Positions 1-64,000 of a stretch of DNA of 64,000 nt are shown here, in pieces. Source of the stretch: Nereocystis luetkeana. Taxonomy: Eukaryota; Sar; Phaeophyceae; Laminariales; Laminariaceae. A model generated the notes under the pieces. The model was not told where the DNA came from and made no database searches. It saw only the letters and a list, made by a program, of their open reading frames with translations. Position 1 is the stretch's first letter; the number at the start of each line of letters is the position of its first letter. Position numbers and translations under genes: made by a program. The stretch is from assembly GCA_031213475.1 (NCBI GenBank), contig JARUPZ010000006.1:3129501-3193500 (forward strand). Direction: 5' to 3'.

Positions 1-479
1 GATTTATAATGTTTACCCTATTCTTCGATAGGACCCAAAGCCAATTTGGTCAGGAGATTGTATTCAAATCAAGTAAACATATTTTCTTCCTGATCGACGA
101 TTCTAAAAAAGATGTATCGTCGAGACTTGGCCCTCAACCTCTTACCGCGCATGTCAAGTGCAATGGGGATATCTACGGGTATAATCTCATCCACGAGAAG
201 CGATGAAGCTACGCCCACTCCCTACTGCGCAAGCTGTACGTCGCTGTCATGATGAAAACAGCCGGGGGTCTCGAAGTAAAATCGTCACGAATAGTGAACG
301 TTCAATCAAAGCCAACCTCTCGAAATCAACGAAAAGGACTACTGTATGTCGCGAAACAGCAGCTAAAAGAATGATGGGAAAGGACGCATGAACTCAACGT
401 GGCAAAGGAATGTAATACAGGCGTGTATCTCGCCGAGAATTCAACATCGTAATTCCAGACTCGGATCGTCTGGCCATCA
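1..479. other. No recognised gene
   Basis: Short open frames exist on both strands, but none shows a family motif or convincing splice sites. The + strand frame from 203 is rich in Arg, Lys and Ser. It lies just upstream of a helicase fragment and could be older Helitron-type sequence, but I cannot show that. Confidence 0.4.
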
Positions 480-830
480 TAAATGTTTATGAATCCCGTC
501 GATTTGGAAAATGACAACGAAAACATTTTCAAGTACCTCGTCTTCAGTCGGGTTCCTGGCGAGCTTTGCAATCTTGACGGCCGGACACTGTTGAACTGCG
601 TACTACCTTGGCGCGGCATGAACGATGTCGTTCCTACGACGATTTACATATCTACCCTTCGCAGTAGCGGCGTACCATCTAATCCTTCTAGGCTAAAAGT
701 CGGAGTGTGCGTTATACTTACTAGCAATCTAGACTTGCTTGCCAGCTGGTTTGACGAGTGGTGTTAAACATATCGTGTTGACTCTTTTACCTTACTTACC
801 AGGTACACCTTGTAGGTCTCAGCTTTGAAG
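480..830 (+). pseudogene. PIF1-like (Helitron-type) helicase C-terminal fragment
   Basis: The + strand frame from 483 to 767 ends in residues resembling the C-terminal part of PIF1-like helicases found in Helitrons and as stand-alone genes. The stretch STLRSSGVPSNPSRLKVG followed by a V-I-L-x-x-NLD element matches the family pattern of a 'SGLPPH.L.LKVG' segment and then 'V-x-L-L-R-NLD'. Upstream, DNENIF followed by a PGE element fits the preceding 'iNe.v....lPGe' segment. The expected 'GLCNGTRL' block is damaged: the frame stops at 768, and related residues appear only after a frame change near 755. The rest of the helicase, including the Walker motifs, is absent. It is best read as a decayed fragment of a transposon or duplicated helicase. 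Confidence 0.5.
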
Positions 831-1141
831 GATGGCACAACCGTTCTTAATTCCACTGGGAACATTATATTTCGTGACATACATGGAAACGTGTCGTTGT
901 GAAGCGTGTTCCATCCCACATTCGTTTGTATTTCGCGGTTACTGTCCACAGCAGTAGCAATGGCCAGACGTTGGACAAAATGGTTCTGATATATATGCAG
1001 GGAGGTTTGCATGCTCGGGTACCTCTTTGTTGATATATGGAAAGCGAGGCGTTCCGATGACATTGGAGTTTGACCCCCGAGAAAATAATTCGCCCCAACC
1101 AATTTTGTTCTTGGATTGTCAACGGAGTGTACCAACTTTAC

Positions 1142-1562
1142 GTGTCTGCATGCTCCAGTGCCTCCCTTTCGTATTTTATTTCCCCCCCGGCCGTGATTAT
1201 CGCTTATTGTCCCTTCTTTTTTTCATCTTTCTTTCATTCACGTTTGTACCTCTTTGTGTGTCTGTTAGTATGGTCCGTTTTGCCTTTGTTTACGTTTTGC
1301 TATCTGCTTCTGTTTTCGTTTTGTTTTGTTTTGCTTCGCTTCTTTTTTAAGGTTTTTGTCTGCTATTAATAGTCTCCTCCTTGCTTCCCTGGTGTCCGCA
1401 TTGGTGGAGTGCGAACGCTTGTCTTTTTTGTTTGATTTTCCTCTGTTTTACCACCGAGGTATTTCTTCCACTCCGAGTTCTTGGAGCCTGTCCTGCGACC
1501 ACGGACTGCATTGTATTGTGAGTTTATGTGAGAACAACAAACAAAAAAACAACCCTTCTTTC
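1142..1562 (+). mobile_element. 5'-truncated LINE, 3'-untranslated part
   Basis: This stretch is clearly homologous to the reverse complement of about 34130-34590, the 3' untranslated region of the LINE at 34140-36650. It shares the 'tatgctccagtgcc'-type start, a long T-rich section, the segment 'ccctggtgtccgca.tggtggagtgcg' and the 3' block 'gaccacggactgcattgta'. It ends in an AACAAC-rich tail near 1560. Flanks at about 1128 and 1571 share 'gtaccaa.ttt', which could be a degenerate target-site duplication. No coding capacity remains. The apparent + strand frames here are low-complexity T-rich translations. Confidence 0.7.
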
Positions 1563-1739
1563 CTACCAGGTACCAAATTTGTAACTGGAGACCTCTGCGT
1601 CTACTATTCTACCGGCCAGGGTTGTAAAAAAAGCCGTCGCCATCATTTGCATTTTTTGGGAAGAGGTGTCGGCGAAACGTTTGTGTTTTTTTTATCAAAA
1701 GACACTTACTTAGTGCACCTACAACTACCCTAACCCTAA

Positions 1740-2230
1740 TCACCGGTCTAGTTCTTCTGCAGTAGCGGCAAATCAGTGAATATTTTCTGTATGAGAGACG
1801 GGGTCAACCATTGGATTTTCCTTTACTTGCAGTAGATAGAGTGGATCCGATATACAGCTTAATAGAAAGGTTTCAACCCCATTTTATATTGTACATTTTA
1901 CCAGAACGTGGTGGCAGCTCCCACTAATAGTTGTCACTCCAGGATCTTCTGTGTAGGGCCGGTCACAATGAACACTCTTTATTCGACTGACATCTTGTAC
2001 ACATCTTCCGGTCGCCATCTACCTGGTGCGCACATTATGATGTACGACATACGCGGCGAATGCGCTGCACTGGAATGTTCGTCGCTGTACGTAGACAGTT
2101 TGACGTCACGCTACAGTACTTCCGTTCCCCTCGCTGCCTCGGCAAGGAATGCTGCGAGGCATGCCCTATCAGGCTAATAGCGAGTGGGGTAGGTCTTTCT
2201 GGCGGGTGTAAGGCCGGACTCACCCTCAAG
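1740..2230. other. No recognised gene
   Basis: No family motif, repeat structure or convincing exon was seen. A short frame at 1908-2177 has no supporting features. Confidence 0.4.
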
Positions 2231-2720
2231 GAGTGATACCTTCTTGCTGCTGCCTGTGTGGCCGCGACGCTCAGGCGGCAGTAGAGTTGGGTCGTACGTG
2301 GTGCGTCTGGCACGGAGACCTACGATTCGCGCGTCTTTTTAGGCAGCTGCGGCAGAGCAGCAATGCTCAATCGGGGGGTCCGTGCGCGGAGGCAGGCGCC
2401 ACCACAGGCCACACTACGGCACAGTCTATTGCGCCGGTAGGAGGCTGGATTCGACGACGAGGGAGGAGGGAGACTGAGCGTCGACGTGCGGGGAAGAGAC
2501 GGATTGACCTCCCCCTGCGCGAGAATTTTTATTTCCCAGATCAGAACCGCAAGTGCGAGGAGCATTTTGTTTTTCAGGATGACGGAGAAAGGGAAACGAC
2601 TGGAAGGGAATGTCAACGAGTGCACGCGGAAAGGAGCGGGTGGATTGGGCCAAGGCGATGATGCGGCCATGAAGAGCGGCAGGAAGACGGTGCATGGAGA
2701 CCCATGATTTGCGCGCACAC
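2230..2720. other. GC-rich stretch with overlapping open frames
   Basis: Three frames are open at once: + 2233-2661, - 2320-2718 and + 2486-2707. That is expected from a GC-rich composition with few stop codons. None gives a recognisable domain. It lies about 0.6 kb upstream of a LINE 3' tail at 3285-3365, so it may be the remnant of a retroelement 5' part. That link is inference only. Confidence 0.25.
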
Positions 2721-3284
2721 TATCATCACGAGAGAAGCAGTCATAGTTTGTTTTTTCCTGGTATTGTTTTTCACGAGGCAGAATAGTATCTACCGGTACT
2801 CGTCACTGGTCTTCGTAGTTTAACGAGTTGTATACCCTTCATGGGGAATAACCTACGCAATTATCAGGGACGTGGTATCATAACTGTGCTGCACCTTTTT
2901 GTGTCAGACAGTCCAGGAAGAGATGGCGATCGTTGATATTCGTGTGGTAGTAAGGTTCGATTGCTCCTTTTTTCACTGCATATCCGCGAGTCTTCACTCT
3001 GACAGCACTCCAGATAGCAGGCAGGTGTGTTCCTCTTTCGTTTTCACGACTACCGTGCGTTTCGTACGGTGCAGGCAGCACTTCAGACAGCATCCGCTGT
3101 AGTCAGCAGCCTCGAGTTGGTTAGTGGTGGGAACGGGGGTACTCTTCTATATTATAGTTGAGAGGATATACCCGCCTCCATGTTAGTTCAGTTTTGCACA
3201 TTGGTTTTATCTTGTGTGCGCTTTTTCCGTCTCGTGTATTTTGAGGCAGCCGAATTTTCGTTTTTTTTTGTTTTTCGGATCTTC

Positions 3285-3365
3285 CTAGGGCTCCAGCACC
3301 TTTGTTTGACCACGGACTCCTTCGTCAGAGAGTTAATGTGAGAACAACAACAAACAAACAACAAA
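3285..3365 (+). mobile_element. LINE 3'-tail remnant
   Basis: The block 'gaccacggactcc', followed about 20 bases later by 'ttaatgtgagaacaacaacaa' and further AAC/AAAC units, matches the 3' end of the LINE copies ending at about 1560 (+) and about 34140 (-). Only the last ~80 bases are clearly related. The upstream T-rich part is too diverged to delimit. Confidence 0.5.
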
Positions 3366-3681
3366 ACAAGTAGTCATAACATTTGCCAGGTATATAGCTG
3401 CTTCAGATTCTCCGGAATTCATGAAATTATACATACACATATACAAAAGTAATATCAAATTGTATCCATTCGTTCTTCGGGCTACTACTTTGTATGCACA
3501 TGACGTCAACGTATCAACCAGTATGATTCCACAAGGTGTTTTCGAACATAAGCTTTGGTTAAACGAATCCAACATCCAATCACTTACAATATCAATACCA
3601 TACGACATACTATAGTACCAGACAGGGTATCATTATATAGGGTATCATTATATATGCAATAACTCCACTTACCTCATATAT

Positions 3682-4032
3682 ATGTCTCTGCCGCCGTGGG
3701 AGCGGGAGGGCAGCTTATTGCCGACAATATACATAAATATATTGTATTGTCAGAACGATCCTAGTCCTGATATTCAAAGGCATGTCTGCACAGGTATTAT
3801 ACTAGAACGGTCGAAGAACTGGCATGTTCATGTCTTCAATACTACTAAGGTAACGAGGACGCATATAATCTCAACACCAGAAGAACTGGATGACGTCTGT
3901 TTCCGCGCAAATATTCCCACGCCATTTTCCAGATGTGTAGACCCCCCCCTCATGTCCGTCCTGAGGATTGACGGGGGGTTTTTGTTTCTTCACGAAACAA
4001 ATTGCGCAAAACTCGGACAGGTCATTCGTTAA
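3682..4032 (+). CDS. Unidentified open frame, first of a chain
   Basis: This is a 116-codon frame starting at ATG 3682 and ending at TAA 4030. I recognise no domain. The composition is protein-like (for example KNWHVHVFNTTKVTRTHII), with no low-complexity bias. It is in the same reading frame as the frames at 4615-5046 and 5536-6306, which hints at one interrupted gene. A MITE copy lies 14 bases past its stop. It could also be a chance frame. Confidence 0.25.
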   Translation: MSLPPWEREGSLLPTIYINILYCQNDPSPDIQRHVCTGIILERSKNWHVHVFNTTKVTRTHIISTPEELDDVCFRANIPTPFSRCVDPPLMSVLRIDGGFLFLHETNCAKLGQVIR

Positions 4033-4045
4033 AGAACATCATCAA

Positions 4046-4154
4046 ATATGAGGGACCATAGTGAATAGGACCTACGGTACATACGAATACCCATTCAATT
4101 TGCTATTTTTGCCAACGACATTATTTGGCCGTATTTTCTATGGTCCCCCGTATT
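4046..4154. mobile_element. MITE, degenerate copy 1
   Basis: The left end reads 'gagggaccatagtgaatagg' and the right end '...ctatggtcccccgta', forming imperfect terminal inverted repeats of about 25 bp around a ~55 bp AT-rich centre. Ends, length and core match the intact copy at 35111-35215 and the copy at 49043-49146. It is non-coding. Termini are set by comparison with the intact copy, so each may be off by a few bases. Confidence 0.75.
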
Positions 4155-4240
4155 TATTTCTACAGATTGGTTCTAATGACTGACGGGTTCTGAATCCCTG
4201 TCTCTTGCTCACGCCGTCATTTCTAGCGGCACCGTGAATT

Positions 4241-5046
4241 TTGGTGCGTGCCTTCAACGAATCCTTACCAAACCCTGGTCCGACGAGGTCTTATTGTTTT
4301 ATGTTTTCTGGTTTGCGTCTGCCTGTGATTTCGTTGTTTCGTGTTTTTGTCAAATTTGATCCACCACGACATCAAAGAAAAAAGACAAACACAAAAACAC
4401 AGGTCAGCAATCGGGAACATTTGTATATCACATTAGCAAGGTTTGACGTCCAAGCCAAACAAATCGGCGAGGGCATTTACACGTTGTTGCGGAAAAAATA
4501 CAGAAAGTTGGCGTTGACCCGAAAATACCTGATTTTCGTATTCGCACAATGTGCGATGTTTTTTGCTCTATATTAAACATGCGTAGAAGAAATGAAAACT
4601 CATATCGTTAGGGGATGCATTCACGTTGGAGTCCCGAAAAGCACTTGTGTATACAATGGTCTGACCATCTACGACGGCGTGGATTATTGAACGAGTATCA
4701 ATTAGCTTGTGAGGTGAAGCTCCACCGTATATATCTCCCATACAGGTCTTTTCAGCAGTTTCGGAGTATTTTCGTAAGATTGCTACATTGTTATAACTGC
4801 CTCCGCTTTTTTACGTCCTGTTTTCGCAGGTATACTATAGGGAACCGGTCAAGACCGTTGAAACTCGAACACAACAAAAAAACAAACCGTTGGCTCCAGC
4901 GCCTCACAGTTGAGGTATCCTTACATAAGACTCTCTCTAATCATTCGTTTAAACTTGATCACGGGGAACACGGGATCGCCGCCAACATCTGCTACCCCTC
5001 CCCCAACAAAAAACTGAAGATTGTAAGAAGAAGCCAGGAAATATAG
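4241..5046 (+). pseudogene. Unidentified decayed frames
   Basis: Two + strand frames, 4241-4576 and 4615-5046, lie in different phases. Between them a third phase also reads in a protein-like way: QKVGVDPKIPDFRIRTM from about 4500, and VRGCIHVGVPKSTCVYNG near 4607. This pattern of good-looking residues shifting between frames suggests an old coding sequence with frameshifts rather than a live gene. I do not recognise the family. Host, viral or transposon origin is open. Confidence 0.25.
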
Positions 5047-5535
5047 CTGACGCTTAATCAACACACATCTCTCAAACTGCTCCTGATCTGAGTTCTAACA
5101 TGTATTCGATGTAATTTAGCGACCTCCCTCTCCTTCCCGTTCTAAGAAAAGGTTTGTAGCCAGAAACGAGATGCCCCGTCGAATTCGAAACGCTATATAT
5201 CTCCTGCTAGCGTCTCTAGAGTCCTTACAGCCGTCCCCCGGTGCTCGGAGAAGGGAAGCGTGTGAAGAGGGGGAAATGACACTACATAAGAATAGATGAA
5301 CACATATTCCCACACTAACACTGTGGGGTGTAAGGGTCTTTGATACTACCTGCATTACATTTGACCCGAGGATTCTTCCTCGTATACTCTAAGTCGGCTC
5401 AATTCCAACTCGTGTGTACGAACTGCTGATGAAGTAAGTCCACGACTAGGAGCAGTTGTGTAGAGAATGTCGTCACACTAAAATACTGACGTGGCATCTT
5501 GATGTCGTAGACCACAGGTTGAAATACACAACGCT

Positions 5536-6306
5536 ATGTACGCACTATGTTACAACAACAACATAAACACCACTGACTTCTCATTGGAACTACTATCCGC
5601 GGACAACACTATTGTCACGGTCATGCAGCCGTCTTGCGAACAGAACGTCGGACTATTCGCCCCGACGTCACCTCGACCATTGTTTGCCAAGATGTTTTCT
5701 GACGTCATTTTTTATGCCGTCGATTATCAATCAGTTGAACAAAAACTAACTATCATCATGTTCGCACGAGCTGTTGCCCCGAAAAAGTTGGACATTGGTA
5801 TTTTGCGACTTCGAATATATGTGTCTGATCTCGCTCCAAGATGTAGATTATTAGGTGGTTACCGCTTCTCAAGTCATCCGGGTACAGGAAATTGCCGTCC
5901 GAACTTTGATATTCAAGAGGGTCAAACACTATTCAAACACCTGGTCGGGTAGACCAAGGCGTGTTTGCCAATCCGTTCTCCGACCTCAATCATATTGACC
6001 TCATACTCATCGACACAAAGTGCCGACGGCGATTTTCGCAACCGGGTACATCGAGAAGCGGTAAACACCCCCCGACAGATCTTGGAGAAGCATCAGACAC
6101 ATTCTGAGGGGAGAAAAGACATTTTGTCAACTTTTCCGGGGCAAAAGCTCATGCGAAGGTGCTGGAAGGGGCGTTTTCAGCTGACTGAGAATCCGACGGT
6201 AGAAGAATTGACCTCAACATCCGGAACTGGCATAGACGTCCTATATAAATTTTCCCAAAAGTGGCAACACACAAGAAATAACCACATATATATGTGTGAT
6301 TCCTAA
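5536..6306 (+). pseudogene. Unidentified 257-codon frame with one internal stop
   Basis: From ATG 5536 the frame stays open to 6306 except for a single TAG at 5950-5952. Both halves read as ordinary protein: LRIYVSDLAPRCRLLGGYRF before the stop, and RFQLTENPTVEELTSTSGTG after it. No signal peptide, membrane segment or known motif is evident. It shares its phase with the frames at 3682 and 4615. The single stop suggests a recently broken gene, stop readthrough or an exon boundary. No family was recognised. Confidence 0.35.
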
Positions 6307-7065
6307 GGCACGATGCGGCTGTGCATACGTGAACAAACATTTTTTTTATTTATTTTTTCTCGTGATGCTCTTGAGTACAAGAAAAACTGAACTTCAACTT
6401 CAATCCGTCACACTTTATTACCCTTAACCAACTGCGGACATATTAGTTCTACAGACGTATTGCCCTCTTTCGATCGAAGCATGATTCCACGTTGTCTGCG
6501 GGCAACCGCCATCGTGGTCCTGCAGACTACTGCCGTTGATATCAAAATGTTGTCCTCGTCGGCCATTGACGCGCGATCCGCTGCCTGTTGCCATGAAAAG
6601 CCACGAAAGGTGTTGTTGCCGATCGTAGGCGTTCGGTAGGCATAGTCCTTGTTGGAATTTCTGTGACTCCCCAGGTCTTGCGGGAAATGTGAAACTCGCT
6701 GCTCGATTGTGGTCTGGAAGGGGCGCGGATTAGGTAAAATATGCAGAATACGCATACGTTTTTTTTTTTAGTAAGGACGGAATTTTCGAGAGAGCGGTTG
6801 AACGATCACAAGTAGTCAAAAACAACTGAAAAAATATTATAATTCATCTTGGGCTTGACATCCGACAATGTGGAGCATGAACTTTCACGTTGGTCAATCA
6901 TCATTCCTGAAAGAAGAATCTCCGTATACGAACGAAACCTATACACCAGGTCTACCTACCTTCTATGTCTGTATATTGCATGTTTTATCTAAGATACTCT
7001 ATGTATGTGTTGTCTTTGCTCCCTCCTACATTTCAAGATGGACTCGGTACTTCTACTCTCCAATC
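6307..7065. other. No recognised gene
   Basis: A 115-codon - strand frame at 6408-6755 is protein-like in part (ADEDNILISTAVVCRTTMAV) but has no motif and no flanking support. Nothing else was seen. Confidence 0.3.
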
Positions 7066-8020
7066 CTAACTCGCAAACAAGCTCCACCCCCCCGCTATCG
7101 GTGTGGGTCTGTGATCTCCTCTCCCCCTGCCCCTTCTCGATTCCTGACGAACCCTAAGTTGGAGTCTAAATCGTGATACCTTCCTCCAATGGGCGACTTG
7201 TGTGTCACCGAGACGTTTTGGAGTAGGCGTTCCTTCACCAATCCTTTCCTTCCCATCGACCCACCATCCCTCCCCCCCACTACCCTCAGCTGGTCGATGA
7301 ACCCATTCCCCTCTACCCCGAGACGCCCTAAGCGTTCCATTGCTAAAGTGGCAAGTTTGTGACTCTGTTATAATAGGCAAAGGACACATTCCCCTGACGA
7401 GCATAGTGTTGGGGTTTGCGCGCCTCGTAAGTAGAGGCAGCTGATCCTTCTTGATCAACACTGCCTGCTCGCAGTGTATCTGCGCCTTTGGGTCCGCATT
7501 GGTGACGTCCAGCAGGATGGACCTCTCCCTCAACTCCATACTAGGGGCGTTCCGTAGACCTCCTCTCCTGACGGCAATACCTATCCGCAGATTTTGGTCT
7601 GCCGTGAACGGTTCGCCGTTTTCCACTTCGTGTGGAATTCCCAGCCACTTCCATGTTCGGGACACCAGCAGTTAATTTTGATTTTACCCGTGCCCTGCTG
7701 TGGGAGAGATGCGCGCGTGGCGAGTGTCCACATCCACTGCATCGCAGCAGGGGCACCTCAATGCCACGTGTTCCTCTATCCTAATAAACCGCGATCTATG
7801 CTCACCAATTCTTCTGCGGGTATGTTCGGGAGTGAGTCCGCTTGTCTCGCTCCAAGCCCTGCCTTAGCTCCTGCCCCATGTAGGCTAACATAGCGAGCCT
7901 TGTCGAGAGCTCTGTTTTCGGTCCCATCCATCGGGTCGCCTGGTCCGGGGGGGTGTGCTGTCGCCGGGAGCTCCTCCAAGGAGGAAACGTGGGCTGCGTG
8001 CCGACATTGGTCTACCAAGT
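7066..8020 (-). pseudogene. Non-LTR retrotransposon ORF2 C-terminal remnant
   Basis: Read on the - strand, this contains pieces of a C-terminal region seen after the reverse transcriptase in a group of protist and algal non-LTR elements. Recognisable blocks are: KARYVSLHGAGAKAGLGARQ, then a P-x-E-x-F/L-V-S segment (about 7776-7910); NGEPFTADQNLRIGIAVRRG and LRERSILLDVTNADPKAQIH (about 7440-7620); and RLGRLGVEGNGFIDQL with GGRDGGSMGRKGLVKERLLQ (about 7220-7335). These lie in at least three different frames, so several frameshifts separate them. No reverse transcriptase remains. Family assignment is from memory of such elements. Confidence 0.6.
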
Positions 8021-8169
8021 TACCCTACCTATGTTGGGCTTTGCGTGAGTGCGTGGTTACGGCGTCGTGTGCAGCCAACATGTCGGTTTTTCGGGGTCTT
8101 GGGGCACTGTCCCCCTCTTCGCCTAGACCCCATTCTAACTAAGATTCGGGGACGATGCCCGCCATCGAT

Positions 8170-9400
8170 TCCTATGACACTACTCACACACAGAGTGAGA
8201 CTAATAACTGAGGGAAAATAGCAGGCGAATCGAAACACAAAGCGCCCTCCGGGTTTATGGAGCAGTGTGTGGTAAGAGTAACCTATCCAGGACCTCCCTA
8301 CTCTTATTAATAGTCCGCCTGGTGCTACCCTGCCTGCCGTCTCCGTCCTGCGTTCGTCAAATTATTTACCGCCCCTGGACGTCAAACAAAACGAAACAAG
8401 CGAAGAAAAGCGTGCTAGTCATCCACCCATGCCAAACGATTCATGTCAAAGGGCTTGTTATTACTGGAGGAAGGGGAGAGAAACAAGTGAAATGGATAAT
8501 ACAGTGGATCAGGCGCAAAACAAAAAAGACGAAGGAAGACCACGTTCGAACCAGCTGCACCAGTGAACGGCACAAGTGGCATATACATGTCTTACTTCGT
8601 AGTCGATCTGGTGCCTAGCTACCCCCCACAACCTTTTCCTTCCAAACTTTCGTCCAACGCGGTTTCCTGCCTACTCTTACTGTTATAAGCCCTCCTTGCA
8701 TTCCCTTGGTCGGGGGTCCTTGCACCCTTTCTGTCGCTCCCCCTCCTCCAATCCGCTTGAGTACCACCCACGGCGGATGCCCGACGCTACCTATCTAGCT
8801 GTGCCTCATATTCGTCCCGCTTCCCTATAAGCCTTGAAGCCGCCTCAACCCCCCCCCGTAACCCCTTTCCACCTTATTTGCCGCAGTGGACCACAAAGCG
8901 CATTCAACTCCAAACCAGAAGGGGGAAAGCTCCGATGACCCCTTAGGTCTGCGAATATGCGTTTATACCTAACGTTTTAAAGTGTCTACCAGGTTTTGTG
9001 CTCTCTCCTCCAGCAATCGTCCCGCACAATACCCGACTGGGTGATCGCTCCTTCATTTGCCGTCCAATGGCCCCCTCAAATAAGCGCAGTCGTTTACGGA
9101 TAGTCGTTTCGATTCTCTCGCAACTTGTCAACTCGAGGTCTTCGCGTATGAAAGGGTGAGATGGTCAGTACAAAATCGGCGCTGGAAGCCGATGACTCGT
9201 CTAAGGACCTCGTGCTGAGCCGTTCACAGCTTAGCAAAGCGTTAGTGTTTGAGGGTCTACGTCACACACTCGTGCAGCAGTGTTTCATTCACCTCGGCCT
9301 TCAGCATTCAAGTTTTCAGGCTATGAGGGGCGGTCGCATTATCATAAATCTCCGGGCCGAGCCGCTTGAAGCATGCCCGGATGAGGCGGAGTAATGCTAT
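8170..9400 (-). mobile_element. LINE fragment, same family as 11500-14580
   Basis: This matches the 3' half of the LINE at 11500-14580 almost collinearly. The 3' untranslated part at 8170-8640 aligns with about 11720-12190, including the shared block 'gaccacgttcgaaccagctg'. The C-terminal coding part at 8640-8890 aligns with 12190-12470. The RT-distal part at 8890-9395 aligns with 12480-12985. On the - strand it encodes a C-E-R-I-E-TTIRKR segment matching C-E-S-M-E-TTIRKR in the other copy. Similarity stops at about 9395, so the RT core is absent. Frameshifts and stops make it non-functional. Confidence 0.75.
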
Positions 9401-9659
9401 ACTGAAGTACCATAGATTGGTGCATGTACAGTATGTATCACATTCCTGGTACGAAGGAATGTGACCCGGAAATCAGAACCAATAATCCAATTCATTTCGT
9501 CGAAAATAAGGACCGTTAATTCTATAATCACATTTAAACGGTGCTTGTATATGGACAGAGTGGTACCAGGTATTGTGATGAAGTAGCATATCTACAGTCT
9601 CAAAATATATCTGCACTTTTGTGATTCTTATACGGTTACGTTTTGCGTTGTAGGAAGGG

Positions 9660-10570
9660 TCTTAAGAAAAAGGAGGAATACGTGGCCACTCTTCGGCCAA
9701 AGTCAGTTACACATCAAAAACAGGTTAGGTACGAATCACAAGCGAGAAGCCCTGCTGTTGGCCAGACTAACTCGTACCTGACTCATGCTCGAAAAGGCCA
9801 AGGTATGCCCGACCTGATACAATCTTGGTTCAGCTTACCAAAACTATTTTTGCCAACCATAAACTAATCATAGAGGGGCCATTGGTACACATACATTTGT
9901 TTGTTTGTGTATGATGCGGTCTCTCGATTGCAATTCTGGTGTGATAACACTCTTTATATTATACGTTCGTGCGTATTTCTTAATACATACGTACGGTGGT
10001 TTTACTCTTCCTTCCGTTGGGTGTACGACGTGCTTCGGTTGTCGTGATTTGTACTCTGTGGTTTTCATTGCCACGTGAGTCAAATCACGGCACCGTGGAG
10101 AAACACTGCAGTTCCTCTGCCCCACCCCCCGACGAGGTGGTCTCAGGTTTGGTACGGCAAAAGTAATTCGTGCCGAGCAGGGGGTTCCGCGAGGATGCTC
10201 GAGAAACTCCAAGCTGGCAACGGGGGGCGGGGTTGCCAGAATATGTATACTCTTGGCGCTCCCGCCGTAGACAAACCAACTAAGCCTGATTTCCCTGTGG
10301 AAGTTCAAGTGTAGCCCGTCGCACCTATACCTTTACCCGAAAGCAATATAACATTTCATATTTTCGAGGTCACCCTCTTCATGTTCAGGAGCCTTTTTTT
10401 TCACAGGCTATTCATGGTGTAGACGTTCGTGGCAGGCGTTTTTCAGTTGATTATAGTATTTCCCCGTTTTTTACCCAAAGAGATCTGGTATAATACCTGA
10501 ATTTGGGCCTTTCGATAACATGCCTGTTCGTATACGACTCTTGTATGCCTACACGTACATAGTGCTTCGA
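9660..10570 (+). repeat. Degenerate copy of part of the 4.6 kb repeat unit
   Basis: This aligns with 18660-19600 in the first tandem copy. Shared landmarks are 'ttcggccaaa.tcagttac', 'ctgctgttg.ccag', the block 'cgtgccgagc.gg..gttccgcgagga', the segment ending 'aagt.cccg', and 'tctggtata...ctga.tttggc'. Identity is much lower than between the two tandem copies, so it is an older relative. It shows that the unit, or part of it, has spread by more than local duplication. Confidence 0.6.
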
Positions 10571-11499
10571 GAGATTCTCCATGGTGATATTGTTTTTCGT
10601 TGGAATACTCGTATCTATCTGCGTAACAAGTTAGTTTTTTTTCAGACATCTGGGCTTAGTTGTGTCCCCGACGACCCCCACCTCGCCCACTTGAGTATTC
10701 TCTCACCCTCAATTCACTTGTGGAGCAGTAAAAAGAAGGTATTAGCCTACCAGCAGCATGCCCTACCAAGCATCGACATCCCTGTACCTCTTACCCGCAT
10801 ATTATGTCTTTTTACCTCTTCAAATTCGCCGACGTCGACTAGTACGGGGGACTTTCGTAATTAGAACCCAATAGTATTAGTACAAATTGGGACAAATATA
10901 GATTTTCGTGTGTACCGCAGGTCCTATTTACTGTGGTCCCCTGTTATAGGACTGGTCGCCGCTGAGCTAGACGTACTAGATATTACGGCCTTCTTCTACC
11001 ATCCCCGACTCCTGTCGCACTATGAGCATAATCATGAGATAGATGGTTTCTATTTCGGAAATCCATGTCATTGTTTCCCTTACATGTATTAATTTTCGGG
11101 CTGCACGCACGCGCAGCAGTAGCCTCTACGAACCGCTGACATCGACTCTTAGCCCCGCTGACATCGTTTCGATCGTTCTTCTGACAAATTCGACCTACGG
11201 CAATGGTCCACGAGAGACCCACTTGGTACACTAGTAGCAACATGGCAGCCTACCTTCTACCGCAGAAGTAGGAGTTTCATACGAGTGTGTGTGTGTTCTT
11301 CACATTAAACCGTTCTTTCTACCCGTCGACATCTAGCACAACCAGTGTCCGTGCCGATTCTCCAATCCTAGAAGAGATACAAGTTCTGTGGTCACAAAGC
11401 TACTCCACAGCGAAACTACGTTGCCACATACTTGGTACCTGGTATGCAGTAAGCACAGCAGCAGTGAGTGGGCAATGCAAAGCCATGTCATCATACTAG
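10571..11499. other. No recognised gene
   Basis: No recognised gene or repeat. A TACCTGGTA palindrome occurs at 11436-11444. Confidence 0.35.
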
Positions 11500-14400
11500 A
11501 TACGACAGGCACGACATACACAATCTATGAAATAGAGAAACGAAAGGAAACAATCAAAGGGAAAACAAAAACAAAGTAGACAAATCGAAAGGGAAAAAAA
11601 AAAAAAATGAAAGCAAAAACTAGAAGAAAAACTCTGTCGTGTCCCCCGCCCCCGTAGGCGAGGTGGCCAACACTTGAAAAATAACGAGCTGGAAAAAAAA
11701 ACAAAAAACAAAAAAAAACACCACTGCTTTCAAACAGAGTAAGACAAATAACAGAGGAAAAAAATAACAAAGGAAAAATAACAAAGGGGAAATAACAGGC
11801 AGACCAAAGCCCAAAGCACCTTCCAGGTGGCGGCAGCAGTTTGTGGTACGAGTAATATAGCCAGGTTGTCCCTGCTAATCCGCCTGGTACCTTGCTACCC
11901 AGACTCCCGTCTCCGCCCTGTGTTGGTCAACTACGCCCAGCCCCTTGGCGTCAGATACGAAACGAGCAGAGCAGGTTCGTCATCCAACCACGCCAAACGG
12001 CTCCTTCAGGACGGCTTATCAATCAGAAAAGGATGAGAAAAAAATAAAATGAAAATCACGGAGAGTCAGCGCAAGAGAGAAAAAAACAAAACAAGAGAAG
12101 ACAAGGGAAGACCACGTTCGAACCAGCTGCACCAGTTGGTAGCACTAGTAGTATGGTAATGTTCTACTTCCTAGCCGACTTGGTGCCTTGCTACCCGGTC
12201 TGCCATCTCGTTTCTACTGTCGTCTACCGCCGTTTCCCTTCTACCCCTCCTGTTCCCCCCCTTTTCCGCATTCCCTTGGTCGGGTTTTCTGCCACTTCTC
12301 CTGTTGCCCCCTGCACCCCCGTTCCCTTGGACACCATCCACGGCGGATGCGCGGCGCTGCCTACTCATCTCAGCCTCAGCCTCGTGCCACCTCACCATTA
12401 GCCGTTCGGCTGCTTCAAGGATCCCCCGGTACCACTTCCGCGCCTTTTTGGCTGTAGTGGATCACAACGCGGTCTCAGCTCCAAACACCAAGGGGTCAAC
12501 TTCCGTTGACCCTTCGGTGGCTCGGAACTCCCTAAGGTCTTCGACTATGCATCTATGCCAAGTCTTACACCGTCCGACTGGTCTCGTGTTCTCCCCACCA
12601 GCTATCGTCCTGAACATTATCCGACTGGGTAATCGCTCTTTGCTTTACCGTGCCACGCCCCCCACAAAGAAGAGCCGCCGTTTACGAATGGTCGTTTCCA
12701 TGCTCTCGCAACGTGTCATCTTGAGGGCCTTCGCGTACGAGAGGGTGGCATGGTCAGTACGAAGTCGGTGCTGGAAGCCAATGACTCGCAACAGGACTCG
12801 GTGGTGAGCCGTTCGAAGCTTGGCAAAGTGTTCCGCTCTGAGGGTCCACGTCCCACACCCGTACAGCAGGGTCTCAATCACCTCGGCCTTCAGCATTCGG
12901 ACTTCAAGGCTAGGGAGGGCGGTCGTCCTATCATAAAACTCCGGGCCGAACCGTTTGACGCATGCTCGCATGAGGCGGACCCGTCGGTCGATTCCGAGCG
13001 AGAGCGCAGCGTTTTCGTGGATAACGCCGCCTAGGTATAATAACTGGGTCGTCTGCATTTTACCTCTGGCCTGCCGCTTCGAAGACGAGCGGTGGTGCGA
13101 GGGTTGTCTGGTCTGGTGTTGGTAGGACCATTGTCTTTGTCTTCTTTTCCGACACCGTGAAGCCCGCTGCTTCAAAGACAGTCATAATGACTATCATCAT
13201 TTTCGCGAGCCCTTCAGCCGACTTCGAGACAATTCTTCATCATCGGCGTACAACATGCCCCATACAGACCTTCACATGCACGCGAATGGCTCCTCCTTCC
13301 CTGTTCGAACTACTCCAGCTTCACTGAGTTGGACCAAATCCCTTACAATGGCTTCGTCTTTGCTGAAGCTTACTATTAATAGTACGACGTGTAACGCGGC
13401 AGCAAGGAACACGTTAAACAGTAACGGTGATAGTACACAGCCTTGCCGGAGCCCCTGGGTGACATCAAACCATTCCCGAGTGCTCGCCGTCTTCAGTACG
13501 CACGCGAGCCCGCATGCTATTGTGCAAAATACGGACAATTCTCAGCATCTTGGTTGGTACGCCAAAGCGTGTGAGTACCTTCCATTACAGCTCTCGGTCG
13601 ACAGAGTGGTACGCTTTTTGCAGATCGATGAAGCACACGTATAAGGGGATTTTTCTCTGTCGTCCGAGCTCTTGCAGCCGGCGCACGACGAACAACATAT
13701 CAGTCGCTGATCGTGCGGGGCGGAAGCCGCACTGTTCCTCAGGGAGTAGCTCCTCGGTCTCGAAGTAGTTGCTGAGGCGGGACGCGACGATTTTCAACAA
13801 CACTTTGCCTGCGTGGGCAACAAGCGAAATCACTCTGTAGTAGTTGTTGCAGTCAGTTCGATCCTTTTTTTTGTGAAGAACCTTGATGATCGCATCTTTC
13901 CATTGCTGAGGGACTTCTCCTGTTAACGAAAAAAATGACAATGATGTTGTCAGAGCACTGGGCGAATGCCGGGTGGTCGAATTTTAGGAGTTCGACCGGG
14001 AGACCATCTGGCCCGACAGCTTTCCAATTCGACATCCCCTTAAGTGCTTCTGTCATCTCGTCTATGGATGGTTCATCTTCAAGCGACAGTTTAGGCAGTC
14101 GCGGGGGCAAGAGGTCGATGATCGTGGGATCGAGTTTCAGCGATTTCGTGTTCAAGAGTTATTTATTGGTAAAACCCCGCCCATCGTTCACGAATTCGCA
14201 CATTATCCCGTAAGATCGTCGTCCCTAATGAACTGTTCGCTCCTCGCTTTAGTCCCTTCCAATCCTACCGTACTCTTAAGGTGCTTGTAAAAGCCTCTCT
14301 GGTCGTTGTTCGCTAAGAGTCGGTCGGTTTCGGCAAGGTACGCTTCGAAGTAGCGTAGTACGTATTGAGTTTTTTTGTTGTAGATATCTTTCGAATTGCT

Positions 14401-14580
14401 TTGTTTAGTATATTTTTCTGTGGTTTGGAAGGGAGAGCACCTGGCTGAGATGTCTACCGCATTACTCTGTGTCATGCCCATGTGTCTTTCCTCGTACACG
14501 TATTTCCCTCCCTTCACCGTCTGGGTTATACTGTACGAATTCTCGGACGACTGAGATACCCAATAGTTCAACACCATTGT
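11500..14580 (-). mobile_element. LINE (non-LTR retrotransposon), broken
   Basis: A - strand element. From its 5' side it shows: a pre-RT segment at 14203-14577; an LLNTKSLKLDP motif near 14150; an RT finger region with [15 protein letters not shown] (about 13980-14035); [20 protein letters not shown] and [13 protein letters not shown] (13590-13740); and QGLRQGCVLSPLLFNVF (about 13400-13460). The catalytic YADD is at 13239-13250. A post-RT YLGG...LYGCGTW region lies at 12650-13060, and a C-terminal tail runs to about 12170. A T-rich 3' untranslated region on the - strand reaches about 11500. Frameshifts separate these blocks, so it cannot encode one protein. Confidence 0.85.
12645..14155 (-). 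pseudogene. Reverse transcriptase of the LINE, frameshifted
   Basis: This is the RVT_1-type polymerase that would copy element RNA at a nicked target. The motifs appear in order across at least four frames (13853-14155, 13585-13941, 13272-13538, 12645-13175). The F/Y-A/I-D catalytic block survives as [12 protein letters not shown], where family members usually read 'FIDLTKAYDSVD', so His replaces the usual Asp in the second half. The YADD box is intact. A stop follows the SVDREL segment directly. I infer a dead copy. Confidence 0.8.
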
Positions 14581-16251
14581 ACCCCCCCAACAACCGAGGT
14601 ACTTCCGAGGCTTCTACAGTCTACCCCATACAGTATCATGATCTCATTGTCTTTGCGAACACTTGCCAGTTACTGTTTTTCGAGACACATGCCCGCACCG
14701 TCCCAGGTGTACAGGTTATATTCAACGGATTTACTGTCCGGCAGTTCACTTCCAGCTACAGGCGTCGACGTAATTATTATCTGCACGTGAGTGGAGGGCG
14801 TACTCTTCGGGTTATGCCCGTTTTTACCACATCTCTCAGCGCTCTCCACGGCTCTCCATATCATCACGCTCATATTTTCCCCCGTGAACGGTATGAGGCA
14901 AGCGGCGCGCGTTCAGGTAGCTGCGGAGTATAAATGTAGTGCTACCGTAAGAACAACGGCTCCGCCAACCTCCCCCAGCTCGGAACACGGGCCCCGAACC
15001 TCGCTCCGTGTACGTACAACGCTGCTACCAACATGTATCTGGCGTTTTTATGGCCGCAAAATCGCGGCTCAACATGGTCGGCACCACGCCATTAAAGACA
15101 CATTGACTGACTGATGTAAGAAATATTTAAACATCAATTCACATCACTTCACGTCAGACAATCAATGTGCTGGGTACAACACACCTGAGCCATTAGCGTA
15201 CCTCACCTGACGTATCGATGAAATATATATATAGTATTCTATATATCCCATGCTTCAAAGACAGCCGAAGCACTCTACCCCCAATACCCAGGAAGGTATG
15301 AGTTCACCATAACCCACGGAATAGATAGCCAAATCCGTGGGAGTGTTCCCGCCAGCTCAAGCAATCGCGATATTCCTTGAAATACACTTTTGATAAACAG
15401 CGACTGGATCAACAGCTCGATACCAGCTTCGACCAGATGAAAACCTGACTCGATAGCAGAGCCTCCCCACTGTGACACCCAATCGAATCACGACAGCTGA
15501 GCGGAGTCTTCGTCCCTTCGCGGACGTTTAACAGAGCGCTCTCCTTTTCACGACGTGCGACGGGTCCCTGTGATTACCGACGTGCGCCAGCCTACCGGCT
15601 TCAAGGTATAGGCGCCAACCTTCGCCCAGGTGGGGAGCACCGCGCCTAGCAAATCGTTGGTCCCCGGCGGCTCAGTTGAATCTAACTGAGATAACTGCGT
15701 GGTGAACCTCTGTCGACCAATCCTGTATGCTTGCCTTTGGGACCAGCATTCGAATAGCTCGGTGGATAGCTTCGTCGTATGACGTTATCACAGTGTATTT
15801 AGCTTGACTTACAGAACGTTGGCCTGCGTTGCTACTATGACCCCTCGACCTACTGCTCGTGCCACCCCACTTGCCTCTCGTCGTGGCCGTCTCGGGCCGC
15901 ACCGTGTCCTTCAGTCGAAATTTAACCTACTTCGAGAAAAACTTGACTTCCGCGAACTTGATGCGGAACCGGAATTCATGGTGAGTGCACACTGTACATG
16001 ACGGTCATAACTTGGCGAAAGCCATAACTTCGCATGTGGGACCCATGGGTAGATCCCCAGCGCCGTAAACGCGGACGTGAACGCACTCTCGGTTAATTCT
16101 GCTAAATCAGCCAACATGGGCACACTCGCATATCAGTCATGTGCGTACTTCTTAGATTCGCCGTCGAATGGATCGATTGTTAGCCCAGCTTTGTTCACGA
16201 GCTCGTGTTTCGGTAAGAAAGCCACGTGGTTTCAAATATATAAACAAAACT
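14581..16251. other. LINE 5' flank and unassigned sequence
   Basis: The - strand from 14580 to about 15115 may be the 5' part of the same LINE, but I see no endonuclease motifs, only scattered short frames. From 15115 to 16251 nothing is recognised. Confidence 0.3.
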
Positions 16252-16908
16252 CTAAATTCGTTTTCTCTGGTCGGTCGCCGTGGGGGCGTTTCGGTGGCCT
16301 TTCGCAAGATCGTCAGCCCTGATTCGCGAGAGCTTCGTACTATTCGCGAGTGGAGGGACGTTTCGGGAACAGATTCAACAGGACTGCCGTTGATCTCAGC
16401 TGCTTTGGCCCGAAGAGACCGGCTATAAGACGGCATACATACGATAGTATACCGATTATTTTACTATTTTGTTCCAGAATACTTTCAACACAGGACTACG
16501 ACGCGGGTCATTGGATTATTTGCGTGCGTGGACACATGTAGATAGCATACGACGGGCGTCACGCTGTTGCTGCCTCTTCGTATACCGCTTGGCCAGTTGG
16601 CCCCCTGCTGGCGTTGCTCCTGCTCGTGCCGCTCCTGCTCGTGCCGCTCCTTCTCGTGCCGCTCCTGCTGGTGCTGCATTTATTTGCTCTCGCTGCTTCT
16701 GTTTGTACCGGGTGCTCCTCCTGCTAGTGCTGCTCCTGCCTGGTAGATGGCATCGCCTGCTCCTGGTGGTGCTGCTTCTACAGAGTGGACTGCACTTTTT
16801 CCTGATGCCGCTATTAAAGGTTCTGTCTTCAATATACCTCAGCCTCGCCCTCTTCTGGCGGATCTTGAAAGCCCATTTCGAACAGAACCCCCCTGTCCAA
16901 GTCCGTGC

Positions 16909-17196
16909 TCAATCCCACTGTAAAGTGCAACCGCTGCATCTCCCGGCTATATGATGGAGACAGAACTTTGGAGGCAAGGTCGATTTTGCGACCGGCGACC
17001 ACAACACCTGTGCCGGCAGCGAAATAATCCTGAAGTGGCCCAAAGACTGTGAATTATGCGCCAGGCCTATCGACGTCCGCACCGTTACCTTCACGCTCGA
17101 GACAGGAGGTGGCGGTGAGTTGAGGTCTGTGCTTCTCTGTTGCTGTTGTTGTTGTTGTTGTTGTTGTTGTTTGTCGACCTTTAGAACTAAATCCAA
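16909..17196 (-). CDS. Alternative frame with polyglutamine tract, copy A
   Basis: A 95-codon - strand frame starts at ATG 17194 and has a run of 11 glutamines at residues 10-20 from the TTG repeat, then a Pro/Val-rich segment. The copy at 21546-21830 is the same apart from one fewer glutamine. It overlaps the + strand candidate exon, and at most one of the two is likely real. No domain was recognised. Confidence 0.2.
   Translation of the reverse strand: MDLVLKVDKQQQQQQQQQQQRSTDLNSPPPPVSSVKVTVRTSIGLAHNSQSLGHFRIISLPAQVLWSPVAKSTLPPKFCLHHIAGRCSGCTLQWD
16964..17114 (+). CDS. Candidate exon in repeat copy A
   Basis: This 151-base segment is preceded by 'gagacag' and followed by the strong donor 'gtgagt' at 17115. 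It is open in one frame, reading a G-G-K-V-D-F-A-T-G-D-H-N-T-C start, then SEIILKWPKDCELC and VRTVTFTLETGGG. The copy at 21601-21751 has the same length and sequence. Its residue mix looks like a real Cys-containing extracellular-type protein, but I recognise no family. The opposite strand is also open with a polyglutamine start, so the coding strand is unproven. Confidence 0.35.
17138..17171 (+). repeat. TTG/CTG trinucleotide microsatellite
   Basis: A run of TTG units with a few CTG units. The copy at 21776-21805 is one unit shorter, so the tract has changed length since the duplication. Confidence 0.9.
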
Positions 17197-17991
17197 GACA
17201 AAAAACGTACCTGGTACTAAAATAATAATGCCATTTGTTTATGCATTCCTGCGCCTACTGCCATTTGCTTTTGTGCTGCTGCTGCCGCTGCTACTGCCGC
17301 TGTTGTTTACAGCCCGCGTTTGTTTCCCCAACAGTGTCTACCGCCGCTGCTGCTGTTGTTGTTTATGCTGCTGCTTCTTTTCCTGCTGCTGTAACCCCGC
17401 GCGCCTATTGTCCCTGATGCTGATTTTACTTTGTACGCAGGCGTCGTTCGCGTTGTTGCTGTTGTACGCAGCTTTGAGTCGGTGTCTGCCGCCGCTGCTG
17501 CTGCAGCTATTGTCTGGGTTGTTGCTGTTCCCGCATGTTGTCTACCTTCAGCACTAAATACAAGACACAAATACATACCAGGTTCTACAGTAATTTCGAG
17601 TTTTGTCTTGCACACTACAGCAGTACGTAAAAAAATGTAAATGGATATTTTGTTTTTCTTGATACGAGCTCACACCGAGACAGGGGTATAGTACGCGTAC
17701 TGCCATTTGTATATGCGCTGCTGCTGCCGTTGTTTTTGTTTTGCACACTATGACAAACTTTGTTTTCCGAACAGTTTCCGTTGTTGTTTGCAGCCTGCGT
17801 TTCTTTCCACTCCGAAACAGTTGTCTACCGCCGCTGCTGCTGTTGTTGACACGATAACAGACAGGCGTTGAGTACACTACCACGTTTCCATGTTTTATGC
17901 TGCTGCCGACTCTGCCGTCGGCGTCTCTGCCGCGAAAAAAGACGTAAGGGTTTGCCAACATCATTCATCGCATCTCATTCCTATTTACCTT

Positions 17992-18620
17992 TAGGCCGTT
18001 TCCTAACTATGCGGTTCGAGTTTTGAGCTTCAGATTTTGGCCCGATCGCCTTTTCAGATGTGAAGTTGGCAAATCGAAACAGCTTCCTATGCGGAAAAAT
18101 CAGATTTGTTGTGTGTGTAGAGATTTGAGCAAACGCCGAGACCAACTGCTGTTTTAGTGGTTTGGCGCCGCGAAGAGACGCGCTGGGTGCGCTGCACTGT
18201 GGGTAGGACCCAAGCGTCCGTGCCAAGGCTGACCATCTCCGGTCTGGCGGCGAAGAGACGTGGCGAGTGTGCTAGAGTCACCTGTCTTGGTATTTTGGGT
18301 TCCATGTTTTGACTGACTGCTGCTGCTGCTGCTGTACAGCAGTGTACGTACAAGTACTCGTACGCATCCACGGAGAGGTGCGTGCCGAGTTCGCTTCTCT
18401 TGGTCTCTCGGCAGGAGCCCGCGCCAGGCGACTGACGTCTGGACACGGAGGGTCGCGCCGCCCGAGCGTCGGGCGCGAAGCGACGCCGCCATACAGCTGT
18501 GTAACCATCCAATTCATCGATCGTTCTGCTGCTGTTTGCTGTCATGGACAACATCTTGAATTTAGAGAGCATCCCACTTTTCGATTTGAAAATCTGATGA
18601 CCCAGGTCGTCGGATTTTGG
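17992..18620. other. Segment present only in repeat copy A
   Basis: Between 'tatttaccttta' and 'cacgccaa.gcg', copy A holds about 620 bases that copy B replaces with about 25. The segment is GC-rich and includes a short TGC repeat near 18318-18336. Open frames occur on both strands: - 18087-18623 has 178 codons, + 18309-18716 has 135. I recognise no domain or terminal inverted repeats. It may be an insertion in A or a deletion from B. Confidence 0.6.
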
Positions 18621-19646
18621 CACGCCAATGCGTATTTTCGAAACTGCTTTTCAAAGTGTTTTTGCCAAAATCAGGTATATTTGGCCGCGTTTCGGCCAAA
18701 ATCAGTTACGTTCTAAAAACAAGTATAAAACACACCCCAGGAGCGCTGCTGTTGCCCAGGCTGACATCGCAACTGATTTTGCCTAGAAAAGGCCAACTTA
18801 TACCAGTTTTGTTTCTACTCTCTCTAGCTTTCAACTGATTTTGGCAAACTTTGAACAAATCAGAGGGGCCACATATGTACACTGTTGTTTCTCTCCGTAT
18901 GCGCTTGCCCTCCCTCGGTTGAAATTCTTCTGCATTACGCAACGTATAAACTCTGTACTCGCACGTACACGTTGTACGTCAAAGTACGTTTTTGCATAAA
19001 TATGCATACATGAGTATGCTGGTTTCGTTTTTTTTTTTCTTTGGGATATGCGACGTGCTCCCGTTATTGAATAGTTGTTGTGTCCTACTGCCGCTGCTTT
19101 GTTGTTTTCTATGGTCACAGCGGTCCATACATCACCATGGTCTTTATCTGCACCACCCCGCGTCGAGCTTGTCTCAGGTTTAGTACGGCAAGATAATTTC
19201 GTGCCGAGCTGGCAGTTCCGCGAGGACGGTCAAGAAGATTTAAGTTGTCAACGGTGGGGGTGCGCCAGATTAAATACTCTTCTTGGCGCCGTCGCCGTCG
19301 CAGAACAAACGAAGCCTATTAACAGTAACTCTCTGCAGGTCCAAGTGAAGCCCGTGGTATCTACACCCTAAAGAAAACTAAACGACTTAGATTTGGGCCA
19401 TATATGGCACGCAATTTTTTTTACTCGACTTTCATGGACAGAAGACCGCTCGTGGCGCGCGTTGTTTACTTGGTTTTAGGATACACTTGATTTTGGCTCA
19501 AACGAATCAGGTATAACTGATTTTGGCATTTGCCCTTTTCAAAGTCTTTGTCAGCTAAGTTCGTACCAAGTAAAATGTTTGTATTCAACACGTCTTACAT
19601 GTCTCCTTTGTGCTGTCGGTCTGTTGTCTATAAACTATGTTTGCAG

Positions 19647-19900
19647 GTCCGTAAGGATTGTGTCTACGGCAAAGGAACTATCAAGGACAACGGCATCTTG
19701 GTCGGCCTGTGCAAGCACCCCCCGCAACTTTTCGGGCTCCAAGCACTCCAGGAAGCTCTTCATCGCCCACGACGAGCAAGTTCAGGGCGAACGCCACGGG
19801 AAGTTCGGCGAATGGGCTCGGGTGGAACTGGAGAAAAGCACCGCCAAGCGGGAAGGCTGTGTCGGTCGATCTCCTTGGTTCGGGCTCGGAATAGATCTTC
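19647..19900 (+). pseudogene. Candidate exon with frameshift, copy A
   Basis: After a 'tttgcag' acceptor the frame reads VRKDCVYGKGTIKDNGILVG and a short CK-containing tail. One extra base near 19727 relative to copy B shifts the frame. The following SKHSRKLFIAHDEQVQGERH and WARVELEKSTAKREG continue in the next frame. Copy B at 23665 reads through this point, but then jumps across a deletion. No family was recognised. Confidence 0.35.
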
Positions 19901-20056
19901 GTACTTTAAGAGTCTGTTCTCGTGTCTATCATGATCTTCCGGTACAGCACCATACACAGTTGATCTGCCTTTGGTCTGCGCCTGGGGTCCGAATATAGAG
20001 GTGTTCGCGGGCGTTTCGGTGCAGCGTACGCCTACGTCTATAATATTTCAATACTT

Positions 20057-20611
20057 TCAGCAAACATCCGTTGTGCGTGTACTTGCAAGTCTGTCAGCGG
20101 GTGCTTTGAGTTCAACCGTGGGGAGCGGACTGGTTGATGTTTTTTCGGTGGGGACTTCTTCACCTAAGTAAAGTGTCAGGATTTGCATCGCCTCCATCAC
20201 GCTAGGGCCTTGGCGAGTGCCAAGGTCTAACTGACATTTTTGCATCCTCTTTGGGTGCCGTGGACAACGAAAGATCCTGTTTTTTTCAATCTACCTTGGG
20301 TGTTTGCCGGGGTGCTGATTCCGTTGTTCGTAGCGACAATCGCGTTTGCGAGGGAATTTTTGCTACTGCTTACTCCCGTCGCTTCGACTTCGTTGCGTTT
20401 GACGCCGGCCCCGGGCCCACTGCTACGCTTCGTTGAAGACATTTTTTCTCGAGGAATTGCTGTCGTAGTTGGTTTGGGCGTCCGCCAAAGGTTTCGTTCG
20501 TTGTCGAACCGTTAGGTGTCGCAGGACATGTGTCGACAGGCGCTGGGATTCGTTGAGGAAGTGCCTACTGTCGAAGTTGCATATCACGCTCATGTCGCCT
20601 TCATATCTCAT
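20057..20611 (-). pseudogene. Conserved minus-strand frame, copy A
   Basis: On the - strand, blocks read KPTTTAIPR, RSSGPGAGVKRNEVEATGVS, HGTQRGCKN and then QLDLGTRQGPSVMEAMQILT with KAPADRLASTRTTDVC. The same frame recurs in copy B (23699-24335) and partly at 47562-48066. In the last of these a stop present in A and B reads as a sense codon. This suggests an ancestral - strand coding sequence, now broken. Family unknown. Confidence 0.35.
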
Positions 20612-21600
20612 AACAGCTGTAATACATAAATACTACCTGCTTTTTCGGTCATTAGAACTGCTCTCTTGCGTCACCCTCGTCTGCATGTCCCACTGGTATT
20701 TTCCTTATACTAACTCAGGCTTGGATGTTAACAGGTGTACATTTGAGCAATTGCCCCAACTGCAGCACATACAACTGCAATTAATTGGTGGAATAGTTCA
20801 AACCAACCCACCAAATACGTATGTCTTCTCACACGCTACGCTTATGCCACTCCGGAGGGAAAACTTGTAAGCACAACTATAAATTCGTTTTCTCTGGTCG
20901 GTCGCCGTGGGGCCGTTTCGGTGGCCTTTGGCAAGACGGTCAGCCCTGATTCGCGAGAGCTTTGTACTATTCGCGAGTGGAGGGACTTTTCTGGAACAGA
21001 TTCAACAGGACTGCCGTTAATCTCAGCTGCTTTGGCCCGAAGAGACCGGCTATAAGACGGCATACATACGATAATAGTAGACCGATTATTTTTCTATTTT
21101 GTTCCAGAATAGGTTCAACAGGACTACGGGTGATTGGATTATTTGCGTGCGTGGACACATGTAGGCAGCATACGACGCGCGTCACGCTGTTGCTGCCTCT
21201 TCGTATACCGCTTGGCCAGTTGGCCTCCTGCTGGCGTTGCTCCTGCTCGTGCCGCTCTTGCTCGTGCCGCTCGTGCTCGTGCCGCTCCTTCTCGTGCCAC
21301 TCCTGCTGGTGCTGCTTTTGCTTTCGCTGCTTCTGTTGGTACCTTGTGCTCCTGCCGCTGGTGCTGCTCCTGCCTGGTAGATGGCATCTCCTGCTCCTGG
21401 TGGTGCTGCTTCTACAGAGTGGACTCCACTTTTTCCTGCTGCTGCCGATATTAAAGGTGCTGCCTTCAATACACCTCTGCCTCGCCCTCTTCTGACGGAT
21501 CTTGAAAGCCCATTTCGAACAGAACCCCCCTGTCCAAGTCCGTGCTCAATCCCACTGTAAAGTGCAACCGCTGCATCTCCCGGCTATATGATGGAGACAG

Positions 21601-21751
21601 AACTTTGGAGGCAAGGTCGATTTTGCGACCGGCGACCACAACACCTGTGCCGGCAGCGAAATAATCCTGAAGTGGCCCAAAGACTGTGAATTATGCGCCA
21701 GGCCTATCGACGTCCGCACCGTTACCTTCACGCTCGAGACAGGAGGTGGCG
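21601..21751 (+). CDS. Candidate exon in repeat copy B
   Basis: Same 151-base open segment as 16964-17114, with the acceptor 'gagacag' and donor 'gtgagt' conserved. Conservation here does not prove coding, because the flanking non-coding sequence is conserved as well. Confidence 0.35.
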
Positions 21752-23664
21752 GTGAGTTGAGGTCTGTGCTTCTCTGTTGCTGTTGTTGTTGTTGTTGTTG
21801 TTGTTTGTCGACCTTTAGAACTAAATCCAAGACAAAAAACGTACCTGGTACTAAAATAATAATGCCATTTGTTTATGCGCTATTGCGCCTACTGCCATTT
21901 GCTTTTGTGCTGCTGCTGCCGCTGCTACTGCCGCTGTTGTTTACAGCCTGCGTTTGTTTCCCCAACAGTGTCTACCGCCGCTGCTGCTGTTGTTGTTTAT
22001 GCTGCTGCTTCTTTTCCTGCTGCTGTAACCCCGCGCGGCTATCGTCCTCGATGCTGATTTTACTGTGTACGCAGGCGTCGTTCGCGTTGTTGCTGTAGTA
22101 CGCAGCTTTGAGTCGGTGTCTGCCGCCGATGCTGCTGCAACTGTTGTCTGGGTTGTTGCTGTTCCCGCATGTCGTCGACCTTCAGCACTAAATACAAGAC
22201 ACAAAACATACCAGGTAGGTACTACCGTAATTTCGAGTGTTGTCTTGCACACTACAGCAGTACGTATAACCAAAAACAAATGGCCATTTTGTTTTTCTTG
22301 ATACAAGCTCACACCGAGACAGGGGTATAGTACGCGTACTGCCATTTGTATATGCGCTGCTGCTGCCGTTGTTATTGTTTTGCACACTATAACAAACTTT
22401 TTTTCCGAACAGTTGCCGTTGTTGTTTGCAGCCTACGTTTCTTCCCACTCCGAGGCAGTCGTCTACCGCCGCTGCTGCTGTTGTTGACACGATAACAGAC
22501 AGGCGTTGAGTACACTAACACGTTTCCATGTTTTATGCTGCTGCCGGCTCTGCCGTCGGCGTCTCTGCCGCGAAAGGGTTTGCCAACATCATTCATCGCA
22601 TCTCATTCCTATTTACCTTTAGTGCTTTCTGCCTGTACAGCGCACGCCAACGCGATATTTCGAAACTGTTTTTCAAGGTGTTTTTGTCAAAATCAGGTGT
22701 GTCTGGCCGCTTTTCGGCCAAAATCAGTTACATTCTAAAAACAAGTACAAAACACACCCCAGGAGCGCTTCTATTGTCCAGGCTGACATCGTAACTGCTT
22801 TTGGCTAGAAAAGGCCCATTTTTGTCTCTTCTCTCTCTAGCTTCCAACTGATTTTGGCCAACTTTGAACAAATCAGAGGGGCCACATATATACACTGATG
22901 TTTCTCTCCGTATGCGTCTGCCCTCCCTCGGTTGAAATTCTTCTGCATTATTACGCAACGTATAAACTCTGTACTCGCACGTACACGTTGTACGTCAAAG
23001 TACGTTTTACATTAAGATGCATACATGTGTATTCTGGTTTCGTTTTTTTTCTTCTTTGGGATATGCGACGTGCTTCCGTTTTTGAATAGTTGCTGTGTCC
23101 TACTGCCGCTGCTTTGTTGTTTTCTATGGTCACAGCGGTCCATACATCACCATGGTCTTTATCTGCACCACCCCGCGTCGAGTTTGTCTCAGGTTTAGTA
23201 CGGCAAGATAATTTCGTGCCGAGCTGGCAGTTCCGCGAGGACGGTCAAGAAGATTTAAGCTGTCAACGGTGGGGGTGCGCCAGATTGAATACTCTTCTTG
23301 GCGCCCCCGCCGTCGCAGAACAAACGAAACCTATTAACAGTAACTCTCTGCAGGTCCAAGTGAAGCCCGTGGTATCTACACCCTAAGGAAAACTAAACGC
23401 CTTAGATTTTGGAGGCCATATATGTAACGCTTCTTTTTTTACCCGACTTTCATGGACAGAAGACCGCTCGTGGCGCGCGTTGTTTACTTGGTTTTAGTAT
23501 ACACCTGATTTTGGCTCAAACGAATCAGGTATAACTGATTTTGGCATTTGCCCTTTTCAAAGTCTTTGTCAGCTAAGTTCGTACCAAGTAAAATGTTTGT
23601 ATTCAACACGTCTTACATGTCACCTTTGTGCTGTCGGTCTGTTGTCTATAAACTATGTTGGCAG

Positions 23665-23790
23665 GTCCGTGAGGATTGTGTCTACTGCAAAGGAATTATC
23701 AAGGACAACGGCATCGTGGTCGGCCTGTGCAAGCCCCCCCTGCACTTCTCGGGCTCCAAGCACAGCAAACATCCGTTGTGCGTGTAGTTG
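23665..23790 (+). pseudogene. Candidate exon truncated by a deletion, copy B
   Basis: The frame reads VREDCVYCKGIIKDNGIVVG, then a PPLHFSGSKHS segment, without the frameshift seen in copy A. At about 23763 it joins sequence that lies about 300 bases further on in copy A. The rest of the exon is therefore missing. Confidence 0.35.
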
Positions 23791-24839
23791 CAAGTCTGTC
23801 AGCGGGTGCTTTGAGTTCAAGCGTGGGGGGCGGACTGGTTGATGTTTTTTCGGTGGGGGTCTCTTCACCTAAGAAGAGTGCCAGCTTTTGCATCGCCTCC
23901 ATCACGCTAGTGCCTTGGCGAGTGCCAAGGTCTAACTGACTTTTTTGCATCCTCTTTGAGTGCCGTGGACGACAAAAGATCCTGTTTTTTTCAATCTACC
24001 TTGGGTGTTTGCCAGGGTGCTGATTCCGTTGTTCGTAGCGACATTCATTCGCGTTTGCGAGGGAATTTCTGCTACTGCTTACTCCCGTCGCTTCGACTTC
24101 GTTGCGTTTGACGCCGGCCCCGGGCCCACTGCTACGCTTTGTTGAAGACATTTGTTTTTTGAGGAATTCCTGTCGTAGTTGGTTTGGGCGTCCGACAAAG
24201 GCTTTGTTCGTTCGTTGTCGAACCGTTAGGTGTCGCAGGACATGATATATGTGTCGACTGGCGCTGGGATTCGTTGAGGAAGTGCTTACTACTGTCGAAG
24301 TTGCATATCACGCTCATGTCGCCTTCATATATCATAACAGCTGTAATTCATAATGATTACCTGCTTTTTCGGTCATTAGAACTGCTCTCTTGCGTCACCC
24401 TCATCTGCATGTTCCACTAGTATTTTTCTTATACTCATACATATTCGGTCGTTAACTGTTAAACAGGTGTACATTTGAGCTATTGCCCCAACTGCAGCAC
24501 ATACAACTGCAATTGGTGGAATAGTTCAAACCGACCCACCAAATACGTATTTCGGCAAGAGTCTTCTTACACGCTACCCTCATGCCACTCCGAAGGGAAA
24601 ACTTGTACCTACTATTATACCTGGTATATATTACTCCCAATTCAACCACGCAAGGGAAATCAACAAGATTGCTTTCACCCTATTCACAGAACTAACTGCT
24701 GACGCAGCTCAACCATTTCGTGAAACCGCAGTAAGTAGTACTGTTGTATCCCATCGTCGTTTTACCGGTACGTCGAAATCACATGTATGCATGTACCTCT
24801 CCGGTGATATACAGGCTGAGTTTCATTATTATATATTAT

Positions 24840-27800
24840 GCCTGATTACATTTTCTGGATTTATCGTGCTATTCCGTTAGGAAGCAATGTGCACGTATTA
24901 ATAATCTGCGCCCCATCACGACCGCGTGAGAAGTACCAGCAAACACTGCTTTTCTCAAACATTTTTGCTCTCCATCGCGACCGCACGAGAGGTAACCAGC
25001 CAGAGTACACAGTTCATTGTAGCCAGCCACATGTTTGCGCTATGTGTATATATATATCGATTTCAATTTTTGGGAACATTTTTCCCTGCCGCAACCAGAT
25101 GATTATGCCGCTCGCTTTCACCCGACAAGAGGCAATTTCTGCCCATGCGGTTTACAATCTACAGGTATCCGTACTCAAGACCTCTAGACCGTTTGGCTGT
25201 CTAGATTATCTGCCACCCAGGAATGCGCACGGGGAGTCATTCACTCAATCATTGTGCCCTATCACATACTTGTATTTACGTTAAACATCATTCATTATAA
25301 TAGTCGATCGTTTTGGCTGTCTGTGAAGATGATCATCTTACAGCAGTCCGCGTGAGGAATCACTCGTTCCTTACGCCACATACTCCGGAGTACATTCTTA
25401 TATCGGCCATGTATCCGTCAATATGAAGTAAATCTGCTCCCCACCCTCGAGTCAATCATTAGTCTCGGAATACTATCTCTCACCCAGCAGTTTGCGTGGG
25501 GAATCACTCGTTCAACATGCTACATTGATATATATATCGTGCATATCCATGTTAATACCAGGTGGGAATTGTTCAATCTGCGCTCCACCGCGAAGCGCGA
25601 TATGTTCCCTCGAGTCGATCATTTAGCCGTGAAGACTATATCTCACCCAGTAATCCGAGTGGGGAATCACTCGTTCACGGTGGCATATTGACATGTCGTG
25701 CATGTATGTCCACATCAACAATAATTGTTAGGTCCGCGCCACACCGAGAATAGCGATAGGTACCGACAGGACTCCATTGCTTTACATGGGCGGCATATTA
25801 CCCGTAGGTGTTTGTTTTGTGTCACCATGCCCAAACGTATAAACCCATTTATTTGCAGCAATAGGTATGATACTACCATCCACTTTAGCAATGTGAAACG
25901 ACTTTTGTGATCAACTACATAATATAATTATAGTCTGCGCCTCATCGTGGACACGACGGGTAGATCTATCACAGCAAGAATATTCAGTTGGCACACCAAC
26001 CCCCTCCCCTCCTGCAGTGATTACTTTTTTCGCCCTCTTGCAATGTGCCATCGACCTGCGATAATGTCACTCACGGTTCACCAACGGCGACCCAACTCGC
26101 TTTTCTTTTGTTTCAAGTCCTTGTGGACAGTACATACCAGCAGGACATCGACTAGTATATTTCCCCCGGAAAACCTGATGAACTGCTCCAGGTAATAATA
26201 CAAAGATCATCATACATTGTTCCATAAATTCTAGAAACATCATGGTGCATCCACGCCCAGACTGCTGAGAGTATGGCACAACGCGATCACTCTCTCGATT
26301 TCGAGTATCGTCATCTCTCTGCCGTCGCTAGGGGGAAAATCCGGTGATATATCGTTGCTGCGATTAGTGATTTTCATGGCATATGTGCTTGATCACGACG
26401 TTCACGTTGGTGTTCGCCCGCTTTTTTGTTTTCGCACATGCAATACAAGCCGATCACCAAGCCATTTCCAAACGCACACGCCCTCGTAAACTGGCAATCA
26501 TCCGCGCTTCATCACGATCGGATAAAAGGTACCAGCAAGACTATCCAGTCACATTACACGGCCTCTTTTCCCACACGAAGACGTCCTCGTAAATTGGCAC
26601 CCATCTGCGCCCCATCACGAACGCATGAGAGGTATCAGCAAGACTATCCAGTTACATTGGACAGCCTCTTTCATATGGCCATCATAAAATACCGTGGTTT
26701 ATGTTTCCACGTGCTGCTGTTTTGCAGACAAATAATGCGATCGTAAACACTCAGCGCCCCATCTTGTACACACGAGAGGTAACCAGCAAGCTACCAGCAA
26801 CAGTCTAAAGTTGTGGCGTTTTGATGCTTTGAATTATCGTCGCCCTTCCGCGACATGTGATTGAAATATCAAATCTTCCCACTCGCTTTGACCGAGCAAG
26901 ACTCAACACCTGCCCTTGCGGCGACTATATACAAGTACCCGCGCCCAACACTAGGGCCTTTGGCTGTCGAGATGATTTCGCATCCAATACTTCGTCTGGG
27001 GAGTCACTGATTCATTGCGCTATTTTACGTACTTTTATTGGCGCTCAATATCTGCCTTGCGGCGACTATATAAAAACGTATCCGCGCCCCAAGACATCTC
27101 AGGCCTTTCGGCTGTGATGAATATATCACACCCCATACTGGGGAGTCACTCATTTATTGCACCATTATACATACTTGTATTCGAGCTCAACATCTACCTT
27201 GCGGCGAATATCTACAAGCGGATCCGCGCTCAATCCATCTCAGATATTTGGCATCGAAGAATATCTCTCACCCAATACTTCGTTCGGAGAGTCACTCATT
27301 CATTGCGCCATTTCACATACTTACTTGTATTCGCGGTCAATATCTGCCTTGCGGCGACTATATACAAGTATCCGTGCTCAAGACATCTCGGGCGTTTTGA
27401 CTGTGAACATTATATCTCACCCAATAGTTCGTCTGGGGAGTCACTCATTCAGTACACCATTTTGCGTACTTGTATTCGCGCCTAAGAACTCTGGAGCGTC
27501 AATACGACATTCTGCAACTTCGACTGCCTACAAGTATCCGCGCTCAAGACCTCTCGTATCTACGAGTATTAGCGCTCAAGACCGCTCGAGCATTTATTTG
27601 GCTGCGAAGAAAACTCTCACCCAGTAGTCCGCGTGGTGAGTCACTCATTCAACATGCCCTGTAAAATACTTGTATTCACGATGGACCGAGTCGATCGTTT
27701 GTCTGCTGCGATGATTATCTCTCGCCCAGCAGTCTGCGTGTGGAAATCACTCATTCAAGGTGCCATAGTACGTGCTCGTATTGATGCTTAACTGAGTCGA

Positions 27801-28830
27801 TGGTTTGGCTGTGAATCATGTCTCTCATCCAGCAGTCCGCGTGGGTAATCACTTATTCAATGTGCCCTGTTACATACTTGTATTTCCGCTGAACCGCGTC
27901 GATCGTTTGGCTGTGAAGATTATCTCTCGCCCAGCAGTCCGCGAGGGGAGTCATTCATTCGTTATGCCACATTATTAGATATCGTACGCACACGCCAATC
28001 AATCTAAATTTAATACGCTCCCCACGTCGAAGCGCAATATATATGTCCCCTCAATTCGATCGTTTGGCTATGAAGGTTATCTCTCACCCAGCAGTCCGCG
28101 TGGGGAATCACTCGTTCATTATGCCACATCGTCACATCGTGCATGTCCACGCCAATCTGAATATATATATATATGCCCCACCGCCAAGCGCAATAATGGG
28201 TACCGTCAAGAACAATCGTTCTGCATGAGCGATATGTTACGCGTGGAAGTTTAGCGTCGCCCTGCCGCAACGTTTTGAACTCCATTGCGATGGATATTAT
28301 CTTCGTAGTTCACGTAGTTACACCTTCAAGTTTTAGTGTCGCCTTGCCGCAACGTATGGACCCAATTGCGGCATATGTATGTTATCACTATTCGCCTTCC
28401 AGCAGCAATGTGAAGCGATTTTTAGTAAATAATAGTGGCCAAATACAAATATATCAATAAGTTTGCGCCTCATCGTGTACGCGATGGGTATACATACCAC
28501 AGAAAGATATTCAGTTGACACACTAATCGCCTGCTTCTGTAATTATTGTTTCTCCCTGCCGTCACGTGCGATGGAATGGATATAGTGTCGCTCACAGTAC
28601 ACCAATAATAATAATATCGAATCAACGCATTTTTCTGTCCGTCCGGGTTCTTGTGGTCGACACATACCAGGCCCGATCTCAAAATAATATTTTGCTTTAT
28701 TTCTCGAACATTGGAAACCTTGCTCGAATGATAGGGGATTCCTTGAACTATGTATTGCCGCAAGATATTTTGCAACCACCATGCATGGTGCCATCGGCAT
28801 GAAACTGTGCATACTACTCGCACAAGTGCA
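24840..28830. repeat. Decayed composite tandem repeat array
   Basis: Two motif families alternate. Family 1, about 45 bases long, reads 'ctctcacccagcagtccgcg' followed by 'tggggaatcactcgttca'. It occurs about 13 times, near 25209, 25335, 25475, 25634, 26980, 27130, 27265, 27415, 27610, 27715, 27820, 27920 and 28075. Family 2 reads roughly 'gcgccccatcacgaccgc' then 'gagaggtaccagcaagact'. It occurs near 24909, 24968, 25579, 25735, 25940, 26505, 26603, 26755 and 28465. The densest part, 26860-28110, has a period of about 100-150 bases, with 'ttgcggcgactatatacaag' between family 1 units. Units are strongly diverged, so the array is old. No coding sense was seen. Confidence 0.85.
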
Positions 28831-29109
28831 TTGATACCGTGCCTGGACCAATTGTTGGCACTCTTTTTCTCTGGTTCTCGTTCATAGACTACACAACGAG
28901 TTGGCGCACGTGTTCGTACTGCTTCGCGAACAGTTAAGTACTGCCTGCATTAATTGATGATGGGAAGTGTACAACGTACTAAATACCGGGCCTATTTTGC
29001 GGCACAACCTCCCCTCGTCATTCTTTTGGTCCCTAGATATTGCGCTAGCGTTGAACCGTTTGTGAAAAAATGTGTTTTTTTTAATTTTGGTGCTTCATCC
29101 ATATAGCGC

Positions 29110-29560
29110 TCGTTGTACATTGTGTTAAATGAACCGACATGCTGCCCGTTTGAAATTTTCTTGTACCTTTTGCAAATGGACCGACATGCTGCTCGTTCGA
29201 AAAAAGATCAATTTGGAAACAATTGCCAACGTTGCATTCATTATCGCGCGCGGTGCTCGTGCACATGTACGCGCACGTATGCGGCACAAATCTCGGAATA
29301 TTATGTGCAAGCCCGATTCGATGCTGACATAAAAGTGTGCCGCGCAAAATGGCGGAAACTGTCCTCGCACGATGTCATTTTGTACCGGCGTTCTGCGCAC
29401 AAAAAAGTTGATTTTGCAATGGCTTGCCGCGCAAATGACGATTTTGTGTCGTTATTCTGAGCAAATGCTACAAACGTTTCCGGCGCGAAGTAACTTTGTG
29501 CCGGTATGCTGCACAAAAAATGTCGGAAAAACACCGTCACATGGTATGACTTTTAGTATA
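29110..29560. repeat. Short degenerate repeat cluster
   Basis: Units such as 'accgacatgctgc.cgtt' (29133, 29182) and 'ttttgtaccggcgttctgcgc' followed by 'acaaaaaa' (29380, 29445 weaker, 29495) recur with spacing of about 50-65 bases. Short open frames in it are by-products of the repeats. Confidence 0.55.
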
Positions 29561-30276
29561 TATTACGGTATTTTTTTCGGTGCTAGAATGTTCGGTAACC
29601 CGTCCTTTTTCTCTTGTGCCTGATATTTAGACTACCTTGAGACAGCACTCTGAGACGCAGCATAGAAGGTGAGTAGCATTTCCCAACAATGTACCGACAC
29701 GCTGCAGAATGTTGTTTCTATAATACCCCATGTATTTACAGCAGTATGGCACCGGGTATGGTTTCTGGCTCTATCTATCGCGGTTTCGGATTCGTGCTGC
29801 TGGGTATGCTTAATACGATAAAACCCAATCGCGCACCGGGAAAAAAACTGAGGGTCTTGATATAAGTATCAGATTGAGCGGCATACGAGCTCCGGTATTC
29901 GTGTACACGAGTACGTTTAGGATGTATTGTGCATTGAACTTAACCGTTTTCGTTTATGAGAATAGTGCCGTCCATTCAAGGCCAATTGTCAGTTCACTTT
30001 TCGGTGCAAATACTTAAAATAGAACATAATTGTAGCATATAGCTGAACTCCCCCCACGAGCCACTCCGTCGATGGCCGCGGAGCTTTTCTGTATTTTCAA
30101 GAATGCATTTTTTTCGACTATGGCATTACCCCCACACTATCCCGAAGTGGGTTATAATTGTATCCTTGCACGTCGTGTCTGCTCTATTAAATAGGTCAAA
30201 TTATTTCCCCATGTATGTCACAAGACTCAACGTCCAATCGCTTTCTTCGCTTCTACTGCAATGCTGTCGTAATCGC

Positions 30277-30876
30277 TCACAGTGGGCCGTTTGCGTCGAA
30301 ATTAAAAGCGCCGAAGGGGCCACCAGAGGGGCTACGGCAGTAATCACCCAAATCTTCGCCTGCATTCCACGTTCGTTGCCCACCAGACCAAAGCTTAAGA
30401 AAGAGACAACGCCTCGAGCACACGAATATATTCACATCGCGGCCATAGCTGCTGTTTGTGTCTACTCCCCCATCGGTTCTGCCAAACTCGGGGCTTGCCG
30501 CCGAAGCACCGGCAGCACAGCAGCCAAAATAGACCGTCGTCTCTACATCAAGATTCCTATCGACCTCGGCGTCAGACGTGGGCTGCTGCTGCTGCCGCTG
30601 CGATGGCCCGAATAACTTTGTCACCCCTTGCGCAAAGCTCGACAGCTCTCTTTGACGCCCTGCCTTGTAGCGCCGAAACACTTTGCTTCAAGGAACAGCC
30701 CGCGGCGAAAATAGCATGCTTTGTCCTGGGCGGGCAGCAGACAAAACCACCATCGCTGCAAGGTTGAAGGTGGGCTGACCTCCAAATGGGATGTTGCTCT
30801 CGTCTTCATCTCGCCAGTCACCACCCTTGCGATCGTTGTACCCCGTATGATTCCCTCGTTCCTCGTCGATATCCAT
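30277..30876 (-). pseudogene. Possible gene interrupted by one in-frame TGA
   Basis: On the - strand, a frame from ATG 30876 encodes an acidic, Gly/Asn-rich start (MDIDEERGNHTGYNDRKGGD) and reaches a TGA at 30688-30690. It then continues in the same phase to 30277. The second part holds LSSFAQGVTKLFGPSQRQQQ followed by a DAEVDRNLDVET segment and Ala/Ser-rich residues. In total it is about 200 codons with one stop. No family was recognised. A nonsense mutation is the simplest reading. An unseen intron or stop recoding is possible but unsupported. Confidence 0.35.
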
Positions 30877-30879
30877 AGA

Positions 30880-33029
30880 GGCGCTGCCGTTTTTTTAGTT
30901 CACGGAAGCAGAACAGCCAGTTGCTGGAGGATCGTTCCTCTGTGGTAGTCTGCTTGAAAGAATTTGGCAGTCGGGTCCTTTTTAGAACTTGCATTTGCTC
31001 CGGACCGTCATGCTGCTGTGGGCGCCTACCTAAGTGGGAGCCTCAGCACTACTAGGTACGGGTGTGGCCTCGGGAGAGCTCTCATATACACGTGCCTGTC
31101 CCCAAGAGAGCTCTGCTGTGTGTGTCCCCACCGGAGATCTGTGTACGCGTGTGTGTTGTATCGTACATACCTGGTAGTAGTTTTAGGATTTAGGTAGACA
31201 TAAAAGGTAGCTACACCTGGTGCATAAGATTCCTTTATTGCCGGGCATTTCTTCTTTCAGGAATGTGTTGAGTGACCAACTTTGAACCTCATGCTGGACA
31301 TTGTCGGATGGCAAGCCTATTAGGCATACATTTTGATCTGCGTCCGAATCCTGTAGCGGCAAAACAATTTGACGAATATCTACGCGATGTAGAGCGTTCC
31401 TCATAATAACCCCTCTCCCCCTCCCGCGGACGTACGACTACGGCCATGAGTAAATCCTTTAGAGAGTACATATTTCCCATTGAGCACCCGCCCCGCCTGT
31501 TACGAGACTATGATTGGGTAGGCGGTTGATGAACCTCTAACCAATAGCCCAACAGACTAATACCTTAACAAATATGGTCTGTGGGCAGGACATGGATCGT
31601 TGGTCGTGGGTGCCAAGGCATCTCCCCTGCCAAATTGCGGCGTTATGATTTGTAGTAATTGTCGTCTCAGCATAATATCTGGCAGGCGTTATCGCCTGTT
31701 TTTCTGATGAGCGCCTCGCTCCTTAGTTCCGAAGACATTCTGCGAGGCAAACAGCAACCAATAGAAGAGCTTAAAAAATCGTCAAGCATTTTTATTTCGT
31801 GTGAGTGACCAGACCAAACAGAGGCCCAGGCATCGACCTGCTAGCAGTAGTCGGTCTCTTGGTCCATACCAGGTATTAATGCCTTATACGCAACGTTAGT
31901 TTAGCTTTTCAAAGGGAAGCAAATTGTCTCAAGTCCATGGTCTAATCAAAACTCCCCCTTGATCTCCGGAGATTGTGAGGAACTGCGGACCAGGCACGTA
32001 CGGCCCCATACGATGACCAAGGACCCCGTTGTTCGTAAGGGGGGGAGGGTGATACAAAGCGTAGGTTGGGTAGACAATTTGTTAGCCTTTTTTTACCAAT
32101 GCTTAGCCCAACGGACTAGGATGTCAACGCACTCCCCCTTTCTCGTACGTGGGGGTTGATGGAAGGAATATTTTGCCACACTCTCTAGCACATCAGCGGT
32201 TATCTTGAATAAAGTATATGACGTCGACCTTCCATATCCTTTTCTTACAAAAATAGTTCGATCAAATTTCATGTTTTCCAAAAGAAAAAACACGTCGGGA
32301 AAAGGTTGAGAGATCTCCAAATCCGTTGATATGGATTAGAATATGAAAGTTTACTGGTCCCTCGAAACGAATTAACAAGTGTTTTCGGTATATCTGGGAA
32401 AAGGGCTCGAAGAAGAAACAGAATGGAAACCAAATCTTATTGTTTTTGGGGACAACTACCTTCACCCCGAGAAACATGTAATTTGATGTTGGAGAAATTA
32501 CAAACAATTTGTCCTGCACGGACCATATAGGCATCACCTTTTCGGAGTAGTAATTACGGGTCACAATGTGGGACGGGTATTCCCCTTGTGCATAGATAGG
32601 GTGGGAATGGGACTGGGCCGGCAATCCCATTGTGAAGTTCGAGCTCCCCTTCCCATCCGGCCCATCCGACGATGGATTTACCAACCACTTGTGCTGCCCA
32701 CCAATGGCCGCTCTAACATTCCCCCATCCTGCGTGCGTGCCATTCCCGTTTTGAGCGCATTTTGTCATATGCCCACACTCACCTGTACCGTACCATGACT
32801 GGTATAATTCTGAATATTTGATTGGATAACGGGAAAAGCAAGAAGTGTTCAGAACTTACCCGTGGTTGTTGAAAGAGAGGTGGCGGGTCCGCAACCCACA
32901 CATAAGCTACAAGGGCAATGGCGGGCCCCATATATATGTGACTCCGGTGCTGGGCCTCTCCCGCAGCCGAGCAGATCACTGGTTATCCACGGCGTGGCGG
33001 CAGAAAGGGTTGATCCTGGCGCTGGGAGG
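30880..33029. other. No recognised gene
   Basis: Only short frames, plus a 168-codon - strand frame at 32262-32768 without motifs. TACCTGGTA/TACCAGGTA palindromes lie at 31168-31176 and 31867-31875. Confidence 0.3.
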
Positions 33030-33300
33030 AACAGGAAGACGTCAAGAAGTTTGGAACACGTGGTGAAGTCCACGCCAGCGGTGAAGGGGGGGAACGGGAA
33101 GTAAGTGTATGGTCAAACGAATGCGTGCCGTAGTGGACAACGTTCGAGAACGTGAGTTGACCTGCGGCCACTTTTTCATGTTTGTACTAGCTGATCCCTC
33201 CCGCAACATCAAGGCCGAGAGGGCAACAGGTATGTGTACCCACTTCGAACAGTACCACCCAGAGCAGCATAAGCCCGAGATGGAACATGGCGCTCACAGC
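33030..33300 (+). pseudogene. Possible BED-type zinc finger remnant
   Basis: A VKSTPAVKGGNGK segment, a nearby LTCGHFF (single Cys), and NIKAERATGMCTHFEQYHPE resemble the order of a BED zinc finger found at the N-terminus of hAT transposases ('...C..C......N+..H+...HP'). The first Cys pair is not intact and at least one frameshift is required. No transposase core is visible downstream. This is a weak call. Confidence 0.2.
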
Positions 33301-34599
33301 ACCGTGGGGAAGGAAGAGAAAAGGAGGCGTGAATCTTCAAAGGCAAAAAAGAAAGAAAATATGTTTCCTATATATAAGAGAGTGGTCGCAGTGTGGGTGA
33401 TTCTGTTGTTTAAATGCTGTGGAGGAATCCTGACGCGTCTGTACAAATCAGACGCGTCTAATCCGCGTGTTGTTTTTCGTTTTAGCGTGCATCCCTCATT
33501 TTTCCAAGTTGCCGTTCGCCACACACGCGCCCATGTCTCTCCGTCGAGGTCGCCGACCTCTTCGTCTCTGTCGGTGCTTTCTACACATACATGCTACAAG
33601 GAAATTGATACCACAGGTTAAATACCCGCGAGAGAACGCCTTTTGATGCAACTTGTAAAAATCTGTGAAAATGGGGTATAGACCAGGCCGTACTATGCAG
33701 CTTACAAAGTTGACTACCAACCACCTATCCGACATTTTATACATGGCCGACACATATTCCCCGATATACAAAAAAGGCCGTCACGCAATAGAGGCCAATG
33801 TGTTACAGTTATCGTAAAATTAATACTCGTTTATATTCGTATTACCATGCAGATAAACAAAGGACGTGAAAAACACATTGGTTGACCCGGGGATGTTAGT
33901 TATCACCCCCCCCAGGATCCTCGTGATTTCGCGCAATTTTTCCAGTAACGATATTTTGCGGTCCTTTGTTGAGCTCGCACGGACCGCAAAAATAAAGATT
34001 TAACTCATTGGTTTCTAATATTGTATTTTTTGTACTTTCAGCTATATATAGCAAGAACTTAAATTTGATCTGGTTATGATATAGGAAGGTCTCCAACCAG
34101 TAGAATCGTAAGATACTCCAAGTACTACTTGTGGTGAGTTGTTATTGTGTTTGTTGTTGGTGTCACATGAACTCACAGTACAATGCAGTCCGTGGTCGCA
34201 GGACTGGCTCCAATAACTCTGGAGTGGAAGAAATACCTTGTTAGTAAAACAAAGGCAAAAACAAAAAACTAGTATACGCACTCCACCACTGCGGACACCA
34301 GGGAAGCAAAAAGGAGACTTTTTATAGCAGAAAAAAAACTAAAAAAGAAGATGGAGCGAAGCAAAAAAAAAAAAAAACAGAAGCAGAAGCAGATAGCTAA
34401 AGGTAAAAAACGGCAAAACGGACCATACTAACAGAGGCACAAAGAGGTACAACGGGAATGAAAGAAAACTTAAAAAAAGAATGGACAAAAAAGCGACAAT
34501 CACGGGCGGGAGGGAAAAAAAATACGAAAGGCAGGCACTGGAGCATACAGACAAGCAAAGTTTCCCAGGTGGCACCATGCTAGTCACTTGGGTTCCAAA

Positions 34600-35108
34600 G
34601 AAGCGAGTGCATCATGACGATGATGGCCATAACCAGGCTTTAGTCTGTTGGGCAGACTGCCTCCCCCCCCTCCACCCCCCATTCCCCCTCGTCCCCCTTT
34701 CGCCCCCCCCCTCTTCCCTGCCATTCTGCGCACTCGCGTGGGCGGCAACGGCTGTGGTCGTGGTTGCATCTATTCTATGCCGTTCTGCCGATACCTCCTT
34801 CTCCTCCGTATGCCATTTCCGCATGAAGGCCTCCGCCTTCGAGACCCGTCGGAACTATCTGCCGGCTTTCTGTGCTGCCTCGCGCCACCCTTCGAGCTTG
34901 ATGCCGAACTCCTTGAGGTCCTCCTCGAGGCACCCCATTCAGTCCCCCTCCTGTCCTCCGGAGTAATCCTTACCCCCAACCATCTCCCCTAATATCCCCC
35001 TCTTCGGCAGACGCTCCTCTCCCATGCGTGTCACAAAGCCCGCAAACAAGAGCCTACGTCTGCGTACCGTCGTCTCATCCCTCTCGGATTTTGTCCTGAG
35101 AAGCACGC
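34600..35108 (-). pseudogene. LINE ORF2 C-terminal part beyond the MITE
   Basis: The coding sequence resumes on the other side of the MITE with VLLRTKSERDETTVRRRR, followed by FAGFVTRM, and ends in a RKWHTEEKEVSAERHR segment and a low-complexity Gly/Arg tail. The equivalent part of the other LINE reads C-E-S-M-E-TTIRKRR. At least one more frameshift lies near 34830-34980. Confidence 0.7.
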
Positions 35109-35110
35109 TA

Positions 35111-35215
35111 TTACGGGGGACCATAGTTAATAGGACCTCTGGTATAGACAAAAACCTATATATTTAACATTTTTTACTAACAATATTTGGTCCTATTAAC
35201 TATGGTCCCCCGTAA
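35111..35215. mobile_element. MITE, near-perfect copy 2 with TA target duplication
   Basis: A 105 bp element bounded by TTACGGGGGACCATAG and its exact inverse, with terminal inverted repeats of about 28 bp, an AT-rich centre and a TA on each side (35109-35110, 35216-35217). TA duplication and short inverted ends are typical of elements moved by Tc1/mariner-type transposases. It carries no coding capacity. It interrupts the LINE coding sequence. Removing it with one TA leaves the LINE frame in phase and collinear with the other LINE copy. Confidence 0.92.
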
Positions 35216-36550
35216 TAGCATAAGATGTAATGTGGTCTTCGTGCTTTCGTTTTCGCCAGCCGGTGCATCGGAGGAGCATCTTGTGGTGGACCTCCCGTAG
35301 CCGACCGTAATCATTCTTGCTCGGGCTCCAAGTAACGCAACCGTAGAGCAACGTTTCGATCACCTCGGCTATCAGCATTCGCACCTTCAGGCGTAAGCGC
35401 ACACCCGGGCGGTCATAGATTTTCATCCTATACCGTCCGAAGCATGCCCATGCCCTCTGGAGTCGACGCGTTACCTCGACACTTCCGCCCGTCCAATCTG
35501 CGCTGATAGCCCCGCCCAGATAGACAAACTCGGTCGTTTGTGTGTACACTTGGCCGGCTGCGGTGAAGGTGAACGGCCCGTTACCCCCATCTTTCGTTTG
35601 CAGACACATTATCTCCGTCTTGACCTCCGAGACCGTCAGGCCGAAAGCGGCACATGCAGACACAATCGCGGTGGTCATCCTCTCCAGGCCGTTGGGTGAT
35701 CTCGATACTATGCCTGCATCGTCAGCATAAAGCATAGCCCACAGTGTCTGGGCCTCTTTATCATTCTCCTGCCCGTGCCCTTCACCTATTCTTCTACTTC
35801 TTCTCCTGCTTTTGTTGGAGTTGCACCAAGCTGTCCGTGATGGCTTTATCAGCAGCGAAACGTTTCTCCACCACACGCAGCACTGCTGTAAAAAACATGC
35901 AGAACAACAATGGCGCGAGCACACACCCTTGCGCGTAGGCCCTGTTTCACGTCGAACATATCTGAGCACTCGCCGTCATCCAACCGCACGCATGCTCGCA
36001 TGCCGTCGTGGAATTGGCGGATAACGGTGAGCATTCTAGGTGCCACGCCAAAGCGAGCCAAGGCAGACCACAGGAGGATTCGGTGGACGGAGTCATAGGC
36101 TTTGGTGGGGTCGACAAAGCACATGAACAGACGAATGTCCTTCTTCCTGGTTAAATCCTGCAAGCCTCGCACCACGAACATCATGTCGACCGTCAATCGT
36201 TCTGGCCTAAAGCCGCACTGCTCCTCCGGCAGGATGCCTTCCCGTTCGCAATAGTCGCTGAGTCGGCGCGCGATGACTTTGAGGAGTACTTTGCCGACAT
36301 GCGCGACAAGGGAAATGCCACGATAGTTACCACACTCCGTCCTGTCTTTCTTCTAGTGCAGCACCTTAATCGTTGCATCCTTCCATTGCTGCGGCACGAC
36401 GCCTCCCCTCCACACAGCAACGATAATCTCGTAGAAGCTTCCCAAGGTGTCCGAGTCTCCCTCGTCGGCCAGGACTTTCAGAAGTTCAGCTGGGAGACCA
36501 TCAGGCCCAACCGCCTTGCGGTTCGCCATCGCCCTGATCGCGTCTTCCAC
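35196..36550 (-). pseudogene. Reverse transcriptase of the second LINE
   Basis: Reverse transcriptase domain of the element above. A TAG near 36354 replaces a codon just before the KKDR block. One extra base near 35931 shifts the frame at 'QGLRQGCVLAP', which survives only in the shifted phase. Downstream, the frame 35969-35196 is intact through YADD and the YLGG/LLYGC blocks until the MITE. Relative to the LINE at 11500-14580 the order is the same but the sequence is well diverged, so these are two families or two old lineages. Confidence 0.85.
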
Positions 36551-36652
36551 CTCGTATCTAGACGGGACGTCGTCCAGCGGGCTGCACGAGGGCCAGACCT
36601 TGAGCTCATCGACGGTAGTCGGGTCAGGGTCGATGACTTGGTGTTTAGCTTA

Positions 36653-37109
36653 GGTGAGTAGGCTCACGGCGCAAAAAGTAACCAAATAAAAAAAAGAGGT
36701 TTCCAGTCTCCACGGGAATCGACCCCCCGCCTTCCTATCTGTAGTCCTTCTTTCTAACCTGCAGTACGGGTTGACCCTATATAAAACGTCGGACTGGTAT
36801 TTAATGATCAGTCGAGCCCACAGCTGTATTGAACTGTTTTTGAAGATCAATAGTGTTGTCAACACACGCGACACGAAGAAATTTTAGACTATCGTTCTTG
36901 AAAAACAGTTCAATACGTCAGCTGTGGGCTCGACTGATCATTACGAACCAGTCCGACGTTTTATATCAGGCCAACACGTATAGTACGTTAGAAAGAAGGA
37001 CTACAGATATGAAGCCGGGGGTTCGATTCCCGTGGAGGCTGAAAACCTGTTTTTGTAACCAGCTTTTTTTTTTTCATTTTTTTGCTTTTTGCGCCGTCAG
37101 CCTCCTCAC
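36653..37109. mobile_element. Foldback element with ~200 bp inverted arms
   Basis: Left arm 36653-36848 and right arm 36893-37109 are inverted repeats of each other with small differences, separated by about 44 bases. Ends read 'ggtgagtaggctcac' and '...gtcagcctcctcacc'. The right arm contains GGTTCGATTCC at 37020-37030, a perfect match to the tRNA/pol III B-box consensus. The left arm has a one-base-short version on the - strand. No complete tRNA can be folded around it. It lies at the 5' edge of the LINE copy. Confidence 0.85.
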
Positions 37110-39789
37110 CACAACAAGTAGTACTCGGAGTAACTTTTACGATTCTACTCGTTTTAAACTATATTCAACGTTGTTGGGTGTGTTGATTGTCTTGTTTTCG
37201 TGCACGCTAGTGTTCCTGTTATATTATTGGCCGTTTTTTAACTTGTGGTTTACTCACGATGGGTATATATAATACAAAATAAATCCGTCGTACAAAATGC
37301 ACAACAGTGTATAAAGTATGTTTTGGTTTGTGCATTTCATCTACCAAATCACTTCTGTGTGTGCTGTTGCTTCTGTTCATGTTGTACTACGTTTTCGATT
37401 ATATCATTGTTGGTGTATTTGATATTTCCTACATTTAGGATATCAGATCATTTAATGTGTGTCCTGTCGGAGTTGCTCTAAATTGTGTGCATGTTGGAAT
37501 TTATCATGAAATGGGTGTGCTTTCTGTTGGTGCTGTTTTAAATGTTGTACATTAAAAAATATATTTAATATGTGTGCTTCTAGTCCTGCGTTAAATTTGA
37601 ACATTTGTTCGAAGTATTTAATATGTATGCTGTTGGTGCTGTTATTGTTTTGTGCATTTCATATAATATTTTTGTTTTTTAATTTGTGTGCTGTTAATAA
37701 TAATGCTGTTTCAAATTTATCTCATTTCGGGTGACATAGAAGCGAATCTTCCATTTTTTGTTCGACCTATTCAGCGTGCTCCATTCCACACTCGTCAATT
37801 GGCCCTTTGTGCCTGTATCTTACTTGTGTTAGCCCCCCCCCCCCCTCGCTTTTTATCCATTGAATGTCGTAAGCGGGCCCGATCAAGAAGGCAGAGCACA
37901 GACAGGCAAAGACCCCATGGGCGAGCATGTGCATCGTCCGCTCTCAGCAGTTCAGCAAGAGGGACGAGACCGGCGGTACACTGCAATATGCGCCGTCGAC
38001 TTTCGACCTTTCAACCTGTCTGGTACTCCTGCCTTTCGTTGGTACCTCGACGGCTCCTGGCCCCCGTACGTGAAAGAGATAATACACCACACAAATATCA
38101 ACCACCATAAGAACAACTCGTGCGCCTAAGTGGATTCTACCATCACGTCGAAGCCAGCCGAGCAATAGACATCTGTCGAAGCGGTGGGGTTAAAGGGCCC
38201 CTGGATAGGCATTCCAGTACGACGCAACAACAAGCACGAACAACAGCGAGTACTTCACGGTGAATTTCTCCTGGATCCCGCCCGTTTGAGGTTGAATGGG
38301 ACATGTGACGTCCTGCACGAAGGAGGTACTCCCGGAACTGACATGCCAATGACATCCAACCATCACCTCCACTAGTGAAAGTGTGGTCTATGTGTGTGGC
38401 ATTTCGTCCCCATCAATGCGTATTTGTTTCGCTGCCTTTAGCAGTATTTCGTCACGTTTGATTGCTCACAACGATGCCGGGGTAAGTGAAAGCAAGCTTA
38501 ACGATGGGTTCTTCTTGACAAAGAGCGGGTTTCGTGGAATAGCATAGGTTATGTCGCAAGGGGTAGAAATAAACGATTCAAGTGTTTCACTTTTTCGATT
38601 TGGTAAGAGCCTGGAGTGCATTTTGGTTCGGGCAGAATCCTTCATCGTGTTGCTATTGACGTGTCCACCTCTGCTGCGTCTGTATTGGTGATGTACAATG
38701 GGAAATAAACCAACACGTATGATGGTTGCGTTGTTGGTACATCCAAGAATTGTCGATGCTGATGCAGGTGTTTGTTTGCCTCCCACTCACCAGGTATCGT
38801 TTGTTAGGCCGTTTGCAACTCATGTTTACGGTACTGTTTCCGCACCCGTCATATTAGCATTGCTTCGGGGTTGACGCCACCGCTGCACTCGCCCGACGCC
38901 GACCGATGCGGGAAGTGTTGTTTGAGGTTACAACTGGTGCTTTCCATGTTATCGTGGGAGAAGAGAATTGCAACCCAAGCAGCATCTACGTCGTCGCCAC
39001 AGTTATCAACGTCGCAACATGATTAACGCTTTCAAGAACATACAAGTTGGTACCTTGATCTTCCCCGGGCATCGGATGAACTCGTCGGTTCAGTGGGCAA
39101 CGGTTGACGGTGGATCTTTCAATCTAGGACATAGGTAGGACATGCAACAACCGTGATGGTCGGGAGCTCGTGACCAAGTGGGCCTTCATGTTGGGGAGCA
39201 GGAGCGACAGCGTGTGCAACTATACGGAGTTGAAGGCAGTTCGGTAGGAGCTGGAACAGGTGACCATGCTCTTAAATTTCATCCGTCGCAACGACACGAG
39301 GTCGGAGGAAAGTTGTTGAGTTGTGTTTTAGATCATGTAACGACGATGCTGTAGTAGGTTCAGCCGTCATCTGCCACCACCGAGCTGATGCGACAGACGA
39401 AGACCAAAAACCGACTTCTGGAAAATTGACGAAGTAGCGCCAACTCGCCGAGGTTGATTTGTTTCAAAACACCTTATAGGTTTAGGTTGCCCTCAGGTCC
39501 CCAGTCTGCAACATTTCCAACAGTATCCCCTCGTTGATTCGGTTTTTCATTCTTGGGTGGCTGCGTGTCTGAGTTTTGAAGTCCTATCTTCTTGCTGTTA
39601 ACTGCAGTATGGACGACAAACTGTACTTGTGTTTTTGAGGCTTTTGCTTTTTCTGCGGGGCACTCAGGCTTCACGTGCTAATAAGCAATTTCTCCAGAGG
39701 TGATTGTGCGTCACCCCTGTCCCCGCCTGTACTTTAGGTTGTCGTCTAAGCACTGACTATGTAAAGTACCCAAATGTCCCCCACCGTGC
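37110..39789. other. AT-rich then mixed sequence, no recognised gene
   Basis: 37160-37740 is AT-rich with repeated 'gtgtgctgttg.tgctgtt'-like phrases about every 60-120 bases. A stretch at 37830-38130 has overlapping frames in three phases. Around 38880-39310 short protein-like pieces occur (VLFEVTTGAFHVIVGEENCN), but stops break every frame. Nothing could be assigned. Confidence 0.3.
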
Positions 39790-40610
39790 GTCATTGCTTT
39801 TGTAATTGTTCACAGGTGGGCGTCGTCGCACGCGATGCTCCAGCGTGTGTCCGGGCTGTCCAAACCTCTGTAGATACACTTCCACCGGTACGCGCAGAAC
39901 CGTGCAATGTTCTCAAACGAGTGGCGAGCGGTGCTGCAGTAGATTATCGGCGTCCTCGACGAAGCTGATATGTCGTCTACGAAGATCCAGAGGGGCATCA
40001 CGCCCTCGCAGTCCAGGCCATTAAGACTTTCCGCATCTTGCACTCGTCCGTGACTGCTTCCACCCGAGACATTCGTCTTGTCTACCCTTGGAATGATGTC
40101 ACGACGGAGATCACAACCCGATCAGCTGGACAGGCTGCACAACTGTTTAATGAGGACGCGGTTGATAGTACTGTTGGCGGCTATGGTCAGCAGGGGTCGT
40201 GGTCGCAAGGGGTCTTGGTTCTGCCAAGAAGAAACCTGAAGGGATCGACCTCGAGCTCGATCCCCAGTTAAAGTCTTGCCGTAAGGCCGTGTGCTCGAAC
40301 GGCGGCGCAGCACTTCAACACTACTTGGGCGAGGTCGTGGAGGCGCAACTCGACTACTCTGACGCGTCCTCGAAGGTAGTGCAGCCCGGGAGGGGGGGGG
40401 GCGGGCGGCAGGCGGGGGGGGGTATTTTACCGCCGTCGACCCTGGGCGCAGGTCCGGGAGCGAACGGTAGCGGAGATAAAATGTCGAAAGGTGCCCCATC
40501 GCTCTTTTCCATGGGAGGCAGGGGTGGGAGTAGGTTGAGAAGGCGAATCGACGGCGCCTTCCCGGGCCCGCCCCTGATGCCTGCGCTGAGTAGGATGGAC
40601 AGGATTTGAT
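39790..40610 (+). pseudogene. Possible decayed coding region, GC-rich
   Basis: A + strand frame open from 39972 to 40271 reads EDPEGHHALAVQAIKTFRIL, then HSSVTASTRDIRLVYPWNDV and AGQAAQLFNEDAVDSTVGGY. A second frame, 40199-40609, reads EGIDLELDPQLKSCRKAVCS, then HYLGEVVEAQLDYSDAS and a Gly-rich low-complexity end. Two - strand frames are also open across 40122-40860. The region has few stops in several phases because it is GC-rich, so strand and reality are uncertain. No family was recognised. Confidence 0.3.
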
Positions 40611-40860
40611 TATCCAAGAGCCAGGTGGCTTTCCGGCCAGACACCCCCGCCTGCGATATCGATGAGACACGGAAAGATACGGGAACAACGAGAGTTGACG
40701 GAGTAAATTTAGGAAAGTATGACAACCTCAATTTTTCGATCATTGATTTCTGTGAGTCGTAGGCCACCGGCGGGCTCGACAAGTCGGGGAATGTTATCGT
40801 TTCTCCCCCCTGGCCGCATGTTGGCTTCGTAACACGGCTGCACGCCGGTATTAATGCCAC

Positions 40861-42791
40861 CAGTTACCAAGCAAGGGGCATATTTCTCCATTGAAACTGT
40901 TCATGACTGACCTCCGTGCAAAGACGTCCCCCAACACGGTCGACCATACTTTTTTTGCTCTGGCGTGACAGGCACTTTATTCCCGGGCGGTGGCAGGCAT
41001 TGAGGGAGTAGTATATTTTGAGGGACAAGAAAAAAAGCAAATTACTCGGCGTCAGTTGCAGCCGATACTGTTGCGGCTGGCATCAAAGATGATTCGGCGA
41101 CTGCGGTCTTGTGCCAGAATAACGATGGTGAAGGAGTGTGTTCTTTTAGTTTTGAGTTTCTTGATTTTTTCTCGTGCTGTTGTGTTTTTCCTATTGCTGA
41201 TACATTTCTTCCCGGTGGCGGTTCGACTTTTCCGCAGTGGAGACACTACACATACCAAGTAGATAGGCTAGTTTTCGTTGCGGTAATCGATTAGGTGTTC
41301 ACTGAGTATGCATGCTTCACCCGAAACGGATTTCCCTTCGATTTAGGTGTTTTCTGTTGGCGTCTACGGTCTCTATCACACTGTTGCCACCGAATGACTA
41401 CGTCGATAACAACCGTTTCACGGGTTACGTGTTAGTTCACCACCCGGGATGAGACAAAACATGCCAGGTGTGATGTTTGTCCGTTCCTGTCTCCAAAATG
41501 TTTATTTGTACATGTACTGGAGGTTAAAATATCAACTAAAGCGCATCCGATCTCTCTATTGAAATCCCAAGCGACGTATGCATATCGTAGTGCATGCCTC
41601 GGATTATGATGTAGGGGCGTGTATCTCCCTTGTTCCGTCGAGCAGTCCCATATATTCTTCGCCGTCGTCTACCGGTGTGCCCCCACATTTTTACTCCTAC
41701 TGCTCCACTGTTACCCACCTCCTCCATACTCCACGCCAGTCCCATCTCATCCCGTTGGCGTCAAGTTCGACTCCCACGCCGCCATGATAACGAAACATAC
41801 CCCAGCTTCCAGTCCCATTCCCATCCCAAGTGAGAAGCACGTGGGCATTTCCCGTTCCCATCTCAACGGGAGGCAAACATTTGAGAATGGGATGCCCATT
41901 CCCCTCACAATTTAGTACAAAACTCTAAGCGCTTTCGGCGAGCGAGAGACGCGACCGTCCTGTCCCGCACGGGGCTCATCTGACACGACAGCCCTTGTCT
42001 TTCCGGAAGCACTATACATATTGGAAGAATTGTTTGGTACTTATACATGGCACGTTATCGTAACTCCATGGAACATGGTTTGAACGTGTTTTCAGTTTTC
42101 AAACGTTCGTGCGCACTGTGTCTTACAAAAAACAATGAAGTTCTTTTGAAAATGGGGGTAAACCCGTTAACACGGCGTTGTATTTCAAATGGATTCTTCC
42201 CATAACCTCGGCAGCATGAACGAGGTGACCTATCCCTGATAATTGAAGATCATGCACCACGGTTGCATGCTCTGCAAGGATACAAATTGCCAACCTATGA
42301 GCAAGCGGACGAAATGGGCGGCCCACCACTTCCCCACACACCGCAAAATTTGTCAGGTGACAACAGTTTCAACGCTTGACAGACAGCCTATTAGTCTTGA
42401 CATGCCACGACTGACCCTTAACGACAACCGGTGTGTTTTAGTGCGGATCAAGTGGCCCTACACCCTCGACATCGCACGGTTTTGCCGTGTTTGACATGAA
42501 TGACTCCTGACATTTTTTATTCCCAGCGTTATATATATACTAACCGGGCTTATTTTAGCTTCAAAGCTCCGATAGGTTTTCTCTGTCGCATGGTTGGGCT
42601 AAGCTGGATAGCGATGCGAGGTTTTATGCAGAATGTACGGGAAACACACGCGTCCCCGACCTCGTAGTGCACCTACCTTGTGTTTGTAGAAGTCAAGAGC
42701 ATCGCGTATGGAAAATACCTTCAAAAATAGGAAGTTATATCCCCGATCCAAGAGTCGGTCTGCAGTGAGTTTTTGTTTAATCTAGCTTCAA
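40861..42791. other. No recognised gene
   Basis: Short frames only. Nothing repeat-like was seen. Confidence 0.3.
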
Positions 42792-42951
42792 CTCGGTCTC
42801 TTTTTTGTGCTAGGAAGTCAGTATCGGCGTGTCCCGCTGTGTGGCTGTACACACCCTCGTCTACGCAGAGGCCTCGGTCTCTTTTTTATGCTAGGAAGTC
42901 AGTATCGGCGTGTCCCGCTGTGTCGCTGTACACACCCTCGTCTACGCAGAG
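42792..42951. repeat. 81 bp tandem duplication
   Basis: Two adjacent units start at 42792 and 42873 with 'ctcggtctctttttt' and run through 'gtcagtatcggcgtgtcccg' to 'cctcgtctacgcagag'. They differ at only a few positions, so the duplication is recent compared with other repeats here. Confidence 0.93.
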
Positions 42952-45900
42952 AGAGGCCAGAGACACAATTAATTTCGTGTGCGTGTGTCACAGAAACACC
43001 AGCTAGCTGCAAACTACGACAAGCATTGAAAGAAGTAGTTCGTCCCGTGTATTCAAGCGTTCGCGGTTGCCTGCCGCAGCAGAGAAACCTCATATATGTA
43101 TGCGCTGTATGTTGAGCACACCATGCGCGGTACTCTTTGCGTATCACCGGGCAGACTGCTGCAGTCCCGTTTAGGGGGACACACCACTGAAATTTCTAGT
43201 TGTTTGTCCCCAAACGGGAGTGCGGTCCCAAAAGTCTTTGAATCACTGGACATGGTGGTGATCAACAGTAACACTCCTTTGAGATCCGAAATTCATGTCC
43301 ATGATAGTACTTACCAAAAAGAAATTTACTGAGCGAAATCGTCGGACAGACCAGTACCACCAAAGTGAAAAAAAAAAAAAACGATTTCATGTACAAATTT
43401 CAACGAACTGGCCCCTAGGACAACACCCCGAGAAATAAAGTCTCACATAATATTCCCCATGTATGTACATATATTGCAGGATCGGCTCCAACGCATCTGT
43501 CTGCATTTAGGTTTCGACATAATATGTGTTTCTGCTTATTTTGAACCTTAGACTGCAGTACAACTGTTGTTTAAGTTACTACCTTTCCAGATCCAAACGC
43601 GGGAAAACCTATTTGTCTGGGTCAGGCTGAAGATCCTCGTATCAGATCGTCACCTGTTCTTGACATGACATGTGTTTCTCCATTCGTGTACCTCGCTTCT
43701 CTGAACGGGTGGAAATTTCACGAATAAAAAAACGTTTCAATCAAGTCATCCCCTGAAGCAAACATCCAATCGCGCCTATTTCCCAGGTGAACACGTTATT
43801 TTCACTCGACTCCCTATTGTTGCTGTGTACATTTAGTTTTATCTTTTGGGTGAACAGTCCACTGCACTTGCCGGATATATATCGGAGGTCTCGTCGTCTG
43901 AAATAGATCGGTCCCGCTACCCAAGGTATAGCCATCGGACTCCACGGGGTTCGGATTCCAGGCGATGTCGGACGTGACTCGAGAGAGTTTGGTACCCATA
44001 GGTGTCAGGATGAAAATTAATAATCTGGGGATTCCACATATGGTACATACTATGATTGTGTGTTGCCTTGAAAAGTGGGACAAACCAAACAAAGCTAATT
44101 ATCCAGTTTCTTTCGGTAGAATCAGTATGGCTATCCGAAGCGTACTAACGGTTACCCTCCGGTCAGAGAAGGAACAGTGCCTAAGCCAGATTTTCCTTGG
44201 GAACGAAGCAAAATGTGTATTTTGGTCTTGATTGCGGCGGCCTTACCACCTTTACCTGCCAACGAGGAAAAGTTGAGACCGGATGGCCGCGTAACTCTCG
44301 ACATTACTCGCTTGGATATACGATGCAATCCAGTTCACGGAGTACCGGAGCAAACCGTGTATTGACTACTGGTTAAAACCGTAGATAAACCACGCTATCA
44401 AAATACAAATACATGTGGTAAATACAGCAGTTAACAGGGCAACGGGCGGGACAAACTACACCCATACCTTGTTGTGCATGGGTTTCTTATGGAAACGAAT
44501 ATATCCCTGTGAATAGCGGTCAGGGGTTGACGCGTATGATTACGGTGGTTTAGACGAGTTTCTTGCCGTTCAGGCGACAGCACCTTAAGCGGACGCGAGC
44601 ACGCTGAGGAATACGTCAAGTAACAACACGTGAGCGGTTTTGCAACAAATACAGAAGACATCGAGTTAGAGTGAGGGATTAGCAACCAAGATCTGTATGT
44701 CGTGGTTGTAGAATATGGTTGACGCCAATGAAAGAGAATCCTGGGTTTTCAGCTTTTGTTATCATTTTCGTGAGCCCAAATCATCACTACCCTTCATGAG
44801 AACGTAGCGTTTCCTCGGCAAGAATCTTCGACGACGACCATTGTGCCATGCTCCCTTGCGTGAAATAAACAGTTTACCTGGGTTTTGGCGAGCTATTATT
44901 TCTACTGGCTCGAAACTCAAAATATTCACGAAAACACCGTGTGGGTCGTTGGTTGTCGCCCACAACTGCCGTCTCGTGCACCCGAGGCCCCCACAGACCC
45001 CATCATGAGCGCTCCTCAGTTTCACCAGCTGAACGTGAAGTACAAACAAACGTTCAGTTGGCGGTCACCATATATATGTCTCTTTTAGTGCACCCTAAAC
45101 TCCATCCAATTTTGACCACTAGCGTACATCATAGTCGATTGATTATAGTCGAGGTGTGCGCCTTTGTTGACACCTGCGGGGATCAATATCTAGACACAGA
45201 GAACCTGCTGTGATGAGATAGTTAACTTGTCAACGTGGTTCTCCGGTAAGTACGAACCAGCCGACGCTGTAAACCCAGCGTGTTGAACTAGCGAATTGTA
45301 TGTTTATGTTCCAGAGATTAGAGCGACCGGAAACCCGGGGGCCACGAGACGCTTGGGTGTCAGCGTGGCCTTAATCACGCAGCCATTAGGTCATCCAAGA
45401 TGTGGGATCTACCTCTAACCCTTACACCCACAGCTTCACATTAAATGTGTAGCTGGACAGCATATGTACATTGTCCCATCGTTTCGTAGACAGCCTGCAT
45501 CTCAACTATACTCCCTCTAACAAGGGTGTAATGGGGTGGTTTCGGCCAGTTTGGTTGTGTCGGGTTTCTTGTAGTATACTATTCTAAAAATTGCAATCCC
45601 AACACTCAAAACCTAATTCCTGCTGAAACAAAAAAAATGACTTATTCAGCCTGGGTATGCTCAAGCCGGGTATTAATCTTCGTCTGTTTGTCGGCAAGCG
45701 GCGCAAGGTCGGTTGTATCTCTGTAACCAATCGCCTCCTCATATATGTCGGTTTCAAATCATTTGAGAATAAAAAAAAAAACGAAGTATCGCGAACACGC
45801 TGTCAGTGACTACTCCTCATTCATCAACGCTTTATGGCCGGGTACCATTTCTGTGCGCGGAGCCTATACACCTGTCAAACAGTCCACCCACTCAGCCTAA

Positions 45901-46475
45901 CACGAAAAGAACGAGAATCGACCTAGGAATATTGGCGGGCCAATATACCTTTCCACGAGTCCGCATGAACTTTCTTGTCTAGAAGGGTGATGATGTGGGT
46001 GCCCTCCAGACCCTGACAAAAGGCTCCCAGGGCGACTTGCTACTGGCTGTATGGGTGGGTGGATTTTTTCTTGGCGTTAGTTAATGGATCCATCGGCTAC
46101 AACTGCTGGATATGGAGGGGATAGATTGATGTCAGGTAGTACAGTCGACCGTATAAACCTCTATGTTGTAGAAGACGATGTTGACGATGCAGTACAGTAC
46201 TCGTTATTTTGCTTGTTTCGCATGGGTTGATAATTGGTGGGGAAGAAACCAATGTATATATACATTATATACCTGGTATATATTTTATATTTATATATAT
46301 ATACATATATTGAATTGCAGGACGTTGGAAATCTGAAGCCTTAAACACCTGCGAAGTATCGATTTCGAACGTTGTCGAGCCGGATGTCAGCGGGTAGAGT
46401 GAACGGGTTAATAATATGAAAGATAGAAACACTGGTAGGACTGAAACTAACTGGTTTACTCGAATATTCAAAGCC
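42952..46475. other. No recognised gene
   Basis: Nothing convincing. A - strand segment at about 44877-45010 (TTNDPHGVFVNILSFEPVEI, followed by a 'cccag|gtaaac' donor-like site) could be a single exon, but it is isolated. A TACCTGGTA palindrome in an AT-rich tract is at 46270-46278. Confidence 0.25.
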
Positions 46476-46830
46476 ATTAAAGGTACAACTATTATTCGTA
46501 ATGAGTCATTAGGGGGATGAACGTATAACTGTGCGAGCTTTCCTTAAGGCCATCATCACTCATAGGTGGCGTGTTGCCGGTAGTTCGTTCTCGATTTCAA
46601 AAAGTCATTGATCGTAAAGATGAAGATACTGATGTTATCTTTCCGCATACTATGTATAAAATTAAAGGTACAACTATTAACAATATCTCTTGAGCGGGGT
46701 GGTCGTAAAACGGTGCGAGCTTTCCTTATGGTCATCACCACCCATAGGTGGCGCGTTTCGGGTAGTTCGTTTGCGATTTGAAAACGTCATTGATCGTAAA
46801 GATGAAGATACTTATGTTGTATTCCCGCAT
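46476..46830. repeat. ~185 bp tandem duplication
   Basis: Two units start at 46476 and 46661 with 'attaaaggtacaactatta'. They share 'gtgcgagctttcctta.ggtc', 'cccataggtggcg' and 'gtcattgatcgtaaagatga', and end at '...cccgcat' (46648 and 46830). Identity is roughly 80-85% by eye. Confidence 0.9.
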
Positions 46831-47689
46831 GCGCGTGGCTGATCTTGTTTCCGAATCAGGTCGGCACGGTAAAGGCGGTGTCTAATTTTCCGCCACCCTC
46901 AACATCGCCGCATCATGAACCCTGCTCCTCCACAAAAATCGTAAACTCCCTCTATCACTCTTACCTTACGTTGGATCCTGTACTACCGCTCTCTTGACGA
47001 CTTTGCCGTCAAGCCACACACGCCTTTTCGTCAACACAGCTGTGATCTCTCCAGGTCAAACAGACTGAGCACCACACCGACACTTCCCACTACGACGACT
47101 ACCCGAGGGTGAGCGTTGCCGTGTCTCAGTTTGGATCGCACGTATCTAAAGTGTAGGCCCACCATATATATATATATATAACGCCTAATAAAGACAAACT
47201 GCCCACGTTTTGGAGGACGCCAAGATTCTTTTGTTAAGAAACGGCTGAGTCGTGAACTCTGCAGTCAATCCTATATAAAGCCTTTTTTTTGCTCAAAGGT
47301 CTTTGAATACTGCGCCCCAATACGAACCCCAGGCTTGCCCAGATTTCTAGCAGTCGTTTTATTGTGTGCCCGTGGTGGACGTGACCTGCAGTTAGAGTAG
47401 TTGCAGAGTGGGAAATGTAGCATCAGGGTTAGTGGGGCGAAGAGCATTATTACCTGTAGTAGAAGTTGTAGAACGGCAGTATTGTACCATCTATTATCAT
47501 AATAACAGCAGTACTACAATTGAAATAGTACTTCAGTCCTAGTAGTCGAAAAACCAGAAGCCTAGTCACAGCCGTACACGCGGTTGTAGTTGCACTGCTG
47601 CTGCTGCGGCTGCTGTAGAAGGATTGGAGGCGTAGGAGTAGATAGATGAGTGACAGCAGGAAATAGTGGTACGACAGCAGTAAGTAGTA
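46831..47689. other. No recognised gene
   Basis: No gene seen. A short TA dinucleotide run lies at about 47164-47180. Confidence 0.35.
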
Positions 47690-48310
47690 TATTTTTGCAT
47701 CCTCTTTGGGTGCTGTGGACAGCGAAGGATTTTAGTTTTTTCATCTACGTTGGGTGTTTGCCAGCTTAGGTGTTTGCCAGGATGCTGATTCCGCTGTTAG
47801 TATTGACATCCGCGTTTGTTTGCGAGGGAATTTTTGCTACTACTCCCGTCGCTTCAATTTTTTTTACGTTTCGCGCCGGCCCCGGGTCCACTCCTACGCT
47901 TCATTGAAGACGTGTTTCCTCGAGGAATTACTGTCGTAGTTGGTTTGGGCATCTTCCTAAGACTTCGTTCGTCGTCGAACCGTGAGATGTCGCTGGACAC
48001 TTGTCTACTGACGCTGCGGTTCGTCGAGCAAGTGGTTGCATAATTACTACCTGTTTGTTCGGTCATTAGAACTGCTCTCTTGCGTCACCCTCATCTGCAT
48101 GTTCCACTACTACTACTGTCCTTATACCATTACATATATATTTGGTTGTTAACATGTACATTTGAGCTATTGCCCCAACTGCAACAAATAACTGCAAATA
48201 AATATTGGAATAGTTTAAACCTACCCACTAAATAAATACATATTTCGGCAAAAGTCATCATACACGCTACGCTCATGCCACGCCGAAGGGGGAACTTGTA
48301 GACTATAATT
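47690..48310 (+). repeat. Partial copy of the 4.6 kb repeat unit
   Basis: This matches 20235-20870 of copy A: 'tttttgcatcctctttgggtg' and 'cgccggccccgggtccactc', followed by 'attgccccaactgcaacaaa' and 'ccacgccgaagggggaactt' equivalents. It has its own indels. On the - strand the frame through RFDDERSLRKMPKPTTTVIP stays open where copies A and B have a stop, so it may be closer to the ancestral state. Confidence 0.8.
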
Positions 48311-49042
48311 AATTGTTGTAGCAACTGCAATAATAGGCACCGCAAAAGCATATTCGTATATGTCATGCTTTGTCTTTTGGCAGATCGAAGATATCAACTT
48401 TCCCATCCAACCTCGCATCGTAAAATATTTGTCTATATATAACAGGTACGAGTGCCCACCCGAAGTATATCGTATTGTATCACTCCTGATCAACCCGAGG
48501 TAACTGGTACCAGATTTTTACCATACTCGTATAAACGTTTTGTTCAGACAGCCGTCGACGTGAAAATAACTACTCTGTAGTGGCCTAGAATGGTTGAATA
48601 TTTCCTTCGCGACGATCAATCGAAGGGCAGATCACCACGATAACAAGATGTTGCTCAGTAATCCATCGCATTTACCCACTTACTTACTTTCCCTGGTACT
48701 TCTTTGCGAGAAGATGGGCCAAGAAACAGAGGGTATTTTATCGTGTTTCATCTTGACGCCTAGAAATATAGGAGGGAGTTCTGTGCTCAAGACCACCCCG
48801 ACGAGAGTTTCGGCAGTTAGCATGCGCCAGTACTTATAGCTCGCACGGGCCAGGTACTCCGCTCTGTGCGAGAAACAAACTACATTTGTTTTACGATTGT
48901 ACAATATTCGCCTTCCTCCATTATAAATAATAGCCGGGGAAAAACTGGTTTTCAGCGTAATATATCATCTCAAACCCCCTGGTTGGTGTCTATCATGAAA
49001 TTCCTTTTTTAATTTTTCTGTCTATTAGGAACACGAATACTA

Positions 49043-49146
49043 GTACGGGGGAACATAGTTACTGGGGAATATGGTGTACATAAAACCTATAGATTAAACC
49101 ATTTCTACTAACAGTATTTAGTCCTGTTAACTATGATCCCCCGAAT
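49043..49146. mobile_element. MITE, copy 3
   Basis: The ends 'tacgggggaacatagtta' and 'ctgttaactatgatcccccg' and the core 'aaaacctatagattaaacca' match the intact copy at 35111-35215. About 80% of positions are shared. Terminal bases have drifted, so the target duplication is not readable. Confidence 0.85.
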
Positions 49147-49499
49147 TATTACACGGATGCTACTGCACGGATACTACTTTTAAAACGTGCTGCGTCCAAG
49201 GTTTGTTCCGTAGTTTTATCGCTCTTTGCTTTACAGTAAAATAAAGATAACACCTGCAGATTATTAATATTAGTAACCACTCATACCCAGGAACCGCTCT
49301 GATATTTTGTTTGATATCTTCAACAGACCTACATAGTCTTCCCGCTGGTCGGGAAACGCGAATACCCGCCTTGTCCTATGCACCTGGTGTGTGTGTTACG
49401 TACGTACGATGTGTATCTGTAAATGTGTTCATATGTTGATGCTGATCATAATATTCGACACCAAGTCTTACGCTCGTTCGAGTTGCACCCCGGACTCAA

Positions 49500-50085
49500 A
49501 GTTTGAATCCGGGTACCGGACCGGGTGGGGGGCAGTTGAGGCGGAACCGGAACCGGGTACCCGGTCCCGGCAGACACGGGTACCAGGGTTACCATACGCT
49601 ATTTACTTTTCTTTTAGCGTTTAAGCGGCGGCGCGGAAAAGGCGGACACGGGTATCTGAGCACCCGTGTAACCGAGTACCCGGGTTACCGTAAACTATTC
49701 GCTCCCCTTTTTGCCTTTGAGCGGCAGCGTGGTAAGGCGGACACGGGTACCTGGGTACTGGGGTACCCGGGTTACCATAACATATTTGCTCCCCTCGGAG
49801 CTTTGGAGCGACGGTGTGGTAGGCAAGGCAGGTATAAATAGGGGTATTCTCTTTTCTCGGTCTGTAGTCTGCAGGAGCCAGAGGCGCGAGTCTAGAGGCC
49901 CAACCACCGGAGTTTAAATCAACGTATACCCCAGTTTTGTGGCCTCCGTATACCGCACACGACGGGTACCCAGGTAGCCGAGTACCCGGGGTACAAATAC
50001 CCGCGGTTCCGTGAGTTGGACCGGGACGGTTCCGGTTTCGACGGTTTCGCGTAGCCACCACGGGGTACCCGGTTCTGAGTCAGAC
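49500..50085. repeat. GGTACC-rich tandem repeat island
   Basis: The core 49573-49830 holds three units of about 90-96 bases, each with 'gcggacacgggta', a run of GGGTACC/GGTTACC words, 'cta.tcgctcccc' and 'gcctttgagcggcagcg'. Words such as GGGTACCCGGGTTACC also fill 49500-49572 and 49960-50085. Open frames on the - strand here follow from the repeat composition. Confidence 0.8.
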
Positions 50086-53000
50086 GGGGTGCAACTCTAA
50101 CGCACGTACGTGTAGTACGTAGCTTGCAGCGTCTGGAATTCGTCGCCTGCATAGAGCATATTACGGGGTTGTCACCCTTCCAGGAAATACATTCCCCCCC
50201 TTTGCAAGCAAAAATGTAAAACACAGGGCTCTTGGTGTGACTCCGCGCGCCAACAAACAATCCAACATCGTATTCCTCACTAGTATGCATTCCCCAGTAA
50301 TGTATTAGACACCTTTGCCTGCTTTTAGTCGTCTGTATTGCTCCTACTGTTTTTATTAACGATATTATTTACGCTTGTCGCACAGAGGTAATCACTCAAT
50401 GTCAAAGTGTCGTTGGATTGACTGCTCATCGTTTAATATGCTGTCGTCACTTTTACGAAGTGTTACCGTAATGCATAAAAAGTTGTATACACGTAGTCGG
50501 CGAAACATGGACAAGCATAAATGTCGCATCGCTGCACTGCTTGTAGGACCAGAAATTTCGAAAAATTACCCGATAGCCTTATACCTGGTGCAGTACTACA
50601 AGAATTGCGTATCATGACCGTAGCACAAACAATTCAAAAACATGTTGACAAGGGAATTCATTTATCGCGACAGCATTGCAAGACATGGACAGGAGGGAGA
50701 AAGTGCGGAGTCTGATAAGCGACTGGGAAAGCGATAGAAACAAACGGCCAGCAGTACACAGGTGGACGGAAAATCAAGAGTAACTTTGCGTCGGTTCTAA
50801 CGGACGATCGATCAATCTTTGGCGCAACGTGGCGGGGTCTGGTAACAGACCACATATCATGTACGACAACACATATCGTGTTCGCACGGTACTTGTTTCC
50901 ACTATATTCACCAACGAGGAGGGAGTGAGTATAGGCATGAGAACCTACATGGTGGTTGATTCTCCTCCCGCATAGTAGCATACTCTACGACATGGTTGGG
51001 CAAAGCTTTCACGGCAACCCTCAACGCACCTACCTGTGATAGCCTGTATCGGAAACACACCCGCGGCAACACTGTGACTTGCTACGGAAACGTTGTACAT
51101 TCCTTGCGGAAGGCCTACGGTCGATCGGGACTGCATTTTTTTGCGAGCGCCAGCACTTACGAGTTTATCGACACACGTATGAAAAGCGCTACATGCACCG
51201 TCTTCTGTTGTTGTTGTTGACGGTGGTTAGTATGACGTTAACTACATAATGTTGGCGCAGATATGACAGACTGCATTCGTGGCAATGAAAGTTTAGGACG
51301 CTCAACTGCTGGCAGTATTGCGTTGAATCATCCGAACATAACGCAGTCTTGGAGGTACGCATCGGATTTTTTCTCTCACGGCTCCCACCCAAGCAAATAA
51401 TGCTTCATTCATCCAAAGAGATGTATCGCTGTAGCTGCGTTGGGCTGCCTATATGTTTGTTTTCAAAAAGAGACCGCGCGCAGCTTGGTGTTCCCCCCGG
51501 AGACAAACGCCATTTATTTGGAAGTCGAAGCACGCATTTATTTATACATTCATTTAGTCAGAACCGATTACCCACGTCACTTAGTCAGCGCTGACTGGCT
51601 TGATGGTTGCGGCGTCCGCTTCCGAGCATGTTGCACAGCGATTCAGTTCTCAGCGTGACAATTATTGGCGACCAGAAAGAAGATCGAATGTTCTTGATTT
51701 CGCAGGGAAGTCAGACACGCGTGGGGGAGGGGTCGCCCCGAAGGTCACTCCATGACAAGACTGAGTTGAACTATCAAACACGTGTCTTATAAAAAATGAG
51801 GGACAAGCCTGTTTAATTATCACAAGAAAAAAACGCGTAAAAGCTGTTGGTTCAGAAGTCATACCCTGTTGAGACTAGCCTGCCTCGTCAAGACCGACTG
51901 GGCACACCCGTAGGATACATCTTCTGAACTTCGGTACCTGGTGCAGATGGTACTTATGAGCTCGACTCTGTCGTGACCGTTCTTTTAGGTGGTACCGCTC
52001 ACCACGAGATACTTGTCCGTCGAAAACCAAGAACTTTTCACGCAATCTCCACCCCGGGAAACAAACAAACGTTGGAAAGCGTACCGTTGCGCCCAATGGT
52101 CAGAAAGGCGCGATTTAATCACCATGCCAGTCAGCGCCGGCTCAGTACAGCAGTACGTTCTGCAAACCAACCAACCCCATCTTTTAACACTGATGAGTGG
52201 GAAGAGCCTCGGTGACAGGTTCCATTATTGAAAACACGATTCAACCTTCGATTGCGGACGCCAACTACTACAGCAGTTACTTAGTAGCTTGTTCTGAAGG
52301 TTTTTATAAGGCTACTCGCGTGAGAATATCTCTAACTCTTCCAAACCCTGGTAAAAGAGTTTGATGTGAAAATTAATGCAGTAGTTTAGGTGTGCAAATG
52401 AAATACAAAGAAAATGACAGGAAAGGTAATCAAAGCTGTTGTTCGGTTTCTCAATAAAGCGGGCCCCCCTTTGTCTGAAAACGTTGTGCAGAAATGACGC
52501 AGCAACGTTGCAGCACGGGGCAGTCGTGGGAATATAACCTTCGTCCCGAAAGACTCCATCATATACTTGTCTTATTTTTACCCACAGCGTATCAAGATGA
52601 AGGCCACACATACATGCTGCATCACATGGGATGTTACTTGCGCTGTGTATACCAAGCGTCCCCTTAAGCCCTTGAGGCTTAAGAGAGCTTCCAAAAAGAG
52701 ACTTCATGAGAACGTCACGCGAGACAGGTTTTTTTATGGCATTGCTACAAGATTGGCTCCCCACCATAACGTGTGCGCTGCGGGGGGAACGTGGTTCATG
52801 CGTAAGAGGGACTTACGAACTCCTTTAGGAATCAAGCCTGTTTTAGTTTCTGGTTTCGCTTGGACTCATCTCCACAGAGGCGACCGTGATATGATGAATC
52901 CCCTGTATACATAGGTCGTGCAAAATACAAACGGTGCCCCCCCTTATCCCAGTGGAGGTGCGGCCAACATGCTGCGCAGCGGAATCATGGAAGTTATCAA

Positions 53001-56000
53001 TATTCGCTTAAACGCAGACGAGGGATATTTACACAAAAGCAATCCAGTCGAGACGTCCATTAGCTGACGGGCAGAAAATAACACGATACCCAAATATAAA
53101 TCAGCTGCAGTTCATTGGTCGTTTCAGTTCTAACTACGTGAACGATCTGCGCTATACGAGTTGTTTCGTTATGGTACTATCTCTACGGGCACAGCAGCAG
53201 GACCATCAATAGAGTTTATGCATGTCGGGACCAAAAACTATCAATGGGAGTATGGTTCCGGGTTCAGCACTTCAACACCCGCCTTTCCTACCTCACACCC
53301 GCCAAACACATTTGCGTACTCTTGAAGTTACTTAGCGTTATAAGAATATACCTGATATCCTGTTAGGGATAGTATTCTCCAAATCGACGTGATATGCAGC
53401 TTTTACATACGCCGGGCGTCAGATGTCCTCGGAATGTTCCCCGGTATGACCCCTATGTTCGGGTAAATAACGCTGGATCATATGATTACACTGTGGCAGC
53501 AATTCTATCCGTACACCTCGGCGCAACTGTGCTCTTCGAGCGAATGAGTAACATATGACCTAACAAGGACCGATTACAGGACTAATTGACTACGATGAGG
53601 GTATATATAAACACACATTGCGTGGTCTACCTCTGTAATTACCAGTATCCCAGGGCATACACTCAGAACGTTTGATGTGTGACACTTAATACACCCCGAG
53701 GACTTTGTTTCCATTGAAAATCGTCTGACACGAACAGGCTGCATTCCAGACTAAACATGTTCAGAGCTAGGTACGCGGTGATCACGAGGGGGCAAACTTC
53801 AGCAGCCCATGTCCACCACATTAGAACGGGATCTGTCGCCGCCGTCACAAGGTCTGCCCCCGGAAGTCAGCGCTTCTACCATGCGTCATCAGTGACCCAT
53901 CATAGGTGAGATTAGGTTGGTAAACAGAAGGGAGATTACCTCGAACACCGGTGTCCGGAGTTGCTTTTGTTTGGGTGGTTTTTTTGTGTCGGGGTGCATT
54001 TTGGTGATCAGGGGTGAGAACTTTGTAGGTCACTGTTGGATGAACCATTGTGCTAGTATAGTTACCGTATTGAATGGAGCCAATTCTGTTACTCGAGTAT
54101 AAGGTTAAGGCGAGGAAAGCCACGACACGTAGGCAATACCCAACATCGGTTACTCCACAATGTACCCATGTGATTGAAGCGAGTGTTTCGGTTGTACCTG
54201 GTGCTACAGAAACCAATGAAAACAGAACGCTCAAGGCGTACTGGCGAAACTGCTCTTCATGAGTATCGTGAAGGACCCCCGGAGAGGCCACGATACTAGT
54301 GGGCTAAACCAAAACTAACACCACGATACACCCTGAAACTTGCGTGTCCGTCAATGCACCGGCGGCCGTGCACGTGATTGTTCTTCCGTCCCTTAGACAC
54401 TAACGTGAAAATATTTCTCGGCGCCACCGTCGGCAAAATTGTGTTTTCTCCTGCCCGACAAGATATTTCTGGTAGGATAGTAACTATATGCGCCGGCGGG
54501 GTATACCATTTCTTCCGCCCAACAAGACGTTTCCCAATCCTCAATAAAATGTACCAGAAACGTCGTAACAATCACCGGCACCGCACATACCTCGATGTAG
54601 CTTCAGCAACAATTTTGACAACCTATCAACTCGTTAGACGAATGCAAAACCATCCATTACGATTCTAGCCTACTGTGCAGGATCGGGGTATACTACAGCT
54701 ACTGAATATCGTACGTAGGTATCATAGTTGTATCATCCCTGAGTGGTCTTGATCACCAAGGGGATACTTATTTACCGACCTTATTGAGTGAATATTTGTG
54801 GAGTCGGTGTGGTGGCTCTGCGGCAGAGGGATCGCTTAATAAGCGGTATTCACAATAGCGTTCGTGACTGGACTTTCTACATGCACCGCTGTTCGGGGGG
54901 AGAGATACTAATTCGTAGTAATATTTCAACCAAAATGTCCTGCTTCTACGACGTCAAGGTTGCAGGGTGATGACGGCGCCGTATTGTTCATCCTGTGCCC
55001 GCGTACACCAAAGCACTCTATAGGAAACACTCGCACTACTTGAGGTCAAGTTCCGGCGGGAGTGAAAACACAGGAAACTTTGAGTCAGGACTATGAACTT
55101 TGTGGTACCGAATAGCACGATGCTTCCACGCAGTGTACTCTCCCCACCCGAGCATTAAGTGTGGCCACCAATAGATCGGCAGGAAACGGCGAGTGTTCAT
55201 GAGTTTCGCTTCGACCCTTCGAAACGTGTTCAATTTAGATCCTTGGCTGTGGACTTATGAGGACTCGATCAAAATACTGAGCGAGGGCGTTACCTGCTTA
55301 GAGCGAAATATGTTTCGCGTTTCACTGTATCTCCGAATATGAGTGTAGGATTACATCGGGGTGGTGCGCTGTAGCCTTGAGAAAAAACGGAATTAAGGTA
55401 GTTACCAGCCCATCTGGTAAAGTAGGTAATACTCTCTCGGGGAGTTGTAACTGCTATGCATTCGCGACCGTATTACTGCTACGTGCAGCTTATAAACAAG
55501 TGCAATGTCGCGGATTGACGGCACAAGGCCGTGAAGCTCAACCAACCATATATATCCACCGTTCGCCGAAAAGGCTTGAACGTTAAGCGTGTCCACAGCC
55601 GGGGTGACGGCGTGGGGTGGCCCATTGTCGGTGAGGTCGATCTGAAATAAATAAACTTGATTACGCAGTGGCAGAGGAAACATGTGGACCATACTTTTAA
55701 CATGTAGCGTTGAGCATATTAAGGGATACTCAAGTAGCACTCGGCAGCACACGTGTCAACCGTTCTTCACTTCGCCGCGGAAGCGCACATAGTCACCTAG
55801 ACACTCGAAATCCGGGAGAAGATTTTGTTCAAAGATACGACTCCTGCTGCTCTGCTGGGCTTGGGTGACACGACGCCATGTATGTGTGCAAAACCAAAAT
55901 CGATGTGCAGGTGGTATGACACCACCAAATCAAATATCGATAAGAAAGAGAGCTTGCAGCATATCATCCTCACATGGGTTTCACAGTAGGCGTTAACAGG

Positions 56001-56204
56001 CCGAAAAAATAAGGCTCATTGAAGTGTAGTCTCTCTTGACCTAGTCCTCCTGCGGTTGGTTTTTCTTGACGCAGCTGTGCCTATTGTGCTCATCCGTGTA
56101 AACTATTGGGAATGTGGTCACGTGTGTGTATACACGACCTTCCAATCAAATATAGTATATGTTGATCTCACTATTGTGTTAATATCTTCGGTGCTCTTCC
56201 ACAG
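50086..56204. other. Long stretch with nothing recognised
   Basis: About 6 kb with only short open frames, the longest being 148 codons at 53845-54291 on the - strand, with no motif. No repeat or splice-supported exon was recognised. Variant palindromes TACCTGGTG occur near 50583, 51939 and 54197. An upstream exon or promoter of the following gene could lie here unseen. Confidence 0.3.
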
Positions 56205-56307
56205 GCGAGTACAAGGTGCGAGGGTTCGAAAGCTCCAAGAGGGATTTCAGGAGCACCTGAGGAGACCCGCATCGCACTCGTTGCAGACGGTACCTAAATC
56301 GCGATCT
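56205..56307 (+). other. Possible N-terminal extension of the HypX-like gene
   Basis: In phase with the proposed start at 56308, the sequence stays open upstream and follows a good acceptor, 'gtgctcttccacag' (56191-56204). It would encode RVQGARVRKLQEGFQEHLRR followed by PASHSLQTVPKSRS. It is basic and hydroxylated with few acidic residues, as in mitochondrial targeting peptides. If real, the true start is in an earlier exon. If not, this is 5' leader. Confidence 0.35.
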
Positions 56308-56388
56308 ATGCGCATCCTGTTCTTGACCAACGCCCACAACGGCATGAGCCAGGCTTTGTACCTCAACCTGAAGGAGCAGGGCCATCAG
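56308..56388 (+). CDS. HypX-like exon 1
   Basis: Encodes residues 1-27, MRILFLTNAHNG... to KEQGHQ, which aligns with the first strand and helix of HypX. The donor is CAG|GTAATC, phase 0. The ATG at 56308 is chosen because bacterial HypX starts at the equivalent MRIL. An upstream extension in frame is possible. Confidence 0.88.
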
Positions 56389-59300
56389 GTAATCCGTTGG
56401 CGATTCTATCGCGACAACGCAGAAAGGCTGGGGGTGACCAATCGGTGAAAATTTAATATCTTGAAAAAAACGGTAACGAGGCGTTCTACGATAGAGGTTC
56501 ACCCTACATTTTCTGAGGCTGCTCGTTTTTCGTAGCTTCATACCTCGCCCGAAATCTGACCTCAGCAAAAATCGGAATGCATCGTGGCGAAGAACCTCAT
56601 GGCCCAAGTCTACGAAACCTCACTTTTGTTCCTAAATCACGAGTGACATCGCGACGAGTTGGGATCAAGGGATCCCGTCTTTCAGAACAAAAAAATAGAG
56701 TGGAAATGTGCTACCGTCAACGAAGAACGGGTCTAACCTACTGTTGCATCTCGCGGCAGGTATTTCCGATCCGTTCTACGATACGATGTAGCACATTTCC
56801 GGTATTCTATTTTTTTTTCTGAAAAACGGGGTTCCTGGACCCCAAATCGTCGGAATGTCAATATTGATTCTAAAAACAAAAAAACGTTCTGTAGACTCGG
56901 GCCACGGGATTATTCGCCGCGATGCATTTTGCTCTTTGCTGAAGTCCGTTTTCGGAAGAGGGATGGAGCTCCTTCAGTGAAGAGTGTCAGAAACGTTAGG
57001 GTAAACCTCTGTCGTAAAATGACTCTTTCACACCTCCCGCTCTTTTATGTGTTTTCACCGTCTGACCATATGTACTAGGCGTTTGTAGAATCGCTAGACC
57101 ATTCACACTACTTAACGAGAGGCGAGTAACGCCAATGACCGGCTGTTTTAGTCGTCCCATAAGAATGAACCTAAGTCATCGACAGGGTTCGTGCGAGGTT
57201 TAACGATCGGGGTCATCGTCGAACGAATTTGTGTTTCCACTCGAAACCACGCGCGATTGTCTTAGATACCACGTATGTCCAACGATTCACATCATGAGGA
57301 CAAACATGTGTATTAGAGCGCGCAACCAGAGTAGGGTTATATTATCCAGCACACCATCATCGCTCAAACCATGCGATGGTTAAAACTGTATACTGGCGTG
57401 CTCGTCCCCGTTGGAATTTCACACAGCTGGTATGTGTGTCTGAAGAGAGTCCGACTGTAGTACCTCAAACCTTTTTTGTTGTTGTACGTCTCTCGAACAT
57501 GTTGGCTTTCGTGTTTACTGCATAACTTGTGGGACGTTCAGGTTATGCTGCACGTCGCTCGAGGGGAGGACGACATGCTGGCCGCCCACGACTCCTTCGG
57601 CCCCGACGCCATAGTGGCCCCTTTCCTGACAAAGCGCGTGCCGGAGCGCTTGTGGAAGAACAACAGTACCTGCCCCGTGCTCATCGTACACCCCGGCGTG
57701 CGCGGTGACAGAGGAGTCAGCTCCATCGATTGGGCGCTGAAAGGTGCGGGTAGGTGTTTACGTACTAAACGACAAGGGTGAGCAATATCAACCCACAGGA
57801 CATGGTGTTGACATACCGTTCAACGTTAAACATCACCCAGACGACGGCTTCTCCGATAGAAGTAACACAATTCCGCTAATATGTTGTCTGAATGACGGGG
57901 TTTCTGAACCCAAAATCGTCGGCATGCCGATTTGGTTTTGAAAACTAGCCTTAATGCATTCTTGGGACATATGTCATGGGATTGCTGTTCGGGATGCAAT
58001 TTCACTTGTGCCGACGTCGGTTTTCATGTGAGGTGTGGGACTCCTCTAGTGAAGAGCCTCAGGAAATCCAGAGTCAACTCCACTTGTGGAACGCCTCCGC
58101 CACTTGAATGATTGAGTCCTTCTTATGTACTCGAGTCCCTCTCTCACTTGGTCTCGGTTGTTTGAGCTCCACACACCATTTGCGATTGCTGTACTTGTTG
58201 AAGAATACGAGATAGCGTCATGGTTGGGTACAAAACCAAACAAGACCGTAAACCAATTTGGCACAGTTAGAAAAACACCCGGTTATTCCACATCTTATGT
58301 CTTGCTGAACACAAGCAACCACAAGCAACAGCCACGATGAATGTTTGGATACCATGGAAGACCTACTGCATGGTAGCGAGTCCATTTAAATTCTCACAAT
58401 ACGCGTGCATGTCATGTATGGTTTTAAAGAGCATCCGCACTGACCCAAGCGCTGAAGAGCACCCTTTTGGTTTACTTCGAAGGTTTCGTCGTGGCTCTCT
58501 GGTAATCTCTCTAGACACCCCCTTCACTTCGATAATGATTTACGTTTGTGAGTGGCAGACGAAGGTGCGTTTCGTCCCCACCCACGACGAGGTTTCAGCA
58601 ATGAGTTAGTTAGCATCAACAAATGCATTGTCATGCAGCCGTCGCTTGGTATAATTTGATGTCGTTCTCTGAAGTCAACCGATTACAGATTTATACGGAC
58701 GCATGCAAGCATGGTCATCTTGATTGTCTAGGACGTCTTGCAAATGTCGTGAATCTTAGGCCGTTCCGGGTTAAGGACGGATATAACGCCTGCTTTGTGA
58801 TTTTATCCTCGCGGAAAGATATGTTTGCTTGAACGTCAATACACGTGTTACCAGCGGACAGACATGTCCTCAATGGACGTGTTCTACAAGTAAATTCATG
58901 TTTTTTATGAATGTATTTGTCCCTGGCAAGACCGACAACCCTTTGCTATGTTGAGTGGGCACCTTATCCGATTTCTTGGGCCACAATACCTCTTTAAAAA
59001 ATCAAACTGCTGATCATTTCAAAGTATGTGTGGTACCAAAGGAGGACTATCTCCCGCTCACGTAGCTCTTGGGCTGCTCTGCTCTCGGAACGACAGTAGA
59101 CCCATGCATACCGCCAGGTTCCCCTGTGCTTCGCACATACGCCTAACCCACCACCCTCGATATTGTCGTGCTTTTATAGCCCGAACATCGTTCTCGACCG
59201 CGATGTTCTAAATATCGTTTCTTGCTGGATTTTACCCAGATTCTATGCCAGAGTGGGGTGTAACGATTCTGCAGGCAGACGAAGAGATGGATGCCGGAGA

Positions 59301-62300
59301 TGTGTGGAAATCGTGCAACTTCGCTGTTCCTCACTCGTCAACGCTCACAAAGTCTGCCTTCTACAACAAGGTACAAACTCACCGATTGTATTGTGGTCGG
59401 CCACACAAAGAATACATGGATTTTTACGTTTTGCCTTTCAAAGTCTCTGTCAGGTATCGTGGTTGACGGACCATGTTTCTTGGTCTTGATATGCACGCTG
59501 GGGTCGGCTTCGTTCGAGTAAATTTCTTGGAAATATAGGCCGGGAAGGTGTGCATGACGTCAAATAAGTTAGATCACAACCAGCATGGGTTTACTTGATG
59601 CGATAGCGACTGTGTCTCATGTGTCATACTAGTGGACGCAGGTCGTACCAATACCTTACGAAGTTCCGGTGGTCAACAAAGTGCCAGAACCACACGTGCT
59701 CATCGTTTACCCTAGACGAGGTGCATTAAGTCCCTATATGGTTCATACCCGTGGCTACGCGTTTGATTAGCCTGTCCAGCATTGCCGCTGTATGGAAGAT
59801 TTTTCGCGTGGAAAATAGGTCGGTAAAATATGTGGTAGTGTGACTTTTCCACCAAACGTGACCCAAAAAGTCATTATGTCGTATTGAAGTTTAAGGCGGA
59901 GTGCAACAACATCTTATGTTTATCTTGGTTGTACACATATATATAGCCTTGGAACATGTTTTCCATGTACAAATTGCAGCGTCCCTTGCTCCCACACCCA
60001 TTATACGTTAAACGTCTGAATGCCTGTGATTCTCTCACCATGCCCGTCGCCTCGAATGTAATGTTTTGTTTTTCTCGCTCCACTGCATGCATCCGCAGCT
60101 GTGTGTGCCAGCGGCTCTTGCTGGCGTCCAAGCTGCACTGGATAGACTCCAGCATGGTGTTCCTCCGCGGCCGTTGGATTACAGGTTATTATGATCGGAT
60201 GTTCAACTATTTTGGTAGATGCCGCCTGCTCCAAGACGTATGCCTCATACCTCGTATGCGTTTGTGGCATTTGCGCCAGTGCTTAAAGAGCCTTGGCATG
60301 AGCAAGAATCACACGTACGTGGTGGGTACGCGGTGTACAATGGAAAACGGCCAGGAAACCTCCCTGCACTCGCGCAGCCGACGTTTTTCCGACACAAATA
60401 CGGCACAAAGGCCCCCCTCAATCATCTCTCTACCGGAAATGTGTACGTCAACACGTGTCACCAAAACATTCGTGTAGAGTGGGGTGGATTGCTTGCACTG
60501 AACCGACCACAGACGCCATAAGCAATCGTACGGCCTGTGACGTATTGAACACATTCAATCCCTCAGCCTTTCCTACTTTACTCTCGCTGGTGTTCAGGCA
60601 TACCGATGTGATAGGTACCCTGAGGCCGACCATGAAACTGGCAGACCGTGCAGTGGATTGGGCTACCATGCCAGGGGAAGAAGCGGCACGAGTGGTGCGC
60701 TACAGTGACTCGAGCCCCGGCTGCCCCCACACATTCCGTGGCATTAAGTACCGCCTTTATGGTGCCCACACCGAAGGGAGGGGTGTTGACGATGATTGTC
60801 CCACCGGTGAAACGGAAATGGTCTTGAAGAGTGCGGCAGCTGAGCCCGGAGACCCCGTCGGTGAGACCTGTCTGTGGGGTTGCATTACAGTCACTGCTTC
60901 CTTATCCCGCCTTTTAGTGCGGTGGTTGCTTGGTTTCGAGATGTAGAATGTTTTTTCAACTTGGGAAGATTTTTCGGTGAACATCGAAAGACCTGGAAAC
61001 CACATATACCGATCGTAAATACGTTTTCCTGTAATTTGCCTGGCTTCGAAAGGGTATAATTTAGGTCTCATAGTTCGAAAACGAAAACGTCGTATACGTT
61101 ACTGCGGCGTACAATTGAGGATGATCGACACTGCGCGCGATGGACGCGGCGGGTGGAGTATATTCGTTTGACGTGGCCTGACCAATACGTGCATAGATCC
61201 GGAATGAAGCGTTGAATGTTTGTTTATGCCGCGTTGCTGCCTCGCATGGAAAACAAACATGTCGATATACGCCATTAGGGAAACGATGAAACCACAGGGG
61301 CCACATCTGGCACCTGAATTTTCGAACGGTGCTCCGAGCAGCATGTATTTTATTTACTCGCGGCATATAGGTTTCTACCGTTGAAACAGCGTTGTTGATA
61401 ACGGTGACCGTTCTAGCCACCTAACGGCTGCCGGTAGTCTGTGAGTCTGAACAGTTCCACACAATTTAAACGTACCGACCGCCAACTCAGCTATAATATA
61501 GATGTTACCCTCGAAGCTTGGCAAGCTCCACAGAGTCAGGCGACACAACGACGAATGCATCCCCGATATACACATACCACCTAACTCCATGCCGGGAAAC
61601 GTAATTTTTGTTTTTGATTAACACTAGGCAAGCGAAACGGAGCTGTTCTTTTCAAGTGCTCGGACGGGACTGGGCTTTGGATCTCGCACATGAGACGAAC
61701 CACCAATAGAATCACAAACGCCCTAGACCAAGACCAGGTTCCTTCGTTCAAGCTCCCGTCGACTTCCGTCCTGCCCAAGGACGTCGTGGATGGCCTGCCT
61801 TGTCTCCCCACACCTTCTCTCTACGTGCCCTTCGGCGAGCGACCATCTACGTTCCAAGAGGTACCTAACCGAAACACTCTTGACGACGAATATACTCGAG
61901 TAAAAGTCCGTTCGAAGATGAAGCACTACTCACAACATTTGAGCTTCTACTAAAAGCGTATATGTGGTAGGATCTCGCAAATGAAGCGGTACATTGATGG
62001 TGCGTGGTCACGCTACGCTACGAATTGCAAGTATGTATCGGATGTCGAGACCTGTGGGGATATTTGATAGGGGTGTGTTGATGGTGTTCTCATACTGAGC
62101 TTACTTGTAAGAAATATTTCCTGTAGTCACAAAACAGGCTGTACCAGAAGTACAGATCGACTGGTGAAAACTAATAAGTACGAACGTTCGAGCACGGTAC
62201 TATCAGTGCGCAAGGAAAACGCTACGATAGAGGTGTGGTAAGTCATTTCGCATCCCTTCTTAACGAACACAACAGCAACATATCCAAAGTGGCATATGAT

Positions 62301-63895
62301 CACCCGGAAAAAACGAGTACCTGATATAATACACAAAGAAGGGTGAATAATCACTCGGCCAAGTCGATTAATCACGAGGCAAAACAGATTGAACCAAAGT
62401 ATAGAACTGTATTACTCGTCCAGCAGTCCTCCTCAGCACAACAAGACGCCGCACGCCGTTTGTCGGGTGGCATGCAAAGTGAAATGTTTTGAACGCCCTC
62501 CTGTGCTTGCCGGCTCGTACTTCTCCGTGCTGGCGCTGAGCAACACCGGCCAGCTCTCGTCAAACGTTGTTTACGCATATCGTCATATATGCTAACACAG
62601 TTTTCTGTACGCAGAAGCACACACAACAGTAAGTAGCGCAACCATTGTTTTATGTGCCAGTGCACATCATAGTCTGACACATGTTTTCGGTGGATGCTGG
62701 ACAAGTTTTGAGAGTGAAAAATATACTGCCGAACTTAGGCAAATACCAATTGTTCAGTGGACACTTCGATTTCGAAAGTAGCGCATTTCATCCTTGACGA
62801 CGCAAACCCACGATGCATGGGAAAGACAAATATTTCTCAGACGCGTAGAGTAAACACTTTCGACGTATTTTTCGAAATACCACGTTACCCTTAGCATAGT
62901 TCCAATTCACTAAGTAGATGCTAACATTGACGTAGGCATATGACAGATAGTTCCTCGGGCACTCCAAATGGCCTTTAGCGCAGGGGTCTCCGTTCATGTC
63001 ACCCCTTAGTTTGCCTTTGCTTCCTCGGAATGGTTTGAGTGGCCGACCTTGCAGCTTCTGACATACATCGTGTAACAACCAACGCATTCAGAACAGTTCA
63101 GACGCGATGCAAAGTGCCGGTAGGTCACGCAGCGCGCCGTCAGATATGGTGGATGACAAAGTATTGGGTCTAGTATTAAAAATGGTTTGGCTTCTGTAGC
63201 CTCTGCGACTTGGCCTTCACCTCTCACGGGCAATTCATTCACAAACGGTTTCGAGGTGGATGCCTACTCCGGTCAAATCTCGCGGGAGGGGTTACATGCC
63301 TATCTACGCCAAGCAGGAGCGTGCACCGGTCGGGCTCCGAGGGTCTTTAGTCGAGAACCTCGATACAGTATCCGGAACATGCGAATGAGGAACAAAGACA
63401 AATCCCAAACCGATTCACAGTCCGATATTCTAGGAATACAAAAAGAAAAATCGTAAAACACAACAAATGCGGGTACTCAGACGATATTGGGGCATTCAGC
63501 CTACACAAAGTTGGCTAGAAAAGCGTTGACCGAAACTGTCCTACTCCCATCGTAGCATGCGTCTGGTCGGGTGTTGTACCTTCACTTTTTTCACCACTGT
63601 TAGAGTTGTGTGACGCATGCAGCACTTTCGGGGCGTCGTTCGTCGCTCTCCCGTGGCCTGAATTACGCCCCGCCATGCACAGGTGTGGGTGTCCGTCGAC
63701 AACGGGATCGCGTATGTGCACAGCGACTTCTACAACGGGGCCGCGAGCACCTCTCAGTGTGAACGGCTGACCGCGGCCATCCAGGAGGTCGGCCAACTGG
63801 ACACCATCAAGGTCGTGCTCCTCATGGGCGGCGAATACAGCTACGGAAACGGCATAAACCTCAACACGATCGAAGCCAGCGCAGACCCGGACATG
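56308..63895 (+). CDS. HypX/HoxX-like formyltransferase-decarbonylase, 3'-incomplete
   Basis: Seven exons joined by GT-AG introns give 1203 bases (401 codons) with consistent phases throughout. The gene then runs off the window; bacterial HypX is about 550-580 residues. Residues 1-~130 form the formyl-transferase domain: start MRILFLTNAHNG, then PDAIVAPF, IVHPGVRGDRGVSSIDWA with His77, and WGVTILQADEEMDAGDVW with Asp110. His and Asp are the positions equivalent to the formyl-transferase catalytic pair. Residues ~160-330 are the linker, with LDY, LRPTMKLADRAVDW and LWISHMR. From ~331 the enoyl-CoA-hydratase-like domain begins, with SDFYNGAASTSQCERL and VVLLMGGEYSYGNGINLN. In bacteria this protein passes formyl from N10-formyl-tetrahydrofolate to CoA and releases CO for [NiFe]-hydrogenase cofactor assembly. 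Its role in a eukaryote is unknown. A ~20-residue acidic/polar insertion around 225-248 appears lineage-specific. Confidence 0.93.
56681..56823. mobile_element. Small inverted-repeat element in intron 1
   Basis: TTCAGAAC...GGAAATGTGCTAC at 56681-56714 is mirrored by GTAGCACATTTCC...TTCTGAA at 56788-56823, giving terminal inverted repeats of about 34-36 bp around a ~73 bp core. It is non-coding. It looks like a MITE or a long hairpin. It is unrelated in sequence to the MITE family at 35111. Confidence 0.7.
56817..57013. repeat. Segment of intron 1 repeated in intron 2
   Basis: About 200 bases align with 57889-58086 in the next intron: 'acggggttcctgga.ccc' / 'acggggtttctgaaccc', then 'aaatcgtcgg.atg', a 'ggcca.gggattat' block, 'gatgca.ttt.ctctt' and 'ctccttcagtgaagag'. 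Roughly two thirds of positions match by eye. The direct orientation suggests either an old intragenic duplication or two insertions of one element. Confidence 0.65.
57542..57749 (+). CDS. HypX-like exon 2
   Basis: Acceptor 'gggacgttcag' and donor GCGG|GTAGGT, ending in phase 1. Encodes residues 28-96, including SFGPDAIVAPFLTKRVPERL, IVHPGVRGDRG and SSIDWAL. A second possible donor (AAAG|GTGCGG, 57744) also keeps phase but would drop two residues. The chosen site fits the family spacing and donor consensus better. Confidence 0.92.
57889..58086. repeat. Segment of intron 2 related to intron 1
   Basis: Partner of 56817-57013. The weaker sequence just before it (57850-57888) resembles the right end of the inverted-repeat element in intron 1, so the repeated unit may include that element's edge. 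Confidence 0.65.
59252..59370 (+). CDS. HypX-like exon 3
   Basis: Acceptor 'ttctatgccag', donor AACAAG|GTACAA. Encodes residues 97-136: EWGVTILQADEEMDAGDVW, then a T-K-S-A-F-Y-N-K end matching the family 'K.SLYR' segment. It carries the Asp of the MDAG motif. Ends in phase 0. Confidence 0.93.
60099..60184 (+). CDS. HypX-like exon 4
   Basis: An 86-base exon too short to stand out as a frame. Acceptor 'gcatccgcag', donor TTACAG|GTTATT, ending in phase 2. It encodes residues 137-164, a helix (ALAGVQAALDRLQHG) and PPRPLDY, equivalent to the family 'AV.AVL.AV.RF..G...PEPLDY' segment. Phase and residue count match both neighbouring exons exactly. Confidence 0.88.
60598..60860 (+). CDS. HypX-like exon 5
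   Basis: Acceptor 'ctggtgttcag', donor GTCG|GTGAGA, ending in phase 1. Encodes residues 165-252: HTDVIGTLRPTMKLADRAVD, a helix with EEAARVVRYSDSSPGC, YRLYGAHTEG, an unusual acidic insertion, and PGDPV. It forms the folate-domain C-terminal part and linker. Confidence 0.93.
61628..61860 (+). CDS. HypX-like exon 6
   Basis: Acceptor 'gattaacactag', donor CAAGAG|GTACCT, ending in phase 0. Encodes residues 253-330: GKRNGAV, DGTGLWISHMR, VPSFKLPSTSVL, VVDGLPCLP and RPSTFQE. The order and spacing match the HypX segment just before the hydratase-like domain. Confidence 0.92.
63683..63895 (+). CDS. HypX-like exon 7
   Basis: Acceptor 'cgccatgcacag', donor GACATG|GTGAGA. Encodes residues 331-401: the first strand (NGIAYVHSDFYNGAAST), helix SQCERLTAAIQEV, and VVLLMGGEYSYGNGINLNTI, followed by an EASADPDM end. 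SDFYNGA and the MGG..SNG-like block are HypX hallmarks within the crotonase fold. Remaining exons lie beyond 64000. Confidence 0.95.
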
Positions 63896-64000
63896 GTGAG
63901 AAATCGATCCTCGTGGTTTGCGTACAAACACTGCCAAATGCACGTGTTCATGGTGTTTGACCCACCTATCCTGCACGTGACCAGCGCGATCCAATTGTCA

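Follow-up and report, generated by a model that had tools for sequence, protein, structure and literature searches.

A spliced nuclear gene of Nereocystis luetkeana joining HypX to FolD, and a predicted folate-fed route to carbon monoxide

The window, a stretch of 64,000 nucleotides (G000:C6:3129501-3193500) from an assembly of 465 Mb in 1987 contigs, contains the beginning of a spliced nuclear gene, whose product joins a complete HypX to a C-terminal FolD (methylene-THF dehydrogenase/cyclohydrolase). Judging from its domains and conserved residues, this HypX::FolD fusion probably makes CO from the folate one-carbon pool, with no hydrogenase served. The gene comprises 19 exons and 929 codons plus the stop on the + strand, at 56308-78463 in window coordinates and thus past the window end (G000:C6:3185808-3207963 in the assembly); its remaining part was read from the 20 kb adjoining the window.

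Gene structure and copies

The exons and neighbouring features, in window coordinates, are:

53757..53905, + strand: tentative first coding exon (MFRARYAVITRG...), mitochondrial-presequence-like, with a fitting phase and the donor GTGAGA; one of seven candidates
56205..56307, + strand: upstream in-frame part of exon 1, an open frame after an AG acceptor at 56205
56308..64000, + strand: window part of the HypX::FolD gene, which continues to 78463
56308..56388, + strand: exon 1, starting at the conserved Met (MRILFLTNAHNGMSQ); belongs to the formyl-transferase-like domain at the N-terminus of HypX; copy 2 has a counterpart
57542..57743, + strand: exon 2, with IVHPGVRGDRG and the putative catalytic His (Aquifex His74) and Asp (Asp80)
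59240..59370, + strand: exon 3, with EEMDAG and a putative catalytic Asp (Asp109)
60099..60184, + strand: exon 4, HypX part; exon also in copy 2
60598..60860, + strand: exon 5, C-terminal (OB) subdomain of the formyl-transferase
61628..61860, + strand: exon 6, HypX part; exon also in copy 2
63683..63895, + strand: exon 7, where the enoyl-CoA-hydratase-like domain begins (SDFYNGA, VLLMGG)
beyond the window end, + strand: exons 8-11, which complete HypX (HYK...GGEYW, with the Tyr416 and Glu426 equivalents)
beyond the window end, + strand: exons 12-19, FolD with the stop codon
71425-71530, + strand, beyond the window end: exon 15, with the FolD motif KDADAC

The seven window exons have GT donors and AG acceptors (exon 1 opens at ATG) and their phases agree; in the whole gene 17 introns have GT-AG borders, and intron 10 has GC-AG. 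All seven were recovered in order by unspliced tblastn with Trichoplax HypX (best E 2e-17), the weakest being exon 1 (E 0.030) and exon 4 (E 0.085); the reversed window, used as a control, gave nothing below E 3.8 with any of three queries, and a single off-target match was obtained on the forward strand (E 2.6). A preliminary 405-aa splice of these exons matched HypX of the PDB over nearly its full length (E 1.8e-49).

The preliminary description of this DNA, made from its letters, had proposed a spliced, nuclear-type HypX gene with seven exons here: the exons, splice sites and phases are confirmed, they are in frame, and the motifs it named (IVHPGVRGDRG, the Asp of EMDAG, LDY...LRP, SDFYNGA and VLLMGG) are all found in them, but its count of 401 residues has to be corrected to 403 codons. 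Stop codons in the missing 3' exons, which by its own terms would have spoken against it, are absent: 12 further exons run open to the terminal stop. Bacterial contamination, which it had also dismissed, is ruled out by the 18 introns, by the length of the contig (13.4 Mb) and by a paralogue with matching splice sites.

Upstream of the conserved Met, the stretch 56205..56307 is probably coding and part of an N-terminal extension; the Ascophyllum protein P0121 has 75 residues ahead of the equivalent Met, and copy 2 is open for about 50 codons before its own. The candidate exon at 53757..53905 gives an alignment score of 36 with the region upstream of copy 2, while 20 shuffles gave 31 or less.

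Elsewhere in the window, reverse-transcriptase-like open frames at 35196-36352 (- strand) are probably a retroelement, with RVT_1 in 35196-35975 (- strand) at E 1.2e-6, just under the Pfam cut-off. Two near-identical open stretches (WRQNFGGKVDFATGDHNTCAG...), at 16955-17557 and 21592-22098, form a direct repeat, about 4.6 kb apart.

Copy 2 of the gene lies on the same contig and the opposite strand, about 141 kb downstream (C6:3370140-3348623, L083-L085); it was modelled by projecting the window-gene exons onto it one by one and extending each match to the full exon. The projected ends show an AG acceptor at 18 of 18 introns and the donor GT, or GC at intron 10; exon 12 has 9 bases fewer, intron lengths mostly differ between the copies (in some cases widely), and the reading frame stays open until a stop that lies some codons beyond the end of the window gene. 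The proteins of the two copies are 83.6% identical over 926 aligned codons, with dN 0.095 and dS 0.705 by NG86, 0.086 and 0.92 by YN00, and a dN/dS of about 0.13; the NG86 ratios of the two parts, 0.16 for HypX and 0.10 for FolD, indicate purifying selection on both at the protein level. Partial or degenerate copies occur at C22:3098009-3107905, C10:817466-818799 and C6:3218056-3218642, some with stops or frame breaks, suggesting that the HypX::FolD family has been amplified and has partly decayed.

The two parts of the protein and their fusion

Five Pfam domains score over their cut-offs: Formyl_trans_N, Formyl_trans_C and ECH_1 (PF00551, PF02911, PF00378) in the HypX part, THF_DHG_CYH and THF_DHG_CYH_C (PF00763, PF02882) in the FolD part. 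Residues 1-585 align full-length to the Aquifex aeolicus HypX structures, with an E of about 1.5e-86 (1.6e-86 for 6j0p), and among solved structures HypX outscores the next by about 254 bits; the search with the spliced protein that the preliminary description had recommended thus has HypX as its best match and rules out an ordinary formyltransferase or crotonase. In the alignment to 6j1f, Aquifex His74, Asp80, Asp109, Tyr416 and Glu426 correspond to His77, Asp83, Asp112, Tyr461 and Glu470 of the window protein. These positions are free of substitutions both in the eukaryotic clade described below (n=123: His in 122 with 1 gap, the Asp80 position in 122 with 1 gap, the Asp109 position in 123, Tyr and Glu in 117 each with 6 gaps each) and in the remaining 189 rows (189, 189, 189, 187 and 187, with 2 gaps in each of the last two). 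The algal protein therefore has the two-domain build and the five proposed catalytic residues by which the HypX/HoxX family is recognised, and shares them, together with full-length similarity, with HypX/HoxX of A. aeolicus and Cupriavidus necator (R. eutropha), the residues being compared with Aquifex.

The roles of these residues were put forward by Muraki et al., who, in the accessible passages of their paper, assign the transfer of the formyl group onto CoA to His74, Asp80 and Asp109 and the decarbonylation step to Tyr416 and Glu426; they present this as a proposal, direct experimental results being then still lacking, and report that in R. eutropha mutation of the equivalents of Tyr416 or Glu426 leads to a HypX-negative phenotype (PMC6802093). 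A 2025 review, in the part available, states that HypX has been shown to make CO from N10-formyl-THF via formyl-CoA (PMC12134894); bacterial HoxX is also treated in the accessible part of PMC3927592.

The FolD part matches FolD structures with a best E of 1.6e-53 (chains 5o22 and 1b0a) and covers positions 1-115 of 115 of PF00763 and 15-158 of 160 of PF02882. The Lys, Gln and Asp positions of the folate site, whose roles are presumably those of the human MTHFD1 residues, are invariant in an alignment of 15 fused proteins. The catalytic and NAD(P)-binding domains and the folate-site residues of FolD are present in the fusion protein. In the matched FolD structures one motif reads KDVDGF, for which the brown algal proteins carry KDADAC (KDVDAC in P0123); residues in their nucleotide-binding part also depart from those structures, so that the FolD activity could be altered.

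Compared with FolD/MTHFD, the algal FolD shares PF00763 and PF02882, but it forms the C-terminal part of a HypX fusion and its KDVDGF motif is altered. In C1-THF synthase (MTHFD1) a FolD domain is likewise part of a larger multifunctional one-carbon enzyme, whereas in the algal protein the partner of FolD is HypX and not a formate-THF ligase. The 10-formyl-THF dehydrogenase (FDH/ALDH1L), which oxidises the formyl group to CO2, has a related formyl-THF hydrolase domain, from which a phosphopantetheine thiol receives the formyl group; in the algal protein a crotonase-like domain and CoA replace the dehydrogenase and carrier domains.

Three protein searches gave 293 proteins (the best 120 of each, overlapping), and a profile built from the FolD part of the window protein and of 12 fused proteins revealed a FolD part in 20 of these 293, nearly complete in 16 and partial in 4 (P0001, P0147, P0282 and P0290). 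The fusion is shared by Ascophyllum nodosum P0121 (979 aa, 74% identical), P0122 (EukProt) and P0123 (metagenome), and is also found in the dinoflagellate Togula jolla (transcriptome, P0126), in the transcript-style entries P0128, P0247 and P0251, and in the bdelloid rotifers Rotaria (P0129) and Adineta (P0281); the deposited Undaria-type model P0001 spans HypX and FolD, with some exons missing.

That two neighbouring genes have been misread as one, HypX ending with FVYKVI at a stop just past the exon 11 donor, is very improbable. Left unspliced at 67378 the frame does stop after two codons, and in-frame Met codons lie near the FolD start; however, the linker SPTLSTTPTHMVREA stands at the start of exon 12, and the Ascophyllum protein P0121 contains it within a single chain (P0122 nearly so); copy 2 retains the same exon 11-12 junction. 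Transcript-style proteins of other lineages also carry both domains and the conserved linker columns, Lys651, Thr658 and His661 being invariant in 15 of 15 aligned fused proteins; since Togula P0126, P0128, P0247 and P0251 hold HypX and FolD in one protein, the join is not a gene-model artefact there.

As the source of the fusion, a folD neighbour of bacterial hypX was considered and rejected: in the flanks of 80 loci no FolD ORF reached E 1e-5 (lowest E 0.003; some contigs are short). In the kelp genome further FolD matches lie at C19:2559575 and C6:9223752-9225667, and the surrounding 10-20 kb gave no match to HypX; the genome thus probably has FolD besides the fused one.

Distribution, phylogeny and hydrogenase context

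Among the matches listed, HypX is named in cnidarians and other organisms, namely Hydra, Nematostella, Oculina, Montipora, Actinostola, Branchiostoma and Bradysia, as well as in Tubulanus, Owenia, Pinctada, Sinanodonta, Potamilus, Ceratodon, Calypogeia and Chara, and further in Trichoplax, Plasmodiophora and Hypsibius; it is unfused in Hydra, corals, Branchiostoma, Trichoplax, bivalves, a moss and Chara. Relatives are thus already catalogued as database entries, from Ascophyllum, from Undpi1, which we take to be Undaria, and as animal 'HoxX-like' proteins. Neither a paper on eukaryotic HypX nor an assay of one was found in the literature searched, whose scope left out most subscription journals and bioRxiv preprints. 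The preliminary description was right in calling the gene HypX; the join to FolD, the existence of copy 2 and this wide occurrence in eukaryotes had escaped it.

Trees were built by FastTree from 312 rows and by IQ-TREE from 55; P0001 (Undaria), a model lacking exons, had been dropped beforehand, and 19 of the 20 bacterial loci picked were included. One FastTree clade of 123 rows (local support 1.0) contains every eukaryotic-labelled row: 34 rows bear an organism name, all of them eukaryotes, 6 are EukProt or transcript-style entries and 83, with the window protein, are unnamed; the 8 labelled bacteria and the 19 bacterial loci all lie outside it. The IQ-TREE split between bacteria and eukaryotes has support 100/100, so the phylogeny against bacterial HypX suggested earlier places the sampled eukaryotic rows apart, in a sample that grew out of eukaryotic queries (P0131 in the case of the loci) and from which closer bacteria could be missing. 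In the IQ-TREE, the window protein groups with Ascophyllum, P0122 and P0123 (100/100), followed by Togula and P0289 (96/89). In the best tree the fused forms do not come together, but a single clade of fused forms (p 0.169) and a single clade of unfused forms (p 0.43) both withstand the AU test. P0131 (845 aa) and P0290 (626 aa, with a partial FolD) also join HypX to FolD and are placed among bacteria in the tree, apparently representing an independent fusion.

A search of the genome for the large subunit of a [NiFe]-hydrogenase gave 0 matches; it ran exon by exon, which can miss split genes, and in its control the subunit was found in 5 of 14 genomes, 4 of them over the cut-off. The earlier expectation that such a hydrogenase would be missing agrees with this result, and a use other than hydrogenase maturation, also put forward then, is the better reading. 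Unlike bacterial HypX/HoxX, the algal protein is nuclear-encoded, spliced, fused to FolD, a member of a separate eukaryotic clade and found in a genome where the large subunit was not detected; in bacteria 51 of the 80 GTDB loci nearest P0131 carry HypE, HypD, hydrogenase large subunit or HypF ORFs in their flanks, families that were recognised by eye in flanks of which some are short.

The other 29 of the 80 bacterial loci have no recognised hyp or hydrogenase ORF in their flanks (L003, L005, L007, L015, L047, L064 and L081 among them), and the genera concerned include Paenibacillus, Peribacillus, Lysobacter, Kordia, Marinomonas and Andreprevotia. Judging from these flanks, bacterial HypX may likewise have roles unrelated to hydrogenase.

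Proposed route to carbon monoxide and its possible uses

In the proposed route the C-terminal FolD part would oxidise 5,10-methylene-THF with NAD(P)+ and then hydrolyse the product to 10-formyl-THF; the formyl-transferase domain of HypX (His77/Asp83/Asp112) would formylate a tightly bound CoA, and the crotonase-like domain (Tyr461/Glu470) would decarbonylate formyl-CoA to CO and free CoA. The net reaction would convert methylene-THF, NAD(P)+ and water to THF, CO and NAD(P)H, with no ATP needed, and CO would be the released product, serving as a signal, as a gas or as an ATP-free way of unloading one-carbon units. The gene structure, the fusion, purifying selection on both domains, the conserved catalytic residues and the eukaryotic clade are observed, whereas catalysis, channelling between the domains, the use of the CO and a mitochondrial location are inferred. 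The fusion of producer and consumer, found also in P0131, argues that the flux from one-carbon units towards CO is coupled. In bacteria HypX supplies CO to a hydrogenase; no report of the release of free CO in quantity was found in the literature searched, and we know of no CO production in the animals and plants that have a HypX gene. As to location, at least 4 Arg/Lys and no Asp/Glu occur in the first 30 residues of 21 of 47 eukaryotic-labelled proteins (unnamed fused and incomplete ones counted) and of none of 10 bacterial-labelled ones; Hydra P0235 lacks such a start, and a mitochondrial location of eukaryotic HypX is no more than suggested.

The same domains could also dispose of formyl groups, methylene-THF being turned into formate via hydrolysis of formyl-CoA and THF recycled, with little or no CO and a purpose like that of 10-formyl-THF dehydrogenase or PurU. 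The kinship of the N-terminal domain with the hydrolase domain of 10-formyl-THF dehydrogenase and the scattered occurrence in animals, plants and protists, which fits a metabolic role, speak for such disposal; yet the Tyr416 and Glu426 equivalents are unsubstituted in all rows and a simple deformylase is not obviously in need of either, and we consider it rather unlikely. Less probable still is that the CO becomes a ligand in some unknown metallocofactor of eukaryotes or in a cryptic hydrogenase-like enzyme, even if the supply of CO to a metal site is the sole HypX role named in the available part of the 2025 review (PMC12134894). The hydrogenase search in this genome counts against it, and the FolD fusion would suggest a high flux over trace cofactor synthesis. 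We also know of no Fe(CN)2CO-dependent enzyme in these eukaryotes.

If CO is indeed made by the fusion protein, gas-filled organs are one place where it may be used. Serine is the precursor of siphonophore CO, and a 1962 study, by its title, reportedly tied the siphonophore gas gland to folic acid derivatives. Hydra, a hydrozoan as siphonophores are, has an unfused HypX, and the fused form is found in Ascophyllum, which bears air bladders. To our knowledge rotifers, moss and bivalves have no gas floats; since HypX occurs in them, float filling cannot be its general role. In their accessible passages, the pertinent papers describe CO as secreted by the gas glands of siphonophores (PMC3916360, PMC6820529), which are hydrozoans (PMC6820529), and bull kelp bulbs as high in CO (PMC9601103), and those passages name no enzyme for the CO of float or bulb. 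The main text of the 2026 Nanomia genome paper has no carbon monoxide, HoxX, formyl, folate, hydrogenase or gas gland, and no named siphonophore protein is among the HypX matches listed (the best 120 of each search).

Eukaryotic HypX, whose chemistry would fit, is a candidate source of the CO of siphonophore floats and kelp bladders, which is a lead and not a proof. Only tentatively, a wider proposal can be made, in which HypX would be a dedicated eukaryotic CO synthase fed by folate, in several lineages fused to the enzyme that provides its substrate, and would lie behind the CO of siphonophore floats in its unfused form and of brown algal bladders in its fused form, with a signal as its product maybe elsewhere. 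The known eukaryotic route to CO is haem oxygenase; if the proposal is true, a folate-dependent CO synthase would be the second, and this suggests that the animal proteins labelled 'hydrogenase maturation factor HoxX-like' would need renaming.
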